Shown: positions 1-64,000 of the stretch, one piece after another
How the letters are laid out: every line of letters starts with the position of its first letter
Position numbering within the stretch: position 1 is the first letter of the stretch
Assembly: GCF_002902905.1 (NCBI RefSeq)
Contig: NZ_CP026124.1
Coordinates: forward strand, 4,898,001-4,962,000
Origin: Achromobacter sp. AONIH1
GTDB taxonomy: Bacteria; Pseudomonadota; Gammaproteobacteria; Burkholderiales; Burkholderiaceae_B
Length of the DNA stretch: 64,000 nucleotides
Direction: 5' to 3'
Program-made: the position numbers and the translations under genes
Notes under the pieces: model-generated
Seen by the model: the letters and a program-made list of their open reading frames with translations, nothing else
What the model was told of the DNA's origin: nothing
Databases searched by the model: none

Positions 1-146
1 AGCTGTTCGATGGTGCCTTCCAGCATGACGCCGTTCTCGTCCTTGGCCACCTGGCCCGACACGAAGACGTAGTCGCCCGCCCGCACCGCCGGATGGAACG
101 GCAGGTTCGGATTCTTGTTGCCAAAGGCTTGTTGCAGATAGGTCAT
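1..146 (-). CDS. RidA-family protein, N-terminal part (runs off the window)
   Basis: The reverse strand starts MTYLQQAFGNKNPNLPF and continues AGDYVFVSGQVAKDENG, the first strands of the RidA/YjgF fold, with the family signature FVSGQ. RidA proteins deaminate reactive enamine/imine intermediates or work as small catabolic hydrolases. Only about 48 residues are inside the window, so the C-terminal Arg and Glu of the active site cannot be checked. The start codon lies 3 bases after the stop of the LVIVD gene, so it is the third gene of the cupin-LVIVD operon and probably handles an unstable intermediate of that pathway. The family call is firm; the substrate is unknown. Confidence 0.85.
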   Translation of the reverse strand, partial: MTYLQQAFGNKNPNLPFHPAVRAGDYVFVSGQVAKDENGVMLEGTIEQ

Positions 147-148
147 GG

Positions 149-1285
149 TCAGGTCCCGTAAACGGAGCTTTCGATGATGTCCAGGCCGCGCTGCCGGTCC
201 AGCAGGTAGAGCAGCCCGCGGTCGTCGGTGGTGACGTCGTTGGACGACGCGCGTTCGCAGCCGGCCGGCGGGTCGGGCTCGTAGCAGCCCACTTCGCGCG
301 GCCGGAACGGATCGCTGATGTCCAGCAGTCGCAGGCCGCGCGCGAACCAGGCGAAGGGCAGCACATTGCCGCTGAACTTCTCGGCCGGCTGGTGACAGCC
401 GGACATGGCTTCTTGCGGCTGGCCGTCAGGGTCCACGCCGTCGACCTGGAAGGTGGAGATCGGCATGGGCTGGCGCTCGTCCGTGATGTCGAAGAACCAG
501 GTGAAGGCCGGCGGCGACGGCCGCAGCTTGGCCACGTCCTCGTCCGCCACCACCAGGATCTGGCGGCCCTTGAGCAACCCCGGTATGGGCAGCGCCGTGT
601 GCGTGGGATGCGGATGGGCCGGCCCGGTGTTGAACTGCGACACCAGGCGCGGGCGCGCCATGTCCTCGATGTCCAGGATGAACATGCCGTGATGCCAGTA
701 CGACACGTACAGGCGGTTGCCCATGCGCAGCGGATGGTGGCAGCGCGGCGGCACGTAGTTGTCCCAGGGATAGGTTTCGCCGCCGGCCTCGTGCTGGCCG
801 GGAATCCACCAGCGCCCCACTTCCTCGGGCTTCGCCGGATCGCGCAGGTCCAGGATCTTGACGATGTTGCCGATGTAGCCCGGCGCCGTCGGCGAGATAT
901 AGGCGTAGCGGCCGTCGAAGTCGTAGCGGTGCACGCCGCCGCCCTGGGTGCCGGTCTTCCAGTGCGTGATCAGGCGCGGACGGTCCGGCCGGCTGACGTC
1001 GTAGATGCCCAGTCCGCCGCCGAAATCGTCGGCGCCGCTGCGGAACTTCTCATAGTTGACGATCATCAGGCCGTCGCGCACGCGCACCTTGTGCGAATGC
1101 CAGCCGATGGGCACTTCCAGCGACGCCAGCAGGCGCGGGCGGCGCGGGTCTTCGACGTCGTAGATCGAGGTGCCATAGGGCGGACGCATGTGCGAGACAT
1201 ACATCGTCGCGCCCTCCACCCAGACCTGTCCGCCCCCCTCGCAATCGACGTGGGCAAGCAGCGAGGTGTTCCATTGTTTAGCCAA
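149..1285 (-). CDS. LVIVD-repeat beta-propeller protein, 378 aa
   Basis: The protein has repeated blades such as TSIYDVEDPRRPRLL, LGIYDVSRPDRPRLI, VKILDLRDPAKPEEV and LRLLDISDPFRPREV, the LVIVD repeat pattern that folds as a beta-propeller. No signal peptide is visible. The start is TTG: it sits about 7 bases after a good GAGGGAG ribosome site and 12 bases after the cupin gene stop, while the next ATG is some 27 residues inside the first blade. It lies between a ring-cleavage-type cupin and a RidA gene in one operon, so a role in the same catabolic route is likely. LVIVD proteins have no general known activity, and none is claimed here. Confidence 0.8.
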   Translation of the reverse strand: MAKQWNTSLLAHVDCEGGGQVWVEGATMYVSHMRPPYGTSIYDVEDPRRPRLLASLEVPIGWHSHKVRVRDGLMIVNYEKFRSGADDFGGGLGIYDVSRPDRPRLITHWKTGTQGGGVHRYDFDGRYAYISPTAPGYIGNIVKILDLRDPAKPEEVGRWWIPGQHEAGGETYPWDNYVPPRCHHPLRMGNRLYVSYWHHGMFILDIEDMARPRLVSQFNTGPAHPHPTHTALPIPGLLKGRQILVVADEDVAKLRPSPPAFTWFFDITDERQPMPISTFQVDGVDPDGQPQEAMSGCHQPAEKFSGNVLPFAWFARGLRLLDISDPFRPREVGCYEPDPPAGCERASSNDVTTDDRGLLYLLDRQRGLDIIESSVYGT

Positions 1286-1297
1286 GGCCGGGCTCCC

Positions 1298-2425
1298 TCA
1301 GACCAGCTCGACCAGATCGCCGCCGGCCGTGCGTCCCCACTGGTGGAACAGGCCCATGGCGCGCAGCGCCGGCTCGTCGCTGGCGATGAACAGGATCAGC
1401 GGCTCGGTGGCGTCGTTGCGGTACTGCACCCAGTTCTCGCTGGGCACGGCGACCGTGTCGAACGGTTCGAGCGCATGCCGCTGTTCGCCCACCGTCATGC
1501 TGCCCTGGCCGCTGAACGGCGACACCAGCAGGTTGGCGGTCTGCTTGAGCGGCAGCGTGGTCTCGCCCGGCCGCACCATCTGCATGAAGAAGGTCATGGT
1601 CCGGTAGACCGGGCCGCCCCGCAGCGGATGCGTGTATTCGATCGACACGCCCTCGTGCGGCGATTCGTCCCAGTCGCGAAAGCGATACAGCAGCTCGCGC
1701 ATGGCTTCGTAACGGTACACGAACATGGGCGAGGAATCGCCGCCGCCGCGCCGGTGGTCGAGAAAGCGCGGCGTCAGTCCGCCGGCGCCGTAGACCATGC
1801 GCGAATACTCGGTCTGGAAGCGCGCGCTCTGCTTGCGCACGACCTCGCCGTTTTCCTGGTAGTCGTGCTGGAACGACAGGGCGTTCAGGTTCTCGACCAG
1901 CGGATAGTCCAGCACTGACAGATTGATGGCCGGCTCGCCGCCCAGGTTGCCGTGGTTGTGCCAGGTGTCGCGCGGCGTCAGCACCATGTCGCCGGGCAGG
2001 AAGGTGATGTCCTCGCCCTCCACGCCCGTGAAGTTCTGCCGGCCCGTCAGGCCGAAGCGCACGGCGCTGGCCGTGTGCGCGTGCGGCGGCATGAGTTCGT
2101 TGGGATCGTTCTGGCGATAGGCGGTGTACAGCGTGGACACCGTCGCGCGGCGCGGCGCCAGGCCCGGGTTGATGAGGATCAGCGAGCGGCGGTCGGTGTT
2201 CTCGGTGGAGATCAGGCGCGCCGACTGGGCCAGCAGGGGCTGGATGTCGTCGCGGTACGACCAGCGGTGCGGCACCGGCTTGGGGCCGTTGGTCAGCTGG
2301 CTGATGTCGTCGTGCGCGCTGTCTCCGCGCGCCCAGAACGGAAACATGTGCCTCCGTTCGATCTGCTCATACATGGACAGCAATTCCGCCGCGCGCGCAT
2401 CGCCGGCGACCTCGGTCGCGTGCAT
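1298..2425 (-). CDS. Cupin dioxygenase, gentisate 1,2-dioxygenase-like, 375 aa
   Basis: Two cupin domains are visible. The first has PPHAHTASAVRFGL and later DTWHNHGN, giving the His ligands expected for Fe(II) in gentisate or 1-hydroxy-2-naphthoate dioxygenases. The second (around residues 270-360) keeps the fold (VRPGETTLPLKQTANLL) but lacks a clear His set, as is usual for the family. The length fits the family. Two ATGs are possible: the one at 2425 is 6 bases after GGGGA and is preferred over the one at 2431, which touches it. It is first in a minus-strand operon with the LVIVD and RidA genes, opposite a GntR regulator. Ring cleavage of a hydroxylated aromatic acid is the likely role; the exact substrate is open. 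Confidence 0.75.
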   Translation of the reverse strand: MHATEVAGDARAAELLSMYEQIERRHMFPFWARGDSAHDDISQLTNGPKPVPHRWSYRDDIQPLLAQSARLISTENTDRRSLILINPGLAPRRATVSTLYTAYRQNDPNELMPPHAHTASAVRFGLTGRQNFTGVEGEDITFLPGDMVLTPRDTWHNHGNLGGEPAINLSVLDYPLVENLNALSFQHDYQENGEVVRKQSARFQTEYSRMVYGAGGLTPRFLDHRRGGGDSSPMFVYRYEAMRELLYRFRDWDESPHEGVSIEYTHPLRGGPVYRTMTFFMQMVRPGETTLPLKQTANLLVSPFSGQGSMTVGEQRHALEPFDTVAVPSENWVQYRNDATEPLILFIASDEPALRAMGLFHQWGRTAGGDLVELV

Positions 2426-2431
2426 ACACAT

Positions 2432-2696
2432 TCCCCTTTGAATGGTTATCAGGATTCAGCGGAACAAAATCTAATAACAACCAATGGTTGTGTAAACGCG
2501 ATTCTGGTTTTTTTATGGAAAACCCCTAAACCTGATTTTCCGACCCTTATTTTTCTAGGCTTTCCCCATGCAAATCAGGCATTTGCGAATTAGCAACCGA
2601 ATAACCACCAATTAACAACCATTCAGGGTTTTCGATATTGCTGGGCGTATATTCCGCCCATAAGATGTACGCAAAAAAACCGGAGGCGGGAAACTC
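2432..2696. promoter_or_regulatory. Divergent promoter with GntR operator candidates
   Basis: This gap is clearly more AT-rich than its flanks. It holds a perfect palindrome at 2477-2491 (ACAACCA-A-TGGTTGT), and related half sites TGGTTAT near 2444 and AATAACCACC...AACAACCATT near 2609-2632. The repeated AACAACCA/TGGTT element placed between the cupin operon and a GntR gene is what a FadR/GntR operator set looks like. No experimental support. Confidence 0.6.
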
Positions 2697-3365
2697 ATGG
2701 CACGCACAAGGCAACCCGAAGTTTCGAATGACGTCACGCGCCTGATCACACAGATCCGCGCCATGATCGGCAAGGGAGAGGAGCTGCCGCCCGAGCGCCT
2801 GCTGGCCGATCAGCTGAAGGTGAAGCGGCATCGCCTGCGGCTGGCGCTGGAGACGATGCGCGACGCCGCCGAACTGCCCCGCCCCATCATCCGCCGCAAC
2901 GACAGTCCGGTGCTCAAGAGCGACGTGGTGGTCCAGGGCACCAATGCGCTGGAGGTCATCGAGCTGCGCATCGTGCTGGAGCCGGCCATCGCGCGCCTGG
3001 CGGCGGTGCGCGCATCGCCGGTGCAGATCGCCAAGATCCTGGAAGCCGCCACCACGCCGCAAGGCGTGACGCGCACCATCGGCGATATCGCCTTCCACAA
3101 GCTGCTGGCCGACAGCTCCGGCAACCAGCTCGCGGCCAGCCTGTATGCCTTCCTGCGCCGCGTCGGCTCCGACCACAGGCTGCACGTGCCCATGGCCAGC
3201 GCGATCACGAGCGAGCGCATCCAGCAACGCGACCAGGAACACCGCGCCATCGCGGAAGCCATCGCCGCGCGTTCGCCGGACGCCGCCGAACAGGCCATGC
3301 GCCAGCACTTGCGGCGGGTCCAGCGCGAGATCGCCGATCGCTTGAATCCGCTGGAGACGGCCTGA
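2697..3365 (+). CDS. GntR-family (FadR-like) regulator, 222 aa
   Basis: The first 65 residues form a winged helix of GntR type (LPPERLLADQLKVKRHRLRLALETMRD), followed by an all-helical FCD-type ligand domain with IELRIVLEPAIARLAA and later RDQEHRAIAEAIAAR and AMRQHLRRV, containing the His residues typical of metal/organic-acid-binding FCD domains. The ATG is preceded by GGAGGCGGG. It is divergent from the cupin operon and probably represses it until a pathway acid binds. Its stop codon lies inside the first unit of a 13-bp tandem repeat. Confidence 0.85.
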   Translation: MARTRQPEVSNDVTRLITQIRAMIGKGEELPPERLLADQLKVKRHRLRLALETMRDAAELPRPIIRRNDSPVLKSDVVVQGTNALEVIELRIVLEPAIARLAAVRASPVQIAKILEAATTPQGVTRTIGDIAFHKLLADSSGNQLAASLYAFLRRVGSDHRLHVPMASAITSERIQQRDQEHRAIAEAIAARSPDAAEQAMRQHLRRVQREIADRLNPLETA

Positions 3366-3451
3366 GTTCGTGGCCTGAGTGCCTGGTCTGAGTGCCTGGT
3401 CTGAGTGCCTGGTCTGAGTGCCTGGCCTGAGTTTCTGGCCTGATTTCCTGG
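3361..3451. repeat. Seven-copy 13-bp tandem repeat over the GntR stop codon
   Basis: Seven consecutive 13-bp units follow the consensus CCTGAGTGCCTGG, beginning in the last codons of the GntR gene (unit 1 supplies its TGA). Units 3, 4 and 5 are identical; units 1, 6 and 7 are diverged. Because 13 is not a multiple of 3 the TGA falls in a different frame in successive units. Confidence 0.9.
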
Positions 3452-3539
3452 CTAGCGCTTTCAGGCTGGGACGTTCAGACCAGGAGTGCCGACCTGGAGC
3501 GCCATGCCTGCCCCTAGCCCGCGCCGCCGGGCGGCGGTG

Positions 3540-4442
3540 CTACGCCTGCCTCTCCATCAATTCCACGACCCAGTCGATGAAGGCGCGCAGCTTGGCGCTG
3601 ACGTGGCGGTTGGGCGGATAGGCCAGGTACATCGGCATCGTTTCCATGTCCCAGTCCTCGAACAGCCGCGCCAGCTCGCCGCTGGCCAGGTGCGGCCGCG
3701 CCATGTAGTCGGGCAGCCACAAGATGCCCAGCCCCGCCAGGCCGGCCTGCAGATAGGCGTTGCCGTCGTCCACCGCCAGCGCGTAGCGTCCGTGCACGCT
3801 CAGGCGTTCGTCGCCGCGCTGCATGGCATAGGGCAGCGCCCGCCCCAGCCGCGCCCACAGATAGCCCACGATGCGATGGTGCGAGTCTTCCAGCTCGCCC
3901 GGATGCCGTGGCACGCCCGCCATCGCCAGATAGCCCGGCGACGCGTACACGCCCAGCCGCAGGTCCGCCACGCGGCGCGCGCGCAGCGATTGGTCCTGCA
4001 GTTCGCCGCCGCGGATCACGCAGTCCACGTTCTCGCCGATGAGGTCCACCTTGCGGTCGCTCACGCCGAGGTCCAGCTGGATCTCGGGATGGCGCGCATG
4101 GAAGGCCGGCAAGGCCGGCACCAGCACCATGCGCGCGAAGGGACTGGGCACGTCCACGCGCAGCCGGCCCCGGGGCGAGGCCGAGGCGCCGGACAGGCTG
4201 GTCTCGGCATCGTCCATGTCGGCCAGCAGGCGCAGCACGCGTTCGTAATAGGCCGCGCCGTCGGCCGTGACATTGACCTGGCGAGTCGTGCGGTTCAACA
4301 GCCTGACGCGCAGCCGCGCCTCCAGCTGCTGCACCAGCTGCGTCACACTGGTCCGGCTGATGCGCAGCGTCTCGGCCGCCTTGGTGAAGCTGCCTGTCTC
4401 CACCACCCGCGCAAACGCTTGCATTGCATCGAATCGGTCCAT
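3540..4442 (-). CDS. LysR-family regulator, 300 aa
   Basis: The protein starts MDRFDAMQAFARVVETGSF and has the LysR helix-turn-helix AAETLRISRTSVTQLVQQLE, then RLLNRTTRQVNVT, followed by a periplasmic-binding-type effector domain (RLRVDVPSPFARMVLVP, GILWLPDYMARPHL). The ATG at 4442 is chosen over an upstream extension of 38 residues because it begins the family at its usual point and follows AGGAGACACGC. It is divergent from a RidA gene 147 bases away, which it may control. The group with VETGSFTKAA is usually involved in oxidoreductase or efflux control. Confidence 0.85.
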   Translation of the reverse strand: MDRFDAMQAFARVVETGSFTKAAETLRISRTSVTQLVQQLEARLRVRLLNRTTRQVNVTADGAAYYERVLRLLADMDDAETSLSGASASPRGRLRVDVPSPFARMVLVPALPAFHARHPEIQLDLGVSDRKVDLIGENVDCVIRGGELQDQSLRARRVADLRLGVYASPGYLAMAGVPRHPGELEDSHHRIVGYLWARLGRALPYAMQRGDERLSVHGRYALAVDDGNAYLQAGLAGLGILWLPDYMARPHLASGELARLFEDWDMETMPMYLAYPPNRHVSAKLRAFIDWVVELMERQA

Positions 4443-4589
4443 GCGTGTCTCCTGCCCTTCGCCAGATTGTTTGCATTCTACAAACAGTGCTGGACAGGCT
4501 TGCCCGTTTATCGGCGGCGCGCCGCCTCCTACAGTGCGGCATCGGTTCACACACATCCAGGCCAGCCGGCCTGTACACGGAGATCAGGC

Positions 4590-4994
4590 ATGACCCAACG
4601 CGACGTCGTCTTTCCCCCCGGACGCCAGGCGCTTTATGAGCGCAACCGCTATTCCCCGGCGATCAAGGCCAACGGCTTCCTGTTCGTCTCGGGCCAGGTC
4701 GGCAGCCGCGAGGATGGCTCGCCCGAGCCGGACCTGGACGAACAGGTGCGGCTGGCGTTCCGCAACCTCAACGCCGTGCTGGCCGCCGCCGGCTGCAGCT
4801 TCGACGACGTGGTCGACGTGACAGTGTTCATCGTCGATCCCGCATCGACGTTCGAACGGATCTGGCGCATCGTTCCCGAGTTCTGGGGACAGGCGCCGTA
4901 TCCCACGCTGACCGGCGTGGGCGTCACCTGGCTGTATGGGTTCGACGTTGAACTCAAGGTGATCGCCAGGCTGCCGGACGGCGCGGCGGGCTAG
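4590..4994 (+). CDS. RidA-family protein, 134 aa
   Basis: Complete RidA/YjgF-type protein: RYSPAIKANGFLFVSGQVG near the N-terminus, QVRLAFRNLNAVLAAAGCSFDDVVDVTVFI in the middle and an aromatic C-terminal strand. The usual catalytic Arg of true RidA (in R-x-C/V at about residue 105) is replaced by the context PYPTLTGVGVTWLYGFDVELKV, so enamine deamination is uncertain. The ATG is preceded by ACACGGAGATCAGGC. It is divergent from a LysR gene, the probable regulator. Confidence 0.8.
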   Translation: MTQRDVVFPPGRQALYERNRYSPAIKANGFLFVSGQVGSREDGSPEPDLDEQVRLAFRNLNAVLAAAGCSFDDVVDVTVFIVDPASTFERIWRIVPEFWGQAPYPTLTGVGVTWLYGFDVELKVIARLPDGAAG

Positions 4995-5059
4995 GGCCTG
5001 TCAATGCAACGGCGCGCGGGATTCGGGATGCGCGCTTGCGGGTGAAAAACCGTCGTCGC

Positions 5060-5317
5060 TCACGACAGCCCGCGCTTCGCCTTCCGGGTCTCGACCCAGG
5101 AAATCAGGAAGCCCGCCTCGCCGAAGGCGTTGTTGGCGTCCGTCAGATCCTCGGCGCCGACGTCCATCCGGTACGGCGCATCGCCGACCTGGGCCAGCCC
5201 GTCTTGGCCCACGCGCTGAGCGATGAACGCCCGCAGCGAATGGCGGGATGCGAGGCCGAGCGCGATGTCCGTGGCAGGCGCGGTCGCGCCGGGAGACTTG
5301 GAGGCGGAGTCGGTCAT
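5060..5317 (-). CDS. Hypothetical protein, 85 aa
   Basis: Not recognised. A small soluble protein with a disordered Ala/Ser start and a hydrophilic core (RHSLRAFIAQRVGQDG, YRMDVGAEDLTD). Its ATG overlaps the stop of the upstream gene as ATGA, so it is translated after it; this coupling is the main reason to call it real. Confidence 0.55.
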   Translation of the reverse strand: MTDSASKSPGATAPATDIALGLASRHSLRAFIAQRVGQDGLAQVGDAPYRMDVGAEDLTDANNAFGEAGFLISWVETRKAKRGLS

Positions 5318-5649
5318 TTGAAGCTGTCGTACTCTCGGTAGTGATTCACCTGGGCGATGAATTCGGCCGGGTCCTCGCCATTCAACCGGCCGGCGATGTA
5401 TTGCACATTCCCGGCCAGCATCCAGCCACGCAAGTCCAGGCCCCGGACGGCTAGCGGCATTTCCAGGTCTTCGTCGTCCAGGTAGACCTCGTCATCGTCC
5501 AGTTCCTCCAGATACGTTTCCGAAATGGAATAGAACACGGCCTGCTCGGGCGTCGCGCGCCACGCGTCCAGGTTCACGTAGATCCACTCCCCGGCCTGCA
5601 GCGCGGGGATGGCCCGCAGCAGTTCGGCCAGCGTCTTGAACACCTGCAT
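5314..5649 (-). CDS. Hypothetical acidic protein, 111 aa
   Basis: Starts MQVFKTLAELLRAIPALQAGEWIYVNLDAW and has an acidic centre (LEELDDDEVYLDDEDLE) followed by LDLRGWMLAGNVQYIAGRLNG. The layout resembles small bacterial DUF7716-type proteins seen near polymorphic-toxin immunity genes, but that is from memory and weak. It is coupled to the 85-aa gene downstream (ATGA). An immunity role is possible but not shown. Confidence 0.6.
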   Translation of the reverse strand: MQVFKTLAELLRAIPALQAGEWIYVNLDAWRATPEQAVFYSISETYLEELDDDEVYLDDEDLEMPLAVRGLDLRGWMLAGNVQYIAGRLNGEDPAEFIAQVNHYREYDSFK

Positions 5650-5673
5650 GTCAATCTCCCGTCGGCACGCGAT

Positions 5674-5919
5674 TCAATCGAAGATCCTCATGGCGAGAGA
5701 ACAATAGCCCGAAACGAAGTCCATCAGGTCATGAAGGTAGTCTTCATGCTCCGGCGCCGCCACGGCCATGGACGCCAGCTCCGCGTACATGCGGTCCCGC
5801 GTCCAGCCCGCCGCGCGATGGCGAAGCAGCATTTCCCTGGCGGGCGCGTGGGCCATGCCAGCGGTCGCGGCGTTCAATATGTCCTGCCGGAACGGGCCGG
5901 CTTCCGGGGTGCTGCGCAT
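5674..5919 (-). CDS. Hypothetical helical protein, 81 aa
   Basis: Not recognised. The sequence is mostly alpha-helical, with REMLLRHRAAGWTRDRMYAE and EDYLHDLMDFVSGYCS. It lies 24 bases before the 111-aa gene on the same strand and is probably first in this three-gene group. The spacing from the HD-domain gene (31 bases) allows a longer transcript. Confidence 0.55.
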   Translation of the reverse strand: MRSTPEAGPFRQDILNAATAGMAHAPAREMLLRHRAAGWTRDRMYAELASMAVAAPEHEDYLHDLMDFVSGYCSLAMRIFD

Positions 5920-5950
5920 GTTCTCTGGACCGGATCAAAGCCGGATCGAT

Positions 5951-6541
5951 TCAAGCGGATGATGAATCGGCGCGCGGGATCGCCATCCTGCGCGCCGTGG
6001 CCTCGTCGACCAGGGTCCGCAGCGCGCGCAGCACCTCGTCGTGCTGCGCGTAGTCGCGGCCATAGGTCAGGTTGAAACCGTAATCGAAATCGGGCGGATT
6101 GTCGCCCTGGCTGTGCTGCAGAATGGTTTCCATCTTGTCCAGCGCCTTCACCGCGCGGGCTTCCGGCGTCGCGGCGGCCTCGTACTCGTCCCACAGCGCC
6201 AGCAGCCGCTCGCGCGCCGCCGGGTCCAGGCTGCGGGCCAGTTGCAACAGGTCGCGGCGCTCGCGCGCGCTCTTGTCCGGATGCGCGTCGCGCACGATCG
6301 CCGGCACATCGCCGCCCAGCGCCTCGCCCAGGTCGTGGACCACGCACAGCTGCAACACGCGCAGCGGATCCAGCCCCGCGAGCCCATCCTGGAACAGCAT
6401 GGCCATCAGGCACAGACGCCAGCTGTGCTCGGCCGTGCTTTCCTGCCGGCCGCCGGAGCTGCGGCCGCTGCGCAGCACGTCCTTGAGGCGTTCGGCCTGG
6501 CGGATGAATTCCAGCCGGCCTTCGAGTGTCGCGGCATCCAT
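5951..6541 (-). CDS. HD-domain phosphohydrolase (YfbR/5'-nucleotidase-like), 196 aa
   Basis: The metal ligands of an HD hydrolase are visible: EHSWR, the HD pair in VVHDLGEALGGD, and a late Asp in VKALDKMETI. The pattern RQESTAEHSWR is that of the YfbR/HDDC2 branch, which removes phosphate from deoxynucleoside monophosphates. Length is normal. No partner gene suggests a more specific role. Confidence 0.8.
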   Translation of the reverse strand: MDAATLEGRLEFIRQAERLKDVLRSGRSSGGRQESTAEHSWRLCLMAMLFQDGLAGLDPLRVLQLCVVHDLGEALGGDVPAIVRDAHPDKSARERRDLLQLARSLDPAARERLLALWDEYEAAATPEARAVKALDKMETILQHSQGDNPPDFDYGFNLTYGRDYAQHDEVLRALRTLVDEATARRMAIPRADSSSA

Positions 6542-6895
6542 GCTTCATGACTCCTTGCGTGTCGGCCGCGCGCTGGGTTCGAATCGCGCGCGCCAGACTC
6601 GGATCTTGCATCGCCGCCGGATGCGCGTCCACGCATAAAAAATGATCGCAGCGAGACGCGAACCCGCGTACCGCACGGCCACGCGTGGCAGGATCGCACC
6701 CGATCGGATAGACTTCAGCGTCCAGATTCCATGCCACACGCATTCTCTCCATGACGCCAGGCCCGCTCACGGATCGCTGAGCCGCAACGACACCCAACCC
6801 CAGTCGTTGCGGCGATCGCCTCTCATTGAGCCCCCTCTCTGAGCCTCATCCAGGCAGATCGCCGCCGGATTCTCTTTCCGTGCGGAGGCTTTGCC
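6542..6895. other. No gene seen (354 bp)
   Basis: The stretch between the HD gene and the pump has no ORF with credible codon use or ribosome site on either strand, and no strong dyad. The last 10 bases before 6896 hold GCGGAGG, the ribosome site of the pump gene. I saw no leader peptide of the kind that controls plasmid-borne cmlA genes. Confidence 0.5.
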
Positions 6896-8116
6896 ATGCC
6901 CACCCATTCTTCCCCTGCCCGCCCCGACATCTGGGCCGGTCCCCTGCCGCCTGCGCTCGCGCTGATGGCGCCCTTCGACCTGCTCGCCTCGCTGGCGATG
7001 GACGTGTACCTGCCCGTGGTGCCGGCCATGCCCGCGGCCTTGCAGACCACGCCCGCCATGGTCCAGCTGACCCTCAGCATCTACATGCTGATGCTGGGAC
7101 TGGGCCAATTGATCTTCGGCCCGCTGTCCGACCGCATCGGCCGGCGGCCGGTGCTGCTGGGCGGCGCGCTGCTGTATGCCGCCGCGTCGCTGGCGCTGGC
7201 CGCCGCCGGCAGCGGCGGGCTGTTCGTCGCGTTGCGGCTGCTACAGGCGCTGGGCGCCTCGGCCGCGCTGGTGGCCATGTTCGCCACCGTGCGCGACGTT
7301 TATGCCGACCGGCCGGAAGGCAGCACCATCTATGGCCTGTTCAGCGCCATGCTGGCCTTCGTCCCCGCGCTCGGGCCGATGCTCGGCGCGGCCATCGCGG
7401 CGGGCTTCGGCTGGCGGGCGATCTTCGTCGCGCTGGGCGCGGCGGGCCTGCTGGCGTGGTTGCGCGCCATGCCGCGCTGGCGCGAGACCCGTCCATCCAC
7501 GCCGGGCGCGCGGCGGCCCGGCTTCGCGCCCATGCTGGGCAGCCTGCGGTTCTGGATCTATACGCTGGGATTCAGCGCGGCGATGGGCGCCTTCTTCGTG
7601 TTCTTCTCGACCTCGCCGCGCGTGCTCATGGGCGCCGCCGGCTACTCGCACATGGCCTTCAGCGCGGCCTTCTCGACGGTCGCGCTGGTCATGATCGCGG
7701 CCACGCGGCTGGCGCCGCGCCTGGTGGCGCGCTGGGGCATCGCCGGCAGCTTCGCGCGCGGGGCGGCGACGATGCTGGCGGGCGCGGCGCTCCTGGCCGG
7801 CTGCGCCGCCACGACGGCGCCGTCCTTTGCCACCTTCGTGATGCCGATGTGGCTGGTGGCGACCGGCATGGTGCTGGTGGTTTCAGTCAGCGCCAACGGC
7901 GCGCTGCGGGACTACGGCGACGCGTCGGGCGCCGCGGTGGCGCTGTACTACGCCGCGCAAAGTCTGATCGTGGCCGGCTTGGGCACGCTGTCCACACTGG
8001 CGCTGGATGGCGGCAGCGCCTGGCCGCTGGTCGCCTATTGCGCCGCCATGCCGGCGGCCAGCCTGGTGGGGTTGGCGCTGTTGCAACGCAGGGAAGTAGC
8101 CGGACGCGAGGACTGA
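6896..8116 (+). CDS. MFS drug exporter, CmlA/FloR-like, 406 aa
   Basis: Twelve-helix major facilitator of the DHA1 type. The opening PFDLLASLAMDVYLPVVPAMP, the motif GPLSDRIGRRPVLLGGALLY and RDVYADRPEGSTIYG match the CmlA/FloR phenicol exporter group point by point from memory, and the later SANGALRDYGDASG fits too. It would pump chloramphenicol-like drugs out of the cytoplasm using the proton gradient. It is a stand-alone gene with a good GCGGAGG site. The family is secure; the drug range is not. Confidence 0.85.
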   Translation: MPTHSSPARPDIWAGPLPPALALMAPFDLLASLAMDVYLPVVPAMPAALQTTPAMVQLTLSIYMLMLGLGQLIFGPLSDRIGRRPVLLGGALLYAAASLALAAAGSGGLFVALRLLQALGASAALVAMFATVRDVYADRPEGSTIYGLFSAMLAFVPALGPMLGAAIAAGFGWRAIFVALGAAGLLAWLRAMPRWRETRPSTPGARRPGFAPMLGSLRFWIYTLGFSAAMGAFFVFFSTSPRVLMGAAGYSHMAFSAAFSTVALVMIAATRLAPRLVARWGIAGSFARGAATMLAGAALLAGCAATTAPSFATFVMPMWLVATGMVLVVSVSANGALRDYGDASGAAVALYYAAQSLIVAGLGTLSTLALDGGSAWPLVAYCAAMPAASLVGLALLQRREVAGRED

Positions 8117-8129
8117 ACCCGAGGCCGCG

Positions 8130-8687
8130 TCACAGCGTCTCGACCAGCCGCGCCGCCGAGCCGTCCGCCAGCACGATGCGCGTCCAGCGGCAGGCGCTCT
8201 GGCGGATCGGCACCTCATCCGAGCGATTGGCGCCGGTGCGGAACTCGATGGCGGGCGGGGCTTGCGTTTCGCGCCAGCCCATGGCTTCCAGCGCCGCTTC
8301 CATGCGCTGGATTTCAGGGGTGGCGTAGCGCCACAGCGAACGGCCCATCAGCCCGGACAAGGGCGCGCCGAACTCGGCGGCGCGCGGCGGCGAGCAGGCC
8401 AGCAGCGCGTGACTCAGGTCGCAGACCAGGTGCATCGGCGACGGACCGGCATCGACCAATCGGGCCAGCGCCCGATCCGCCGCCGCGTCCAGCCTGGCGG
8501 ACAGCCGACGCTCGACCTGCGCGCGCTCGGCCGGCTCCATCTCCTGCACGCCGCTTTCCCAGCGAGATATCGTGGACTGCGCCACGCCGAACAGCTCGGC
8601 GGCATGCGTCTGCTTGATCCGGTTCAACAGACGCCAGCGCCGCAACGCGGCGCCCAGTCGCACGGGTTTGAAATCGAGAACCGTCAT
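8130..8687 (-). CDS. XRE-family regulator with PAS-like tail, 185 aa
   Basis: Residues 1-60 form an XRE helix-turn-helix (LLNRIKQTHAAELFGVAQSTISRWESG) followed by a helical linker and a 100-residue domain (LLACSPPRAAEFGAPLSGLMGRSLWRYATPE) that reads like a degenerate PAS sensor. An in-frame ORF runs further upstream, but the ATG at 8687 starts just before the HTH and is preferred. It is convergent with the CmlA-like pump and probably unrelated to it. Confidence 0.65.
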   Translation of the reverse strand: MTVLDFKPVRLGAALRRWRLLNRIKQTHAAELFGVAQSTISRWESGVQEMEPAERAQVERRLSARLDAAADRALARLVDAGPSPMHLVCDLSHALLACSPPRAAEFGAPLSGLMGRSLWRYATPEIQRMEAALEAMGWRETQAPPAIEFRTGANRSDEVPIRQSACRWTRIVLADGSAARLVETL

Positions 8688-8734
8688 GGCGGCCAGGGGT
8701 GGATGTCGTGTGGGCGTATCTGCGGGACAGCGCA

Positions 8735-9361
8735 CTAGCGCTGCTGCATCGCCATGCGTATGCCCAGCGCGCAATAGACCGTGCCGACCGCCTTGCCCTG
8801 CCAGCGCCAGATTGCCGGATGGCGGCGCAGGAGGCGGCCGACGCGGCCCGCGCACAGCGCCACCAGCCCCGTGCTCAAGGCGCCCATCAGCACGAACAGC
8901 ACGCCCAGCGTGGCCAGCTGCAAGGCCACGGGACCGTTCTGCGGACGCACGAACTGCGGCAGGAAGGCCAGGAAGAACAGCGCCGACTTGGGGTTCAGCA
9001 CCTCGGCCAGGATCGCCTGCCGGAACGCCGTGCGCGCGTCGACGCGCGCGGCCGGCGTCAGGTCGGGCAGGTCGGCCCGCTCCAGGAAGGCGCGCACGCC
9101 CAGGTAGACCAGATAGGCCGCGCCGGCGTACTTGACCACGTTGAACAGGAAAGCGGACGTCATCAGGATGGCCGACAGCCCCAGCACTGCCATGCAGGTA
9201 TGGATCAGGTCGCCGGCCGCAATGCCGAGTCCGGTCGCCATGCCCACGCGCGTGCCCGAGGTGGCCGCCCGCGCCAGCGTCAGCAGCACGGCGGGGCCGG
9301 GAATCAGCACGAAGCCGGTCAGCACGGCGAGATAGGTAAGCAGCGTGGCGTGGTCGATCAT
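8735..9361 (-). CDS. LysE/RhtB-family exporter, 208 aa
   Basis: A six-helix exporter with the family marks TGFVLIPGPAVLLTLARAATSGTRVG near the N-terminus and AILAEVLNPKSALFFLAFLPQFV in the middle. LysE/RhtB proteins export amino acids or related metabolites. Its ATG overlaps the tetR stop (TAATG), so it is translated from the tetR message. That links an amino-acid-type exporter to tetracycline control, which is unusual. Confidence 0.85.
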   Translation of the reverse strand: MIDHATLLTYLAVLTGFVLIPGPAVLLTLARAATSGTRVGMATGLGIAAGDLIHTCMAVLGLSAILMTSAFLFNVVKYAGAAYLVYLGVRAFLERADLPDLTPAARVDARTAFRQAILAEVLNPKSALFFLAFLPQFVRPQNGPVALQLATLGVLFVLMGALSTGLVALCAGRVGRLLRRHPAIWRWQGKAVGTVYCALGIRMAMQQR

Positions 9362-10020
9362 TACGTGTTTCCCTTGGAGGCGCGGCGAGCAGGCGAGCGC
9401 GCGCCGCCCTGCTCCAGGCGGCAGGCCAGCCCGTCCAGCAACAGGGCCAGGCCCTGTTCGAACGCCTGGTCCGGGCCGCCGCCTTCGAGTATATCCATGG
9501 CGGCGCGCAGCAGCGGCGCGTCCTGCGGCAGTTCCTGCCGGGTCATGCCCTGCCCCGCGCCGTCCTGTGCCGCCTGCTGCTCCAGCACCGCGCCCACCGT
9601 GTACTGGCTGACCGCCAGCAGCGCATGCACGCTGGCGTCCGGCGCAAACCCGGCGTCCCGCAGCAGGCGCAGCTGCGCTTCCACCGCGCCGGCCTGCGGC
9701 CCGTCCGGCCGCGTGCCCGCATGAATGCGCGCACCGTCGCGATAGGCCAGCAGGCCGCGCCGGAAGCTCATGGCGTTGTCGTGCAGGAACGTGCGCCAGT
9801 GCTCGCCCGGCTGCGGGATGCCACGGGTGTGGCGTTCGACCAGCATCTGCCGGGAAAGCGCGTCCAGCAGTTCGCGCTTGTTCTTGAAGTGCCAATAGAG
9901 CGCGGGTTGCTGCACGCCCAGGCGCTCGGCCAGGCGGCGCGTGCTCAGGCCGTCCACGCCGACCTCGTTGAGCAGGTCCAGCGCGGCGCGGATCACGGTT
10001 TCGCGGCTGAGTTTGGTCAC
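9361..10020 (-). CDS. tetR: Tetracycline repressor TetR, class A-like
   Basis: The protein reads TKLSRETVIRAALDLLNEVGVDGLSTRRLAERLGVQQPALYWHFKNKRELLDAL in order, closely matching the TetR(A) DNA-binding head, and its core keeps drug-pocket segments (SFRRGLLAYRDGARIHAGTRP, and YTVGAVLEQQA). The start is taken as GTG at 10020, 9 bases behind AGAGGAAG and aligned with the MTKL start of TetR(A); an ATG at 10044 would add 8 residues. It is divergent from tetA across two tet operators, and a LysE gene is coupled behind it. It binds tetracycline-Mg and releases the operators. Confidence 0.9.
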   Translation of the reverse strand: MTKLSRETVIRAALDLLNEVGVDGLSTRRLAERLGVQQPALYWHFKNKRELLDALSRQMLVERHTRGIPQPGEHWRTFLHDNAMSFRRGLLAYRDGARIHAGTRPDGPQAGAVEAQLRLLRDAGFAPDASVHALLAVSQYTVGAVLEQQAAQDGAGQGMTRQELPQDAPLLRAAMDILEGGGPDQAFEQGLALLLDGLACRLEQGGARSPARRASKGNT

Positions 10021-10109
10021 GCGGCTTCCTCTGTATCGACCCATCCGCCGGCGCGGATGCCTCTGTGCATGCGCGCCGGCGTTCAGGTCCGTTCACTGAA
10101 ATTCCAGGC

Positions 10110-10158
10110 TTGACAATTTATCACTGATAGATTTTCATACACAAACTTATCACTGATA
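10110..10158. promoter_or_regulatory. tetA/tetR divergent promoter with two tet operators
   Basis: Two copies of TATCACTGATA, a perfect palindrome around a central C, sit at 10119-10129 and 10148-10158 with centres 29 bases apart, as in classical tet control regions. TTGACA at 10110-10115 gives a tetA -35 box, and a weak -10 follows near 10133-10141, so operator 1 lies inside the promoter. The core TATCA-C-TGATA is the standard TetR recognition core. Confidence 0.9.
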
Positions 10159-10166
10159 AATTCTTA

Positions 10167-11438
10167 ATGAAATCCGACAAAGCCCTGTTCGTCATCCTGA
10201 CGACCGTCGCGCTGGATGCCGCCGGCATCGGCCTGATCATGCCGGTGCTGCCCGGCCTGCTGCGCGCGCTGGCTGGCGCCGATCAGGTCGCCCGCCACTA
10301 CGGCGTGCTGCTGGCGCTGTATGCGCTGATGCAGTTCCTGTGCGCGCCGCTGCTGGGCGCGCTGTCCGACCGCCACGGACGCCGTCCGGTGCTGCTGGCC
10401 TCGCTGGCCGGCGCCGCGCTGGACTACGCGGTGATGGCGGTCGCGCCGGCGCTGTGGGTGCTGTACCTGGGTCGCGCCGTCGCCGGCCTGACCGGCGCGA
10501 CCGGCGCGGTCGCCAGCTCATGCATCGCCGACCTCTCGCGCGGCGAGGACCGCGCCCGCCGCTACGGCTACCTGAGCGCCTGCATGGGCCTGGGGCTGAT
10601 CGCCGGGCCGGTCATCGGCGGCCTGGCGGGCCAGTGGTCGCCGCATGCGCCCTTCGCCGTCGCCGCCGCGCTGAACGCGCTCAATTGCCTCATGGCCTGG
10701 CGCTTCCTGCCGGAATCGCGGCCCGCGCCCGACGCCACGACATCGGCCGCAACAGCCCCCGCCGCCGCCGGCATCCGCCCGGCTCGCGCGCTCCAGGCGC
10801 TCAATCCGCTGGGCGCCCTGCGCTGGGCTCGCGGCCTGCCGGCGGTGCCGGCGCTGCTGCTGGCCTACGTGCTCGCGCAGATCTCTGGCCAGGTGCCTGG
10901 ATCCCTGTGGGTGCTGTACGGCGAAGACCGCTACCACTGGGACGCCGCCATGGTCGGCCTGTCCCTGGCGTCCTTCGGCGTGCTGCATGCGCTGGCGCAG
11001 GCCCTGCTGCCCGGCCCCGCCACCCGGCGTTTCGGCGAGCGCGGCAGCGCCATGCTGGGCTTGCTGGCCGATGGCTGCGGCTACGTGCTGATCGCCTTCG
11101 CGACGCAGGGCTGGATGGCGTTTCCGATCCTGTTGCCACTCGCGCTGGGCGGCCTGGTCGTACCCGCGCTGCAGGCGCTGCTCTCGCAGCAGGCCGGCGC
11201 GTCGCGCCAGGGGCAGTTGCAAGGATCTCTGGCCTCCCTGGCGGGCCTGACCTCCGTCATCGGCCCGCTGTGCGTCACCGCCCTCTATGCCGCGCCCGGC
11301 CAGGGTTGGAACGGCTGGCCCTGGCTGGCCGGCGCGGCGCTGAACCTGGCCGGGCTGGCGCTGCTGCTGCGGCGGGCCAGGCCCGTGCGCGACCTGTGCG
11401 CCGGGAACGAGCCGGCGACGGCGCGACAGCGGCAGTGA
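10167..11438 (+). CDS. tetA: Tetracycline efflux MFS protein, TetA-like, 423 aa
   Basis: Twelve-helix antiporter with TVALDAAGIGLIMPVLPGLL, the motif GALSDRHGRRPVLLASL, GRAVAGLTGATGAVASS (the GP/GA motif C region of tetracycline pumps) and LWVLYGEDRYHWDA, all collinear with TetA of class A/C. The cytoplasmic loop near residue 190 is longer and Ala-rich. It exports tetracycline-Mg against protons. It shares the operator region with tetR. No strong ribosome site precedes the ATG. No transposon remnants flank it, so it looks like a resident chromosomal copy. Confidence 0.9.
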   Translation: MKSDKALFVILTTVALDAAGIGLIMPVLPGLLRALAGADQVARHYGVLLALYALMQFLCAPLLGALSDRHGRRPVLLASLAGAALDYAVMAVAPALWVLYLGRAVAGLTGATGAVASSCIADLSRGEDRARRYGYLSACMGLGLIAGPVIGGLAGQWSPHAPFAVAAALNALNCLMAWRFLPESRPAPDATTSAATAPAAAGIRPARALQALNPLGALRWARGLPAVPALLLAYVLAQISGQVPGSLWVLYGEDRYHWDAAMVGLSLASFGVLHALAQALLPGPATRRFGERGSAMLGLLADGCGYVLIAFATQGWMAFPILLPLALGGLVVPALQALLSQQAGASRQGQLQGSLASLAGLTSVIGPLCVTALYAAPGQGWNGWPWLAGAALNLAGLALLLRRARPVRDLCAGNEPATARQRQ

Positions 11439-11534
11439 CAAGCCCCTTCGCGGAACGCCCAGCAAGGACCGGAGTGGCGAACGCGACCGGCCTGCCTACA
11501 CTGGCTTCACTGCCCGAACCCCAGGAGACCCGCC

Positions 11535-12092
11535 ATGATCCGCCAAGACGCAGCATTCACCTGCCGCTACCGCGCGCCCGGCAGCGCGCCACAAGGCCCG
11601 ATCCGCTACGCCATCGGCCAGACCACGCTGGGCATGGTCCTGGCCAGCAAGACGGAGCTTGGCATCTGCGCGATTCTGCTGGGCGCGGACCGGGACGCGC
11701 TGCGCGCCGAGCTGGCCGCCGCCTTTCCCGATGCGACGCTGCACGCGGATCCGCGATCGCTGCAACCTGAGCTGGCCGCCATCGCCGCCTATATCGACCA
11801 CGGCAACACCGATGCGCCGCTGGCGCTGGACGTGGGCGGCACCGCTTTCCAGCAGCAAGTGTGGCAGGCGCTCGCCGCCATCCCGGCCGGCCAGACCCGC
11901 AGCTACGGCGAGCTGGCGCGCCAGCTCGGCGCGCCCGACGCCTCGCGCGCCGTGGCCGGCGCCTGCGCCGCCAACGTGCTGGCCGTGGCCATTCCCTGCC
12001 ATCGCGTGGTGCGGGGCGATGGCGCGCTATCCGGCTATCGCTGGGGCGTCGAACGCAAGCGCGCGCTGCTCGCCGGCGAGCGCGGCCGATGA
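11535..12092 (+). CDS. Methylated-DNA--protein-cysteine methyltransferase, Ada C-domain-like, 185 aa
   Basis: The C-terminal half has the suicide-cysteine motif IPCHRVV in ANVLAVAIPCHRVVRGDG and the preceding QQQVWQALAAIPAGQTRSYGELA and RAVAGACAAN helices. The N-terminal part IRYAIGQTTLGMVLAS resembles the methyltransferase half of Ada rather than Ogt, yet the Ada regulatory Zn/Cys domain is missing. It moves the O6-methyl group of guanine to Cys. First gene of a repair operon: the next ATG overlaps its stop. Confidence 0.9.
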   Translation: MIRQDAAFTCRYRAPGSAPQGPIRYAIGQTTLGMVLASKTELGICAILLGADRDALRAELAAAFPDATLHADPRSLQPELAAIAAYIDHGNTDAPLALDVGGTAFQQQVWQALAAIPAGQTRSYGELARQLGAPDASRAVAGACAANVLAVAIPCHRVVRGDGALSGYRWGVERKRALLAGERGR

Positions 12093-12811
12093 TGCCGGAA
12101 ACCTGCGCCATGGCGCCGGACCTGGACCGCCACGATTGGGAAGCCATCGCGCGCGCGCTCGACGCGCGCGGCAATGCGCGGCTGCCCGGCTTGCTGGACC
12201 CCGCGCAATGCGCGGCTCTGGCTGCCGGATACGCTTCGCCGGACGGCTATCGCAGCCGTATCGTGATGGCGCGCCACGGCTTCGGGCGGGGCGAGTACAA
12301 GTACTTTTCCTACCCGCTGCCGCCGCTGCTGCAAGCGCTGCGCCAGGCGCTGTATCCGCGCCTGGCGCCCATCGCCAACCGCTGGAACCAACTGCTCGGC
12401 GATCCGCAACGGTTTCCCGCCACGCACGACGCGTTCCTGGCGCAATGCCATGCGGCCGGCCAGAAGCGGCCCACGCCGCTCATCCTGCAATATGGGGCAG
12501 GCGACTACAACTGCCTGCACCAGGACCTGTACGGCGAGCGGGTCTTTCCCTTGCAGGTGGCCATCCTGCTGTCGCGGCCCGGCCGGGACTTCAACGGCGG
12601 CGAATTCGTCATGACGGAGACCGCCTCCAGCGGCCAGCGCGCCGAGGTCATCGCGCTGGACCAGGGCGACGCGCTGGTCTTCACGGTCAATCACCGGCCG
12701 GCTCCGGGCAAGCGCGGCGGCACGCGCAAGGTCGCCATGCGCCATGGCGTGAGCCGTGTGCGCGGCGGTTCGCGCCATACCGTGGGTCTGATTTTTCATG
12801 ATGCGCGTTGA
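12089..12811 (+). CDS. 2OG-Fe(II) oxygenase, 240 aa (first paralogue)
   Basis: The double-stranded beta-helix core is visible from residue 130 on: LILQYGAGDYNCLHQDLYG supplies the HxD iron pair (HQD), and RHGVSRVRGGSRHTVGLIFHD carries the distal His and the Arg that binds 2-oxoglutarate. It overlaps the methyltransferase stop (ATGA) and precedes an alkA-like gene, so a role in repair of alkylated nucleic acid, AlkB-like in logic, is likely although the sequence is not AlkB itself. The group corresponds to the COG3826-type proteins by memory. Confidence 0.8.
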   Translation: MMPETCAMAPDLDRHDWEAIARALDARGNARLPGLLDPAQCAALAAGYASPDGYRSRIVMARHGFGRGEYKYFSYPLPPLLQALRQALYPRLAPIANRWNQLLGDPQRFPATHDAFLAQCHAAGQKRPTPLILQYGAGDYNCLHQDLYGERVFPLQVAILLSRPGRDFNGGEFVMTETASSGQRAEVIALDQGDALVFTVNHRPAPGKRGGTRKVAMRHGVSRVRGGSRHTVGLIFHDAR

Positions 12812-12889
12812 CCCCTGCCCGGCCCGGCGCGCATGCGTTAAAAAGACCGCCAGGACCCCTTCCGTGATGAACCCGCAACAAGGACGCTG

Positions 12890-13591
12890 ATGCCGCGCGC
12901 CGCCATCCCCGCCGACCTGTCTCCCCGCGCCTACCGGCGCGCCGCTGATTTCCTGGCCGGCCTGGACGCCGACTGGGCGCGCCATGTCGCGGCCGTCGGT
13001 CCCTGCCGGCACGAAGCCAAGCCGGGCCGCGAACCGTATGAAGCGCTGGTGCGCGCCATCGCCCACCAGCAATTGCATGCCCGCGCCGCCGAAGCCATCC
13101 TGGCGCGCTTGCTGGCGCTGTACCCCGACGCGGACTTCCCCAGTCCGCAAGCGTTGCTGGCCACCGATGAACAGCAACAGCGCGCCTGCGGCCTGTCGGC
13201 CAGCAAGCTGGTCGCCATTCGCGGCATCGCACAGGCGGCTGCGGACGGCGTGGTCCCGAGCCGCGCCGACGCCTTGCGCCTGTCCGACGACGAGCTGATC
13301 GCGCGCCTGACGCCGCTGCGCGGCGTGGGCCGCTGGACGGTCGAGATGTTCCTGATCTACACGCTGGAGCGGTCCGACATCCTGCCGGTGGACGACTATG
13401 GCGTGCGCGAAGGCTATCGACGCCTGAAGAGCCTGGACAAGACGCCCACGCCGCGCCAGATGCGCGACATCGGGCTGGCCTGGAGCCCGCATCGCACCGT
13501 CGCCGCATGGTATCTGTGGCGGCTGCCCGCCCAGGGCGTGCAGCCGCCGGGCGATCCCGTCCGAGCATCGGCCGGGGATGCACAGCCATGA
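12890..13591 (+). CDS. DNA-3-methyladenine glycosylase (AlkA-like HhH-GPD), 233 aa
   Basis: Contains the helix-hairpin-helix and Gly/Pro-Asp signature: LRGVGRWTVEMFLIYTLE then SDILPVDDYGVREGYRRL, with the catalytic Asp in VDDYG. AIAHQQLHARAAEAIL is the usual N-terminal helix. It lacks the long N-terminal domain of E. coli AlkA, matching the short bacterial/yeast Mag1 form. It removes 3-methyladenine and related bases. The next gene overlaps by ATGA. Confidence 0.9.
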   Translation: MPRAAIPADLSPRAYRRAADFLAGLDADWARHVAAVGPCRHEAKPGREPYEALVRAIAHQQLHARAAEAILARLLALYPDADFPSPQALLATDEQQQRACGLSASKLVAIRGIAQAAADGVVPSRADALRLSDDELIARLTPLRGVGRWTVEMFLIYTLERSDILPVDDYGVREGYRRLKSLDKTPTPRQMRDIGLAWSPHRTVAAWYLWRLPAQGVQPPGDPVRASAGDAQP

Positions 13592-14286
13592 CCGGCATCG
13601 TCGCCATGCTGGACGGCAGGAATTGGACCGCCATCGCCCATGAACTGGACGTGGAAGGCTATGCGCTGCTGCCGGGACTGCTGACGCCGGCACAGGCGCG
13701 CGAGCTGGCGAACGCCGCGCCCGCCACGGCGCCCACTGCACGCGCCAGCGCCAGCGCGGACAGCGGAGAGCTGTTCGGACACGCCCCCACGGCGCCAGCG
13801 GCCTGGATGCCATGGCGCAAGGCGTTCTATCGCCATCTGGCGCCGATTGCCAACCGCTGGCAGCAGATCCTGGACGACCCGCTGCGCTATCCGGCCGAAC
13901 TGCCGGAATTCCTTGCGCGGAATCGCGCCGCCGGCCAGACGCGGCCGCTGTCGCGCCTGCAACGGCTGCGCCAGGGAGACGAGGTGGGCCTGCATCAGCA
14001 CGTCGACGGCGACTGCGTCTTTCCGCTGCAGGTCGTGGCCTTGCTGTCCGAGCCCGGACGGGATTTCACCGGTGGCGAATTCGTCATGACCGAGCAGCGT
14101 CCGCGCATGCAATCGCGCCCCATCGTGCTGCCGCTGGGCATCGGCGACGCCGCCATCATCGGCACGGGTCAGCGGCCGTTCAAGGGCGGCGCCGGCTACT
14201 ACCGCGTCAATCTCAAGCACGCCATCAGCCGCGTGCGCGATGGCGAGCGCGTCGGCCTGGAACTGCTGTTGCACGACGCGCCCTGA
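13588..14286 (+). CDS. 2OG-Fe(II) oxygenase paralogue with altered iron site, 232 aa
   Basis: Clearly a paralogue of the gene at 12089: both have RHLAPIANRWQQIL-type and FPLQV..LLSEPGRDF.GGEFVMTE segments in the same order. The iron motif, however, reads GLHQHVDG here where the first copy has CLHQDLYG, so the metal Asp of HxD is replaced by His. The distal LKHAISRVRDGER segment is kept. It may bind metal differently, or be a non-catalytic partner. It is coupled to the alkA-like gene (ATGA). Confidence 0.75.
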   Translation: MTGIVAMLDGRNWTAIAHELDVEGYALLPGLLTPAQARELANAAPATAPTARASASADSGELFGHAPTAPAAWMPWRKAFYRHLAPIANRWQQILDDPLRYPAELPEFLARNRAAGQTRPLSRLQRLRQGDEVGLHQHVDGDCVFPLQVVALLSEPGRDFTGGEFVMTEQRPRMQSRPIVLPLGIGDAAIIGTGQRPFKGGAGYYRVNLKHAISRVRDGERVGLELLLHDAP

Positions 14287-14294
14287 AGGGCGCC

Positions 14295-14786
14295 TCAGGC
14301 GGAGGCCCGGCGCCTTTCCTTGGCCAGGTTGACCTGCAAGGCGGCCCGCGCCACTTCCGCCAGCGCGGGCGGCCAGGCGGCGTTGCCCCGGGCGCGCAGC
14401 CACTCCAGCAGGTCGGCCAGATGCCACAGGGACGTGGTGCCTTCATGCACCGGCACCGGGAAGCTGCCCGGATACGCCAGCATCAGCTTGCGCATGGCCT
14501 GCCGCGACACGCCGGCGATCTCGGCCACGTCGGTCAGGCCGACCAGGTCCGGCGCAGCCTCGATCAGCCGGGCGTCGGGCAAGGCGCGACGCACATCGTC
14601 CAGCGCGCTGCCGACCGCGACCTCGGCGCTGGGCGCCTCGCGCGTGAATTCCAGCGCCAGGCGGCCCGGTAGGCCAATGCCCGCCAGCGCGTCGTCGCAA
14701 CCGGCTTCGCCCAGGCGCTCGATGACGGCGTCCATGTCCTCGACATCGCTGCCCAGCTGGTATTTCAGGGTGAAGATGTATTCCAT
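14295..14786 (-). CDS. Probable antitoxin with MerR/AlpA-like HTH, 163 aa
   Basis: The N-terminal 70 residues (EYIFTLKYQLGSDVEDMDAVIERLGEAGCDDALAG) form a small alpha/beta domain, and residues 80-130 hold a helix-turn-helix, LTDVAEIAGVSRQAMRKLML, plus TTSLWHLADLLEWLRARG. This two-part build, a ferredoxin-like body plus DNA-binding tail, is usual for antitoxins that repress their own operon. It follows a HicA-like small protein by 24 bases. The pairing is inferred. Confidence 0.65.
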   Translation of the reverse strand: MEYIFTLKYQLGSDVEDMDAVIERLGEAGCDDALAGIGLPGRLALEFTREAPSAEVAVGSALDDVRRALPDARLIEAAPDLVGLTDVAEIAGVSRQAMRKLMLAYPGSFPVPVHEGTTSLWHLADLLEWLRARGNAAWPPALAEVARAALQVNLAKERRRASA

Positions 14787-14810
14787 CGCTGTTCCTCGGC
14801 GCGCGGCGCG

Positions 14811-15056
14811 TCAGCCGCCGTGCGCGGTGCAGTTGTCGACCACGCGCCGCAAGGCGCGCGCATGATTGCCCGGATTCCTGGGCGTGCTCCAGACGCTGGT
14901 GATGCAGAACTCGCCACAGCGGCATTCGTCGTGCCGCCTGGGGCAATAGATCTTGCCCCAGGCATGGGCCCCGCCCACCGTCACGCGCCAGCCATGCGTT
15001 TCGGCATGCCTGAGCGCCGCCTCGACTTCTTTCTTCGGATGCAAAGACCTGGTCAT
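14811..15056 (-). CDS. HicA-like small protein with extra cysteines, probable toxin, 81 aa
   Basis: The order KKEVEAALRHAETHGWRVTVGGAHAWGKIYCP matches the double-stranded-RNA-binding-like fold of HicA toxins (helix, then GW...GSHH strand), here with GAHAWG instead of GSHH. Five cysteines follow or lie within the strands (YCPRRHDECRCGEFCI, later NCTA), suggesting a metal site. The ATG at 15056 has GGAGG 6 bases before it; the TTG next to it is not needed. It comes first in a two-gene unit with an HTH protein. Confidence 0.6.
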   Translation of the reverse strand: MTRSLHPKKEVEAALRHAETHGWRVTVGGAHAWGKIYCPRRHDECRCGEFCITSVWSTPRNPGNHARALRRVVDNCTAHGG

Positions 15057-15089
15057 CAAGCGCCTCCATTATCGAAAACCACACACAAG

Positions 15090-15105
15090 GTTGTCAATAG
15101 ACAAC
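15090..15105. promoter_or_regulatory. Operator candidate of the toxin-antitoxin pair
   Basis: GTTGTC-AATA-GACAAC is a perfect dyad 34 bases before the toxin ATG, in an AT-rich pocket. It is well placed for self-repression by the HTH protein. From here to 15332 I see no gene or strong structure. Confidence 0.55.
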
Positions 15106-15332
15106 TTCAAACAATCACTGTCGCAACGGCATGTCTGCAATGAACTAGGACAGAATTACCGGCGATCGCGCCGGCGGCTCAACATAGCCGTATGGCGACC
15201 GGACAGCCAGTATGCGACGCCCGCGGGGCGCGCAGCGCCGCAGGGGACAGGAAGATCACTTGTGGTTTGCCGCGATGGCGGCGGCAGGCGCGCGCGGCGC
15301 CCGCCTGATCAGGAGCGGCTCGCCCCGACGCC

Positions 15333-16214
15333 TTACTCCAGCCCGGCCCGCCGCGCCGGCGTGCGCGACAGGGCGGCCCAGTCCAGCTGGCCCTCGCCGC
15401 GCGCCAGGCTCTCGATGTGCGCATCGCGCAGCACGCCGGCCAGTTGCAGCGGCACGTGCACCTGCTCGGCCGCTTCCTGCGCCAGGCGCAGGTCCTTCAG
15501 GCCCAGCGCCAGCTTGAAGCCGGCCGGCTCGAAGCGCTCTTCGGCGATGGCCTGCCCATAACCCTGGTACACCGGCGCGGCGAATGCGGTGGACGTGGCC
15601 ATCTCCAGGAAGGCCGCCTTGTCCACGTCGTAACCGCGCACCAGGGCAACCGCTTCGCTCATGGCGCCGATGGCGCTGCCGATCATGAAGTTCACCGCCA
15701 GCTTGACGGCGTTGGCCTGCTCGGGACGTTCGCCGAAATACCAGGTCTTGCGGCCCATCGCGTCGAACAGCGGCTGCACCGCCAGCAGCGCCCGCGCCTC
15801 GCCGGCCGCCAGGATATTGAGCTGGCCGGCCTCGGCCACGTTGACCCGGCCCAGCACCGGCGCCGCCACATAGGCCACGCCGCGCTCGCCATGCAACCGC
15901 GCCAGCTCGGCCGCCAGCGCCACCGACACGGTGGCCATGTTGACGTGCACCGCGCCGGGGGCCAGCGCGGCCAGCGCGCCGGCCTCCAGCACCGCATAAC
16001 GCGTGGCCGCGTCGTCGGCCAGCATGGACACCAGCGCATCGGCGCCCGCGGCGGCCTCGGCCGGGCTGGCCGTCGCCTGCGCGCCCAGCGCCGCCAGTTT
16101 CCCGAGCGGCGCGGGCGAACGGTTCCAGGCGCGCACGACATAGCCCGCGCGCAGCAGGTTGGCGGCCATCGGCAGGCCCATCGTGCCCAGACCCAGGAAA
16201 GCGATCGTCTTCAT
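15333..16214 (-). CDS. NAD(P)-dependent beta-hydroxyacid dehydrogenase family protein, 293 aa
   Basis: The Rossmann start IAFLGLGTMGLPMAANLLRAGY has the GxGxxG loop, and KLAVNFMIGSAIGAMSEAVAL contains the family Lys near residue 170 (NAVKLAVNF). This is the 3-hydroxyisobutyrate dehydrogenase/glyoxylate-succinate semialdehyde reductase superfamily. Length is standard. A TetR operator-like palindrome lies 19 bases before the ATG and a similar one lies before the TetR gene upstream, so it is probably derepressed by that regulator's ligand. Confidence 0.85.
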   Translation of the reverse strand: MKTIAFLGLGTMGLPMAANLLRAGYVVRAWNRSPAPLGKLAALGAQATASPAEAAAGADALVSMLADDAATRYAVLEAGALAALAPGAVHVNMATVSVALAAELARLHGERGVAYVAAPVLGRVNVAEAGQLNILAAGEARALLAVQPLFDAMGRKTWYFGERPEQANAVKLAVNFMIGSAIGAMSEAVALVRGYDVDKAAFLEMATSTAFAAPVYQGYGQAIAEERFEPAGFKLALGLKDLRLAQEAAEQVHVPLQLAGVLRDAHIESLARGEGQLDWAALSRTPARRAGLE

Positions 16215-16232
16215 GGTTGCTGCTCCTTAATT

Positions 16233-16248
16233 GGAAATATTTATTTCC
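16233..16248. promoter_or_regulatory. TetR operator candidate upstream of the dehydrogenase
   Basis: GGAAATATTTATTTCC is a perfect 16-bp palindrome in an AT-rich gap, extended by TT/AA on both sides. A related element lies at 16928-16946. Confidence 0.65.
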
Positions 16249-16290
16249 TAAATTGGCAAAAAAAGCCGGCGGGACCCTCCCGGCGGCCGG

Positions 16291-16914
16291 TCATTCCAGC
16301 GCCTTGAGCGCCATGTCCACCACCGCCAGCATGTCCTGCCGCCGGCGGCCCGTCTTGCCGACCACGCGCATGCCTTGCACCAGGCACAACAACATGCGGG
16401 CAGCGTCTGCCGGATCGATATGCGCGGCCAGCGAGCCGTCTTCCTGCCCTTCCCGGATCAGGCCGGCCAGCAGCGCCTCGTTGCGGCCCAGCGCCGTGGT
16501 CACGCGTTCGGCCACGTCCTCGTCGAAGAACGACAGCTCCGCCGCGCTCTCGACCACCAGGCAGCCCTGCCGGCCCTGCCGGCCTTGCGACGATTCGGCG
16601 TAGAAGGCCAGCAACCTGCGCAGTCGTTCACGCCCGCTGCCGCCGGCACCGATGGCCCGCGCCATGCCTTCGACGCGGCGCGCGCGGTAGTGGTCCAGCG
16701 CTGCCAGGAACAACGCGTGCTTGTCCTTGAACGCCTTGTACAGGCTGCCCTGCGCCAGCTCGGTGCCGCGCGCCAGATCGCCAATGGAGGTGCCGTGGTA
16801 GCCGCGCTGACTGAACACGTCCACGGCCCGGTCCAGCGCCTGTTCCATGTCGAACTCGCGCGGCCGGCCCCTGGCGCGGGACGCGCTGGCGGTATCGGTC
16901 GTGCGATCTGGCAT
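16291..16914 (-). CDS. TetR-family regulator, 207 aa
   Basis: HTH of TetR type at residues 20-65: AVDVFSQRGYHGTSIGDLARGTELAQGSLYKAFKDKHALF. The rest is helical, with CLVVESAAELSFFDEDVAERV, as in the AcrR/YxaF group that senses small electrophiles. It lies just upstream of the dehydrogenase on the same strand; both promoters carry TGGAAA...TTTCC dyads, which supports self-control plus control of the dehydrogenase. Confidence 0.85.
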   Translation of the reverse strand: MPDRTTDTASASRARGRPREFDMEQALDRAVDVFSQRGYHGTSIGDLARGTELAQGSLYKAFKDKHALFLAALDHYRARRVEGMARAIGAGGSGRERLRRLLAFYAESSQGRQGRQGCLVVESAAELSFFDEDVAERVTTALGRNEALLAGLIREGQEDGSLAAHIDPADAARMLLCLVQGMRVVGKTGRRRQDMLAVVDMALKALE

Positions 16915-16927
16915 GGGATCTCAAAAA

Positions 16928-16946
16928 TGGAAATGAACTTTTTCCA
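16928..16946. promoter_or_regulatory. TetR operator candidate upstream of its own gene
   Basis: TGGAAA-7 bases-TTTCCA lies 14 bases before the TetR ATG. It shares the GGAAA/TTTCC arms with the site at 16233 but has different spacing. Confidence 0.6.
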
Positions 16947-16973
16947 ATTTAGCACGAATCACGGCGCGCGGAT

Positions 16974-17546
16974 TCACGCCGCGCCGGCGCGTCGGGCGGC
17001 CTCCACTTCCCGAACCAGCGCCAGCATCCTGGCGGCGCTCGGCGCCTGGTTGGCGAACAGCACGCCATACATGAGCGGCGCCACCACGCGCGTGATGATC
17101 TGCTCCGCCTCGGCGGCCTGCTCGCCCCGGCCGATGGCGCGCTCGCGAATCGCCTCGATCTGCTGGCGCGTGAAGCCGTCGCACTTGCCGGCCCCTTCGT
17201 GGCCCGGCGTGCCCAGCACGTCGCGCAGCATGGCGCGCCCGGGCACCGAGGACATTTCGTCGAAGTACTGTTCCAGCCAGGCCAGCAGATCGCCGTAGAA
17301 CGAACCGGTGTCGGGCGGCGCCTGCTCGGGCTGCAGCTGCTCCACCGCCACGTCCGCCAGCAACTGCGACAGGTCGCCCCAGCGGCGATAGATGGTCGAC
17401 GGGGTCACGCCCGCGCGCGCCGCCACCGCAGGCACCGTCAGCCCATCGCGGCCCTGTTCCCGCTGCAATTCGCGCACCGCCTGGTGCACCGCGGCCTGCA
17501 CGCGCGCGCTGCGCCCGCCGGGGCGTGGCCCTGATTTGTCGGTCAT
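16974..17546 (-). CDS. TetR-family regulator, 190 aa
   Basis: HTH: QREQGRDGLTVPAVAARAGVTPSTIYRRWGDLSQLLADVA, the form seen in the TetR_C_11-type group. The ATG at 17546 begins MTDKSGPRPGG with AGGACCAGGC before it; two upstream ATG/GTG-like starts add non-conserved residues. It is divergent from an MFS gene and the gap holds a 22-bp perfect inverted repeat, so it is the likely repressor of the pump. Confidence 0.85.
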   Translation of the reverse strand: MTDKSGPRPGGRSARVQAAVHQAVRELQREQGRDGLTVPAVAARAGVTPSTIYRRWGDLSQLLADVAVEQLQPEQAPPDTGSFYGDLLAWLEQYFDEMSSVPGRAMLRDVLGTPGHEGAGKCDGFTRQQIEAIRERAIGRGEQAAEAEQIITRVVAPLMYGVLFANQAPSAARMLALVREVEAARRAGAA

Positions 17547-17592
17547 GCCTGGTCCTGCCGTCATGGATATGCTTATGCGCCAATTCACTAAA

Positions 17593-17650
17593 GCAAAATA
17601 TTTGCGTTAGTGAGCGTGATCTTGTATTCTCACTAACGCAAATATTTTGC
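17593..17650. promoter_or_regulatory. Large perfect inverted repeat, divergent operator
   Basis: Left arm 17593-17614 and right arm 17629-17650 are exact 22-bp reverse complements separated by 14 bases. Each arm holds GCGTTAGTGAG or its complement and an inner near-palindrome GCAAAATATTTGC. The right arm ends 15 bases before the MFS ATG. The geometry suggests two repressor dimers placed symmetrically. Confidence 0.85.
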
Positions 17651-17665
17651 ATTTAAAGGCGCGCC

Positions 17666-18916
17666 ATGTCCACGATCTCATCCGAATCCCTGGCCTGCCC
17701 CGTCATCCAGCCGGGCAAGCTGTCGCGTCGCGGCGCCACCGCCTTCCACGCCTTCGTACTGATGTCCTTCCTGGCGGCCTCGGCGGCGCCCACCCCGCTG
17801 TACCGCGTCTACCAGCAGGAATGGGGATTCAGCGCCACGCTGCTCACAGTCGTCTTCGGCGCCTACGCGCTGGCCTTGCTGACGGCGCTGCTGACCGCCG
17901 GCCGGCTGTCCGATCATATCGGCCGGCGTCCGGTGATCGCGCTGGCGCTGCTGTTGCAGAGCGTGGCCATGTGCGGTTTCCTGCTGGCCTCGGGCCCCGG
18001 CTGGCTGGTCGGCGCGCGCCTGCTGCAAGGCGCGGCCACGGGGCTTGCGACGGCCTCGGTGGGCGCCGCGCTGCTGGACCTGCACCGCGAGCGCGGCGCG
18101 CTGATCAACGGCATCTCGCCCATGATCGGCATGGCGGCCGGCGCGCTGGGCAGCACGGCGCTGCTGGTGCACGCACCCGATCCGCTGCATACCGTCTACG
18201 CGCTGCTGCTCGCGCTCTTCCTGCTGGCGCTGGCGCTGCTGTGGCGCGTGCCCGAGACCGCGACGCGCCGCGACGGCGCCTGGGCCAGCCTGCGTCCCCG
18301 CATCACCGTGCCGCCGCAGGCCCGCAAGGCGCTGCTCGGCGTCACGCCAGCCAATGTCGCGGTATGGATGCTGGGCGGCTTCTACCTGTCGCTGATGCCG
18401 TCGCTGATCGTCTCGGCCACGCAGGCCCGTTCGCCCTGGCTCGGCGGTTTCGCCGTGACGGCGCTGACGCTGAGCGGCGCCGTCGCCATCGCCCTGGTCG
18501 CGCTGCGCCGGGTCGGCACCTTCCGCACCTTGCTGTCCGGTGAAATCGCGCTGGCGTCCGGACTGCTGCTGATCCTGATCGCCGCCAACGCCGGCTACCC
18601 CGCCCTGCTGCTGGCCGGTTCCATCGTCGCCGGCCTGGGTTTCGGCGCCACCTTCCTGGGCGCGGTGCGCACCGTGCTGCCGCTGGCAGAGCCGCACGAA
18701 CGCGCCGGCCTGATGGGCGCGTTCTATGTCGAGAGCTATCTGGCCAACAGTGTGCCGACCATGATCGCGGGCTACATGGCGCAGCGCGCCGGGCTGCTGG
18801 CGGCGGCCGACGCGTATGGCGCGATCATCCTCGCGCTGGCGATGGCGGCCATCGTGCTGGCCGTGACGCGGCGACGCGCCTGCTTGCGGCAGGCGGCTGC
18901 CGGCCAGCCGCTGTGA
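17666..18916 (+). CDS. MFS transporter, 416 aa
   Basis: Twelve predicted helices with the loop motif TAGRLSDHIGRRPVIALALL between helices 2 and 3 and GLGFGATFLGAVRTVLPLA in the second half, typical of DHA1 drug/metabolite exporters of the YfcJ/SetA-like kind. It starts with a hydrophilic segment and ends in a basic tail. It is divergent from a TetR gene over a large dyad, the usual setting for an inducible efflux pump. The substrate is unknown. Confidence 0.85.
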   Translation: MSTISSESLACPVIQPGKLSRRGATAFHAFVLMSFLAASAAPTPLYRVYQQEWGFSATLLTVVFGAYALALLTALLTAGRLSDHIGRRPVIALALLLQSVAMCGFLLASGPGWLVGARLLQGAATGLATASVGAALLDLHRERGALINGISPMIGMAAGALGSTALLVHAPDPLHTVYALLLALFLLALALLWRVPETATRRDGAWASLRPRITVPPQARKALLGVTPANVAVWMLGGFYLSLMPSLIVSATQARSPWLGGFAVTALTLSGAVAIALVALRRVGTFRTLLSGEIALASGLLLILIAANAGYPALLLAGSIVAGLGFGATFLGAVRTVLPLAEPHERAGLMGAFYVESYLANSVPTMIAGYMAQRAGLLAAADAYGAIILALAMAAIVLAVTRRRACLRQAAAGQPL

Positions 18917-19065
18917 ATCGCTGACGCGCGCCGCGCTGGCGCCACGTTTGCGGGGCAGGCAATCGCAACAACGGTCCCGGCTTATCATTGCTGGTCCCGC
19001 CGCCGCGCTCGCGGGATGCGCGAACGCGGCGGCGCCAGTCACTTCACCGCGCCCGACCGACAGCC

Positions 19066-20469
19066 ATGACCCAGCCTTCCGCCACGCTCGCCGCCATCCT
19101 GCGCGCCATACCCCGGCGCTATCGGAGCACGGCCCGGCCCGCCCCTGGCGCCGTCGCGCAGCCCGATCCGGACAGCCCCATCGCGCGGCTGGCGCGCGCC
19201 ATCGAACCGCTGCAGGCCGCCGACGCTTCTGCCCAAGCGCCCGATGGCGCAGTGCGCCACGCGTTCATCGACGCGCTGGCCGCGCTCATCGACGAGGCCC
19301 TGCGCCCCGATGCCGGCGACCCCGTGTTCCAGGGCGCGCTGCAGGAATACCGCCACCCCGTCGTCCGTGAATACCTGGAACTGCGCCGCCAGGAAACCGC
19401 CGACCAGCGCCAGCTGCGCACCGCCATCAACACCGTCGCGCATCCGGCCAAGCCGCCGCGCCTGGCGCCCGGCGCGGGACGCGAATCCCTGGCGCGGCTG
19501 CACGCCGAGGTTTCTTCGGGATCATGGCAACAGGCGGCGCAGACCGCGCAAGCGTTGCTGAATCTACCGCAGGTCCACACCGACGCGGACCTCGCGTCCG
19601 CGCTGCGCGCGCTGCTCGACGCCCCGGCGCTCGCCCGCCTGCAACGGCTCGACGCGCTGGCGTCGGACCCGCGGGTGCGGCAGTACGAAGCGATCCGCGA
19701 GAAACAAGGCCCGCGCTCCGGCAGCGAAGAGGCCAATGCGCAAGGCCTGCTGGCCAGGCAACGCGGCGTCGCGGTCGAGATCCTGGCCGCGCGCGCGCTC
19801 GAAGCGCTGGCGCGGCATCTGGACCAGGCGTCCCCTTCCGAATCACGCCATGGCGACGCATCGCCCGGCTACCGCGTGGTGACCTCGCTGCGCGTGCCGT
19901 CGGCCCTGGCCGCCAATGCCGATCGCGCCAAGACCGAGTGGGACGCGGTGCTGCTGCGCCGCGCCAACGACAACGCGAGCGAGACGCCGCTTTGGGATGT
20001 CTGCCTGCTCATCGAGGCCAAGGCCTCCGTGGACGCCGCCACGACCGACCTGCCGCGCCTGTTGCGCGGCTTGCGCCTGCTGGCCCAGGCCGAACCGGAC
20101 GCGTCCTATTCCTGCGCCACGCAGCAAGGCCAGGTCCGGCTGCGCGGCGCCTCGCTGCGCGCGCTGCCGCAGGAAATGGAGAATCTGGCCGACGCCGTGC
20201 TGTACTGCTGCGACGCGCCCGACGAAACCTGGACGCCGGCGCTCAACGCCGCCAGCCGCATGCAGCTGCTGTCCGCGCCGCCCAGCCTGGCCTACGCCGC
20301 CCTGCTGGCCGCCGGCGAGCCGGCCGACGCGCGCATGCTCGAACCGCTGTGGCAGGACCTGCGGCAGAACCCGCGCTGGCAAGCCATGCTGAATCTGGGC
20401 GCCACCCGCCGGCTGGCGCGCGAGCTGATGGTGCATCCCGACGATCTGCTTGCGTCGATCAACGCTTGA
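19066..20469 (+). CDS. Uncharacterised protein with PD-(D/E)XK-like segment, 467 aa
   Basis: No family was recognised over the full length. The first 250 residues are Ala/Arg-rich and helical (LDALASDPRVRQYEAIREKQGPRS). Near residues 288-320 the sequence reads AKTEWDAVLLRR...DVCLLIEAKAS, i.e. an Asp on a strand followed by hydrophobic-E-x-K, the hallmark of PD-(D/E)XK nucleases, then a helix LPRLLRGLRLL. The ATG at 19066 is chosen over an upstream extension with poor content. Its 3' end overlaps the HpaB-like gene on the other strand by 11 bases. Confidence 0.65.
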   Translation: MTQPSATLAAILRAIPRRYRSTARPAPGAVAQPDPDSPIARLARAIEPLQAADASAQAPDGAVRHAFIDALAALIDEALRPDAGDPVFQGALQEYRHPVVREYLELRRQETADQRQLRTAINTVAHPAKPPRLAPGAGRESLARLHAEVSSGSWQQAAQTAQALLNLPQVHTDADLASALRALLDAPALARLQRLDALASDPRVRQYEAIREKQGPRSGSEEANAQGLLARQRGVAVEILAARALEALARHLDQASPSESRHGDASPGYRVVTSLRVPSALAANADRAKTEWDAVLLRRANDNASETPLWDVCLLIEAKASVDAATTDLPRLLRGLRLLAQAEPDASYSCATQQGQVRLRGASLRALPQEMENLADAVLYCCDAPDETWTPALNAASRMQLLSAPPSLAYAALLAAGEPADARMLEPLWQDLRQNPRWQAMLNLGATRRLARELMVHPDDLLASINA

Positions 20470-22066
20470 GCGCGGGCAAGGGCACCATGATGGGCTGTCC
20501 CGGCGCGCTGCACCCCATGTCGCAGCAGCGTCCGGGCTGGCGGTTCTTCGTGGCCGCGCGCGCCTCGTCATGCAGCACGCCCCGCTCCAGCAGGCGTTCC
20601 ACCAGTTCCACCTTGGAACCCAGGGGATAGTTGCGCCAGATCTCCTGCTTCATCGCCGCCGGCGAACCGCCGCCGTGCAGGCTGATGACCGAATACCAGC
20701 CACCCTGGTACGAGGCGGTCAGGTCCTCGATGAAGCGCGCCGTCTGTATGCGACGGTCGTAGGGCACGGCGGGATTGGCCTGCAGCGCCTCCGACAGCCG
20801 GGCGGCCGTGGCGGGGTTGTGATCTTCGTCCGGGCCGGGCAAGGCGACGATCAGCCCGCCGGACACCTCGTGCGCCAGCCGGTGCATGTCGTAGATCTGC
20901 GTGGCCAGCAGCAGCTTGCCGATATTGCTGAACACCGGGTCCGGCATGAACGAGCCGCTGTGTTCATCGCGCGCGGCATAGACGCTGGCCGCGACGCCAC
21001 AGGCGTAGAAGCCTTCCGTGATCTTGATCAGCTCCACCATCGGCTCGCGCAGATTGGCCTTGACGTCCGGATCCAGCCCGTTGGCCTCGCACATCAGCGC
21101 GCCGGCGCCGATCAAGAGGTCGCCGAATCCCGCCCTTGCCGCGATGCAGCTGTGGCGGTGGTGGGTGGCATAGCTGTAGGTCAGCACATGGCTGTGCTCC
21201 CAGTCCCCCGCGTAGAACACGCGCTCCCAGGGCACGAACACCCGGTCGAACAGCACCACGGCCGTGGCCTGGCCGTACTTGCGCGAGAACAGCGCATCGC
21301 CGTGTTCCAGCTTCTCGCCGGGGCGTCCGGCCGGACGCGACACCAGGGTGATGCCGGGCTCGTCCACGCGCACCGCGCAACAGACGGCGAAGTCCGCGTC
21401 CTCGGCTCCCATGTTGCGGCTGGGCATGACCAGCAGCTCGTGCATGTACGGGCCGCCCGTCACGATGGCCTTGGCGCCGCTGATGACGATGCCGCGCGCG
21501 TTGCGCTCGACCACGCGCACATAGGCCTCGGGATTGGGCTGCTGGTGCGGCTTGAGGCTGCGGTCGCCCTTGGCGTCCGTCATCGCCACGCCCAGCGACA
21601 GATCGCGGTCCTGCGCATGCGCCAGATAGGCCTCGAAGCGCGCGCGGTGTTCCGTGCCGCCCGTGGCGTCGTCGATCCGCGCCACGGCCTGCCCGATGCC
21701 ATTGAGCGCGTCGTGCGCCAGATAGCGCTGGGCGCAGCCGGTTTCCTGGCACAGCGCGCGCACCGCTTCCAACTTGTTCAGCAGGTCGCCGGACGACTCG
21801 TTGATGTGCAGCATCCGGCTGACCACGCGGTTGCGCCGAGACTGCGTGGCCAGCGCGACGGGCGCGACATCCTCGCGCCGCGCGAAATCATAGGTGTAGG
21901 CCAGGGCATTGACGCCCGGCCGCAGGGACGGCTCGTCCGCGACGCTCTCGACCTGGCGGCCGTCAACGTAGACCCGGGGCCGGTAGCCGCGCAGCGATTC
22001 GCGGTAGTCGTCGCCGGACATCAGCTCGGCCCGGCTGGGCATTGCGGCTTCATGCAGCGCATTCAT
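20459..22066 (-). CDS. 4-hydroxyphenylacetate 3-hydroxylase (HpaB)-family protein, 535 aa
   Basis: Matches the HpaB/4-hydroxybutyryl-CoA dehydratase superfamily: DGRQVESVADEPSLRPGVNA near the N-terminus, HQQPNPEAYVRVVERNARGIVISGAKAIVTGG in the middle and PWERVFYAGDW later. The [4Fe-4S] set of the dehydratases seems absent, because ATHHRHSCIAARAG has Ala where their late Cys stands, so a FADH2-dependent hydroxylase is more likely. It ends in a Cys-rich tail (GRCCDMGCSAP). ATG at 22066 follows AGGAGG. It is third in a TetR-AidB-HpaB operon. Confidence 0.75.
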   Translation of the reverse strand: MNALHEAAMPSRAELMSGDDYRESLRGYRPRVYVDGRQVESVADEPSLRPGVNALAYTYDFARREDVAPVALATQSRRNRVVSRMLHINESSGDLLNKLEAVRALCQETGCAQRYLAHDALNGIGQAVARIDDATGGTEHRARFEAYLAHAQDRDLSLGVAMTDAKGDRSLKPHQQPNPEAYVRVVERNARGIVISGAKAIVTGGPYMHELLVMPSRNMGAEDADFAVCCAVRVDEPGITLVSRPAGRPGEKLEHGDALFSRKYGQATAVVLFDRVFVPWERVFYAGDWEHSHVLTYSYATHHRHSCIAARAGFGDLLIGAGALMCEANGLDPDVKANLREPMVELIKITEGFYACGVAASVYAARDEHSGSFMPDPVFSNIGKLLLATQIYDMHRLAHEVSGGLIVALPGPDEDHNPATAARLSEALQANPAVPYDRRIQTARFIEDLTASYQGGWYSVISLHGGGSPAAMKQEIWRNYPLGSKVELVERLLERGVLHDEARAATKNRQPGRCCDMGCSAPGQPIMVPLPALKR

Positions 22067-22124
22067 CTCCACCTCCTGTCTCCAGGTTCACCAGCAGAAA
22101 CGGCGGCAGGCATGCCGCCGGCCA

Positions 22125-23858
22125 TCAGCCAGCCACGTCGGCCCGCCGCAAGATGCGTTGCGCGGCGGCCTGGCCGGTCCTGCCGGCCAGCGTGCCGTAG
22201 TGCGATCCCCAGGCGCCCGCCGCGTCGGGACCGCGTGTATCCAGGAACGCGTCCACGACCTCGTCCGTGCCGTGGCGCAACAGCTCGGCGCCTTGCAGCG
22301 CGCGCGCCACCGCCTCGGTCATGGGACGCGCCAGGAACTCATCCCGCGCCGCGTCGCGCGCCAGCCGGCCAACATGCCGGACCAGCGCGTCGAAGCGCGC
22401 GTCCTGGCCGGCCAGCGGCCGCAATTCATCGAACAGCGCGTCCAGCGTCCGCGCATCCCTGGCCATGGCGCGGCGCACGTCCATGCACATCATGTTGGCC
22501 GTGCCTTCCCAGACGCTGTTCAGCGGCGCTTCGCGGTAGACGCGGGCCATCGGGTTCTCCTCGATGAAGCCATTGCCGCCATGGCATTGCAGCGCCTCAT
22601 AGGCGATCGACGGCGCGCGCGAGCAGTTGAAGTACTTGGCGGCCGGCGTGGCCACGCGGGCCAGCAGGCGCTCGTGCTCGCTGTCGCGCATCCCGTCCGC
22701 GGCCCGGGCCACGCGCAACGCCATCAGCGTGCAGGCCTCGACCTCCACCGCCATGTCCGCCAGCACGTTGGTCATCATGGGCCGGTCGGCGATGGGCGTG
22801 CCGAACGCACCGCGCGTCATCGTGTGCCGCAGCGCCAGCGTCAGCGCCTGCCGCATGAGGCCGGCCGAGCCGACCGCGAAATCCAGCCGCGTCAGGTGCG
22901 AGTGCGACAGGATCTCGCGGATGCCCTTGCCCTCCTCGCCCACGCGGATCGCCAGCGTGCCGGCGTACTCCACTTCACTGGAGGCGTTGGAGCGGTTGCC
23001 CGCCTTGTCCTTCAGGCGCTGCACGTAGAAGCGGTTGTAGGAACCATCGGGCAAGGTGCGCGGCAGGAAGAAGCAGGTGACGCCGCCGTCCACCTTGGCC
23101 AGCGTGAAAAAGCCGTCCGATTGCGGCACCGAACAGAACCACTTGTGGCCCGTCAGTTCACACCAGTGCGCGGCCGCGCCGTGGTAATCGTCCGTGTGCG
23201 AGTAGCGCGCCGTGGTCTGCGTCTGGCGCAGGTCCGAGCCGCCCTGCTTCTCGGTCATGGCGTAGCCGATGACCACGGACGGCTTGTCGCCGACCTCGCG
23301 CCGGCTGAACTCGTATTCGGTGCCCAGCGACTTCCGCTTCCAGACCGCCAGCGCCGGCTCGGCCTCGAAACCCGCATGGGCGGCGTAGGCCATGCCCGTG
23401 GGACAGCCGGTGCCGTGCTCCACCTGGTTCCACAGGTACGACAGCACGGCGCGCGCATAGTGGCCGCCCGGCGCGTCGGCGCGCCAGGCAAGGTTCGGCA
23501 CCTCGTGCTTCCAGGCCAGCGTCATCAGCGCGTGCCAGCTGGGGTGAAATTCCACCCAGTCGATGCGGTTGCCGTAACGGTCATGCGTCTTCAGCTCGGG
23601 CGCATGCCGGTTGGCCAGCCGCGCCAACTCCTGTGTCTGTTCGTCGCCGGCCAGCGCGCCCAGGGCCGCGCAGCGCGATTGCGCCCACGGCGCTTCGCGC
23701 GCGATGGCGGCCCGCAGCACCGCGTCGCCGGTGTAGGCATTGAAACCGCAGGCCGGTTCGGCCTGGTTCAGGACCGCATGGGTGCGGTAGCGGTCGACGG
23801 GCGTCGCGTCCGGGGCGGAGCCGGCCATCAGCGCGGCGCAAGGCAGGGGTTCGTTCAT
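22125..23858 (-). CDS. Acyl-CoA dehydrogenase, AidB-like, 577 aa
   Basis: The order of blocks is that of AidB: HALMTLAWKHEVPNLAW, YAMTEKQGGSDLRQTQT (FAD-binding loop), GHKWFCSVPQSDGFFTLA, RLDFAVGSAGLMRQAL, then YEALQCHGGNGFIEENPMARVYREAPLNSVWEGTANMMC. Length exceeds ordinary acyl-CoA dehydrogenases and fits AidB, the flavoprotein of the alkylation response. Here it is coupled to a TetR gene (ATGA) and followed by an HpaB-like gene, so it may serve catabolism rather than DNA protection. Confidence 0.85.
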   Translation of the reverse strand: MNEPLPCAALMAGSAPDATPVDRYRTHAVLNQAEPACGFNAYTGDAVLRAAIAREAPWAQSRCAALGALAGDEQTQELARLANRHAPELKTHDRYGNRIDWVEFHPSWHALMTLAWKHEVPNLAWRADAPGGHYARAVLSYLWNQVEHGTGCPTGMAYAAHAGFEAEPALAVWKRKSLGTEYEFSRREVGDKPSVVIGYAMTEKQGGSDLRQTQTTARYSHTDDYHGAAAHWCELTGHKWFCSVPQSDGFFTLAKVDGGVTCFFLPRTLPDGSYNRFYVQRLKDKAGNRSNASSEVEYAGTLAIRVGEEGKGIREILSHSHLTRLDFAVGSAGLMRQALTLALRHTMTRGAFGTPIADRPMMTNVLADMAVEVEACTLMALRVARAADGMRDSEHERLLARVATPAAKYFNCSRAPSIAYEALQCHGGNGFIEENPMARVYREAPLNSVWEGTANMMCMDVRRAMARDARTLDALFDELRPLAGQDARFDALVRHVGRLARDAARDEFLARPMTEAVARALQGAELLRHGTDEVVDAFLDTRGPDAAGAWGSHYGTLAGRTGQAAAQRILRRADVAG

Positions 23859-24526
23859 GCGCGTCTCCGGGGTAGCTGCCGTAAGGCGCCGGCAGCGGCG
23901 GCCACGCTGGCGCAGGCCAGCGTGGCGATCTGGTCGGCCAGCACGGCGACATCGTGGCGATAGGCTTCGGCCTGCGATTCCTGCTGGCGGTTCAGCGGCG
24001 ACAAGGGACCGATCAGGCCTTCCATGAAGCCGCCCACGATCACGGTGGCGGCGATGTCCGCCCGCACGTCGGCGCGCATCTCGCCGGCGGCCTGCCCCTC
24101 GGCGACGATGGCGCGGATTGTTTCGCTGATGGCGGCGCGATAGGTCAGCCGTACCTCGTCGATTTCCTTGTCGCAGGGCTCGGCGATCAGCGCATAGGCC
24201 AGCCTTGGATTGCGCATGGCGCGCTTGACGAAGGTCGCCACCGCCGAATGCAGCCGCACGGTGGCGCCGCCGTCCGCCCGGGCGATGGCGGCCAGCACGT
24301 CCACCTCGCGCTGCGAGACCAGCGCCAGCACCTCGGCGAACAGTTCCGCCTTGGATGGGAAGTACCGGTACACCGTGCCGGTGGCGATGCCGGCCGCCGC
24401 CGCCACGCTGGCGACCTGCGCCTCGGTCCAGCCGCCTTCGCTCACCAGCGCGCGGGCGGCTTGCAGGATGCGGCTGCGGTTGTCCTGGAGACGGGCTTCG
24501 ACTTCGGGGGTCTGACGGTAGGCCAT
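23855..24526 (-). CDS. TetR-family regulator, 223 aa
   Basis: HTH at residues 18-65: RILQAARALVSEGGWTEAQVASVAAAAGIATGTVYRYFPSKAELFAEV, then an all-helical ligand domain (RLAYALIAEPCDKEIDEVRL). It opens the AidB-HpaB operon; its own stop overlaps the AidB ATG. An 18-bp imperfect inverted repeat lies directly in front of it. Confidence 0.9.
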   Translation of the reverse strand: MAYRQTPEVEARLQDNRSRILQAARALVSEGGWTEAQVASVAAAAGIATGTVYRYFPSKAELFAEVLALVSQREVDVLAAIARADGGATVRLHSAVATFVKRAMRNPRLAYALIAEPCDKEIDEVRLTYRAAISETIRAIVAEGQAAGEMRADVRADIAATVIVGGFMEGLIGPLSPLNRQQESQAEAYRHDVAVLADQIATLACASVAAAAGALRQLPRRRA

Positions 24527-24529
24527 GAA

Positions 24530-24575
24530 GAAATGAACCTGGATTCACATGATCCAATGAATCCTAGTTCATTTC
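24530..24575. promoter_or_regulatory. TetR operator, long inverted repeat
   Basis: Arms 24530-24547 and 24558-24575 are reverse complements with two mismatches (GAAATGAACC...GGATTCA / TGAATCC..GTTCATTTC). It sits 3 bases before the TetR ATG and touches the end of the convergent small membrane gene. Self-repression of the operon is likely. Confidence 0.75.
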
Positions 24576-24871
24576 TTTGGGGCGTACAAGGAATTCGTCC
24601 TTCCCCCGGGATTCCCCCGATGCGGCGACAAGGCGCGAACCTCGGGCATGGCCCGCCGGGTCCGGTCCTGCCGGCCCGCGAGCCGCCTGAGCCACGGCGC
24701 GGCATGGAATGCGCTCATCAATGCGTACATCCAGGCCATGCCGTCGACCCGCCAGGCATCGCCCCCGCACAGCATCCGCATGGCCGGATCGCCGTGCCAG
24801 GCGGCCAGCGCGGCCATCGCCGCGAAGACCGGCGCCGCGGCCAGGCACAGGCTGTCGGCCAGGCGCTTCAT
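24569..24871 (-). CDS. Small membrane protein, 100 aa
   Basis: Starts MKRLADSLCLAAAPVFAAMAALAAW, a membrane helix, followed by a Gly/Met-rich second helix (GDAWRVDGMAWMYALMSAFHAAPWL) and a basic tail. The ATG overlaps the DUF899 stop (ATGA), so it belongs to that operon. A copy of such a short two-helix protein behind thioredoxin-like genes is not something I can name. Confidence 0.6.
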   Translation of the reverse strand: MKRLADSLCLAAAPVFAAMAALAAWHGDPAMRMLCGGDAWRVDGMAWMYALMSAFHAAPWLRRLAGRQDRTRRAMPEVRALSPHRGNPGGRTNSLYAPKK

Positions 24872-25638
24872 GGCTGGCCGTATTCGTCGCGGCGGCGCAG
24901 CCACATGCCGCTCTCGTTGCGCCCTTTCGGCGCGCGGTCCAGCCAGGCGTACATGCCCCAGATCGCGTCCGTGCCGCGCGAGTACGAGGAATAGCTGTGG
25001 TAGACCACGCCGTCCTGCAGCACGAAGGCGCTCATGCCCTCGCGTTCGCGCAGGTAGGTGGACGGGTCGGTGCCGGTCGTCGCCGCCCAGGACACGAATT
25101 CCGGCGGCGGCGCCGCGGCGGTCGCCAGCTTCATGGCGGGATCGTCGCGCCGGAAGTTGTATTCCGGCCCTTCGCGCTGCTGGGTCTCGGTGAACGAGGC
25201 ATTGAAGTCGTAGTTAAAATCGCTGCCGGCCGACGAGGCCCACGGGAAGGTCCAGCCCATGCGCCGCTTGTAGATCTGAAGCTTGTCCAGCGGCGCGCGC
25301 GACACCGCCCACAGCATCACGTCGTGATGCGCCAGATGCGTGACGATGCCGTTGAAACCGTCGGCGATCGACGAGCAGGACGGGCAGCCCGCCTTGTAGT
25401 CCGGCCCGAACATGAAGTGATAGACCAGCAGTTGCGAACGGCCCTGGAACAGGTCGGCCAGCGTGGCGCTGCCGGCGTCGGTCTGCAAGCGGTAGGTCTT
25501 GTCCAGCCGTACCCAGGGTAGCGCCTGGCGCTGCCGCGCCACCTCGTCGCCCTGCCACGTCAGCTTCTTTTCCGCGTCCAGCAGTTCCAGCCTGGCGGCC
25601 AGCCATTGCTGGCGTGTTCCGATCTTGTGCGCTTGCAT
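24868..25638 (-). CDS. DUF899 thioredoxin-like protein, 256 aa
   Basis: Family signature blocks: RLELLDAEKKLTWQGDEVARQRQALPWV, LLVYHFMFGPDYKAGCPSCSSIADGF with the CxxC-like GCPSCS, and FNYDFNASFT. DUF899 proteins have a thioredoxin fold and unknown substrates. ATG at 25638 is used; the 42 residues upstream in frame are unlike the family. The promoter gap up to 25818 shows nothing notable. Confidence 0.85.
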   Translation of the reverse strand: MQAHKIGTRQQWLAARLELLDAEKKLTWQGDEVARQRQALPWVRLDKTYRLQTDAGSATLADLFQGRSQLLVYHFMFGPDYKAGCPSCSSIADGFNGIVTHLAHHDVMLWAVSRAPLDKLQIYKRRMGWTFPWASSAGSDFNYDFNASFTETQQREGPEYNFRRDDPAMKLATAAAPPPEFVSWAATTGTDPSTYLREREGMSAFVLQDGVVYHSYSSYSRGTDAIWGMYAWLDRAPKGRNESGMWLRRRDEYGQP

Positions 25639-25818
25639 TGCTCTCTCCTTGGTGTCCGTGCTCGCGCCGCGCTTGGCGCTTGCGGGGTTGTCGGGAGAGA
25701 TATTGCGGCCGATCGGCCGCGCGGCGGGAGTAACAAGTCTGGCGCGTATCCAGCCAACACGCATTCCCGCGCTACGCCAGATGCGCCTGGCATACGCGCC
25801 GCCACGAGCGACGCCGAG

Positions 25819-26598
25819 TCACTGCATTGGCGTCCTGATCTTGATCCGCTGCCCATCGGGCGTCCCGCGCGTCGGGCATGCCATCGGCTTCAGATCCTTG
25901 CCCAGGCAGACCCACAATTCCCTGAGCCGGTTGTTCGAGGCCACGCTGACGCGCAGGCTGTCTGCCGGCAGCGTCGGGTTGAGCCGCAGGAAGGCCTGCT
26001 TGACGTCCCCCGCCGTGGCGTCGAGCAGGCGGTTGGGCGACAGGTCGGCGTTCTTGCCCGCCATGTCGCGCACGGTGGGACGATGCAGCGTGCCGTACAC
26101 AGCCTGGATGTCCGCGAAATAGCGCTCCGGCGAACGCCAGCCGCAGGTGCCATGCGCCTGCCATTCGTTCTGCATCAGCTCCACGCCCGGCATCATGCAC
26201 AGATGCTGCTTGAGCACGGACGCGGGCACGGCGCCGGCGGCCTCGCAGTTGCGCGGGTGATCGCGGCCCGAGCGGGCCTGGCCGTTCTGGGGCCACAGGC
26301 CATGCACCACCCATTCAAAGCGGTTGCCGGAAAAGCATTGGAACGACTGCTTCTGCCGCTGCCCCTCGGGCCGGTTGCGCTGGGTCTCACAGTGCTCGGG
26401 CGACCAGGACAGCACCAGCGCCAGGTAGTCCGTGGGCAGGTCCTTGTTGACGTAGTCCACGCGCTTGGGCGAAGCGCGCTCGATGGTGGCGGGCAAGGCG
26501 CAGACTTCCTGGGCCGAGGCCGCGGCGGGGACCGCCGACAACAGCGCGATGAAGATCCATGCGCGCCTGCTGGCGGCATGCCGACGGTTGCGGTCCAT
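25819..26598 (-). CDS. Ribonuclease T2-family protein, secreted, 259 aa
   Basis: A signal peptide (RRAWIFIALLSAVPAAASAQ) leads to a domain with both active-site segments of RNase T2: FEWVVHGLWPQ and NEWQAHGTCGW, each with its catalytic His. Several Cys pairs suggest disulfides, fitting a periplasmic enzyme like E. coli RNase I. It cleaves RNA with no strong base preference. ATG at 26598 is taken because the signal peptide begins there. The gap to 26856 shows nothing. Confidence 0.9.
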   Translation of the reverse strand: MDRNRRHAASRRAWIFIALLSAVPAAASAQEVCALPATIERASPKRVDYVNKDLPTDYLALVLSWSPEHCETQRNRPEGQRQKQSFQCFSGNRFEWVVHGLWPQNGQARSGRDHPRNCEAAGAVPASVLKQHLCMMPGVELMQNEWQAHGTCGWRSPERYFADIQAVYGTLHRPTVRDMAGKNADLSPNRLLDATAGDVKQAFLRLNPTLPADSLRVSVASNNRLRELWVCLGKDLKPMACPTRGTPDGQRIKIRTPMQ

Positions 26599-26856
26599 GA
26601 CGATTCCTCCCGGTAGGCCGGACGTCCGGCGCAAGACTCTTTTTTTAATCCAGAACGCCCCGATTGTGCGACTGGAATATGACAGGCGTCCCGTCCAGGC
26701 GCCAGGCGAACGCCCGCCATTGCTGCGCTTTCTGGATGACCGCCATCCCGCCCCCTACCCGCCGCTACTGCCTGGATGCGCGCGGCGCGCCGAGGCCAGG
26801 CGTACCGGGACCGCGCTCCCGCGCAAGGCCGATCCCGGCCGGGATCGGCGCCCCCG

Positions 26857-27270
26857 TCACCACAGGATGATCTGCGAGCAGCGGAACAGCGACAACCTGC
26901 GTCCCTTTCCGTCCACCACGGTCGCGGACCACACCTGGGTCGAACGCCCCAGGTGTTCGGCCACGGCCTCCACGCTCAGCACGCCTTCCTTCGCCGTGCC
27001 CAGGAAGTTGGATTTCAGCTCCAGCGTGGTGAAGCCCTTGGCCCCCTCGGGCAGATGCGCCAGCGTCGCGTAGCCCGCGCAGGTATCCGCCAGCAATACC
27101 TGCGTGGCCGCATGCAGGTAGCCGTTGGGCGCCATCATCCATGGGGCGAGGGTCATTTCCATGGTCATGCGTCCGTCCGCGATTCTCAGCGGCCGCAGGC
27201 CGAAGGTATCCGGCAGCGTGCCGCGCTGGCGTTCGAACAGGCTTTCGATGGTTTCGGTGTTGCGTGGCAT
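26857..27270 (-). CDS. PaaI-type hotdog thioesterase, 137 aa
   Basis: The hotdog fold marks are DTFGLRPLRIADGRMTMEMTLAPWMMAPNGYLHAATQVLLADTCAGYAT (central helix with Asp) and GKGRRLSLFRCSQIILW at the end. These enzymes hydrolyse acyl- or aryl-CoA thioesters. It follows an SDR gene by 29 bases on the same strand. Confidence 0.85.
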   Translation of the reverse strand: MPRNTETIESLFERQRGTLPDTFGLRPLRIADGRMTMEMTLAPWMMAPNGYLHAATQVLLADTCAGYATLAHLPEGAKGFTTLELKSNFLGTAKEGVLSVEAVAEHLGRSTQVWSATVVDGKGRRLSLFRCSQIILW

Positions 27271-27299
27271 GAAGCGTGCTCCCTGGATCGAGGCTTGCG

Positions 27300-28100
27300 T
27301 CAACGGGCTGCCGCATAGCGCGGCGCAACGGTATTGCTGGACAGCTGGCCAGCCATGGCCAGGCGCGCGGCGTCATAGGCATCCCATTTCTCGCCGGCAT
27401 GCAGCGAGGGGATGGTGACCGCCTCGCCACGCTCGAAGCCCAGCAGCGCCGCGTCCACCAGGTCCTCGGCGCGCATCACGATGCGCGGATCCAGGTTCTC
27501 CACCGGTCGCCCGCCGATGGCCCAGAAATCGGTGGCGGTGGCGCCCGGCAGGACGGCCTGCACCTGCACGCCGGCGGCGGCCAGTTCGTGCCGCAGCGAC
27601 TGGCTGAACGCCAGCACGAAGGCCTTGCTGCCGCCATAGACGCCGTTCAGCAGTTCCGGCGCGATGGCCACGATGGACGCGATGTTGATGATCGCGCCCC
27701 GGCCGCGCGCCACGAAGGCAGGCGCCACGGCATAGGCCAGCCGCATCGGCGCGGTCACGTTCAGATCGACCATGCGGGTCATCTGCTCCACGTCGCTTTG
27801 CAGCAGCGGCGTATGCGTGCCGATGCCGGCGTTATTCACCAGCAGCGTGATGCTGGCGTCTTCGCGCAGCAGATCCTCCACCCGCGCCAGCGCGGCGCGG
27901 TCGCCCAGGTCGGCCGGCAGCACCTCGACCGCGCGGCCGCTGCGCGTGCTGATGGTGTTGGCCAACGCGTTCAGCCGCTCGCGGTTGCGCGCGACCAGGA
28001 TCAGGTCATAGCCGCGCTGCGCCAGCCGGTCCGCGTACAGCGCGCCGATGCCGCTGGAAGCGCCCGTGACGAGCGCCGTGCCGGGATGAGTGTGTGCCAT
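27300..28100 (-). CDS. Short-chain dehydrogenase/reductase, 266 aa
   Basis: Classical SDR: cofactor loop TGASSGIG, LVNNAGIG, catalytic Ser region NIASIVA and YGGSK with Tyr and Lys. R residues after the first strand (VARNRERL) suggest NADPH. ATG at 28100 starts MAHTHPGTALVTGASS; an upstream in-frame ATG adds a poor tail. It is divergent from a GlxA-type regulator, probably its controller, and precedes a thioesterase. Confidence 0.9.
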   Translation of the reverse strand: MAHTHPGTALVTGASSGIGALYADRLAQRGYDLILVARNRERLNALANTISTRSGRAVEVLPADLGDRAALARVEDLLREDASITLLVNNAGIGTHTPLLQSDVEQMTRMVDLNVTAPMRLAYAVAPAFVARGRGAIINIASIVAIAPELLNGVYGGSKAFVLAFSQSLRHELAAAGVQVQAVLPGATATDFWAIGGRPVENLDPRIVMRAEDLVDAALLGFERGEAVTIPSLHAGEKWDAYDAARLAMAGQLSSNTVAPRYAAAR

Positions 28101-28219
28101 GGTATTGCTCCTTGAAGGCGGACGGAACCCGTCCATGGCAAGCATGTTGCGGCTTGCCGGCAATGGCGTAAATGACGTATATAGTTATGAATCAAGACAT
28201 ACCCTGAAGGAACAATTCC

Positions 28220-29164
28220 ATGCACCGCATCGGCTACGCGCTGCCCGAGGGCTTCCAGGTCATGGCGCTGGGCACCCAGACCGTGTTCGAACTCGCCAAC
28301 CTGATGATGGCCGAGCCCTTCTATGCCGTGGACACCTATGCGCTGGACGGCTCGGCCCGCGCCTCGACGGGCCTGACGCTGCAGGCCCGTCCGCTCACCG
28401 CGCGCAGCCAGGCCGACACCTGGCTGGTGGCCGGCACGCTGCAACCGCTGGCCGCGCCGGCCGCGCCCGAGTTGCTGCGGCTGCTGGACAGGTTCGCCGC
28501 GCGCGCCCGGCGCGTCGCCGGCCTGTGCACGGGCGCCTTCGTGCTGGCCGACGCCGGCCTGCTCGACGGACGCCGCGCCACCACGCACTGGTACTGGGCC
28601 GACGCCTTGCAGCAACGCCGCCCCCAGGCGCAGGTCGAGGCCGACCGCATCTACATCGCCGACGGGCCGGTCTGGACATCCGCCGGCATGACCGCCGAGA
28701 TCGACCTGGCGCTGGCGCTGGTGGAAAAGGACCTGGGCGCCAAGGTGGCGCGCGCGGTGGCGCACCGCCTCGTCATGCACCAGCGCCGTTCGGGCGGCCA
28801 ATCACAGCATTCGGAAATGCTCAGGCTGGCGCCCAAGTCCGACCGCATCCAGCTGGCGCTGGAACATGCGCGGCGCAACCTGGCGCAGCCGCTCAGCGTC
28901 GAGGAACTGGCCCAGGCGGCCAAGCTGAGTCCGCGCCAGTTCAGCCGCGTCTTCACGGCCGAGACCGGCCAGTCGCCCGCCAAGGCCGTAGAAAGGCTGC
29001 GGCTCGAAGCCGCCCGCCTGATGATCGAAGGCAGTCGGCATCCGCTGGAAGTCGTGGCCAGGGAAACGGGCTTTCGCGACCGGCGCCACATGCGCGAGGC
29101 CTTCCTGCGAGGCTTCGGCATGCCGCCGCAGGCGGTGCGGCGCGAGGCGCGGACGATGCCCTGA
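28220..29164 (+). CDS. GlxA-type AraC-family regulator, 314 aa
   Basis: Residues 1-180 form a DJ-1/PfpI-like domain (RRVAGLCTGAFVLADAGLLDGRRATTHW, with the Cys in the nucleophile-elbow position), and residues 215-310 an AraC HTH (LAQPLSVEELAQAAKLSPRQFSRVF ... RETGFRDRRHMREAFLRGFG). This is the GlxA branch. Short AT-rich gap to the SDR gene on the other strand. Likely activator of SDR-thioesterase. Confidence 0.9.
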   Translation: MHRIGYALPEGFQVMALGTQTVFELANLMMAEPFYAVDTYALDGSARASTGLTLQARPLTARSQADTWLVAGTLQPLAAPAAPELLRLLDRFAARARRVAGLCTGAFVLADAGLLDGRRATTHWYWADALQQRRPQAQVEADRIYIADGPVWTSAGMTAEIDLALALVEKDLGAKVARAVAHRLVMHQRRSGGQSQHSEMLRLAPKSDRIQLALEHARRNLAQPLSVEELAQAAKLSPRQFSRVFTAETGQSPAKAVERLRLEAARLMIEGSRHPLEVVARETGFRDRRHMREAFLRGFGMPPQAVRREARTMP

Positions 29165-29250
29165 CGCGACACCCGGTCCGCCTCGGACGGGCGCCCCATT
29201 CCCCTTGAAACTGGACGAATCCAAGCCGCACGCGCCGTCGTCCACCACCC

Positions 29251-29420
29251 CGCGCCGACCTGCTGGCCGAGCGCATCGACCTGGCCATCCGCGCGGGGCG
29301 AACGCTGGAACCCACGCTGGTGGCGCGCCGCATCGGGGCCGGCCAGCAGACCCTGGTCGCCGGCCCTGCCTACCTGCGAGCCCACGGCACGCCTCGATCA
29401 CGGGCGGACCAGCCGCCCCA
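29251..29420 (+). pseudogene. LysR effector-domain fragment
   Basis: The plus frame from 29251 reads RADLLAERIDLAIRAGRTL then EPTLVARRIGAGQQTLVAG and PAYLRAHGTPRS, the central part of a LysR effector domain (DLVxERIDLAIR...LVARRLG...LVASPAYLxRHGTP). The HTH half and the end are missing, and the reading then loses coding character. It is a decayed LysR gene between two functional units. Confidence 0.7.
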
Positions 29421-29489
29421 GGATAGCGCCGAGATCGCGCGGGGCGGCGCCCGCATCCCCCGCCGTAGACTCCCGCTGCTGTTTCGAAC

Positions 29490-29603
29490 CTTTTTGTGTT
29501 TTTTTTGTACAAGAAGAATTCCACACCCAAGGGAAATTACCAATAAACACCAAGATCGTCTGGAGAGTACAAAGCCACTATTGTATTTTTTTTGTACTTT
29601 TCC
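29490..29603. promoter_or_regulatory. AT-rich promoter with repeated T-run/GTAC motifs
   Basis: This gap contains two copies of TTTTTTTTGTAC (near 29502-29513 and 29585-29597) and an intervening GTACAAAG near 29566, an arrangement of TGTAC/GTACA half sites. It precedes the five-gene operon that ends with a GntR gene, so these are candidate GntR sites. The last copy ends only 7 bases before the first ATG. Confidence 0.5.
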
Positions 29604-30479
29604 ATGAAAATCGCACTCCTGGGCTGCGGCGAAGTCGGCTCCTGCTACGGACGGGCCTGGACCGCCGCCGGCCATCACATCATCGGCATCTGCGAACTGC
29701 GCGACGACGAGGCCATGCGCGCCCGCGCCGCCTCGCTGAACGCCGCCCTGCACGCCGCGCCGGGCCCCTGGCTGGCCGAGGCCGACATCGTGGTGTCGGC
29801 GGTTTACGGCCATAGCGCCTCGGCCGTGGCGCAGGCCTGCCTTGCCTTCCTGCGCGCGGACGCCGTCTACGCCGACTTCACCACCGCCAGCGCCGCCGAC
29901 ATGCAGGCCGCCGCCGGCGCGGCCCGGGCGCGCGGGCTGGCCTTCACGGACGTGGCCATCATGGGCGCCATCGCCCTGCTGGCCGAGCGCACGCCGCTGC
30001 TGTGCGCCGGCCAGGGCGCGGACCAGGTGATCGCGCTGGCCGCCAGCGGCGGCGCGCCGGCCCGCGCCATCGACGGCGCGCCCGGCGACGCCGTGCGGCT
30101 CAAGCTGCTGCGCAGCATCATGACCAAGGGCATGGAAAGCCTGGCCGTGGAATGCCTGGTCGCCGCCAACGCCATGGGCCTGCGCGCCTCGCTCTACGAG
30201 GTGCTGTCCGACATCGACCGCACGCCGCTGACCACCTTCATGGACGCCTTCGTGCGCTCGCACGTGGACCATGCCGAACGCCGCCACGCCGAAGTCCGCG
30301 AAGCCCGCGACCAGCTGCACGAAGCCGGCCTGGAGCCGCTGGTGCTGGACGGCGTGGAGCGCCTGTTCGCGCGCACGGCGCGCCATCTGGAAGCCGCCCG
30401 CGCCCAGGGCGGCGTCGAAGTCGAGGACACCGTCCCCGCGCGGCTGGCCTGGCTGGAGCAGCTGGCCCGCCAGCGCTGA
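29604..30479 (+). CDS. NAD(P)-binding DUF1932 dehydrogenase-like protein, 291 aa
   Basis: Rossmann start MKIALLGCGEVGSCYGRAW has GxGxxG. The C-terminal part LKLLRSIMTKGMESLAVECLVAANAMG and a helical bundle fit DUF1932, the 6-phosphogluconate-dehydrogenase-like family, with Lys in the MTKG context. First gene of a catabolic operon (Bug, RraA-like, 2-hydroxyacid dehydrogenase, GntR). Oxidation of a hydroxy acid is plausible. Confidence 0.8.
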   Translation: MKIALLGCGEVGSCYGRAWTAAGHHIIGICELRDDEAMRARAASLNAALHAAPGPWLAEADIVVSAVYGHSASAVAQACLAFLRADAVYADFTTASAADMQAAAGAARARGLAFTDVAIMGAIALLAERTPLLCAGQGADQVIALAASGGAPARAIDGAPGDAVRLKLLRSIMTKGMESLAVECLVAANAMGLRASLYEVLSDIDRTPLTTFMDAFVRSHVDHAERRHAEVREARDQLHEAGLEPLVLDGVERLFARTARHLEAARAQGGVEVEDTVPARLAWLEQLARQR

Positions 30480-30547
30480 AGGCCCCGCGCACCGAATTCC
30501 GGCCGCAACGCGCGGCCGCGCTACTAAAAAAACACACGAGGAAGACA

Positions 30548-31513
30548 ATGAAACGCATCAAGACGCTTATCGGCGCCGCGCTCCTGGGCGCCTGCGCCGC
30601 GGCCTCGGCCGCCGATCTGGGCAAGAGCCCCATCACCATCATCTCGCCGTTCCCGCCCGGCGGCGGCACAGACACGCTCACGCGCATGATCGGCAGCGCC
30701 ATCGCCGAGGAGACCGGCTGGAACATCGTCGTGGAAAACAAGCCCGGCGCCGGCGGCAACCTGGCGCTGGACGCCACGGCACGCGCGCAGCCGGACGGCC
30801 ACACGCTGGTCATGGCGCAGACCGACAACATCGTGCTCAACCCCTGGCTCTACAACAAGCTCAGCTACGACACCTTCAAGGACTTCAAGCCCGTCGGCCC
30901 GGTCGCGTCCTCGCCCAGCGTGTTCGTGGTGCTGCCCGAGTCGCCCTACCAATCGATCGCCGACGTGGTCAAGACCGCCAAGGCCAAGCCCAACTTCATC
31001 TCGCTGGGCATGCCCGGCGTGGGCGGCACGGGCGACCTCACCGGCTACCTGTGGCGCCAGGCCGCCGGCATCGAGCTGATGCACGTGCCGTATCGCGGCT
31101 GGACGCAGGCCTATCCCGACCTGGCCAGCAACCGCATCGACATGTACGTGGGCTCGGTGGCCACGCTGCTGTCGCAGATCCGTGGCGGCAAGGTCCGCGC
31201 GCTGGGCGTGGTGGCGACCGACCGCTCGCCCGCCCTGCCCGACGTGCCCACCTTCGTGGACAGCGGCTATCCCACGATCAACCAATTCATCTGGTGGGGC
31301 CTGATGGCGCCGGGCAAGACGCCCGACGACGTGGTCGCCACGCTGAACCAGGCGCTGCGCAAGGTGCAGGCCAAGCCCGAGCTGGTCAAGAAACTGGAAG
31401 ACGCCGGCTACACCGTGATGAGCGGCACGCCCGCCGACCTGGCGCAGCGCCATCGCGCCGACCACGATGTGTTCGGCAAGGTGGTCCGGGACGCCGGCAT
31501 TCCCAAGCAATGA
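30548..31513 (+). CDS. Bug (TctC)-family periplasmic binding protein, 321 aa
   Basis: A Sec signal peptide (RIKTLIGAALLGACAAASA) is followed by the Bug fold: ITIISPFPPGGGTDTLTRMIG, NIVVENKPGAGGNLA and LMHVPYRGWTQAYPDLASNRIDM. The PGGGTD and KPGAGG loops bind carboxylates. Usual length. Bug proteins feed tripartite tricarboxylate transporters or signal; no TctAB membrane genes are next to it, so the ligand is probably the acid degraded by this operon. Confidence 0.9.
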   Translation: MKRIKTLIGAALLGACAAASAADLGKSPITIISPFPPGGGTDTLTRMIGSAIAEETGWNIVVENKPGAGGNLALDATARAQPDGHTLVMAQTDNIVLNPWLYNKLSYDTFKDFKPVGPVASSPSVFVVLPESPYQSIADVVKTAKAKPNFISLGMPGVGGTGDLTGYLWRQAAGIELMHVPYRGWTQAYPDLASNRIDMYVGSVATLLSQIRGGKVRALGVVATDRSPALPDVPTFVDSGYPTINQFIWWGLMAPGKTPDDVVATLNQALRKVQAKPELVKKLEDAGYTVMSGTPADLAQRHRADHDVFGKVVRDAGIPKQ

Positions 31514-31550
31514 CGCCGATGCGCATCAACACAGACAAGACGGAAGCAGC

Positions 31551-32222
31551 ATGAACGGATTCCAGATACATGCGCGCACGCGCGCGGTCGCGCCGGACCT
31601 GGCGGAACGGTTCCGCCGGATCCCGGTGGCCAATATCAGCGATTGCATGTCGCGCATGACGGCCGGCGGCCCGCGCCTGCGGCCCATGCACGGCGGCGCG
31701 GTCATGGCCGGCCCGGCACTCACGGTCCGCACCCGCCCCGGCGACAACCTGCTGGTGCACAAGGCGCTGGACCTGGCTCAGCCCGGCGACGTCATCGTCG
31801 TCGACGCCGGCGGCGACCTGACCAACGCCATCATCGGCGAGATCATGACCAGCTACGCCCGCTCGCGCGGCGTGGCGGGCATCGTCATCAACGGCGCGAT
31901 CCGCGACTGCGGCGCGATCCGGCAGGGCGATTTCCCCGTCTATGCCGCCGGCGTGACCCATCGCGGCCCCTACAAGGACGGCCCCGGCGAGATCAACGGC
32001 ATCATCGCGCTGGACGGCATGACCATCGCGCCCGGCGACCTGATCCTGGGCGACGACGATGGCGTGCTGGCGATTCCGTTCGACCAGGCCGAAACGCTCT
32101 ATCAAGCCGCCCAGGCCAAGCACGAGATCGAGGAACGAATGCTGGCCGACATCGCCGCCGGCACGCTGGACACCTCGTGGATCGACGCGCGCCTCAGGCA
32201 GCTCGGCTGCGCGGGGGTCTGA
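31551..32222 (+). CDS. RraA-like aldolase/decarboxylase family protein, 223 aa
   Basis: Reads RIPVANISDCMSRM, then GPALTVRTRPGDNLLVHKALDLAQPGDVIVVDAGGD, GIVINGAIRDCGAIRQGDFPVYAAGVTHRGP and GDLILGDDDGVLAIP, the complete RraA/HMG-aldolase fold. GAIRD carries the Arg and Asp that bind pyruvate and metal, favouring 4-hydroxy-4-methyl-2-oxoglutarate aldolase-type chemistry over RNase E inhibition. It overlaps in spacing with the next gene by 2 bases. Confidence 0.85.
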   Translation: MNGFQIHARTRAVAPDLAERFRRIPVANISDCMSRMTAGGPRLRPMHGGAVMAGPALTVRTRPGDNLLVHKALDLAQPGDVIVVDAGGDLTNAIIGEIMTSYARSRGVAGIVINGAIRDCGAIRQGDFPVYAAGVTHRGPYKDGPGEINGIIALDGMTIAPGDLILGDDDGVLAIPFDQAETLYQAAQAKHEIEERMLADIAAGTLDTSWIDARLRQLGCAGV

Positions 32223-32224
32223 CG

Positions 32225-33271
32225 ATGACAGCGCCCGCACGGCACGCGTTCACGGTCGCGCGGCTGGACTTGTGGATCGATCCCGTCTTCGACGCGGCCA
32301 TCCAGGACGACGCCGCGCTGCGCCTGTCCGTGCTAGCGGCCGCCGCCGGGGACGCGCGCACGGCCGAGGGCCTGGCGCAGGCGCGGGCCTATCACGTCAG
32401 CGCCGCCAGGGATGAAGTGCCGCGTGGCTGGCAGGTCACGCCTGACCTGCTCGCGGCCTGTCCGCGACTGCTGTGCGTGTCCTCCGGCGGCGCGGGCTAC
32501 GACACGATCGATGTGGCGGCCTGCACGCAGGCAGGCGTGGCCGTGGTCAACCAGGCCGGCGCCAACGCGGCCTCGGTCGCGGAAATGACCTATGCGCTGC
32601 TGCTGTCACTGGTCAAGCGCCTGGACGAATCGGGCGCGGCCCTGCGCGCCGGCACGGCCCGCAGCCGCGAAGCGCTGATGGGACGCGAGATCGAGGGCCG
32701 CGCCATCGGCCTTGTCGGCATCGGCGAAATCGGCCGCCGGGTGGCGCGCATCGCGCAGGGCTTCGGCCTGACGGTCATCGCCTGCGATCCGCTGCTGACC
32801 GCCGAGGAAATCCGCGCGCGCGGCGCCGAACCCGTGGACTTCGACACCCTGCTGGCCCGGGCCGACATCCTCAGCCTGCACTGCCCGCTGGACGAGGCCA
32901 CGCGCGGCCTGATGGACGCGTGGGCCTTTGCCCGCATGAAGCCGGGCGCGCTGTTCCTGTCGACGGCGCGCGGCGGCATCCACGACGAAGACGCGCTGCT
33001 GGCCGCGCTGGACAGCGGCCATCTGGCGGGCGCGGGGCTGGACGTGTGGCGCGTCGAGCCGCCCTCGCCGGCGTCGCGGCTGCTGCAGCATCCCAACGTG
33101 GCCAGCGCCTTCCATACCGGCGGCGTCACGCATGAAGGCCGCCGCAAGGTGGCGGCGGGCTCCGCGCGCCAGATCTCGCAGATGCTGGCCGGCGTCCGGC
33201 CCGAGCGCCTGCTCAATCCCTACGTCTGGCCCCGGTTCCTGGAACGGTTGGCGCAAGCGCGCGCGGACTGA
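32225..33271 (+). CDS. D-2-hydroxyacid dehydrogenase, 348 aa
   Basis: NAD domain: GRAIGLVGIGEIGRRVARIA (GxGxxG), substrate-loop SSGGAGYDTIDV, catalytic Arg in STARGGIHDEDAL, Glu in DVWRVEPP and His in SAFHTGGVT in place of the common SPH. Length is normal. It follows the RraA-like gene by 2 bases. It likely reduces or oxidises a 2-oxo/2-hydroxy acid made by the aldolase. Confidence 0.85.
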   Translation: MTAPARHAFTVARLDLWIDPVFDAAIQDDAALRLSVLAAAAGDARTAEGLAQARAYHVSAARDEVPRGWQVTPDLLAACPRLLCVSSGGAGYDTIDVAACTQAGVAVVNQAGANAASVAEMTYALLLSLVKRLDESGAALRAGTARSREALMGREIEGRAIGLVGIGEIGRRVARIAQGFGLTVIACDPLLTAEEIRARGAEPVDFDTLLARADILSLHCPLDEATRGLMDAWAFARMKPGALFLSTARGGIHDEDALLAALDSGHLAGAGLDVWRVEPPSPASRLLQHPNVASAFHTGGVTHEGRRKVAAGSARQISQMLAGVRPERLLNPYVWPRFLERLAQARAD

Positions 33272-33388
33272 CAGACTGACAGCGAAAGCGCAAGCGCTGG
33301 TGGTGGACGGCTGTAGGCGCAGCCCCGATTTCGACGCGCGCCCGCCGTCCGCTATAGTCCAGTTTTTGGATGACACGCCCGCCTCACC

Positions 33389-34054
33389 ATGTCCAACGCC
33401 AGCGATCACGTATACGGGGAACTGCGACGCCGCCTGATGGCGGGCTCCTTCCTGCCGGGCGAACGGCTGCGCGAAGAGCACATCGCCGCCGAAATGTCGG
33501 TCAGCCGCACGCCGGTGCGCAACGCCATCGAACGGCTGATCGCGGACGGCCTGGTGACGCGCGAGGAACGGCGCGGCGCCGTGGTGCTGGGCTGGCAGGA
33601 CCGCGACATCGACGAGGCCTTCGAGCTGCGCATGCTGCTGGAACCCTACGCCGCCGGGCTGGCCGCAAGCCACGCCAGCGACGCGCAGATCGAGGAACTG
33701 GAACGGCTGAACCAGTCCATGCAGGACGCGGTCCGCTCCGCCGCCCCCGACCGCGTGCAGCAGGTCCAGCAGCTGAACAATCAGTTCCACCACAAACTGC
33801 TGGAAGCCGCGCAGTCGGCGCGCGTGCGCGCCATGGTCGAGAACCTGCTGGACATGCCGATCATCATCGGCTCGTTCTATTTCTACGGCGACGACGACAT
33901 GCTGCGTAGCGTCGAGCACCACCGGCAGATCATCGCCGCGCTGCGGGCGCGCGACGCCGAATGCGCCGCGCTGGCAGTGCGCTTTCACCTGGCGGCCACG
34001 CATCTGCTGTTCCGCAACCACCGCAAGGGCAAGGCCCAGCCGGCGGCGGCATGA
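33389..34054 (+). CDS. GntR-family (FadR-like) regulator, 221 aa
   Basis: Winged helix MAGSFLPGERLREEHIAAEMSVSRTPVRNAIERLIADGLV, then an FCD helical domain with DIDEAFELRMLLEPYAAGLAA and a metal-site His in EHHRQIIAALRARD. It closes the operon, with a -10-like TATAGT near 33353 allowing independent expression. Probably senses the pathway acid. Confidence 0.9.
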   Translation: MSNASDHVYGELRRRLMAGSFLPGERLREEHIAAEMSVSRTPVRNAIERLIADGLVTREERRGAVVLGWQDRDIDEAFELRMLLEPYAAGLAASHASDAQIEELERLNQSMQDAVRSAAPDRVQQVQQLNNQFHHKLLEAAQSARVRAMVENLLDMPIIIGSFYFYGDDDMLRSVEHHRQIIAALRARDAECAALAVRFHLAATHLLFRNHRKGKAQPAAA

Positions 34055-34091
34055 CGCGCCCGCCCGCGCACGAGACGGGATCGCGCTGCTC

Positions 34092-34835
34092 ATGTCCCAC
34101 CGCATGAGCAAGCCGCCACGCGCCCGGCGCGGCGTCCTGGGTTGGGGCGCCACGCGGGCCGTCCTGGACGCGCTCGCGGCCCAGGACATCCCGTTGACGC
34201 AGGAGGAACGCGAGCGGGCGAACGCCTTCGCGCACGACGCGGACCGGCGCGACTTCATCGCCGCGCACCGGCTCGTGCGCGCCATGGCCGCCTCGATCAT
34301 CGGCGCGCCGCCCGGGACGATCGTCCTGCGGCAGCGCTGCGACACCTGCGGCGGCCCGCATGGCCGCCCCACCCTGCCCGATCATCCCGGGCTGCATGTC
34401 AGCCTGAGCCACGCGAAGGGCGTCGTCGCCGCCGCCTGCGGCGACCGGCCCGTCGGCATCGACCTGGAACGATGGAACGCGTCGCAGCCGGATCATTCCG
34501 ACCTGGATTTCGCGCTCGCCCCGGCGGAGCGCAAGCGGCTCCAGTCCATGGCCGCATCCGATGCGGACGCCGATGCCCCCGTCTCGCCCGCCGCGCTGGC
34601 CTTCCTGCGGCTCTGGGTGCGCAAGGAATGCCTGGTGAAACTGGGCCGGATCACGCTGGATCAGCTGGACAGCGTGGATTTCTCCGCCTTCATGCAAACC
34701 GAGTCGGTCGCGCAAGCCGCCGTGACGCATTTCGCGCACCAGGGCCTGCACTATTCCGAATGGCTCGATCCGGAACTGCGGGTCGTGGGCACGGCGGTCG
34801 GCGACGGCCCTTTCGATATCCATCCGTTCCGTTAA
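34092..34835 (+). CDS. 4'-phosphopantetheinyl transferase, Sfp-type, 247 aa
   Basis: Signature blocks in order: LHVSLSHAKGVVAAA, RPVGIDLERWN (Mg ligands Asp and Glu) and FLRLWVRKECLVKLG (W-x-KE-x-x-K). It transfers phosphopantetheine from CoA to carrier proteins of polyketide, peptide or lysine-type pathways. No carrier-protein gene lies in the window, so it acts in trans. Confidence 0.9.
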   Translation: MSHRMSKPPRARRGVLGWGATRAVLDALAAQDIPLTQEERERANAFAHDADRRDFIAAHRLVRAMAASIIGAPPGTIVLRQRCDTCGGPHGRPTLPDHPGLHVSLSHAKGVVAAACGDRPVGIDLERWNASQPDHSDLDFALAPAERKRLQSMAASDADADAPVSPAALAFLRLWVRKECLVKLGRITLDQLDSVDFSAFMQTESVAQAAVTHFAHQGLHYSEWLDPELRVVGTAVGDGPFDIHPFR

Positions 34836-34912
34836 GGCTGCCGCTGCGCGGGACCGCCCCGGCGCGCGGCGTCCCCGGCGGCCGAGCCGCCCGACGCTGC
34901 CCGCTTGCCGTC

Positions 34913-36121
34913 CTAGTAGTCCCGCACCGCATCGAACCAGCGCTGCGCCTGCTCCTCGGTCACGCCGAGCCGCAAGGCCGAATCCCGCTGGCTGAACTGC
35001 CAGACGGCCTCGCCGATGTCGTCGCGCTCCGGGGTTTCGATGCCCTTCATCTGGTTGAAATGCGCGGCGAAGGCCGTGATCGCCGCCTGCGCCGCCTCGA
35101 CATCCGTCGCGCCGTCGAGTGCGTCCCGCGCCGCATCATAGGCCGCGTTCGCCGCCTTGGCCTGACGGCCGCTCCAGCCCGAAAAAGGCCGCCCGTATTC
35201 ACGTTGCCACCATTCCGGCTTGCGCAACTGGCTGACCGAGGCATGGCTGGTCCAGGCCCGCTGCTGTCCACGCGCCTTCATCTGCGCCCTCAGCCGCTTG
35301 CCGGCGGCTTCGTCGACGTTGTAGGCAATGAAGCGGTCCAGCAGCGGCCAGCTGTCCAGCGGCGGCAGGCCCTGCAGGTCTGGCGTGAACCGGATTTCCA
35401 GGGCCCGCAGATGAGGCAGCCGCAACAGCGCGTCCCAATCGGCGAAACGGCCCCATAGCATGAGCTGCGTCAGCGCCGGAAAGCGCTCGATGCCTTGCAG
35501 GGAAATCGCCTGTCCCATCGGCCCGCCATCGAGCGACAGCGACGACGCCTGTTGCAACAGCCCCAGGTCGGGCAGGACATACGGCGCCATGCCAGGCCGG
35601 CGGCCCAGCGTGGGCGCCAGCGTCAGCGAACCCGGCGGCTCGCCGTCGGCGGTCAGGCGCGACAGATCGCCAAACAGGTGCAGCGCGCAACCCGGCGGCA
35701 GCGTCATGTCAAGATGGCCGCCGCCTTCCTCCAAGCGCAGCTGCAAGGTCTGGATCCGCGCGGCGCCCGCGTCGACGCGGCGTGCATCGCCGAATGCCGG
35801 CGTCCAGCTGAATTGCTCGATGGGGCGACGCTCGGACCAGCCGATGAAGCCGGCGTCATTGCCACAATAGCCGATATGGCGCGGCCAGGGCGATCCCGCT
35901 GGCGTGGCATAGGGATCGAGCGCCGGCCAGTGGATCGCCGCGTCGGGCGCCACGTGCAGATCGGCCTTCTTGCCCATGCCGGCGGGTCCGATGACCAGAT
36001 CGCCGCGTCCCGCTTCCCGGATGAGCACATGGCTGCCCGGTTCCGTCAGGCCGAGCGCATAGCGCCCGGCATCGCTCACGGACCCCTCAGGCTGATCGGA
36101 TACGTCCATGATGGCGGACAT
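34913..36121 (-). CDS. LRR-like repeat protein of unknown function, 402 aa
   Basis: Not assigned to a named family. Residues 70-170 are beta-rich; residues 180-270 have leucine-rich spacing (LGLLQQASSLSLDG, FPALTQLMLWGRFADW, LPHLRALEIRFTPDL, LPPLDSWPLLDRF), and the tail 270-402 is helical (DEAAGKRLRAQMKARGQ, DVEAAQAAITAFAAHF). No signal peptide. Last of a minus-strand run after a membrane protein, secreted protein and SUKH protein; such neighbourhoods often hold immunity proteins, but no toxin is seen here. Confidence 0.6.
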   Translation of the reverse strand: MSAIMDVSDQPEGSVSDAGRYALGLTEPGSHVLIREAGRGDLVIGPAGMGKKADLHVAPDAAIHWPALDPYATPAGSPWPRHIGYCGNDAGFIGWSERRPIEQFSWTPAFGDARRVDAGAARIQTLQLRLEEGGGHLDMTLPPGCALHLFGDLSRLTADGEPPGSLTLAPTLGRRPGMAPYVLPDLGLLQQASSLSLDGGPMGQAISLQGIERFPALTQLMLWGRFADWDALLRLPHLRALEIRFTPDLQGLPPLDSWPLLDRFIAYNVDEAAGKRLRAQMKARGQQRAWTSHASVSQLRKPEWWQREYGRPFSGWSGRQAKAANAAYDAARDALDGATDVEAAQAAITAFAAHFNQMKGIETPERDDIGEAVWQFSQRDSALRLGVTEEQAQRWFDAVRDY

Positions 36122-36193
36122 GAATTGCTCCTGGTGATATTAAGCATGCGACCCGGCGAAGGCCGGCGGCGCTCGACGCCCTGCTCGACGCCC

Positions 36194-37210
36194 TCACAGC
36201 GTCATGACCGGCTGGTCTTCGATCCGGAAGAACAAGGCGCGCGGCCCCAGGAAGTCCGATCCGTCCAGATACTCGAACTCCACGCGCTGACCCGGCTCGG
36301 CCACCGGCCCGAAGTGCTCGACCCGGTACATCAGGCCCCCGATGCGATAGTTGTGAACCAACGTGGCAACGTTCGAGTTGGTCGTGCGCAAGCGATAGGT
36401 CACGACTTCCTCGACCACCCCGCGCACGCCGTGCTTGTACCGCGCGCGCTTGAGCCTGGGGCTGCGCATGCCCAGCACGAGTCCCAGCAGGAAGAGAAAG
36501 CCGGCCAGCAGGATCAAGGGGCTCCAGAACAAGCTGCCGACCAGCACGGCCAGGGCGACCACGTAGAAGAACTTGCGCAGGCTCAGTTCCTCATTGCGCA
36601 CGGCCTCGCGGTCGGCATCGCTGATTTCCTCGACCGAATTCCAGACTTGCGTGCTCATCGGATACTCGGCCCGCAGCAGCACGGGCGGCGTGTCGGGCGA
36701 CAGCGTCAGCAGATGCAGCCGCACGGGCAGGTCCGTCAGCGCCGCGGCCGCCAGGGGCCGGAAGCCGTCGCGGGTGTCTCTGGACACCTCGTTCCAGAAC
36801 GGCAGGGCCACATTCACGCGCTGCTCGCCAAACGCGTAGCAGATGCCGGGCGACTCGGCCGGGCCGAAGCCGGTCAGATGGCCGGCAACGATCTGCTTGG
36901 GCATGCGCCCCTTCAAGACCTGGTTGAAGCGACGCCAGGCGCGCGGCAGCTTCAACAACCTGCGCCCGAGAAACACCGCGAAGGCCCCCATCGCCGCCGT
37001 GCACAACAGGATCACCAGGCCGTCGCCACTGATCAGCAAGCTGCGGTCGACAATGACCAGCACCACGAACAGGACCACGCTGCTCGCCAGCAACAGAAAC
37101 ATCAGGCCGGCGAACACGGCCGTCAGCAATCTGCCGCCGCGGCTGCGGCGCAGCAGCAGGATGTCCTCGTCGGACAGGGGTTCTTCCGTGACTTGCAGGG
37201 TCGCGCTCAT
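36194..37210 (-). CDS. Integral membrane protein of unknown function, 338 aa
   Basis: Two hydrophobic hairpins: LTAVFAGLMFLLLASSVVLF / LVILLCTAAMGAFAVFLG, and FFYVVALAVLVGSLFW / LILLAGFLFLLGLVLG, with soluble loops between (NVALPFWNEVSRDTRDGF) and a C-terminal DUF3592-like beta region (VTYRLRTTNSNVATLVHNYRIGG...). Two ATGs are possible; 37210 is used, with AAGGAG 12 bases away, although 37222 also reads. Part of the SUKH-to-LRR run. Confidence 0.6.
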   Translation of the reverse strand: MSATLQVTEEPLSDEDILLLRRSRGGRLLTAVFAGLMFLLLASSVVLFVVLVIVDRSLLISGDGLVILLCTAAMGAFAVFLGRRLLKLPRAWRRFNQVLKGRMPKQIVAGHLTGFGPAESPGICYAFGEQRVNVALPFWNEVSRDTRDGFRPLAAAALTDLPVRLHLLTLSPDTPPVLLRAEYPMSTQVWNSVEEISDADREAVRNEELSLRKFFYVVALAVLVGSLFWSPLILLAGFLFLLGLVLGMRSPRLKRARYKHGVRGVVEEVVTYRLRTTNSNVATLVHNYRIGGLMYRVEHFGPVAEPGQRVEFEYLDGSDFLGPRALFFRIEDQPVMTL

Positions 37211-37256
37211 GCTTGCCGCCATCTCCTTCTCAAAACGCGTCGCGCCACGATCGCGC

Positions 37257-37910
37257 TCAATAGATCCCGTAGGGAACCTCGACCGCCAGGGGCTTGCCAC
37301 CCTGGGCCGGACGCAGCGCATAGGCATGCACCATGCCGTCGTCGCTGGCCAGCGGCACATCCTTGCGCGTCACGCTGTAACGCTGGCCATCGAGTTCCAG
37401 CGTGCGCGGCGCCACCGCCCGGGCCTGGGCGGGCAGCAGCAGGCCGCCCAGCTCGTCGGCCATGTCCGAGAATTCGTAGTCGAGCAAGGCGCCTTCGGCG
37501 CGCAGCAGCTGCACGCGGGGCCGGTACGGCGCGGCGTCCAGGTTCCAGCCATTGACCAGATCGGTGATCCACGGGCCCGGAATGCCGTAGTTGCTGTCCA
37601 GCTCGGCCTCGCTGATCTCCGGCCCGACCACGACCAGGCAGCACACGATCTTGCCGGCCTGGTAGTCGTACACCGCCCTCTTGCCGCCCGCGGCGACCAC
37701 GCCGGGCAGCATCGAGAAACGGTATTGCTGATTGAACTGCGCATCGGACACCTTGCGCCAGGCGCCGACGGTAGGCGACTGCGCCGATGGCGTTGTCGAC
37801 GACGCGGGCGTCTCCCGCGCGGGTTGCTGTGTTGGTGACTGCGCCTGGCACGCCAGCGTCATCAGCATGCCTGCGGCCAAGGCGGCGACTTTGCTCGGTA
37901 AACGGATCAT
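37257..37910 (-). CDS. Exported protein of unknown function, 217 aa
   Basis: An N-terminal signal (IRLPSKVAALAAGMLMTLACQAQ) could be a lipoprotein with a weak lipobox TLAC, or be cut at AQ-S. A Ser/Pro/Thr linker follows, then a beta-rich domain with a tandem Cys pair (GKIVCCLVVVGPEIS) and YQAGK. Unknown family. The in-frame extension upstream of 37910 lacks a ribosome site. Confidence 0.6.
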   Translation of the reverse strand: MIRLPSKVAALAAGMLMTLACQAQSPTQQPARETPASSTTPSAQSPTVGAWRKVSDAQFNQQYRFSMLPGVVAAGGKRAVYDYQAGKIVCCLVVVGPEISEAELDSNYGIPGPWITDLVNGWNLDAAPYRPRVQLLRAEGALLDYEFSDMADELGGLLLPAQARAVAPRTLELDGQRYSVTRKDVPLASDDGMVHAYALRPAQGGKPLAVEVPYGIY

Positions 37911-37985
37911 GTGTGGTCTTGAGCGGTTTGAAGTGATTCGAGAGATGTTGATCGAGCCAGGGATCAGCCGGCGTCCCGCCAAGCC

Positions 37986-38567
37986 CTATCCCGGCAGCTT
38001 GCCCTGCTTGCGCGTTGCGCGCTCAGCCAATCGCTGCGCCATGTCCTGCTGACGCTGCATCAGCTCGGCGATCTGTTCGGCATAGAGGTCGGTGAGATCG
38101 CCTTCCAGCGGCTCCGGAACGGTCATGTCGTCGATCACCACGACCGTTCCCGCCTGATCCACGCCCCAGATCCGGCTGCCGTCGCCCACGATCTTCAGCA
38201 CGGGCAGGATGCCGGGCAGGCCGGCCTCGGCCAGCTGGCGCTGCTGCGCCGAGATGCTGGCCCATTCGGGCAGTTCCGGCGCATCGATGCCCAGCAGCAC
38301 CAGGCCGCGCCAGAAGGTCCAGGCGGGGCCGACCTCGAATTCCTTCGCATGCGGCCAGACTTCCTCGCGCGCCATCACGCACAGGCCGTTGGCGCGCTGA
38401 CAGAAGGCCGCGAACGCCGCCGGCAGCGGGAAGCCGACAGCGGCCTCCAGGCTGGATATCGCCTGCGCGTCGGGCGCGGGCGCGGCCACGACCTCGAAGT
38501 ACTCGGTGTCAACGGGATCCAGAATATCCCACATGCGTTCGTGAAACTGTTCGGCGGTCCGGGTCAT
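37986..38567 (-). CDS. SMI1/KNR4 (SUKH)-family protein, 193 aa
   Basis: The SUKH core reads AISSLEAAVGFPLPAAFAAFCQRANGLCV, then EFEVGPAWTFWRGLVLLG and PVLKIVGDGSRIWGVDQAGTVVVIDD. SUKH proteins often neutralise contact-dependent toxins, but also occur in house-keeping settings. No toxin gene is adjacent. ATG at 38567 is used because the earlier ATG adds only eight residues without a ribosome site. Confidence 0.8.
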   Translation of the reverse strand: MTRTAEQFHERMWDILDPVDTEYFEVVAAPAPDAQAISSLEAAVGFPLPAAFAAFCQRANGLCVMAREEVWPHAKEFEVGPAWTFWRGLVLLGIDAPELPEWASISAQQRQLAEAGLPGILPVLKIVGDGSRIWGVDQAGTVVVIDDMTVPEPLEGDLTDLYAEQIAELMQRQQDMAQRLAERATRKQGKLPG

Positions 38568-38677
38568 GCAGGCTTCCTGAATCAAAGACAAATACTGGCT
38601 CGCCGCGCGAGCGGGAACCTTGAAGGCACATCACTATATCGCTGATCGCGGCGGGCCGGCGGAAGCGAACGGACGCG

Positions 38678-41074
38678 CTATGGCGTCCCCAACGCCAACA
38701 GCGCCTTGGCGGCCTTGGCGGCGGCGGACCCGCCGGCAAAGCCCGCCAGCCAGCCGCGCAGGTCCACATCCTCGACCGGACGCGCGTGGCGCAGCGACTC
38801 ATCCAGCAGCACCGTCAGCAGCGCGCCGATGCCGCGCGCCTTGGTGTCCAGGCGCGGCAGCAGGCCGCCCAGCACCGCGATGACGGCGGCGGGCGCGAGC
38901 GTCGCGGCGTCCGCGAAGGACTCCGCCCAGCGCGTCAGAACGATGGCGGGCGCGCAGGCGGCAAAAGCCTGCGCCACGGCCGCCGCGTCCACGCGGCCCG
39001 GGATCGCGGCGGCGAACACTTCCACCGCCTGCGCGCGCACCCCGGCCTGCTTGGCCGCCATGCCCAGGGCCAGCAATTGGGCCGTTTCGGACCGCCAGGC
39101 GCCCGGATGCGTGGCCAGCACGCGCAGGATGGCGGCCGCGCGGTGCTCGGCGTCATCGCTCGCCGCGACATTCATCAGCCCCAGATTGGCGGCCGTCAGC
39201 GGCAAAGTCGACGCCGGATGGGCCAGGCCGAGTTCGGCGCAGACCAGCGCATGGGCGTCGACGCCGTCGTTGTAGCGCAGCGGGCCCGACGGAATCAGCG
39301 CCGGCTGCGTGGCCGAAGGCGCTTCCATGGGCTCCGCTTGGATCTCGGGGTGCCACCACACCCATTGCGGAGAGCCATCGGCCTTCAAGGTTTCCGACCC
39401 ACGGCTGTGCCACTCGATCCGCAAGGTGTCGGTGATCCGCGGCCACGCGCCGCCGGTGGCCTCGACCACGCGCGCGCGCTGTTCGGGCGGCACGCGCAGC
39501 AAGGCCTGGGTCAGATCCACCGGGAACGGCGCGCCACTCTCCTTGCCCGCCTCGTAACGGGCCAGCAGAACATCGGCATCGACCCAGCCCTGCGTGTCGG
39601 TGGGCGTGGCCAGCAGCGGACGGCGCGACGCCCTGCCCTGCACGATCCCCGCCACCTCGCGCAGCCGGGTGACGAAACTGGGCAGCATGGTGGTTTCCTC
39701 GGCGCTGGGCAGCGCCTTGGGTTCGCCCACATTCTCCCGCACCCACTCGCCATCGACCTGCCGGCTCCTGGTGTTTTGCCAGAACTTTCGCGGCAGGAAC
39801 GCGCTCGCGGGATCGTGCGCCGCCAGCAGCAGCGCAGCCGCGTAGTGCTGTTCGTCGCGCTCGGCAAGGTGGCGCGCCCGCTTCGCCAGGGGCGCGATCG
39901 TGGCCGCCACCTGCCCGGACGTCGCCAGCCAGGCCAGCGCCAGCTCGAACTCCAGCGCGTCGGCGGGCGCTTCCAGCAGCGCGGCATAGCGTTCCTGGGC
40001 ATCCTCGTCGGTCCAGGGGCGCAGCGGCGCGGGCGGCGGCAAGCCGGGAAGCGCGTTGGACGAAGGCGGGGCTTGGCCGCCCGCCGCCAGCCGTTCCCCT
40101 GCCGCGCTCCCGGCCCCGGCGTCCGACAGCATTGCCGCCACCGCCGGCGCCAGCGCGTCGCGCTGCTGATGCGCCAGATCCTCACGGCCCAGCTTGGCCA
40201 GCGCCTTCACCGCCGCCCGCTGCACGTCGGCATGCGGATGCCCCTGGCCCAAAGCCAGCGCCTGCGCCACCGCGTCGGACTCGACCGCGGCCCGCGCGCC
40301 CAGCGCCTCCAGCATGCGCAGCACCGACAGCGCCGCCGCCTTCGGCCCCGAAAAAGCGCCGCCGCAAGCTTGCACGAAGGGCGCGGCGTCGAGCAGGCCG
40401 TGCTTGTGCAGGACCTCCAGCTGCTTGACGCCCAGCGAGACAGTGGCGGTGATCGACGAACCCAGACACAGGCGCAGCAGCGGCTGGTCCGCCGCCGTTT
40501 CTTCGGGCGTGGGCGCCAGGGACGCATACACGCGCGAGAACCAGCCGGCGCGATAGGCGGAGAAATCCCGGTTGAGCGCCTCCAGGCAGCCGCGCAGCAC
40601 GCGGCCCCGCTCCAGCGTGCCTTCGTTGGCCAGCAGCACGACCGTGTTGTGCCAGTTGAATTCCTCGCGCGAGAACTTGTCGATGTTGGCCAGCGAGATC
40701 TCGCCGCCGCCTTCCACCTCGAAGACCCGCCAGAACACCTGATCGCGCAGCGCGTGGTCATGGCGCAGCATGAACAGCCGCACTTCCTGCTCGTGCCGCC
40801 CGCCCAGCCCGCCGACCATGGCCAGCACGTAGTCATCGGTGTGCTCGACCTGGAGCCCGTTGAACAGCTCGTTCAGGCGGATCGGCACGAAATTCGGGCG
40901 CTGTGACCAGCCTTGCGCCATCTCGCGCAGCCGCCTGGGCGAGGCGTCCACCGCGCGCAGGTCTGCCGACTGCACGCCCAGCATGGCGTCGTACAACGCG
41001 CGCAAGCTCGCGCCTTCCTCGACCAGCCGCGCCAGGTCGCGGTAGTAGCCCAAGATATTTTCGTAAGTCGTCAT
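38678..41074 (-). CDS. Large helical-repeat (DUF6493-like) protein, 798 aa
   Basis: Almost all alpha-helical with HEAT-like stretches (AVKALAKLGREDLAHQQRDALAPAVAAML, ALAWLATSGQVAATIAPLAKRA). The block ALRDQVFWRVFEVEGGGEISL...LEALNRDFSAYRAGWFSRVY is shared with the upstream 854-aa protein. The N-terminus MTTYENILGYYRDLARLVEEG is well formed. It lies 8 bases after that paralogue and is the third gene after the SWIM protein. From memory DUF6493 proteins occur beside SWIM-domain and MoxR/VWA genes; here only the SWIM partner is present. No catalytic motif found. Confidence 0.75.
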   Translation of the reverse strand: MTTYENILGYYRDLARLVEEGASLRALYDAMLGVQSADLRAVDASPRRLREMAQGWSQRPNFVPIRLNELFNGLQVEHTDDYVLAMVGGLGGRHEQEVRLFMLRHDHALRDQVFWRVFEVEGGGEISLANIDKFSREEFNWHNTVVLLANEGTLERGRVLRGCLEALNRDFSAYRAGWFSRVYASLAPTPEETAADQPLLRLCLGSSITATVSLGVKQLEVLHKHGLLDAAPFVQACGGAFSGPKAAALSVLRMLEALGARAAVESDAVAQALALGQGHPHADVQRAAVKALAKLGREDLAHQQRDALAPAVAAMLSDAGAGSAAGERLAAGGQAPPSSNALPGLPPPAPLRPWTDEDAQERYAALLEAPADALEFELALAWLATSGQVAATIAPLAKRARHLAERDEQHYAAALLLAAHDPASAFLPRKFWQNTRSRQVDGEWVRENVGEPKALPSAEETTMLPSFVTRLREVAGIVQGRASRRPLLATPTDTQGWVDADVLLARYEAGKESGAPFPVDLTQALLRVPPEQRARVVEATGGAWPRITDTLRIEWHSRGSETLKADGSPQWVWWHPEIQAEPMEAPSATQPALIPSGPLRYNDGVDAHALVCAELGLAHPASTLPLTAANLGLMNVAASDDAEHRAAAILRVLATHPGAWRSETAQLLALGMAAKQAGVRAQAVEVFAAAIPGRVDAAAVAQAFAACAPAIVLTRWAESFADAATLAPAAVIAVLGGLLPRLDTKARGIGALLTVLLDESLRHARPVEDVDLRGWLAGFAGGSAAAKAAKALLALGTP

Positions 41075-41082
41075 GCGAGCGG

Positions 41083-43647
41083 CTATTCCTCGTGAGTGCG
41101 CTGCGCGGCGGCAGCGGCGGTTTCGGCCAAGGGCGTCGCGCGCGGCGCGACGGTTTCCAGGCTGCGCAAGGTCACCGCCAGCACCGACGCGCCCTTGCGG
41201 CGCGCCGCCAGCGTGGCGGGCAAGGCTATCGGCATGCCATAGTCGTTGGACAGGCGCGCGGCAAGCTCGATGAGCTTGGCGGCCTGGGCCATCGGCTTGC
41301 CGTCGGCATCGACCAGCCTGGGCAGCAGCGCCTCCAGCGTCTGCAGCGCGCGGCAGCCGGCGAGCGCGCTAATGGAGGCCGCGTCGGCCAGCGTCTGCGC
41401 CAGCCGCCCGGCCAAGGCGAAACCGTCCGCCAGGTGCGCCGCGATCTGCTCGGCGAACGGCGCGGGATCCAGCAGGCCAACGTCGGCCAAGCGCGCGATC
41501 GCTTCCGCCGCCTGGGCGCGCTGCTCGGTCATCTTCGCCGACGCGGCCAGCGCCAAGGCCGAGTACACGGGTCCGCCCGGCGCCCTGCGGGACGCGCCCA
41601 GCGCCGCCAGCAGCGGCCCCAGGCCGCGCACGTTGATCACATTCACCGCCGCGCACAACATCGGATGGAAGTGCGCGGCCAGCGTGTCGGGGTTGGATCG
41701 CAGCAGCCAGGCCGTCCATTGCACCACCTGGTCGTAGCCGTCCTGTTCCCGCGCCTCCTGGGCGCGGAAGGTGAATTCGGCGGGCACGTCGGCGACATCC
41801 AGGGCAGGCGATGTGGAAGCGTCGGCCGCCGCCATCCAGAACGGCTTGGGCACTTCTCCCAACACCTGCAAGTCGCGCGAGAAAGTCCCTGCGCCCGGCT
41901 CGGCCAGCACCCGTTCCCAGACGAAGCGCTGGCCGGGGACGGCCACCGGCGGAATGAACGGCTCGCCCCGCGCCCGGCTGGCCCGCAGTTCGTGAAAGAC
42001 GCCGGCCAGCAGAGCCAGCGGCGCATGCGTCGGCAGATATTGGTAGCCCGAGCGGGAGGTCCAGGTCTCGCGGATCGTCCAGTCGCCGGTCGCCACGTCG
42101 TAGCTTTGGCTGGTGAACGTGTTTTCCTGCAATGCCACGCCCACGGGATCCGGCTTGCCCGCGCTGGCCACGACATAGCGGGCATAGCCCTGGAAACTGA
42201 CGTCATCCCGGCCCAGCAGCGCGGCGGCCAGCAGGCGTCGCGGCGAGGCATTGCGCTCGTCCCACACCGACTCGATGATCTCGGCGGCGCGGTGTCGCAG
42301 CGCCTCCGGCAGTTGCAGTTGCGGACGGCTGGCCAGATGGGCGAAGAGGCGAGGCAACTCGGCGCCGTCTCCGGCGCCCTCGAACTGCGCGCGGATCAAG
42401 GCATGCAATGCCTCGTCATCGACGATGGCGAGCGTGTGGTCGGGCAGATCCGGCAACGGTTCGCGACGCGGCGGCGGTATCGTGACTGCCTGGGCCGCCC
42501 CCTCTTCCCGCGCGCCCGTCTCGCCATCCGTGGCGGCCCGCTGCGTCTCGTCCGACGAGTCCACCAGCTTGCGCGCCAGCGGCGCGAGGTCCAGCGGCAT
42601 GCCTTCCAGCGCCTCGCCGACGATCCGCGAAAGGCGGTTGCGCTGCCCGGCATCGGTCCTGAGCGCGGCGAACAGCCCCAGCTGGGCCTTGACCAGCTTC
42701 TTCTCCGCACGCGTCAGGACGGCGGCCCCGGCATCGATCATCGCGTCCGCGTCCAGCAGCCCGACGGCACGTTTGAGCATGTCCTGGGCCAGGCCCACCG
42801 CCGTGCTGGGCGCCGTGGCCAGCACGGCGAGATACGCGTGCTGGCTGGCGACGACCTCGTGCGCGGCCGGATCGGCCAGGCGATGCATGCGCAAGTACCA
42901 GGCGATGCTCTTCGCTGAAAAATCTCGCAGCAGCGCTTCCCTCGACTCGACCAGCAGCCGCTCGCGGAACGCCGGCTCTTCCTGGCACAACGCCAGGACG
43001 GCCGCTTCCCAAGCCGGCCCGGTGCGCTCGACGAGCTGGTAATCGGCGCCCATGCCCTCGACCCGGAACAAGGCCCAGAATTCACGCCCGATCCAATCGG
43101 GATGCGCCCGCAGGTGCGCGGCCATGAGCTTGCCGTGGTCCGCGTCCAGCTGCCCGTCCGCGCCGACGGCGCTGACCTGTCTCACGAAGCACCGCAGATA
43201 CGCCGCCGACAAGGGCGCATCGCCGTCCAGCCGGACCAGCGCGTGGCATACCGGCCATGCCAGATGCTCACCCCACCAGTACTGCTCCGCTAACAGCTCG
43301 ACGAACGCGGCGCGCCACGTTGCGTCCCGTCCGGCTGCCGCCTCGATCACGGCCGGCGTCATCTCGCCGTGGCGCGCGCCATATTCGCGCTTGCGTTCCA
43401 TGTCCGCCGGCGCCAGCGTCTCCGCCACGAGCTTGGGTTTGCCCAATGCGGCCAGCACAAAGCAAGCCCGGGGCGTCGGCCCCTCCGCGTTGAACAGGCG
43501 CGATGGCGGCAAGGCCTTGGCCAGCGCGGCGCGCTCGTCCTCGTCCGCGCCGTCCAGCGCGCGCGCGAACGGCGCGATATCCGCCGCGTCGCCGCCGCCG
43601 GCGGCCTCGCGCAGCGCCGCGCGGCGTTCGGTCAGGTTCAAGGTCAT
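41083..43647 (-). CDS. Large helical-repeat (DUF6493-like) protein, 854 aa
   Basis: Paralogue of the 798-aa protein: WIGREFWALFRVEGMGADYQLVE ... LLVESREALLRDFSAKSIAWYLRMHRL matches its FW..F.VEG and EAL.RDFSA blocks. Residues 1-110 form an Ala/Glu-rich helical start; a beta-rich insert near residues 490-560 (VALQENTFTSQSYDVATGDWTIRETW) is specific to this copy. The ATG overlaps the SWIM gene stop (ATGA). Function unknown; the coupling says it works with the SWIM protein. Confidence 0.75.
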   Translation of the reverse strand: MTLNLTERRAALREAAGGGDAADIAPFARALDGADEDERAALAKALPPSRLFNAEGPTPRACFVLAALGKPKLVAETLAPADMERKREYGARHGEMTPAVIEAAAGRDATWRAAFVELLAEQYWWGEHLAWPVCHALVRLDGDAPLSAAYLRCFVRQVSAVGADGQLDADHGKLMAAHLRAHPDWIGREFWALFRVEGMGADYQLVERTGPAWEAAVLALCQEEPAFRERLLVESREALLRDFSAKSIAWYLRMHRLADPAAHEVVASQHAYLAVLATAPSTAVGLAQDMLKRAVGLLDADAMIDAGAAVLTRAEKKLVKAQLGLFAALRTDAGQRNRLSRIVGEALEGMPLDLAPLARKLVDSSDETQRAATDGETGAREEGAAQAVTIPPPRREPLPDLPDHTLAIVDDEALHALIRAQFEGAGDGAELPRLFAHLASRPQLQLPEALRHRAAEIIESVWDERNASPRRLLAAALLGRDDVSFQGYARYVVASAGKPDPVGVALQENTFTSQSYDVATGDWTIRETWTSRSGYQYLPTHAPLALLAGVFHELRASRARGEPFIPPVAVPGQRFVWERVLAEPGAGTFSRDLQVLGEVPKPFWMAAADASTSPALDVADVPAEFTFRAQEAREQDGYDQVVQWTAWLLRSNPDTLAAHFHPMLCAAVNVINVRGLGPLLAALGASRRAPGGPVYSALALAASAKMTEQRAQAAEAIARLADVGLLDPAPFAEQIAAHLADGFALAGRLAQTLADAASISALAGCRALQTLEALLPRLVDADGKPMAQAAKLIELAARLSNDYGMPIALPATLAARRKGASVLAVTLRSLETVAPRATPLAETAAAAAQRTHEE

Positions 43648-45035
43648 GCTCCGGCTCCAGGCGCATTGAGGGGATCAAGAAACATGCGCACCGCCAGCGT
43701 GTGCTTGCACGGCCCGCGCGTGCCTTGATACTTGGCGTGCCAGGGGCAGGTGCAACGGTCTTGCGCGGGCTCGGCGCCCAGCGCGATCCGGTAGCGCTGC
43801 TGCGCCGATTGCACCGTGTACTGCCCCTCGCCTTCGCGCCGCACCCCGCCGCCGGCCACCAGCTTGCGCGCCTCGGCCAACCGGGGATGCAACGTATCCA
43901 GCAGCCCCGCCTGCACCGGCAGCGGGCGATGGAAGTACGCGCCCGCCGCCAGATCGAACCCCACCTGGCCGGAAGACGCCAGCACGCCCAGCGCGGACGC
44001 GATCTGCGCGTCGGGCAACAGGGCCCGGGCGGCCAGCTGCGCGATATCGATGCGCGGCTCGAAAGCCAGCAGCGTCGACACGAACGCCGCGTCCTCATTC
44101 GCATCGCCGCCCGCGACCAGATGCAGCACCGCGCCCTCGCCCGAGAACCCCCGCGCCTTTTCCGGGCTCAGACCCAGCGTGACCCGCGCGCCGGGCAGCT
44201 CCAGCACCCAGGCGCTGGCCAGCGGCAGCGCGCCCGCCGCCGTCTCCGCGCCATAGGCGCGCAGCGCGGTGGCATAACGCAACAAGGGCTCCAGCACGCG
44301 CAGCCGCTCCGGCCCCGCCACGCAGACCGCGCCGGGCGTCGCCTGCGTGGCCAGCCGCAGCGAGCGGGCCGCCTGGGTCGCCCACATCACGGTCTTGGTC
44401 GACGATGACCGCGGCAGCGCCTGCACGAACTGGCGCAAGGCCGCCCCCGTCAGCGCATGGCGGCACGCCATGCCCGCCGACAGCATCTGCGTCTCGGCAA
44501 AACCCTTGAGCCAGCGCGTGGGCAGCGGCACCTTTTCCTCGACAATCTCGCCCGCTCCGGTCGACACGCGCAAGGCATCACTGCCCACGTTCAGGTGCAG
44601 GGGCTCCGACGCCCGCAGCCCCGCCAGCGCCTGGCGCAGCGGCGGATTCACATCCACATTGGTCACGCCCGGCGCCACGTGCGTGGCGTCCAGCGCCGCC
44701 GCGTCCACGTCCAGGCGCGCATACACGCCGCAGCACACGCTGAACGACTCGAAGCGCAGGCCCTCGGGCGTGGACGTCACGACCGGATCGGCCGCCCGCA
44801 GCACCGCCGCCAGGGTATTGGGCGGCACATAGAACCGCGTGCGCGCCACCCGCGCCAGCATCAGCAGCGCTTGCGCCACCACGGCCGGCTGCGCCACGAA
44901 ACCGGAAAAGAAGAAGGGATGCGCCACCGCGCCCGACGGCGCGACGCCGCCGCTGGTGGCCAGGCTCAGGTCGGCCTGGCCCGGGCGCTGCGCGAATTCG
45001 GAAGGGGCAAGATAGGCATAAGCCAGCTCCGCCAT
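43644..45035 (-). CDS. SWIM zinc-finger protein, 463 aa
   Basis: The C-terminal 40 residues hold DRCTCPWHAKYQGTRGPCKHTLAV, a CxC-x(n)-CxH SWIM zinc-binding motif. The first 400 residues are mixed, with an internal helical part (ALLMLARVARTRFYVPPNTLAAVL) and VMWATQAARSLRLATQ. SWIM proteins bind DNA or protein and occur in yehQ-like and MoxR-linked loci. First gene of this minus-strand cluster; stop overlaps the 854-aa gene start. Confidence 0.85.
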   Translation of the reverse strand: MAELAYAYLAPSEFAQRPGQADLSLATSGGVAPSGAVAHPFFFSGFVAQPAVVAQALLMLARVARTRFYVPPNTLAAVLRAADPVVTSTPEGLRFESFSVCCGVYARLDVDAAALDATHVAPGVTNVDVNPPLRQALAGLRASEPLHLNVGSDALRVSTGAGEIVEEKVPLPTRWLKGFAETQMLSAGMACRHALTGAALRQFVQALPRSSSTKTVMWATQAARSLRLATQATPGAVCVAGPERLRVLEPLLRYATALRAYGAETAAGALPLASAWVLELPGARVTLGLSPEKARGFSGEGAVLHLVAGGDANEDAAFVSTLLAFEPRIDIAQLAARALLPDAQIASALGVLASSGQVGFDLAAGAYFHRPLPVQAGLLDTLHPRLAEARKLVAGGGVRREGEGQYTVQSAQQRYRIALGAEPAQDRCTCPWHAKYQGTRGPCKHTLAVRMFLDPLNAPGAGA

Positions 45036-45420
45036 TCAGGGACTCCTTGATGCGGACTGGACGCCGCGATGATCCGCCGCCGTCGCGATCCGGGACGGGA
45101 ACGGGTGATCTTCTGGCTGAGGCGGGCGTCCGCCATGGGACGACTGCGCCGGTGAGACGGTCAGCTGCGTGGTCATTGGGTCACATGTTAACTGGCGTCG
45201 GCGGTTGGGCCCGGCCTGCGCGGCAGGACGGGCCGGCGCCGCCACGGCGCCAGCCTCGCTGCGGGAGCGCTTCGAGACGCCGTCGGGCGGCTTGCCCCTG
45301 CCGCGTCCGACCATCACAGCCTGACTGGGTGACCGTTTGACGACGTTGACGAAACGTATCGACAAAGCGTGCCGGCAAACGGCATTGACAAAAAATATAG
45401 CTTGCTAGCATCATAGCAAC
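45036..45420. promoter_or_regulatory. Divergent gap with RHH promoter and operator (385 bp)
   Basis: From 45036 to about 45360 I see no gene on either strand. TTGACA at 45385-45390 and an AT-rich tail give a promoter for the RHH-VOC operon. TTGCTA-6 bases-TAGCAA at 45402-45419 is a perfect dyad ending 2 bases before the RHH ATG, a likely autorepressor site. Confidence 0.6.
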
Positions 45421-45588
45421 ATGAGTGATGACAGCGTCAAACAGTTCAACGTGTACCTGCCGGTCAGCCTGATCCGGGAGGTCAAGCACCATGCGATCGA
45501 AGCCGAGCTTTCGCTGTCGGCCCTGGTCGCCGAAGCCCTGCGGGCCTATCTGGCCGATCACGCCGACAAGCCCGCCGACCCAAACTAG
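45421..45588 (+). CDS. Ribbon-helix-helix (CopG-like) protein, 55 aa
   Basis: Very short gene reading [46 protein letters not shown], a complete RHH fold with the ribbon strand QFNVYLP. Such proteins are antitoxin/metal-type repressors that bind DNA as dimers. A dyad at 45402-45419 touches its start. It is 10 bases before a VOC gene, so it probably regulates the VOC-methyltransferase operon. Confidence 0.8.
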
Positions 45589-45598
45589 GAGCCATCCC

Positions 45599-45937
45599 AT
45601 GAAAACCGAAGGTGTAGAAGCCATATTCCTGACGACCCACAACTGGGGCAGGTCGGCCAAATTCTTCCAGTCCCTGGGCTACACGCTCGACTTCGAAACC
45701 GACCACAACTCCGGCCAGCTCCGCAACGGCCCGGGCCCCTACCTCTTCATCGCCGAAGTGCCCGCCGACCAGGCGCCAGCCATGCAGCTGGTGATGAAAG
45801 TCGCCGATGCCCGGGCGCTCCAGCTGGACCCCGGCGTCGAAGTCGTCTCCCCCTTCCAGGACACCCATTGGGGCACGCAGGAGATGACGGTGCGCGATCC
45901 CGACGGCCGTGTCTGGAGCCTGCAGGCGCCCAAGTAA
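45599..45937 (+). CDS. VOC (glyoxalase/bleomycin-resistance) family protein, 112 aa
   Basis: One vicinal-oxygen-chelate module: EAIFLTTHNWGRSAKFFQSLGYTLDFETD...HWGTQEMTVRDPDGRVWSLQAP, with the terminal RDPDGxxW strand of the superfamily. Only part of the metal set (His in TTHNW, Glu in QEM) is visible. It may bind and hold a small toxic compound, or act as an isomerase. Second of three genes. Confidence 0.8.
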   Translation: MKTEGVEAIFLTTHNWGRSAKFFQSLGYTLDFETDHNSGQLRNGPGPYLFIAEVPADQAPAMQLVMKVADARALQLDPGVEVVSPFQDTHWGTQEMTVRDPDGRVWSLQAPK

Positions 45938-45953
45938 AAGCGGAGCGACCGCC

Positions 45954-46811
45954 ATGCCGAACAGCAAAGCCCCCAGCCCAGACAGCACGGCCGAGCGCAC
46001 CGCGCTGTGGCGCGCCCTGCATCTGCAAGCCGATGCGCCGCCGCATGTCTTCGAGGACGACATCGGCCTGCGGCTGCTGGCCCCGCCGGACAGCTGGCGC
46101 GAGCGCCCCGACATGGATCCGATCTTCACCCGGACCTTCCGCGCGTCCATGGTCGCGCGGGCGCGTTTCGTGGAAGACCTGGTGCTGGAACAGGCCGCCC
46201 AGGGCGTCGCGCAGTACGTGATCCTGGGCGCGGGCCTGGACAGCTTCGCCCAGCGCCGGCCCGACATCGCCAGCCGCATGCGTGTGTTCGAAGTGGACCA
46301 GCCCGCGCCGCAGGAATGGAAGCGCCGGCGACTGGTCGAGCTGGGTTACGGCGTGCCGGAATGGCTGCAACTGGTCCCGGTGGACTTCGAGGCCGGCGCT
46401 TCCGCCTGGCAAGCGCTGGCCGAGGCGGGCTTCGATGCGACGCGCCCGGCCTTCGTCGCTTCCACGGGCGTCAGCATGTATCTGACCCGGGACGCGACGC
46501 TGGCCACGTTTCGACAGGTGGCCGCGCTGGCGCCCGGCTCCACGCTCGCCATGACGTTCATGCTGCCGGTGGAACAGATGGCGCCCGAGGTCCGGCCCGG
46601 CATCGAAATGGCCGTCAAGGGCGCCCGCGCCAGCGGGACGCCGTTCATCAGCTTCTATGCGCCGGCCCAGATCATGGCGATGGCGCGGGAGGCGGGGTTC
46701 CGCGATGTCCGGCACGTCGCGCCCGCCGTGCTCGCGCAGCGGTACTTCGCGGGGCGAACGGACGGCTTGAGCTTGTCGAGCGCCGAAGAATTTCTGATTG
46801 CGGGCACGTAG
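45954..46811 (+). CDS. SAM-dependent methyltransferase, LCM/Ppm1-type, 285 aa
   Basis: QYVILGAGLDSFAQRRP is the SAM-binding GAGLDS motif of the leucine carboxyl methyltransferase (LCM) family; VFEVDQPAPQEWKRRRL follows as the second strand, and PAFVASTGVSMYLT is the family post-motif. Bacterial members often methylate small molecules or antibiotics. Start at 45954 follows CGGAGCG. Third gene of the RHH-VOC operon. Confidence 0.85.
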   Translation: MPNSKAPSPDSTAERTALWRALHLQADAPPHVFEDDIGLRLLAPPDSWRERPDMDPIFTRTFRASMVARARFVEDLVLEQAAQGVAQYVILGAGLDSFAQRRPDIASRMRVFEVDQPAPQEWKRRRLVELGYGVPEWLQLVPVDFEAGASAWQALAEAGFDATRPAFVASTGVSMYLTRDATLATFRQVAALAPGSTLAMTFMLPVEQMAPEVRPGIEMAVKGARASGTPFISFYAPAQIMAMAREAGFRDVRHVAPAVLAQRYFAGRTDGLSLSSAEEFLIAGT

Positions 46812-46897
46812 CCGGCGAGTACTGCCCTACGGCAGATCCTGCGCTGATTCCCGGCCACCAAACCGCGCGCCACCCGACGCGGCAAGCGCCCCGCTCG

Positions 46898-47863
46898 CTA
46901 GGCGGGCGCCACCTCAATCGCGATCTTCCCCCGCACCCCGTTGTTGCGGCTCTCCAGCCGCGCATGCGCGGCCGGAACATCGGCCAGCGCATAGACCGCC
47001 CCCACATGCGGCCGCAGCCGGCCCTGCGCCACCAATGCGCTCAGCTCATCGAGCTTGCCGCGATTCTGCCGGGTGAACACGAAGTGATAGGCCGCGTTCT
47101 TGCCCCAGGCCTGGATCAGGTTCTGCGGCTGCGCGATGTCCACGATCGACACCACGCGGCCCAGCTGCGCCAGCGCGTCGGGACTGCGCGACAAGGCATC
47201 GCCGCCGATGGTATCGAACACGACATCCACGCCCCGGCCATCCGTGGCCCGCAATACGGCGTCGATATAGTCCTCCTTTTCATAGTCGATCACCACGTCC
47301 GCGCCCATCTCGCGCGCGAAGGCGAAGTTCGCTTCGCGCACGGTCGTGAGCACCCGGGCGCCGGTGGCCTTGGCAAGCTGGATCGCCACGTGGCCGACCC
47401 CGCCGGCGCCGCCGTGGATCAGGATGCTCTCCCCCACCCGCAGCCCCGCGCGCGCGACCAGCGCCTCCCAGGCCGTCCCGCCCACCAGGCTCAGGCTGGC
47501 CGCCTCCAGATGACTCAGCGCGGCGGGCTTCCTGCCGACGATGCTCTCGGCGGCCACGTGGTACTCGGCGTAGCTGCCCTGCCCCTCGAAGATCTGCGGC
47601 GTGTACCAGACCTCATCTCCCGGCGCGTAGGCCGTCACCCCAGCCCCGACAGCCTCGACCACGCCCGAGACATCGTGGCCGGTAATGGCCGGCAAGGGCA
47701 CCAGATCGGGATAGTCGCCGCGACGGACCTGGTAATCCAGCGGATTGATCGACGTGGCATGCACCCGCACCAGCACCTGCCCCGCCTGCGGCACGGGCTT
47801 GGGCACGTCGCATAGTTCGAACGACTCGGGGCCGCCGAATGACTTGAGCACGATTGCTTTCAT
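46898..47863 (-). CDS. Zinc-independent quinone oxidoreductase-type MDR protein, 321 aa
   Basis: Medium-chain dehydrogenase with [52 protein letters not shown] and the NADPH loop [20 protein letters not shown]; metal Cys/His set is absent, so it is the quinone-reductase/enoyl-reductase branch. An ArsR-type regulator upstream and matching ATATCG...CCGATAT dyads in both promoters indicate redox- or electrophile-linked control. Confidence 0.85.
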
Positions 47864-47890
47864 TTCAACTCCTAATTTCGATAAAAAGGG

Positions 47891-47910
47891 ATATCGAGAT
47901 TTTCCGATAT
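47891..47910. promoter_or_regulatory. ArsR-type operator at the oxidoreductase promoter
   Basis: ATATCG-8 bases-CCGATAT style dyad (ATATCGAGATTTTCCGATAT), 27 bases before the oxidoreductase ATG. Closely related to the site at 48238-48259. Confidence 0.7.
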
Positions 47911-47926
47911 TTACCGGCAAAAAAAT

Positions 47927-48229
47927 TCAGAGCTCTTTCCCGATCAGCTTGGCAAAGGCGCTGATGTTGGCTTCATTGCGCTTGTAGTAGGTCCACTGGC
48001 CGATGCGCCGGGCCTCGACCAGGCCCGCGCGTTGCAGGGTGGCCAGATAGTCGGACACCGTGGACTGCGACAGCCCGACGCCTTCCTGGATGCTGCTGAC
48101 GCACACGCCCACCGTATGCACGTCGCCCTCGTCCTGCGGCGGGAAGTGCCGCTCGGGATCCTTCAGGCCTTTGAGGATGTCGAGGCGGGTGCGGTTCGAG
48201 AGGGCTTTGAAAATGTCTAGCAAGTCCAT
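47927..48229 (-). CDS. ArsR-family regulator, 100 aa
   Basis: Winged helix: DLLDIFKALSNRTRLDILKGL then VGVCVSSIQEGVGLSQSTVSDYLATLQRAGLVEARRIGQWTYYKRNE. Single cysteine in VGVCVSS; no arsenic-type ELCVCDL metal site, so a thiol or organic ligand is likelier than a metal. It is upstream of the oxidoreductase on the same strand and both promoters carry ATATCGG/CCGATAT dyads. Confidence 0.9.
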   Translation of the reverse strand: MDLLDIFKALSNRTRLDILKGLKDPERHFPPQDEGDVHTVGVCVSSIQEGVGLSQSTVSDYLATLQRAGLVEARRIGQWTYYKRNEANISAFAKLIGKEL

Positions 48230-48237
48230 GGCGGGAT

Positions 48238-48259
48238 CATATCGGAAATTACCGATATG
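48238..48259. promoter_or_regulatory. ArsR autoregulatory operator
   Basis: CATATCGG-6 bases-CCGATATG, perfect 8-bp arms, lies 9 bases before the ArsR ATG and also reaches into the end of hipA (its stop is at 48260). Confidence 0.75.
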
Positions 48260-49498
48260 TCAATTTCCCCGTCGAACGCCTTGAATCCGCGCGCGGCTGG
48301 CCGCTATCGCGATGCTCATCCGCCGCACCGTGGCGCGACGAATCGGAAACGCCTCGGCGCGTCCGGCGAAGGCCGCCGCCTGCTCAACCATCCGGTCGAG
48401 CGTGGCTTCTGCCATGGGCATGCCTACCCCGCCCTCCCTGGCCAGCCGCAGCAAGTGATCCCGTCCCACCGCGGCGCCTTCGCCGCACACATCCATGTGA
48501 TGCTGTCCCATCGGTCCGTGGCTGAACGTCAGGTCGAATGCGGGCGCCAATCGCCAACGCCGATCCTGCCCGAGACGCCATGCAAAGTTCTTCGGATGAT
48601 CGTCCTGGTTGTGAAACAACACGTTGAAGACGGCACGCGCATAGGCCTTCTCGACCTCGCGCTCATCGCGCGTCAACAACCGGGTGGCCCGCAGCAAGGT
48701 CGTGTAGTCCGTGCTGCCCGGCATGCGGAAATCCACCTGCAGCAGGCCCGCCAGGCTATGCACGGGCACGCGCATGCCTCGTTCCCGGTCGAAGCGCGCC
48801 ACGCCAAAGGCGGCAAGCCTGGACGACAGATCGAACAAGGCGCTGGCTGGCACCTCCAGGCCGCAATCGCGGGCCAGCTCGGCATACAGCTGTTCGACGG
48901 CGCATACCTCCTTATGCTCGCCCTGCGCCGGAAACTTCACCAACCAGGGAACGCCGGGCGCATCGCCGCGCGTGCTGACGTGACCGGTCGCGGCGTCGTG
49001 CTGCACCAAGGCCTTGGGCCGCGCGCCTTGCGGAGACCCGCCGGTCAGCGCCAGTTCGCGCAAGGCAACGCCCGCCTCTCCAGCCAGAGCCCGCTCGCTT
49101 TCCCGGGCCAGGGCCAGCAGGCTCCAGTCGGGCTCCACGGCATGCGGATCGGCCGCCGGCACGAAGCGCAGCGCGCCCATGGCGCGGTCCCCGATGAATG
49201 CCAGCCGATCCAGGGGCCCAGGATGACGCAATCCCTGGCGGCGGAACAAACGATCCATCAGCAGCAGCCCCCAGCCATCGGGCAGGCTGTCCGCCATCAG
49301 GCCGGGCAACCGATGCAGATAAGGCGGAAAATCCCCGTAGGCCGGAGCGCGCAGCTTCAGATGCAGCGGCGACAGCTCCAGTCCCTGCGCCAGGGCCTCG
49401 GACGCGTATTCAAACAGCAGCGTGGCGCCGTCATCGGCCAGGAGCCCCAGGAGCCAGTCCTCGCCCCAGCCACAGTAATGAACGGCCAGCTGCTTCAT
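48260..49498 (-). CDS. hipA: HipA-family serine/threonine kinase, 412 aa
   Basis: The HipA kinase core is visible: LTGGSPQGARPKALV (phosphate loop region), WLVKFPAQGEHKEVCAVEQLYAELARDCGLEVP, catalytic FNVLFHNQDDHPKNFAW and metal-binding DLTFSHG. The N-subdomain HRLPGLMADSLPDGWG is present. These kinases phosphorylate glutamyl-tRNA synthetase or other targets and cause dormancy; the antitoxin HipB lies upstream with an ATGA overlap. All core residues look intact. Confidence 0.9.
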   Translation of the reverse strand: MKQLAVHYCGWGEDWLLGLLADDGATLLFEYASEALAQGLELSPLHLKLRAPAYGDFPPYLHRLPGLMADSLPDGWGLLLMDRLFRRQGLRHPGPLDRLAFIGDRAMGALRFVPAADPHAVEPDWSLLALARESERALAGEAGVALRELALTGGSPQGARPKALVQHDAATGHVSTRGDAPGVPWLVKFPAQGEHKEVCAVEQLYAELARDCGLEVPASALFDLSSRLAAFGVARFDRERGMRVPVHSLAGLLQVDFRMPGSTDYTTLLRATRLLTRDEREVEKAYARAVFNVLFHNQDDHPKNFAWRLGQDRRWRLAPAFDLTFSHGPMGQHHMDVCGEGAAVGRDHLLRLAREGGVGMPMAEATLDRMVEQAAAFAGRAEAFPIRRATVRRMSIAIAASRARIQGVRRGN

Positions 49499-49806
49499 GT
49501 CTTGCTCCGACGAGGCGCCCGTTGTCGTTGCCCGGCGGATTCCGCCTGCGCCATCTGGGCGATGGATTGGCGCCTGAGCACGAACAGATCCTGCAGCTCA
49601 TCCACGAGTCCCAAGGCCTGCGTCACGCGGATCAAGGTCTCCAGCGATGACTGGCCGCTGCCTTCCAGCTTGCGCAACGCGCCGAGCGACAGGCCGGCCA
49701 TCTGCGCCAGCTCGCGCTGAGGCAGACCCTGGGCCAACCGCTGGATGCGCAGCCGTGAGCCCAAGGCCCGCAGGATCTCGGCGGTGGATGCCAAATTAAA
49801 TGACAT
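49495..49806 (-). CDS. hipB: HipB-type XRE antitoxin, 103 aa
   Basis: XRE helix-turn-helix LRIQRLAQGLPQRELAQMAGLSLGALRKLEG followed by SSLETLIRVTQALGLVDELQDLF. Its stop overlaps hipA's start (ATGA). The tail QRQRAPRRSKT is basic, unlike the HipB of E. coli. The promoter side (49807-49870) is AT-rich with repeated TTTAT elements, suited to its own binding. Confidence 0.85.
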   Translation of the reverse strand: MSFNLASTAEILRALGSRLRIQRLAQGLPQRELAQMAGLSLGALRKLEGSGQSSLETLIRVTQALGLVDELQDLFVLRRQSIAQMAQAESAGQRQRAPRRSKT

Positions 49807-49913
49807 TTCTCTGCTCTTTATCTAGATTTTTTCTTTATAAGTATCACTTTTATGATCTTTATAGACCTATATAACGCATCACCATCTGGCAAGCAAGCCC
49901 GGCCTTCCGTACA

Positions 49914-50050
49914 ATGCCCCTCGTGGCTATGGGACACCTTCCTTCTCACCCTGATTACCTAGGGGTCCCGCTCTCCACACCGCGCCTGCGTCACGCAGGC
50001 GTTTTCACATCGGCGTCGCCATGACGCCGCCGCTCGCTCGCAGCGGCGAG
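49914..50050 (+). promoter_or_regulatory. Attenuator-like leader of the TerD gene
   Basis: The sequence has a first element GGGAC (49931-49935) pairing with GTCCC (49965-49969), then a terminator-like hairpin at 49983-50001, and a second hairpin 50028-50048 (CGCCGCT/AGCGGCG) just before the ribosome site GGAG. A 36-codon ORF starting ATGCCCCTC (49914-50024) runs through all of these. This resembles a leader that decides whether transcription reads on, but its ligand or signal is unknown. Confidence 0.5.
49983..50005 (+). terminator. Intrinsic terminator-like hairpin in the leader
   Basis: Perfect 8-bp stem CGCCTGCG-TCA-CGCAGGCG followed by TTTT. It lies 65 bases upstream of the TerD gene, with no gene ending before it on the plus strand. 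Confidence 0.7.
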
Positions 50051-50069
50051 CCACCGGAGCAAGGCAAGC

Positions 50070-52142
50070 ATGAATCAGGAACTGTTCCTGCGCCGCGCCA
50101 CCAAGGTCCACGTCCCCGTGGGTTCTGGCGGCGCCACGCGCGCCCAGGTCGCGTCGGCCATCCAGGAAATCGCGGCGTTCCACTGCATCCTGTCCGAGTC
50201 GGTGATCGAGCGGATCGGCATGCTGTCCGCCGATGAACTCGCGCGCTGGCTGCGCGACATGCTTGGCGTGCTGCGCCGCCGGGTCGGCGCGCACGTGCAG
50301 CACCAGCCGTTCTATCCGGGCTTCCCCGAGCAGGTGCTGAAAGCCTCGAAGGCCGAGCTGTACCTGACGGCCGTCATGCATTACCTCACGCTGCGCCGCC
50401 TGCCGGCGCACGAGCATGCCCGCCCGCCATTGCTCGAGGGCAAGCTCGTGCCCTGGCTCATCGAACTGGGCCGCGTCGCTGAATTCGAGTCGCTGCTGGC
50501 GCCGCTGGTCTCGTCGCGCACCTCGCTGTCCGAGGTGGACGCCGCCGATGTTGCCTGGTTCATCCGGCAATACCGCGGCGATGTCTTCCGCCTGCTGCCC
50601 GGGGACGTGCCGTTCCGCGAGATCCGCGCGCTGGTTGGCGGCGCGCTGGTCCAGCACGTGGCGGGCGATGCGCGGGTGGACGAATTCCTGGATCGCAACG
50701 TCGAGACCGCGACCGACGCGCTGCGGCTGGCGGTGGCCCTGAGCGGCGGAGATGTGTCGCTGACCACGGCGACGACACGCTTCGCGCCGATGAAGCGCGG
50801 CTTGCGCCGCCTGCTGCTGCGCCTGCTCGATCGCGCGCCCAACGCAGTGGAAGACGTGATGCGCCACGCCGAGCGCTGGAAGCGCCTGGCCGAAGTGCTG
50901 CACCCGGGCGACTATGCCGACAAATACCCGCGCGCCCTGGCGGCCATCACGGCGGCGCGGCGCAACGACGCGCCGGCCTCGTTCGGGTCGCGCGTCGAGA
51001 CGCTGCTGGCCCAACGGCACATCGCCGCGCTCACGCCCCTGCTGCAACAACGTCCCGGCGAATTCGCGCGCCGGCTGGATGTGACCTTGCGCCGCTCGAC
51101 CGAACCGGACGCCGTGCTGGACGCATTCGAAACGGTGGCGGCGCAAGCGTCCACGCCGATCCTGCTGCAGGTGCTGGCCCAGACCCGGGCGCCCCGCCCC
51201 CTGCCCTTGCGGGCCTTCACGCCCAAGGGCGCACTGGCCAAGGTCTACGGCATCCAGGATCGCCGTGAGCCGCTGGCGCCCGAAGTGCTGGCGCGCGCGG
51301 CCCGGATCTGCCAGGACGCGCTCGTCAAGCGCTTCGCCTCGCTGCCGCCGCTGGGCCGCTGCTTCGTCGACCCCGCGCTGCGCGACTACATCGTGCCGCT
51401 GGCGCAGCGCGCCGCATCGAAGTCATTGCGCACGCTGGTGTGCGGCAGTTGCCTGCCGCTGCCGGACACGCGCTTCATCCGCCTGTTCCTGTGGTGGAAG
51501 AACGGCCGCGCGCGCACGGACATCGACCTGTCCGCCGCTTTCTTCGACGCCAATTTCTTGTTCATGCAGACGGTCGCGTACTACAACCTGAAGGGCTTCG
51601 GCGGCTACCACAGCGGCGACATCGTCGACGCCCCGCAAGGCGCCTCGGAGTTCATCGACCTGGACATCGACGCCCTCGTCGAGAAAGGCATCCGCTACGT
51701 CGTCACGTCCATCAACTCCTACACCCGGCAGCCGTATTGCGACCTGCCCGAGTGCTTCGCCGGCTGGATGGCACGCGCCGATCTGGCCTCGGGCGAAGTG
51801 TACGAGCCACGCACGGTGGTCGACCGGATCGACATCGCGTCGGACACGCAGATCTGCCTGCCTTTCGTGATGGACCTGCAGGAACGCCGCGTGATCTGGG
51901 CCGACCTGGGGCTGACGTCCACGCCGCGCTGGAACAATGTGCGGAACAATCTGAGCGGGGTGTCCTTGATGCTGCGGGCATTGGTGCATACGCCCCGGCC
52001 GGATCTGGAGACGCTGTTTGATCTGCATGTACGCGCGCGGGGGGAACGGGTGGAAACGCCGCAGCAGGCCGAGACCGTATTTGCGCCTCACCAGGGGATT
52101 ACGCCGTTCGATGTGGACGTGATTCGGTCACGGTTTCTTTGA
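50070..52142 (+). CDS. TerD-domain protein with long helical N-terminus, 690 aa
   Basis: Residues 1-440 are helical and unassigned (DAVLDAFETVAAQASTPILLQVL). Residues 460-670 match TerD: LFLWWKNGRARTDIDLSAAFFDANF, FGGYHSGDIVDAPQGASEFIDLDIDALVEKGIRYVVTSINSY and VIWADLGL; TDIDLSA is the Ca-site strand. TerD proteins are part of tellurite/phage stress complexes that pair with helical ATPase-like partners. The gene is unusual in having the TerD domain fused to a large N-terminal part. It stands alone. Confidence 0.75.
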   Translation: MNQELFLRRATKVHVPVGSGGATRAQVASAIQEIAAFHCILSESVIERIGMLSADELARWLRDMLGVLRRRVGAHVQHQPFYPGFPEQVLKASKAELYLTAVMHYLTLRRLPAHEHARPPLLEGKLVPWLIELGRVAEFESLLAPLVSSRTSLSEVDAADVAWFIRQYRGDVFRLLPGDVPFREIRALVGGALVQHVAGDARVDEFLDRNVETATDALRLAVALSGGDVSLTTATTRFAPMKRGLRRLLLRLLDRAPNAVEDVMRHAERWKRLAEVLHPGDYADKYPRALAAITAARRNDAPASFGSRVETLLAQRHIAALTPLLQQRPGEFARRLDVTLRRSTEPDAVLDAFETVAAQASTPILLQVLAQTRAPRPLPLRAFTPKGALAKVYGIQDRREPLAPEVLARAARICQDALVKRFASLPPLGRCFVDPALRDYIVPLAQRAASKSLRTLVCGSCLPLPDTRFIRLFLWWKNGRARTDIDLSAAFFDANFLFMQTVAYYNLKGFGGYHSGDIVDAPQGASEFIDLDIDALVEKGIRYVVTSINSYTRQPYCDLPECFAGWMARADLASGEVYEPRTVVDRIDIASDTQICLPFVMDLQERRVIWADLGLTSTPRWNNVRNNLSGVSLMLRALVHTPRPDLETLFDLHVRARGERVETPQQAETVFAPHQGITPFDVDVIRSRFL

Positions 52143-52344
52143 CTCGGGAATACTCAATCAACCCTGCTTGCGCGCCATCCGGCTCCATGGACAAGAATTG
52201 CACGCGAACCGGAGGAAGGCACCTGTGCCTGCGACTCATGTCCGTAGCGGCACCCCACTGCCCGTCAAGGAAACCAGGAACGCCACCATCCCTTGGCACG
52301 CCGGGGGACGCGGCCGGCCACTTGGCCTGATGGCGCACGGGCTA

Positions 52345-52797
52345 TCACGCACGCACTTTCACGACCGTCGACTGACGCCCGGCCTGGGGCGTGCCACGCA
52401 ACGGCGGAAAGCCCGCGTGCAGCAAACGCTCGAACTCATCATAGTGGGCAACAAAAATGGAACCAAAGACCAGGGGTAAATTCTCCAGTTCGGGAATGCT
52501 TGGCAGATTGATGTTTCCATTCTGATGACCTTGGACATGCGCCTTCAAACGGCTGACTGGCGTGATGTCCTTGCCCCAATAAACCGGATACCACTGAGGG
52601 TAGCCGGGTATGGGAGCGAGGCCGGTCCTGATGGGTGTAGGGGAACTGGCCCATATTCCGTAGACCGCGCCACATGACTGCTCAATGGGAAAGGACCTGC
52701 CCAGGTTGATCGAGCCATAAACGCAGTCATGAACGGCGAAATTGCGCTTCAAGGCAAAGTCTTTGAGAAATTCCGGTACCAAGGAGGCTTCGGGCAT
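52345..52797 (-). CDS. Hypothetical protein, possibly GIY-YIG-like, 150 aa
   Basis: Not firmly recognised. A conserved-looking core reads CGAVYGIWASSP...YPVYWGKDITPVSRLKAHVQGH, similar in layout to a YxxG strand followed by a lysine/arginine strand and His-rich helix of GIY-YIG nucleases, though the catalytic Glu is not clear. It lies at the start of the lower-GC accessory stretch, downstream on the minus strand of a decayed LysR gene. Confidence 0.5.
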   Translation of the reverse strand: MPEASLVPEFLKDFALKRNFAVHDCVYGSINLGRSFPIEQSCGAVYGIWASSPTPIRTGLAPIPGYPQWYPVYWGKDITPVSRLKAHVQGHQNGNINLPSIPELENLPLVFGSIFVAHYDEFERLLHAGFPPLRGTPQAGRQSTVVKVRA

Positions 52798-52808
52798 TCG
52801 GCGGGCTC

Positions 52809-52985
52809 CAAACTCGGGATGAGCCGATCACTGTAACTGCTCAATGCGATGCCCAACAGTCCTCGACACCCGCTGGCGGCGGACTTGACGCCGTCACGCG
52901 CCTGCCTCAAGGCCTCGAATATTCGCGTCGCCCGCTCCAGGAACACCTTCCCGGCCGGGTCGTGACGCCTCAACCGGAAGACGGC
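52809..52985 (-). pseudogene. LysR linker/effector fragment
   Basis: The minus frame reads RLRRHDPAGKVFLERATRI then FEALRQARDGVKSAASGCRG and LLGIALSSYSDRLIPSL, the segment just after the HTH of BenM/CatM-type LysR proteins (RxLxxTxAGxxFLExAxxIL ... AxGxxGxLxIGxxxS). Both the HTH and the rest of the effector domain are missing. It lies directly behind the BKACE gene on the same strand. Confidence 0.7.
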
Positions 52986-52997
52986 TGCATAGGCACG

Positions 52998-53936
52998 TCA
53001 GAACTTCACGGCCGCAGCTCCCTTGAGCGACAGAATCTCTCTCGCTTCATCGGGCGTCGCGATTTCGTGCCCCAGACTTTCAAGCAGTTCACGCACCTTG
53101 CGTACCTGCTGCGCGTTCGATTCCGCCAGTTGCCCTCGAGAGATCTGCAGCGAGTCTTCAAGCCCGACACGCACGTGGCCACCCATCGTTGCCGCTGCTG
53201 TGGCTAGACTCATCTGACTGGCCCCCGCACCCAGCACGGACCACTGGTACTGGTCGCCGAACAGCTTGTCGGCCGTGCGCTTCATGAAGACCAGGTTCTC
53301 CAGGTCAGCACCGATACCGCCCAAAATGCCCAGGACGAACTGAATGAAGATCGGCGCCTTGAACATACCGGAGTCCAGGCAGAACTTCAGGTTGTATAGG
53401 TGTCCCACGTCATAGCACTCGTGCTCGAACTTGACGCGGTGCTCCTGGCCTAGTTCTTCGGCCACCATCCCGATGTCGCGGAAGGTGTTGCTAAAGATGT
53501 AGCTGTCCGATTCCCGCAGGTACGACTCTTCCCAGTCAAACTTCCACTTTTTATAACGCTGCGCCAGGGGATGCATCGAGAAGTTCATGCTACCCATGTT
53601 CAACGAGCACATCTCGGGCGAAAAACGCTTTGCGGGCGCGATGCGCTCCGCCACGGTATTGCGAAGGCTGCCGCCTGTAGAGAGGTTGACCACCGCGTTC
53701 GTCGACGCCTTGATCGAGGGCAGGAAGCCGAGGAAGTGCTCGGAGTCAATCGACACAGAGCCGTTCTCCGGATTGCGTGCGTGCAGGTGAAGCACGGCGG
53801 CGCCCGCCTGCGCCGCATCAATGGCCTGGCGCGCAATGTCCTCGGGGCGATAGGGCAACGCGTCCGACATGGTCGGCGTGTGGATGGCGCCGGTCACGGC
53901 ACAGGTGACGATGATCTTGCGAGAGGGCTTGGACAT
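52998..53936 (-). CDS. BKACE (DUF849)-family 3-keto-acid cleavage enzyme, 312 aa
   Basis: TIM-barrel enzyme with VLHLHARNPENGSVSID, carrying the two metal His, NLSTGGSLRN (substrate loop), MFKAPIFIQFVLGILGG and HVRVGLEDSLQISRGQLAESNAQQV with the metal Glu. BKACE enzymes cleave beta-keto acids with acetyl-CoA to give acetoacetate plus an acyl-CoA, first shown for 3-keto-5-aminohexanoate. ATG at 53936 is set by MSKPSRKIIVTCAVTG. It is the last intact gene of the TetR-controlled cluster. Confidence 0.85.
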   Translation of the reverse strand: MSKPSRKIIVTCAVTGAIHTPTMSDALPYRPEDIARQAIDAAQAGAAVLHLHARNPENGSVSIDSEHFLGFLPSIKASTNAVVNLSTGGSLRNTVAERIAPAKRFSPEMCSLNMGSMNFSMHPLAQRYKKWKFDWEESYLRESDSYIFSNTFRDIGMVAEELGQEHRVKFEHECYDVGHLYNLKFCLDSGMFKAPIFIQFVLGILGGIGADLENLVFMKRTADKLFGDQYQWSVLGAGASQMSLATAAATMGGHVRVGLEDSLQISRGQLAESNAQQVRKVRELLESLGHEIATPDEAREILSLKGAAAVKF

Positions 53937-53965
53937 GATGGGCTGCCATGTATGAACAATGGAAC

Positions 53966-54403
53966 TCAGGACTCGACAGGCTGGCGGCGCCACACCAGCT
54001 TGATGACGGTTTCGACACCGTCTTGCATTTGCGGTGCGGTCGTCAAGACCGCGTCGCCCTGCTCGAAGCTCAGTGCGCGGCGAAGCGCCGTCCCCACCCA
54101 GTTCGGATAGGTGGAGACGTCGACCCAATGCGAGATCCAACCGGCTTCCAGCGTGAAGCGTCCGGCATAGGCAATGGAGGACTTATAGGCCTGTGCACGC
54201 TGCGCTTCCGGCGCGGCCTGCCGGTCGCCGTCAAGCCGCTCTCGACCGTCGTGAGTGATGAGCGCCATCATGCGCCCGTCGTCGCCGTAGTGGATGACGC
54301 CCGACGGCCGTGCGCCGTAGACGTCGTACAGGCGCTCCCCCCGGGGGCCGACGGCATACGCCTCTCCCAGGAACCAGGTTCCAGTCAGGTCATTCGCATT
54401 CAT
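53966..54403 (-). CDS. Lipocalin-like domain protein, 145 aa
   Basis: Starts MNANDLTGTWFLGEAYAVGPRGERLYDVYGARPSGVIHYGDDGRMMALI, the opening of the lipocalin_5 (PF13924) pattern GTW.L....G..SG.L.YT.DG.M. No signal peptide. Such small beta-barrel proteins in catabolic operons may bind a hydrophobic intermediate. 29-base gap to the BKACE gene. Confidence 0.8.
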   Translation of the reverse strand: MNANDLTGTWFLGEAYAVGPRGERLYDVYGARPSGVIHYGDDGRMMALITHDGRERLDGDRQAAPEAQRAQAYKSSIAYAGRFTLEAGWISHWVDVSTYPNWVGTALRRALSFEQGDAVLTTAPQMQDGVETVIKLVWRRQPVES

Positions 54404-54437
54404 GCGGGTACTCCAAGTTTGAGGGTTCGTAGGTTGG

Positions 54438-55205
54438 TCAGGGCAAGACAGCCACTGCGCGGACCCACCCCGCCGAAGCGGCACGGATCTTCACGGGGAA
54501 GCAGATCACCTGAAAGCCCGTGGAGGGCAACAGGTGCAAGTTGCTCACCTTCTCCATCTGGAAGTAGCCGATCTCCCGACCCGCCTTGTGGCCTTCCCAG
54601 ATCAGCGACGCATCTTGGGTTTCGCGGAAGCGCCGGGCGGTGTGGCTGAACGGGGCATCCCAGGACCAGGCATCGGTACCTACGACCCGGACGCCACGTT
54701 CGGTCAGGTACAGCGTCGCTTCGCGTCCCATGCCGCAGCCGCTGTCCAAGTAATCATCTTGGCCGTAGCGCGCCGCGGCGCCCGTGTTCACCAGCACGAC
54801 GTCCAGGGGTTGCAAGTCATGGTTGATGCGCGTCAGTTCATCCTCGACCTCCCTGGCACGTACCACATGGCCGTCCGGCAGGTGCCGGAAGTCCAGCTTG
54901 ACGCCGGGCCTGTAGCACCAGTCCAACGGCACTTCGTCGATGGTCGCGGCGCGCTCGCCGCGATTCATCGTCGATGCGTAGTGCCACGGCGCGTCCATGT
55001 GCGTCCCGTTGTGCGTCGACAGGTCCAGACGCTCGACTGCCCACGCCTCGCCGTCGGGGAGGTCTTCGGGGCGCAATCCAGCAAAAGGCTTGGCCAGAGC
55101 CTCGAAGGTCTCCTGGTGGTTCTGATACCGGATCTTTGGGCCATTCCCCGGCCGGTCCACTGGCAGGTCGTTCTCGATGGCGACGGACAGATCGATAAGT
55201 CTCAT
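54438..55205 (-). CDS. Cyclase/kynurenine-formamidase-family metal hydrolase, 255 aa
   Basis: Contains STHNGTHMDAPWHY, the HxGTHxDxPxH metal motif of the cyclase family (PF04199), preceded by AWAVERLDLS and followed by VRVVGTDAWSWDAPF. These enzymes hydrolyse or dehydrate ring amides and lactones. First intact enzyme after the frameshifted Bug gene. The pathway substrate is unknown. Confidence 0.85.
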   Translation of the reverse strand: MRLIDLSVAIENDLPVDRPGNGPKIRYQNHQETFEALAKPFAGLRPEDLPDGEAWAVERLDLSTHNGTHMDAPWHYASTMNRGERAATIDEVPLDWCYRPGVKLDFRHLPDGHVVRAREVEDELTRINHDLQPLDVVLVNTGAAARYGQDDYLDSGCGMGREATLYLTERGVRVVGTDAWSWDAPFSHTARRFRETQDASLIWEGHKAGREIGYFQMEKVSNLHLLPSTGFQVICFPVKIRAASAGWVRAVAVLP

Positions 55206-55251
55206 TGAGGCAGGTCCTTGGAGAAATGAGGTCGAGAGTTCGTGAACGGCG

Positions 55252-56219
55252 CTACTGTCTGGTCAGACCGATGGAGCGCACCAGTTCCGGCCAGGCACGG
55301 TTTTCCTTCGCCAGGAATTCCGATGCCTCTGCGACCGAACCTCCGGCGGCCTCGCTTCCGTTGTCTTGAAGTGTCCGGATCACGTCGGGCTGCTTGAGGA
55401 TGGCGTTGATTTCTGTATTAAGGCGAGTCACGACTTCCTCCGGTGTGCCAGCGGGTGCCACCAGCATGAACCACAAAGAGAAGTCAACGCCAGCCAGCCC
55501 CTGCTCCTCGAAGGTGGGCACATCCGGCAGCGCCTGCGCCCGCTGGCGAGTCGACACGGCCAGGGCTTTGACCTTGCCGGACTGAACGAAAGCCCGGACA
55601 GTGCCCACGTTGTCACACAGCGCTTGCACGCTCCCCCCAGCAAGTCGGTGACAGCGGGCGCCGCGCCCTTGTAGGGGATGTGGTTCACCCTGATGCCGGC
55701 AGAGCGCGCGAACAGCTCGGCGCAGATGTGTTGAGGTGACCCTTCTCCGGCATTTGCGATATTGAGTTCGCCGGGTTTGCTCTTTGCGCCTGCGACGATC
55801 TCCTTGAGCCCGTCTTTCGATACGCCGGGGACAACCAGCACCAGGGCCGCCGACGAAACCTTCACGATGGGAGCGAAAGCGCGGGCGGGCTCATACGGCA
55901 TCTTCTGGAAGAGGCTCGGATTGACGGCCAACGGCCCAAGTCCTGCCAAAAGGAGCGTGTAGCCATCGGCCGGGGATTTAGCCACGGCGTCCGATCCAAT
56001 GATGCCGTTGGCCCCCGCCTTGTTCTCGACGACGACGGGCTGAGTCAGACGGGCGCCGAGTTTCGCGGCCAACAGCCGAGCGACATTGTCTGTTCCCCCG
56101 CCAGGCGCATAGGGCACCACCAGGCGAATGGGCCGCTCTGGATACTGGGCTATTGCGGGCAAAGCCGCCAAGGACAGGGTCAAGCCAAGCACGGCGAACC
56201 GTAGCGCGAACCTCAGCAT
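55252..56219 (-). pseudogene. Bug (TctC)-family binding protein, one frameshift
   Basis: The N-terminal reading (MLRFALRFAVLGLTLSLAA, IRLVVPYAPGGGTDNVARLLA, VENKAGANGIIGSDAVAK, VNHIPYKGAAPAVTDLLGG) and a C-terminal reading from about 55629 (VQALCDNVGTVRAFVQSGKVKALAVSTRQRAQALPDVPTF) join if one G is added at the six-G run 55633-55638 (C-run on the plus strand). Then the protein would be full length with a signal peptide. Either a homopolymer mutation, a phase-variable switch or a sequence error. It leads the catabolic cluster. Confidence 0.75.
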
Positions 56220-56259
56220 GTTTGTCTCCTCAACAAGCAGGTATGGGTTGCGCTAATTT

Positions 56260-56279
56260 TTAGTTATTCGAATGACTAA
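56260..56279. promoter_or_regulatory. TetR operator 1 of the catabolic cluster
   Basis: TTAGTTATTCGAATGACTAA, a 20-bp dyad with one mismatch around TTCGAA, 41 bases before the Bug gene start. Pairs with the site at 56437. Confidence 0.75.
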
Positions 56280-56436
56280 GTCGATATGGTAAAAACCCCT
56301 AGAAGGCATAGGCGGTGGGCGTTGGCGACATGGCAGCCAAATCGCCAATGTGAAGGCAATGTGCTGCGATGGTCCGTTGAACTGCCTCTAGTCACAGTTG
56401 GAGACCACTAGACGAACGCGGGGTGGTATTTCATCA

Positions 56437-56456
56437 TTAGTCTTTCGAATAACTAA
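56437..56456. promoter_or_regulatory. TetR operator 2
   Basis: TTAGTCTTTCGAATAACTAA, same half-site TTAGT.xTTC/GAA...ACTAA as operator 1, 94 bases before the TetR ATG. The pair flanks the divergent promoter region 56220-56549, which otherwise shows no gene. Confidence 0.75.
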
Positions 56457-56549
56457 TCGTGTGGCGAGCCCACCCGATCAGGCAGGAGACAAACCCATCA
56501 CTGCCGACACGCGCATACCCCCTTCTGTGAGAGGCACAACAGCCAAGCT

Positions 56550-57320
56550 ATGAGTCCGAAGATCGATCCAGACCACATGACAACTGCGGCCGAGCAACCT
56601 CAACGCCGACGGCGCAAGAGCGACGCGCGCGAAAGCATCCTGAACGCGGCCGAACGCCTTTTCGGCGAACTTGGCTTCACGGGCTGTTCGTTGCGCAACG
56701 TAGCCGACAGTGCCGGGGTCAACCAAGGCATGATCCATTACTTCTTTCGAAGCAAAGAAGCCTTGTTCCAGGAGACGTACCTGCGCTGCGGCTCACCACT
56801 GGTCGAAGAACGCATGCGACTGCTCGACACGGAAGAAGCCGCGGCGAAGGGGGCGCCAATCCCGGTAGAGCGCCTCATCGAGATTTTTTTGGCACCCGCA
56901 TTCCGGTTGGCAACGAGTGGTGATAGCGGACGTGCGTTTCTGCGCATGCAGGCTCATCTGCAACTCGACGGCACGCGCTTTGGCCACGAACTGCGCCAGC
57001 GCCTCTACGATGAATCGTCAATGCGCTTCGTCGCGGCGTTCGCGCGCAGCCTCACCGACCTGTCCCGCGAAGACGTGTCCTGGCGCTTCATGTTCATGCT
57101 CGGCGCCTACCAATATGCTCTTGCAGACACAGGTCGCATCGAGGTGATTTCCGACGGGCTCTGCTCCGCCAGCGACTTTGCCTGCTCTCTGAGGCAAATC
57201 GTGCCCTTTCTTAGCGCTGCCATGCGCTCACCCCCAATCATTGCCGGCGCATCCAAGGATCAGCTGGATTTTTGCAAGGCGTCTACAGCAACGGCAGGCA
57301 GGGTCTCGAATCAAGAGTGA
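56550..57320 (+). CDS. TetR-family regulator, 256 aa
   Basis: HTH: DARESILNAAERLFGELGFTGCSLRNVADSAGVNQGMIHYFFRSKEALFQETYLRC, then a helical ligand domain with FLRMQAHLQLDGTRFGHELRQRLYDESSMRF. It is divergent from the Bug-cyclase-lipocalin-BKACE cluster over two operators and is its likely repressor. Its stop overlaps the truncated end of a decayed integrase at 57311, placing a rearrangement joint there. Confidence 0.9.
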   Translation: MSPKIDPDHMTTAAEQPQRRRRKSDARESILNAAERLFGELGFTGCSLRNVADSAGVNQGMIHYFFRSKEALFQETYLRCGSPLVEERMRLLDTEEAAAKGAPIPVERLIEIFLAPAFRLATSGDSGRAFLRMQAHLQLDGTRFGHELRQRLYDESSMRFVAAFARSLTDLSREDVSWRFMFMLGAYQYALADTGRIEVISDGLCSASDFACSLRQIVPFLSAAMRSPPIIAGASKDQLDFCKASTATAGRVSNQE

Positions 57321-57701
57321 ATCTTTTCCAACTTCAGCCTGCTGAAGTCCTTTTCCGAGTGTCGGTCATAGACCGACCTTTGCATCGCCTTGGTCGAGTC
57401 GGCCAACTTGGCTTCCTCGACATACCTGTTCGCCCACGCCCCAAAGGTCAGCTCCGCGGCAGCCTTCAGGCGCATCTCCGCCTTGCCGCGCGAAGGGCTG
57501 TCGCCGCGCTCAACGCTGCGCGCCCCCAGGCCCGAGTCGTATTGCCTATCACCAAGGTTTCTCGACGCGTCCCGATTCGGTAGTCGTACCGGAAGCTGAT
57601 GACCCCGGTACGCGTCACGGCTGCGTAGAAGCCGCTGATCGGTGATCTTGTAGATCTTTTCCCGTGGGCTTGAGCGCCTTCAATTTCAAGTCGGTAAGCA
57701 T
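57311..57701 (-). pseudogene. Decayed P4-type tyrosine integrase, N-terminal part
   Basis: The minus strand from ATG 57701 reads MLTDLKLKALKP, then in shifted frames KIYKITD, GFYAAVTRTGVISFRYDYR and IGTRRETLVIG, then ELTFGAWANRYVEEAKLADS and TKAMQRSVYDRHSEKDFSRL, ending KLEKIHS-stop. That is the arm-binding and core-binding part of a P4-type island integrase broken by at least three frameshifts. The catalytic domain is gone where the sequence runs into the TetR gene. It matches the first part of the integrase at 60309 in the same order. Confidence 0.8.
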
Positions 57702-57727
57702 CACATCCCTCAACGAAACCAGAGACC

Positions 57728-57758
57728 TTGGTACCGTCAAGTCATTTGACGGTACCAA
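57728..57758. repeat. Inverted repeat with TACCGTCA arms beside the decayed integrase
   Basis: TTGGTACCGTCAA (57728-57740) and its exact complement (57746-57758) surround a 5-base spacer, 27 bases before the integrase start. TACCGTCA also occurs at 58011-58018 and 60484-60491 and, inverted, at 60420-60427. Candidate integrase or excisionase arm sites. Confidence 0.6.
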
Positions 57759-57922
57759 TCCTGGTCGTTCAAGGTCCGGCTTTGTGATGCCACCAACAAT
57801 ACCGTCGGTTCCGACGGGCTTTGCTGAGGCGGCTTGAGATGCCGTGGAACGCTAACTGCCTGTCAGGGCTGGATTTTCATGCGTATTCCGGACGGCATGA
57901 AACGACCTGACATGACGTTAAT

Positions 57923-57938
57923 TTATTCCCACTCGATC
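57923..57938 (-). repeat. attachment-site core resembling the 3' end of guaA (att2)
   Basis: Read on the minus strand this would spell the codons for IEWE-stop, exactly like the end of guaA. 13 of 16 bases match 60637-60652 and all three differences are synonymous for GuaA. It marks an island boundary created by insertion at guaA. Confidence 0.75.
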
Positions 57939-58195
57939 ATCAACAGGCCGCCTAAACCCGTGTGGTTAAGGGGTTTGGCTGTGATTAACATAGGGCTCTA
58001 CCGCCGCTTTTACCGTCAGTAAGTTACGCCCTTTGGGGCAAGATTCGGGCGATTTGCGAAGCGCTGATCTATTATCAATCAACTTCAATGATACCGAATA
58101 GGCGACCGGACTTCAGGCTATACCCCACTGTACTGTCCAGGAAATTACCGGTAACAGCGGGGGCCTAGGTTGTCAGCTCGTTGGAAGGCCGTTAC
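57939..58195. other. Non-coding island end (257 bp)
   Basis: No gene seen. It holds a TACCGTCA copy at 58011-58018 and an AT-rich stretch. It is the left end of the newer element, up to the IS boundary; the element's body is missing. Confidence 0.55.
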
Positions 58196-58211
58196 GGACC
58201 TGCCCCCAGAC

Positions 58212-59033
58212 TTAGTACGGCACCGACATAGAGTCCAGAGTTAAAAACCGTTGTTGCCGGTGCGCCTGAGCAAACTGCTCCGGCGTTAAGTATCCCAGCG
58301 CGCTATGCGGGCGTTCGGTGTTGTACTCGACGCGCCAGTCTTCGATCAAGGATTTGGCTTGGCGCAGCGACATGAACCAATGCTCATTCAGGCATTCATC
58401 GCGGAATTTTCCGTTGAAGCTCTCGATGTATGCATTCTCCACGGGCTTGCCTGGTCTGATGAACGACAGCTTCACGCCGACCTGATAGGCCCAAGCATCC
58501 AAGGCTCTGCCAGCAAACTCCGGGCCGTTGTCCACGGTGATGGATTTGGGCAACCCACGCAGTTCCGCAAGCCGTTGCAGCACCTGCGCCACCCGCAATC
58601 CCGGCAGTGATGTATCGACCTCGATGGCAAGACACTCGCGCGTGTAGTCATCGACGATGTTCAAGCACCGGAACCTGCGGCCATAGGCCAGACCGTCGGA
58701 CACGAAGTCCATCGACCAGCTCTGATTCGGCGCCGTCGCAACGGGACGAACTACCCGTTCTGCGGGAGCGATGCGCTTGCGGCGACGCTTACGAACGCTC
58801 AAGCCGGCTTGGCTGTAAAGCCGCCAGACCCGCTTGTGATTCGTCTGCCAGCCTTCACGGCGAAGCAGAATATGGATGCGCCGATAGCCGTAGCGTCGCT
58901 TGAGCGCTGCCATCTCCTTCATGCGCTCGGTCAATGCCACGTCGCCCGTACGCTTACTTTCATAAGCGAACAGCGACCGGGAAATGCCTACCAGCCCGCA
59001 GGCCCGGGTGATACCCATGCCGCGCTCGGTCAT
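58212..59033 (-). CDS. IS3-family transposase OrfB (DDE)
   Basis: DDE integrase core of the rve type: QSWSMDFVSDGLAYGRRFRCLNIVDDYTRECLAIEVD (first Asp), LPKSITVDNGPEFAGRAL (second Asp) and VENAYIESFNGKFRDECLNEHWF (Glu). The frame is open further upstream (VTSPQAKREAVRTLMTERG) to overlap orfA, so the OrfAB fusion by -1 shifting is expected. All three catalytic acids seem intact. Confidence 0.9.
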   Translation of the reverse strand: MTERGMGITRACGLVGISRSLFAYESKRTGDVALTERMKEMAALKRRYGYRRIHILLRREGWQTNHKRVWRLYSQAGLSVRKRRRKRIAPAERVVRPVATAPNQSWSMDFVSDGLAYGRRFRCLNIVDDYTRECLAIEVDTSLPGLRVAQVLQRLAELRGLPKSITVDNGPEFAGRALDAWAYQVGVKLSFIRPGKPVENAYIESFNGKFRDECLNEHWFMSLRQAKSLIEDWRVEYNTERPHSALGYLTPEQFAQAHRQQRFLTLDSMSVPY

Positions 59034-59071
59034 CAACGTTCTGACCGCTTCGCGTTTGGCCTGCGGGCTTG

Positions 59072-59332
59072 TTACTTTCGGCTCAAAAGGTCCTGAAGCG
59101 CAGCCTTGTCCAGCATCGATTCAGCCAACAGCTTCTTGAGCTTGTTGTTCTCTTGCTCCAGCTCCTTCAGTCGCTGGGCGTCCGAAACGGTCATACCGCC
59201 GAACTTCGCCTTCCAGTTGTAGTAAGTGGCCTCCGAGATCCCGTGCTTGCGGCACAGTTCGGCAACCTTGGCCCCTGCCTCGGCCTCCTTCAGCACCCCG
59301 ATGATCTGTTCTTCCGTAAATCGTTTCTTCAT
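59072..59332 (-). CDS. IS3-family transposase OrfA, 86 aa
   Basis: HTH-leucine zipper protein: MKKRFTEEQIIGVLKEAEAGAKVAELCRKHGISEATYYNWKAKFGG, then LKELEQENNKLKKLLAESMLDKAALQDLLSRK, typical of the IS407 group of IS3. It binds the IS ends and regulates transposition. ATG after AACGGCA. Confidence 0.9.
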   Translation of the reverse strand: MKKRFTEEQIIGVLKEAEAGAKVAELCRKHGISEATYYNWKAKFGGMTVSDAQRLKELEQENNKLKKLLAESMLDKAALQDLLSRK

Positions 59333-59392
59333 TGCCGTTCCTTTGTGAACGGACTCTACATCGATTTCGTACTAACCACAGGGAGCAGGTCA

Positions 59393-60309
59393 ATGCAACT
59401 GTCAGCGTTGTAGCGTTACGGCAGGACAAATTTGGAACCGGCCGCACAGGTATGCAACGCCACGAAAATGTCGAGCGCCTGGCGTGAGAGATAAACTACG
59501 TGCGGCCTCCGTCCCTTCATCCGTTGCTTTGGAATCGTCCAGGTAGCCTTCTCAAAATCGACCTCGTCCCAAGTCGCCTCGATCAGTTCACTCTTTCGCA
59601 CCAACGTCAGCAAGATCATGCGCAACGCTAGCCGGATCGTCGGATAGGTGGCCACACACTCCAATTGCTTGGACATTAGGTGAATTTCCTGCGGAGACAA
59701 GGCACGATCCTTCGGCACGAAAGTCGCAATGGAAGCCGCATCTACGCTATCAGCAGGGTTTGCCACCTTCTCCCCATGCAGATTCGCATAACCATATATC
59801 TGCTTCACGAGGTCCCGAATTTGAACGGCGGTGGCTGGTGCGCCTCGCGCTTTCACGCGCAAACATAGAGCGCGTAGATCCTCCCCATGGATTTCGCCAA
59901 GAAGGCGTTTGTTGAACGCCGGCAAGATGTCGCGATCCAGTACGCTCTTTCGCATCGAACGGGTCGACTCGGCCATCGTGGCCCCATAAAGCCAACGGGT
60001 GGCATGATCGCTGAAGGTCTCGGTCTCCGGCCCACGTCCCTTCTCTCGTTGCTTCTGTAGCGCTGGCGAAGTGCCCTCGCCCAGCAGCCTCCTGGCGCGC
60101 CGCAGTTTTTCTCGGGCTTCGGCTAGTGAAATTCCTCCGAAGCCGTAACGGCCTATGGTCAACGTCTCTCGTCGGTCATTGATCCGGTAGTCGTATCGGA
60201 AGGTAATGGTGCCTTTCGGCGAAACGATGGCGTACATGCCATCGCGATCGGCGACCTTGTAGAGGATCGCGCGGGGTTTCAAGTTCCGCAGGGAAAAGTC
60301 TGTAAGCAC
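59393..60309 (-). pseudogene. P4-type integrase with nonsense codon, cut by the IS
   Basis: From a GTG at 60309 (VLTDFSLRNLKPRAILYKVADRDGMYAIVSPKGTITFRYDYR) the gene reads through the core-binding and first catalytic part (LTLVRKSELIEATWDEVDFEKATWTIPKQRMKGRRPHVVYLS) to SKFVLP, then a TAA at 59416 where the family has Ser, after which RYNADSC still fits the family for 7 residues before the IS begins at 59392. The HxxR and nucleophile-Tyr part is missing entirely. So both a nonsense mutation and the IS event disabled it. Confidence 0.85.
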
Positions 60310-60406
60310 GGGAATAGTCTCCTGATTGAAACGGCCGATTGCCGTCACCTATCACGAGACCTACATGCCCTTGCGGGCCCGCATAAATCCTGATGTCTAA
60401 GAGGAA

Positions 60407-60431
60407 GAACTACCGTCGCTGACGGTAGTTC
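60407..60431. repeat. Inverted repeat with TACCGTC arms upstream of the inner integrase
   Basis: GAACTACCGTC-GCT-GACGGTAGTTC, perfect 11-bp arms, 98 bases before the integrase start, matching the outer integrase's repeat in its core TACCGTC/GACGGTA. Another TACCGTCA lies at 60484-60491. Confidence 0.6.
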
Positions 60432-60545
60432 TTTCGTGGCTACGCCAACCCCAGTCCAAAGAGCTTGCGCACCCCGTCAAATTTACCGTCAGCTTCGCTG
60501 CCTGGAAGCCCTTAAAGGTAAATTACTCACACGAAATAGTCTTTA

Positions 60546-60614
60546 AAATCAACAATCTAGAAGAATCACATTCTTGTTGATGATCTTTTGAGAGACCTCC
60601 TAGACTGTTGATTT
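60546..60614. repeat. Long inverted repeat next to the guaA end
   Basis: AAATCAACAATCTAG (60546-60560) and CTAGACTGTTGATTT (60600-60614) are complementary with one mismatch; inside lies AAGAAT-CAC-ATTCTT (60561-60575). It may end guaA transcription or be part of the island end. Confidence 0.6.
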
Positions 60615-60636
60615 ATAAGGGAAAAACTGCTTCCCC

Positions 60637-60652
60637 TCACTCCCACTCAATC
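60637..60652 (-). repeat. Attachment-site core at the 3' end of guaA (att1)
   Basis: Contains the last guaA codons (IEWE-stop). It matches 57923-57938 in 13 of 16 positions. Known integrases of the P4 type use this end of guaA as their target, which leaves the gene complete after insertion. Confidence 0.8.
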
Positions 60653-62229
60653 GTCGCAGGCGGCTTGCTCGACACGTCATACACCACCCGGTTAATCCCG
60701 CGGACCTCATTAATAATCCGCGAAGAAACCCGAGCCAGCAGCGGATGCGGCAGCGGCGCCCAGTCGGCCGTCATGAAGTCAAACGTCTGCACCGCGCGCA
60801 GCGCGACGACATACTCATACGTCCGCCCATCGCCCATCACCCCTACCGACTTCACCGGCAGGAACACGGCAAACGCCTGCGAGGTCAGCTCGTACCAGGT
60901 CAGGCCGCTGGCCTCGTCCTTGGTGTTGCGCAGCTCTTCGATGAAGATCGCATCGGCGCGACGCAGCAGTTCGGCGTACTCGTGCTTGACCTCGCCCAGG
61001 ATCCGCACGCCCAGGCCAGGACCCGGGAACGGATGACGGTAGACCATCTGCGGCGGCAGGCCCAGGGCCACGCCCAGTTCGCGGACTTCGTCCTTGAACA
61101 GTTCGCGCAGCGGCTCCAGCAGCTTCAGGTTCAGCGTGTCGGGCAGGCCGCCGACGTTGTGGTGCGACTTGATCGAAGTGGCCTTGCCGGTCTTGGCGCC
61201 GGCCGATTCGATGACGTCGGGGTAGATGGTGCCCTGGGCCAGCCACTTGGCGCTTTTCTGCTTGCCGGCCTGGTCCTGGAACACTTCCACGAATTCGCGG
61301 CCGATGATCTTGCGCTTGGCTTCGGGATCGGCCACGCCGGACAGCTTGCCCATGAACTGGGCGGTCGCGTCGATGTGGATGATCTTGACGCCCATGTTCT
61401 CGGCGAAGGTCTGCATGACCTGCTTGCCTTCGTCCAGGCGCAGCAGGCCGTGATCGACGAAGACGCAGGTGAGCTTGTCGCCGATGGCCTTGTGGATCAG
61501 GGCCGCGGCCACCGACGAGTCCACGCCGCCGGACAGGCCCAGGATGACTTCGTCGTCGCCGACCTGCTCGCGGATGCGGGCCACGGCTTCGGCGACGTAG
61601 TCGGGCATGTTCCAGTCGCCCTGGCAGCCGCAGATCTCGTTGACGAAGCGCGACAGCATGGCCTTGCCCTGCACGGTGTGCGTGACTTCGGGGTGGAACT
61701 GCACGGCGTAGAACTTGCGGTCTTCGTCGGCCATGCCGGCGATCGGGCAGGACGGCGTGGACGCCATCAGCTTGAAGCCCGGCGGCAGCGCGGTGACCTT
61801 GTCGCCGTGGCTCATCCAGACCTTGAGCATGCCGTGGCCTTCGTCCGTCGTGAAGTCGGCCAGGCCGTCGAGCAGCTTGGTATGGCCGTGCGCGCGGACT
61901 TCGGCGTAGCCGAATTCACGGTGGTCGGAGAAGCTGACGACGCCGCCCAGCTGCTGCGCCATGGACTGCATGCCGTAGCAGATGCCCAGCACCGGCACGC
62001 CCAGCTCGAACACGGCGTGCGGCACGCGCATGGAGCCTTCTTCGTAGGCCGAGGCGTGGCTGCCGGACAGGATGATGCCCTTCAGGCCCTGGGCCAGTTG
62101 TTCGCGCACGAAGGCGTCGTCGACGTCGCCCGGGTGGACTTCGGAATAGACGCCGGCTTCGCGGACGCGACGGGCGATCAGTTGGGTGACTTGCGAACCG
62201 TAGTCCAGGATGAGGATGCGCTGGTGCAT
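60637..62229 (-). CDS. guaA: GMP synthase (glutamine-hydrolysing), 530 aa
   Basis: N-terminal class I amidotransferase: [17 protein letters not shown], the nucleophile Cys in [18 protein letters not shown], and [11 protein letters not shown]-terminal ATP-PPase: [18 protein letters not shown] and the end [11 protein letters not shown]. It makes GMP from XMP with ATP and glutamine. Length matches E. coli. Its 3' end is the island attachment site. guaB precedes it on the same strand. Confidence 0.98.
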
Positions 62230-62255
62230 GAGACTCTACCTATTGGAAATAAAAC

Positions 62256-62300
62256 CGCACCGGCAGAACCGCTGACTGATTTTGCGATTCTGCCGGTGCG
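62256..62300 (-). other. Perfect hairpin between guaB and guaA
   Basis: CGCACCGGCAGAA (62256-62268) and its exact complement (62288-62300), 13-bp arms with a 19-base loop, followed on the coding strand by GGTTTTATTT. It lies midway in the 102-base gap and can act as partial terminator or mRNA stabiliser between the two genes. Confidence 0.75.
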
Positions 62301-62331
62301 CGATGCCTGACATTGTAGTTGACTGTGCGGA

Positions 62332-63792
62332 TCAGTCGGCGCGGTAGTTGGGCGCTTCCTTGGTGATCTGCACGTCGTGCACGTGCGACTCGCGCACGCC
62401 CGCGGAGGTGATCTCCACGAATTCGGTCTTGGTGCGCATGTCGTCGATGGTGGCGCAGCCGCAGTAGCCCATCGAGGCGCGGATGCCGCCAACCAGCTGG
62501 TAAATGATGGCCAGCACGCTGCCCTTGTAGGGGACGCGGCCTTCGATGCCTTCGGGGACCAGCTTGTCGGCGTTGTTGGCCGGGTCCTGGAAGTATCGGT
62601 CGGCCGAGCCTTCCGTCATGGCGCCCAGGCTGCCCATGCCGCGGTACGACTTGTACGAACGGCCCTGGAACAGCACGACTTCGCCGGGGGACTCTTCCGT
62701 GCCGGCGAACATGCCGCCCATCATGCAGGCGGAAGCGCCGGCGGCGATGGCCTTGGCCACGTCGCCCGAGTAGCGGATGCCGCCGTCGGCGATGAGCGGC
62801 ACGCCCGTGCCTTCCAGCGCCTTGGCCACGTCGGAGATCGCGGTGATCTGCGGCACGCCCACGCCCGCGACGATGCGGGTGGTGCAGATGGAGCCGGGGC
62901 CGATGCCGACCTTGACGCCGTCGGCGCCGTACTCGACCAGCGCGCGCGCGGCGGCGGCGGTGGCGATGTTGCCGCCGATGACTTCAACCTTGGGGAAATT
63001 CTGCTTGACCCAGCGCACGCCTTCCAGCACGCCACGGGAGTGGCCGTGCGCGGTGTCGACGATCAGCACGTCGACGCCCGCGGCGACCAGCTTCTCGACG
63101 CGCTCTTCGGTGCCGGCGCCCACGCCCACCGCCGCGCCCACGCGCAGCTGGCCCAGGGCGTCCTTGTTGGCGACCGGATGCTCGGTGTTCTTGACGATGT
63201 CCTTGACCGTGGCCAGGCCGCGCAGCTCGAAGCCGTCGTTGACGATCAGCACGCGCTCCAGGCGATGCTTGTGCATCAGGGCCTGGGCTTCGTCCAGCGT
63301 CGCGCCTTCCTTCATCGTGACCAGGCGATCCTGCGGGGTCATGATGTTGCGCAGCGGCTGGTCGAGGTTCTCTTCGAAGCGCAGGTCGCGGTTGGTGACG
63401 ATACCGACCAGCTTGCCGCCTTCGACCACCGGCAGGCCGGAGATGCCGTGCTGGCGCTGCAGCGCGATGGCGTCGCGCACCTTCATCAGGGGAGTGACCG
63501 TGACCGGATCGATCACGATGCCGAACTCGTGACGCTTGACGCGGGCCACTTCACGGGCCTGGGCGTCGGCGGACAGGTTCTTGTGGATGATCCCGATGCC
63601 ACCCTCTTGCGCCATGGCGATGGCCAGGCGCGACTCCGTCACGGTGTCCATGGCGGCGGACACAAGCGGGATGTTCAGGGTGATGTTGCGAGACAGGCGC
63701 GTGGCCAGGGAAGTGTCGCGAGGCAGGACCTCGGAATACGCAGGCACCAGCAACACATCGTCGAAGGTGAGCGCTTTTTGTACGAGACGCAT
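62332..63792 (-). CDS. guaB: IMP dehydrogenase, 486 aa
   Basis: TIM barrel with the catalytic loop [21 protein letters not shown] (nucleophile Cys), GMGSLGAM flap region and two CBS modules between ([41 protein letters not shown]). Converts IMP to XMP with NAD, committing to guanine nucleotides. ATG at 63792 begins [20 protein letters not shown]. Confidence 0.98.
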
Positions 63793-63816
63793 GGGTAACT
63801 CCGGGCGCAAAGCAAG

Positions 63817-63822
63817 ATTATA
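63817..63822 (-). promoter_or_regulatory. guaBA promoter, -10 box TATAAT
   Basis: On the coding strand GGCG-TATAAT-CTTGC lies 25 bases before the guaB ATG, giving a short leader. No clear -35 box stands 17 bases upstream, only an A-run; a dyad CTAGG/CCTAG lies further up. Confidence 0.65.
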
Positions 63823-63882
63823 CGCCGAGCAGGCTTTTTTTCTAGGTGTTGACCCTAGGAAAATTTTGGGGAACTTTGTGAA

Positions 63883-64000
63883 TCAAGCACTTAGCGACTG
63901 CAAGAAGCGGCTGGGCATGCGCTGCCCGGCTCTCCGCTCTGGCACATGCTTGCCGGCATCCCCGTCTGACGATGCGGACTTGGAGCAGTCTTCGGCCCGC
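63883..64000 (-). CDS. Possible 3' end of an upstream gene (partial)
   Basis: The minus frame is open from the window edge to a TGA at 63883 ([20 protein letters not shown] then [18 protein letters not shown]). Too short to recognise; a small exported protein often precedes guaB in relatives, but this is only a guess. Confidence 0.3.

Follow-up and report, generated by a model that had tools for sequence, protein, structure and literature searches.

The window, the whole stretch of 64,000 nucleotides that was analysed (C1:4898001-4962000), belongs to a genome consisting of one contig of 6.65 Mb. It contains an intact guaA gene and, downstream of it, two remnants of integrase genes, each lying beside a short copy of the guaA 3' end, which we call a core (Table 1). 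The remnant next to guaA is termed inner and the other one outer. The degenerate guaA-end core ATYGAGTGGGARTRA, a pattern that does not cover TAG-ending cores, has exactly two matches in the genome, at 60637 and at 57923, and the reversed control pattern has none. The 16-mers at 57923-57938 and 60637-60652 are identical at 13 of 16 positions, and the three differences, as read from the sequence, are all synonymous in the guaA frame, just as an earlier note on this DNA had described. The sequence GAGTGGGA has one further match in the window, at 19936 on the opposite strand, and a looser 12-mer core finds one additional place in the genome, 372606, beside an unrelated integrase.

Table 1. Features of the guaA locus (positions within the window).
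Feature	Position	Strand	Basis
guaA, intact insertion target, 530 aa	60637..62229	-	ORF list and Pfam (GMP_synt_C, GATase)
guaA-side core, last 15 bp of guaA	60637..60651	-	one of only two ATYGAGTGGGARTRA matches in the genome
Inner-island integrase-side end; arm-type heptamers at 60411, 60421 and 60484	60310..60636	-	heptamer scan; similar lead in close relatives
Inner integrase, stops after 310 codons, catalytic C-terminal part gone	59416..60348	-	ORF, Pfam, relatives
Insertion sequence within the inner island; two ORFs (HTH_Tnp_1 and rve)	58197..59392	-	Pfam, genome comparison
Inner-island far end; last ~95 bp conserved; arm-type heptamer at 58011	57938..58196	-	aligns with 15 other loci
Second core, where the inner-island far end meets the integrase end of the outer island	57923..57937	-	pattern and alignments
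Outer-island integrase-side end; arm-type heptamers at 57732, 57748 and 57800	57702..57922	-	~76% identical to the stretch behind guaA in G020
Outer integrase remnant, residues 1-156 of 438, cut at 57321	57321..57701	-	homology to the G020 integrase
Block left of the outer integrase, probably foreign	52150..57320	.	G+C 58-65%, window 67.8%

The inner remnant sits at the 3' end of the intact guaA gene and is flanked by a direct repeat with GAGTGGGA; the distance from core to core is 2,717 bp. The integrase beside the guaA-side core is of the P4 type. It contains the domains Arm-DNA-bind_3 and Phage_int_M and only positions 5-79 of the 172 positions of the Phage_integrase profile. Its start codon is probably the GTG at 60307-60309, which places the start about 327 bp from the guaA core; leads of about 320-330 bp are found with inner-type integrases at the loci L039, L041 and L042. 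The reading frame is closed by a stop codon where the relative in L042 stays open, and the insertion sequence begins 23 bases past this stop codon. We take this insertion sequence to be IS3-type. A second copy elsewhere in the genome is 99.75% identical with one 3-base gap, and no clear target duplication was seen around either copy, which for the copy in the scar fits an adjoining deletion. Between insertion sequence and second core there are 259 bp, too short for the lost part of the integrase. Beyond integrase and insertion sequence the scar consists only of the 327-bp lead and these 259 bp of far end, and a Pfam scan of three proteins from its ORFs returned only the integrase and two transposase parts.

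The four closest full-length relatives of the inner integrase are 85-87% identical to it and all four are encoded just behind guaA. Relatives were found at 23 loci when named genomes were scanned; 18 of these have guaA just upstream, with a lead of about 200-340 bp. The other five, where guaA was not seen upstream in the stretch covered, are counted against a reading with two guaA islands. Among them, the Caballeronia locus L056 has a far-end core upstream of the integrase and L058 a variant core, while neither guaA nor a core was found upstream in L044, L046 and L061 (the contig of L044 ends 287 bp upstream).

The outer remnant has its own relative. A congener (G020) encodes an intact integrase of 438 residues 220 bp after guaA; the two readable pieces of the outer remnant are 74% and 77% identical to this protein, but only 32% and 67% identical to the inner integrase, which shows that two different integrases are present and not a duplication. 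At the DNA level, 57321-57915 is 74-76% identical to the DNA directly after guaA in G020, including the lead and the start of the integrase. The homology is interrupted by an internal gap and shifts between three reading frames. It reaches as far as 57321, not to 57311 where the earlier note had set the left limit, and borders there on a tetR-type gene (56550-57320), whose stop codon comes next. A similar distance from integrase to core had been claimed for both remnants: it is 222 bp for the outer and about 327 bp for the inner one, so that the two differ, and each fits its own relatives. The further claims stood up, namely that a P4-type integrase lies leftward of each core (both could be read and belong to different branches) and that both are dead, the inner one through the stop codon, the insertion sequence and the missing catalytic part and the outer one through its three frames and its truncation. 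The check proposed for them, on relatives beside guaA, also came out in favour: such relatives exist at 18 of 23 loci for the inner integrase and as the intact G020 integrase for the outer one.

The second core marks the far end of the inner island. About 95 bp to its right are 84% and 81% identical to the far ends in two other genomes (G035 and G010). A pattern built from the last bases of the far end was found in 14 of 268 family genomes, while the reversed control gave none; one of the 14 (L111) has little in common with the others past the core. In the alignment of 16 copies, including that of the window, TGACGGTAAAAGCGACGGTA is nearly invariant; in the window it lies 61-81 bp from the core. 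L042 represents a complete 5-kb island of this kind, with the order guaA, core, integrase, AbiEi/AbiEii, partial HsdM, far end, core, and an intact integrase 85% identical to the inner one. In L039 the integrase is likewise intact (87%) and the far end follows 10.5 kb on. Since L042 and L039 carry the same two ends, the inner remnant corresponds to such an island minus its cargo. The possibility raised earlier that the 57923 core is part of an unrelated conserved sequence therefore does not apply, because it sits at a conserved island far end.

A small ORF of 22 codons in the far end, which ends in the core, was considered as a gene and rejected. It is present in most copies, but two of the 16 have a frame-breaking deletion and in one the start codon is absent. 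The changes in it are 42 synonymous and 49 nonsynonymous with an expected synonymous share of 0.27, an excess that is weak and comes from related sequences. The conserved stretch is probably an integrase-binding end and not a gene. The arm-type heptamer GACGGTA/TACCGTC was first noticed in far ends of relatives; in the window it occurs seven times in 2,104 bp of island-end DNA and four times in the other 61,896 bp (0.14 expected).

The outer limit of the outer island is less clear. The G+C content is 0.63-0.72 at 48-52 kb and 0.55-0.65 at 52.15-60.6 kb. The block left of the outer integrase contains genes for a BKACE enzyme, a lipocalin-like protein, a cyclase, TctC (over two frames) and the tetR-type regulator. 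In a comparison of 48.3-57.4 kb with 43 genus genomes, for which six candidates were scored per genome, the best match besides the genome itself among the matches listed is 68% over 1.8 kb and concerns the gene on the left of the block; among the same matches, pieces of only 85-100 bp reach 80-85%. Eight plasmid records match 6-11% of 52.15-57.4 kb, with identities of 71-78%. In G023, whose GuaA is 98% identical, the first ~9.7 kb after guaA resemble nothing in the present genome closely, the best match being 70% over 446 bp.

A third core further to the left, proposed as the far end of the outer island, was not found, neither in the window nor with ATYGAGTGGGARTRA across the genome, where the two known cores are the only matches. 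Allowing two mismatches, five places were found in the window including both cores, with 7.6 expected by chance, and on the minus strand of the window bare GAGTGGGA occurs only at the two known cores. The far ends of 49 loci gave no match to 30.0-57.9 kb except one of 22 bases, which we regard as chance, and nowhere in the window is there a copy of the hairpin found behind guaA in 26 of 40 congeners. The lack of a third core and of this hairpin is counted against the reading with two islands. Position and composition alone link the block at 52.15-57.3 kb to the outer island, and that it is the rest of this island is probable but unproven.

We also searched 268 family genomes, one per species, with one pattern that omits TAG-ending cores and other variants. 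Altogether, 59 extra guaA-type cores were found in 45 genomes. Of these, 33 share a contig with a listed guaA gene and all but one (that in G030) are located downstream of it on the same strand, at 2.7 to 70.5 kb; nine are on other contigs and 17 are in genomes without a listed guaA place. In eight family genomes, two cores are exactly 3,292 bp apart. The unit between them in G040 contains a CR2-type transposase and Sul2, which shows that cores internal to an island exist; the eight inner cores of these pairs were omitted, leaving 51 extra cores to be examined, the one in the window included.

Eight guaA-type queries served to detect integrases by similarity within 2-2.5 kb, other types being scored as absent, and an integrase was called intact if its frame stayed open for 380 codons or more. 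A guaA-type integrase follows 16 of the 51 extra cores; four are intact and 12, among them the one in the window, are broken. Three of the four intact ones lie behind a GIsul2-type end. Directly beside guaA, 39 integrases were read and 31 are intact, eight broken. The genus contributes eight of the 39 (five intact), the window included, and was sampled as the window plus every other member with a GuaA match except G027 (40 of 41); a 33-residue integrase piece 2.6 kb behind guaA in G013 was left out of the count. Outside the genus, 31 of 80 genomes have an integrase beside guaA, and 26 are intact. These 80 are the first of 98 typed places, taken from 108 non-genus places among the 150 matches listed (244 genomes matched); ten of the 108 were left out, eight near contig ends as well as G243 and G258; four of the 80 stretches end at contig ends and may hide an integrase. 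The named loci were kept out of this count; there, 15 of 18 integrases beside guaA are intact. Broken integrases are thus more frequent in second position than beside guaA (Fisher p = 0.0004; p = 0.0009 without L191, a weak match among the 12 broken ones), where the p values are only a guide, since the sequences are related.

Taken together, the two cores, the two integrase branches with their own leads and the far end at the second core show that this is a real tandem, which on its sequence reads as guaA-core-island 1-core-island 2 with two distinct islands, as had been proposed. Very probably, two guaA-specific P4-type islands were inserted successively at the guaA 3' end, were then disabled and probably mostly deleted, which agrees with the earlier claim of at least two captures and deletions in one place. 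That the 57923 core is an accidental match is hardly conceivable: the core is short, but the 6.65-Mb genome has just one other match, the reversed control has none, and island-end sequences lie on either side of this core. A single island with an internal third core is very improbable. Such an arrangement exists in GIsul2, which according to PMC9376610 carries attL, attLR and attR, and the 3,292-bp core pairs in eight family genomes also demonstrate internal cores. Here, however, the second core separates a far end of the L042/L039 type from an integrase lead of the type found behind guaA in G020, and integrases from different branches argue for two islands. The tandem could also have been built elsewhere and then transferred to guaA in one step as a composite island; for other elements, accretions are reported to be transferred jointly (PMC5704250). 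We consider this improbable. Little evidence speaks to it; among the 51 extra cores an outer-type remnant lies behind just one other (L183 in G176), and the far end there is of a different kind.

The order of arrival is harder to decide. The earlier note had taken the arrangement itself as evidence that the outer island is older, but a newcomer at the guaA-side core or at the far core gives the same guaA-core-integrase-core-integrase order, so that the map alone gives no dates. If the inner island had come first and the outer one had been inserted later at its far core, an exactly identical map would result, and for streptococcal elements PMC5357655 states that accretion takes place at either att site of the resident, attL or attR. 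We nevertheless regard this opposite order as rather unlikely, since decay has gone much further in the outer integrase (three frames, a gap, a truncation) than in the inner integrase, which has one stop and one insertion, and since 12 of 16 integrases in second position are broken compared to eight of 39 beside guaA. The heavier decay and the same trend in the family favour the greater age of the outer island, which is thereby indirectly supported; the relative ages given earlier stand on this evidence and not on the order.

In two successive insertions, the circular form of either island would have been recombined with the GAGTGGGA core by its own integrase, leaving the guaA end intact. The outer integrase would have been lost through frameshifts and a deletion ending at 57321, and the outer island would also have lost its far core. 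An insertion sequence would have entered the inner integrase, and a deletion beside it would probably have reduced the inner island to 2.7 kb with hardly any cargo left. Tentatively, with a chance we put somewhat below even, guaA might act as a one-way conveyor: islands would enter at the guaA-side core, residents would be pushed outward and their integrases would die there, so that position could serve as a relative clock, the window being an end state with both integrases dead.

guaA is a known island target (PMC7775301, PMC9376610; Song et al. 2012 as cited there), recombination between sites with the GAGTGGGA core by the integrase of a guaA island has been shown and depends on both the integrase and the att sites (PMC9376610), and an alpA gene near the integrase is stated for guaA islands (PMC7775301). 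As in the guaA-associated genomic islands of Song et al. 2012 (as cited in PMC7775301), ICERspD18B and GIsul2, the islands described here lie at the guaA 3' end with a P4-type integrase just behind, and a direct repeat around GAGTGGGA leaves the guaA end intact; in contrast to those islands, both are dead, with 2.7 kb left of one and an open-ended remnant of the other. GIsul2 (PMC9376610) has the same core, several cores in a row and a related integrase, but is a single active island that includes an internal core, whereas two integrase branches at two cores are present here. The GIsul2-type integrase of G040 is 56% identical to the inner integrase, and in place of the CR2-sul2 unit the locus has transposase parts of another type. 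The closest intact parallel is again G040, where a GIsul2-like island precedes an intact inner-type integrase (73% identical).

Elements that accumulate in tandem beside decayed partners have been described before (PMC5704250, PMC5357655). In these reports, as at guaA, a decayed resident (a cis-mobilizable element, CIME) keeps its att sites and an element with the same target joins alongside; as far as the texts seen extend, they concern mainly streptococci and other targets, while here the target is guaA in a high-G+C genome of Burkholderiales type and both members are dead. The inner remnant has both att sites and a non-functional integrase, as a CIME does, but the outer remnant lacks the far core and is therefore not a full CIME. 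Judged by titles and the beginnings of abstracts, none of the papers listed for guaA and GMP synthase concerns this particular tandem, which is not proof of absence. Accretion with decay is itself known, and the doubly dead tandem at guaA adds a case to it.

Because second-position integrases are mostly broken and those next to guaA mostly intact, the question of the entry side is testable. The locus is a clean fossil of island accretion at a protein-gene target: intact relatives allow three island ends to be identified, two of the inner island and one of the outer. The arrangement recurs in related bacteria, and its value is mainly that of a record of how islands pile up and decay.

The end of the guaA islands opposite the integrase, beside the second guaA-end repeat (core), is conserved over about 95 bp. 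It is found in the window at 57923-58020 and in 16 loci (L039, L042, L056, L149, L154, L155, L161, L162, L165, L166, L169, L174, L189, L191, L192 and L194). A 22-codon frame (approximately MSITANPFNHAGLRGLLMIEWE) terminating in the core is present in most copies; it is broken in two of them and lacks its start in one. The far end is probably a binding end rather than a gene.

Paired cores are separated by exactly 3,292 bp in eight family genomes belonging to seven genera (G015, G040, G043, G113, G142, G161, G230 and G236). Since the unit in G040 contains a CR2-type transposase and Sul2, these units look like GIsul2, the known guaA island with an internal core. With its integrase, AbiEi/AbiEii pair and partial HsdM, a complete 5-kb guaA island (L042:9700-14860) amounts to a small island of the defence type. 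Although the record bears the title Mycobacteriaceae, its GuaA end is 85% identical to that of the window, and the bin may therefore be mixed.

Among the 33 cores sharing a contig with guaA, a single one is not downstream of the gene. This far-end core (G030:C5:469987; L104, L154) lies 35 kb away on the upstream side of guaA, and is followed by a frame that appears ParA-like by eye and by no integrase. Outside the window, in the same genome (G000:C1:372606-373578), a 12-base core-like match lies at most 250 bp from another integrase-like gene (21% identity); the match, at G000:C1:372606, is perhaps inside that gene's own frame.

Features in and beside the low-G+C cargo block
Feature	Position	Remark
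HipA/HTH (HipBA-like) gene pair	48260-49806	just beyond the block
690-aa protein	50070-52142	adjoins the block on the left
TctC-type binding protein gene	55252-56219	profile positions 1-158 in one frame, 162-274 in another
20-bp inverted repeat (95%) around TTCGAATAACTAA	56260-56279 and 56437-56456	ahead of the TctC gene and a divergent tetR-type gene

The HipA/HTH pair had no close counterpart among the genus matches listed. The 690-aa protein gave no Pfam match, and its gene is 67-69% identical at the DNA level to genes elsewhere in six congeners. Within the block, the inverted repeat is a possible operator pair. The split of the TctC-type gene over two frames indicates that decay has reached the cargo block as well.
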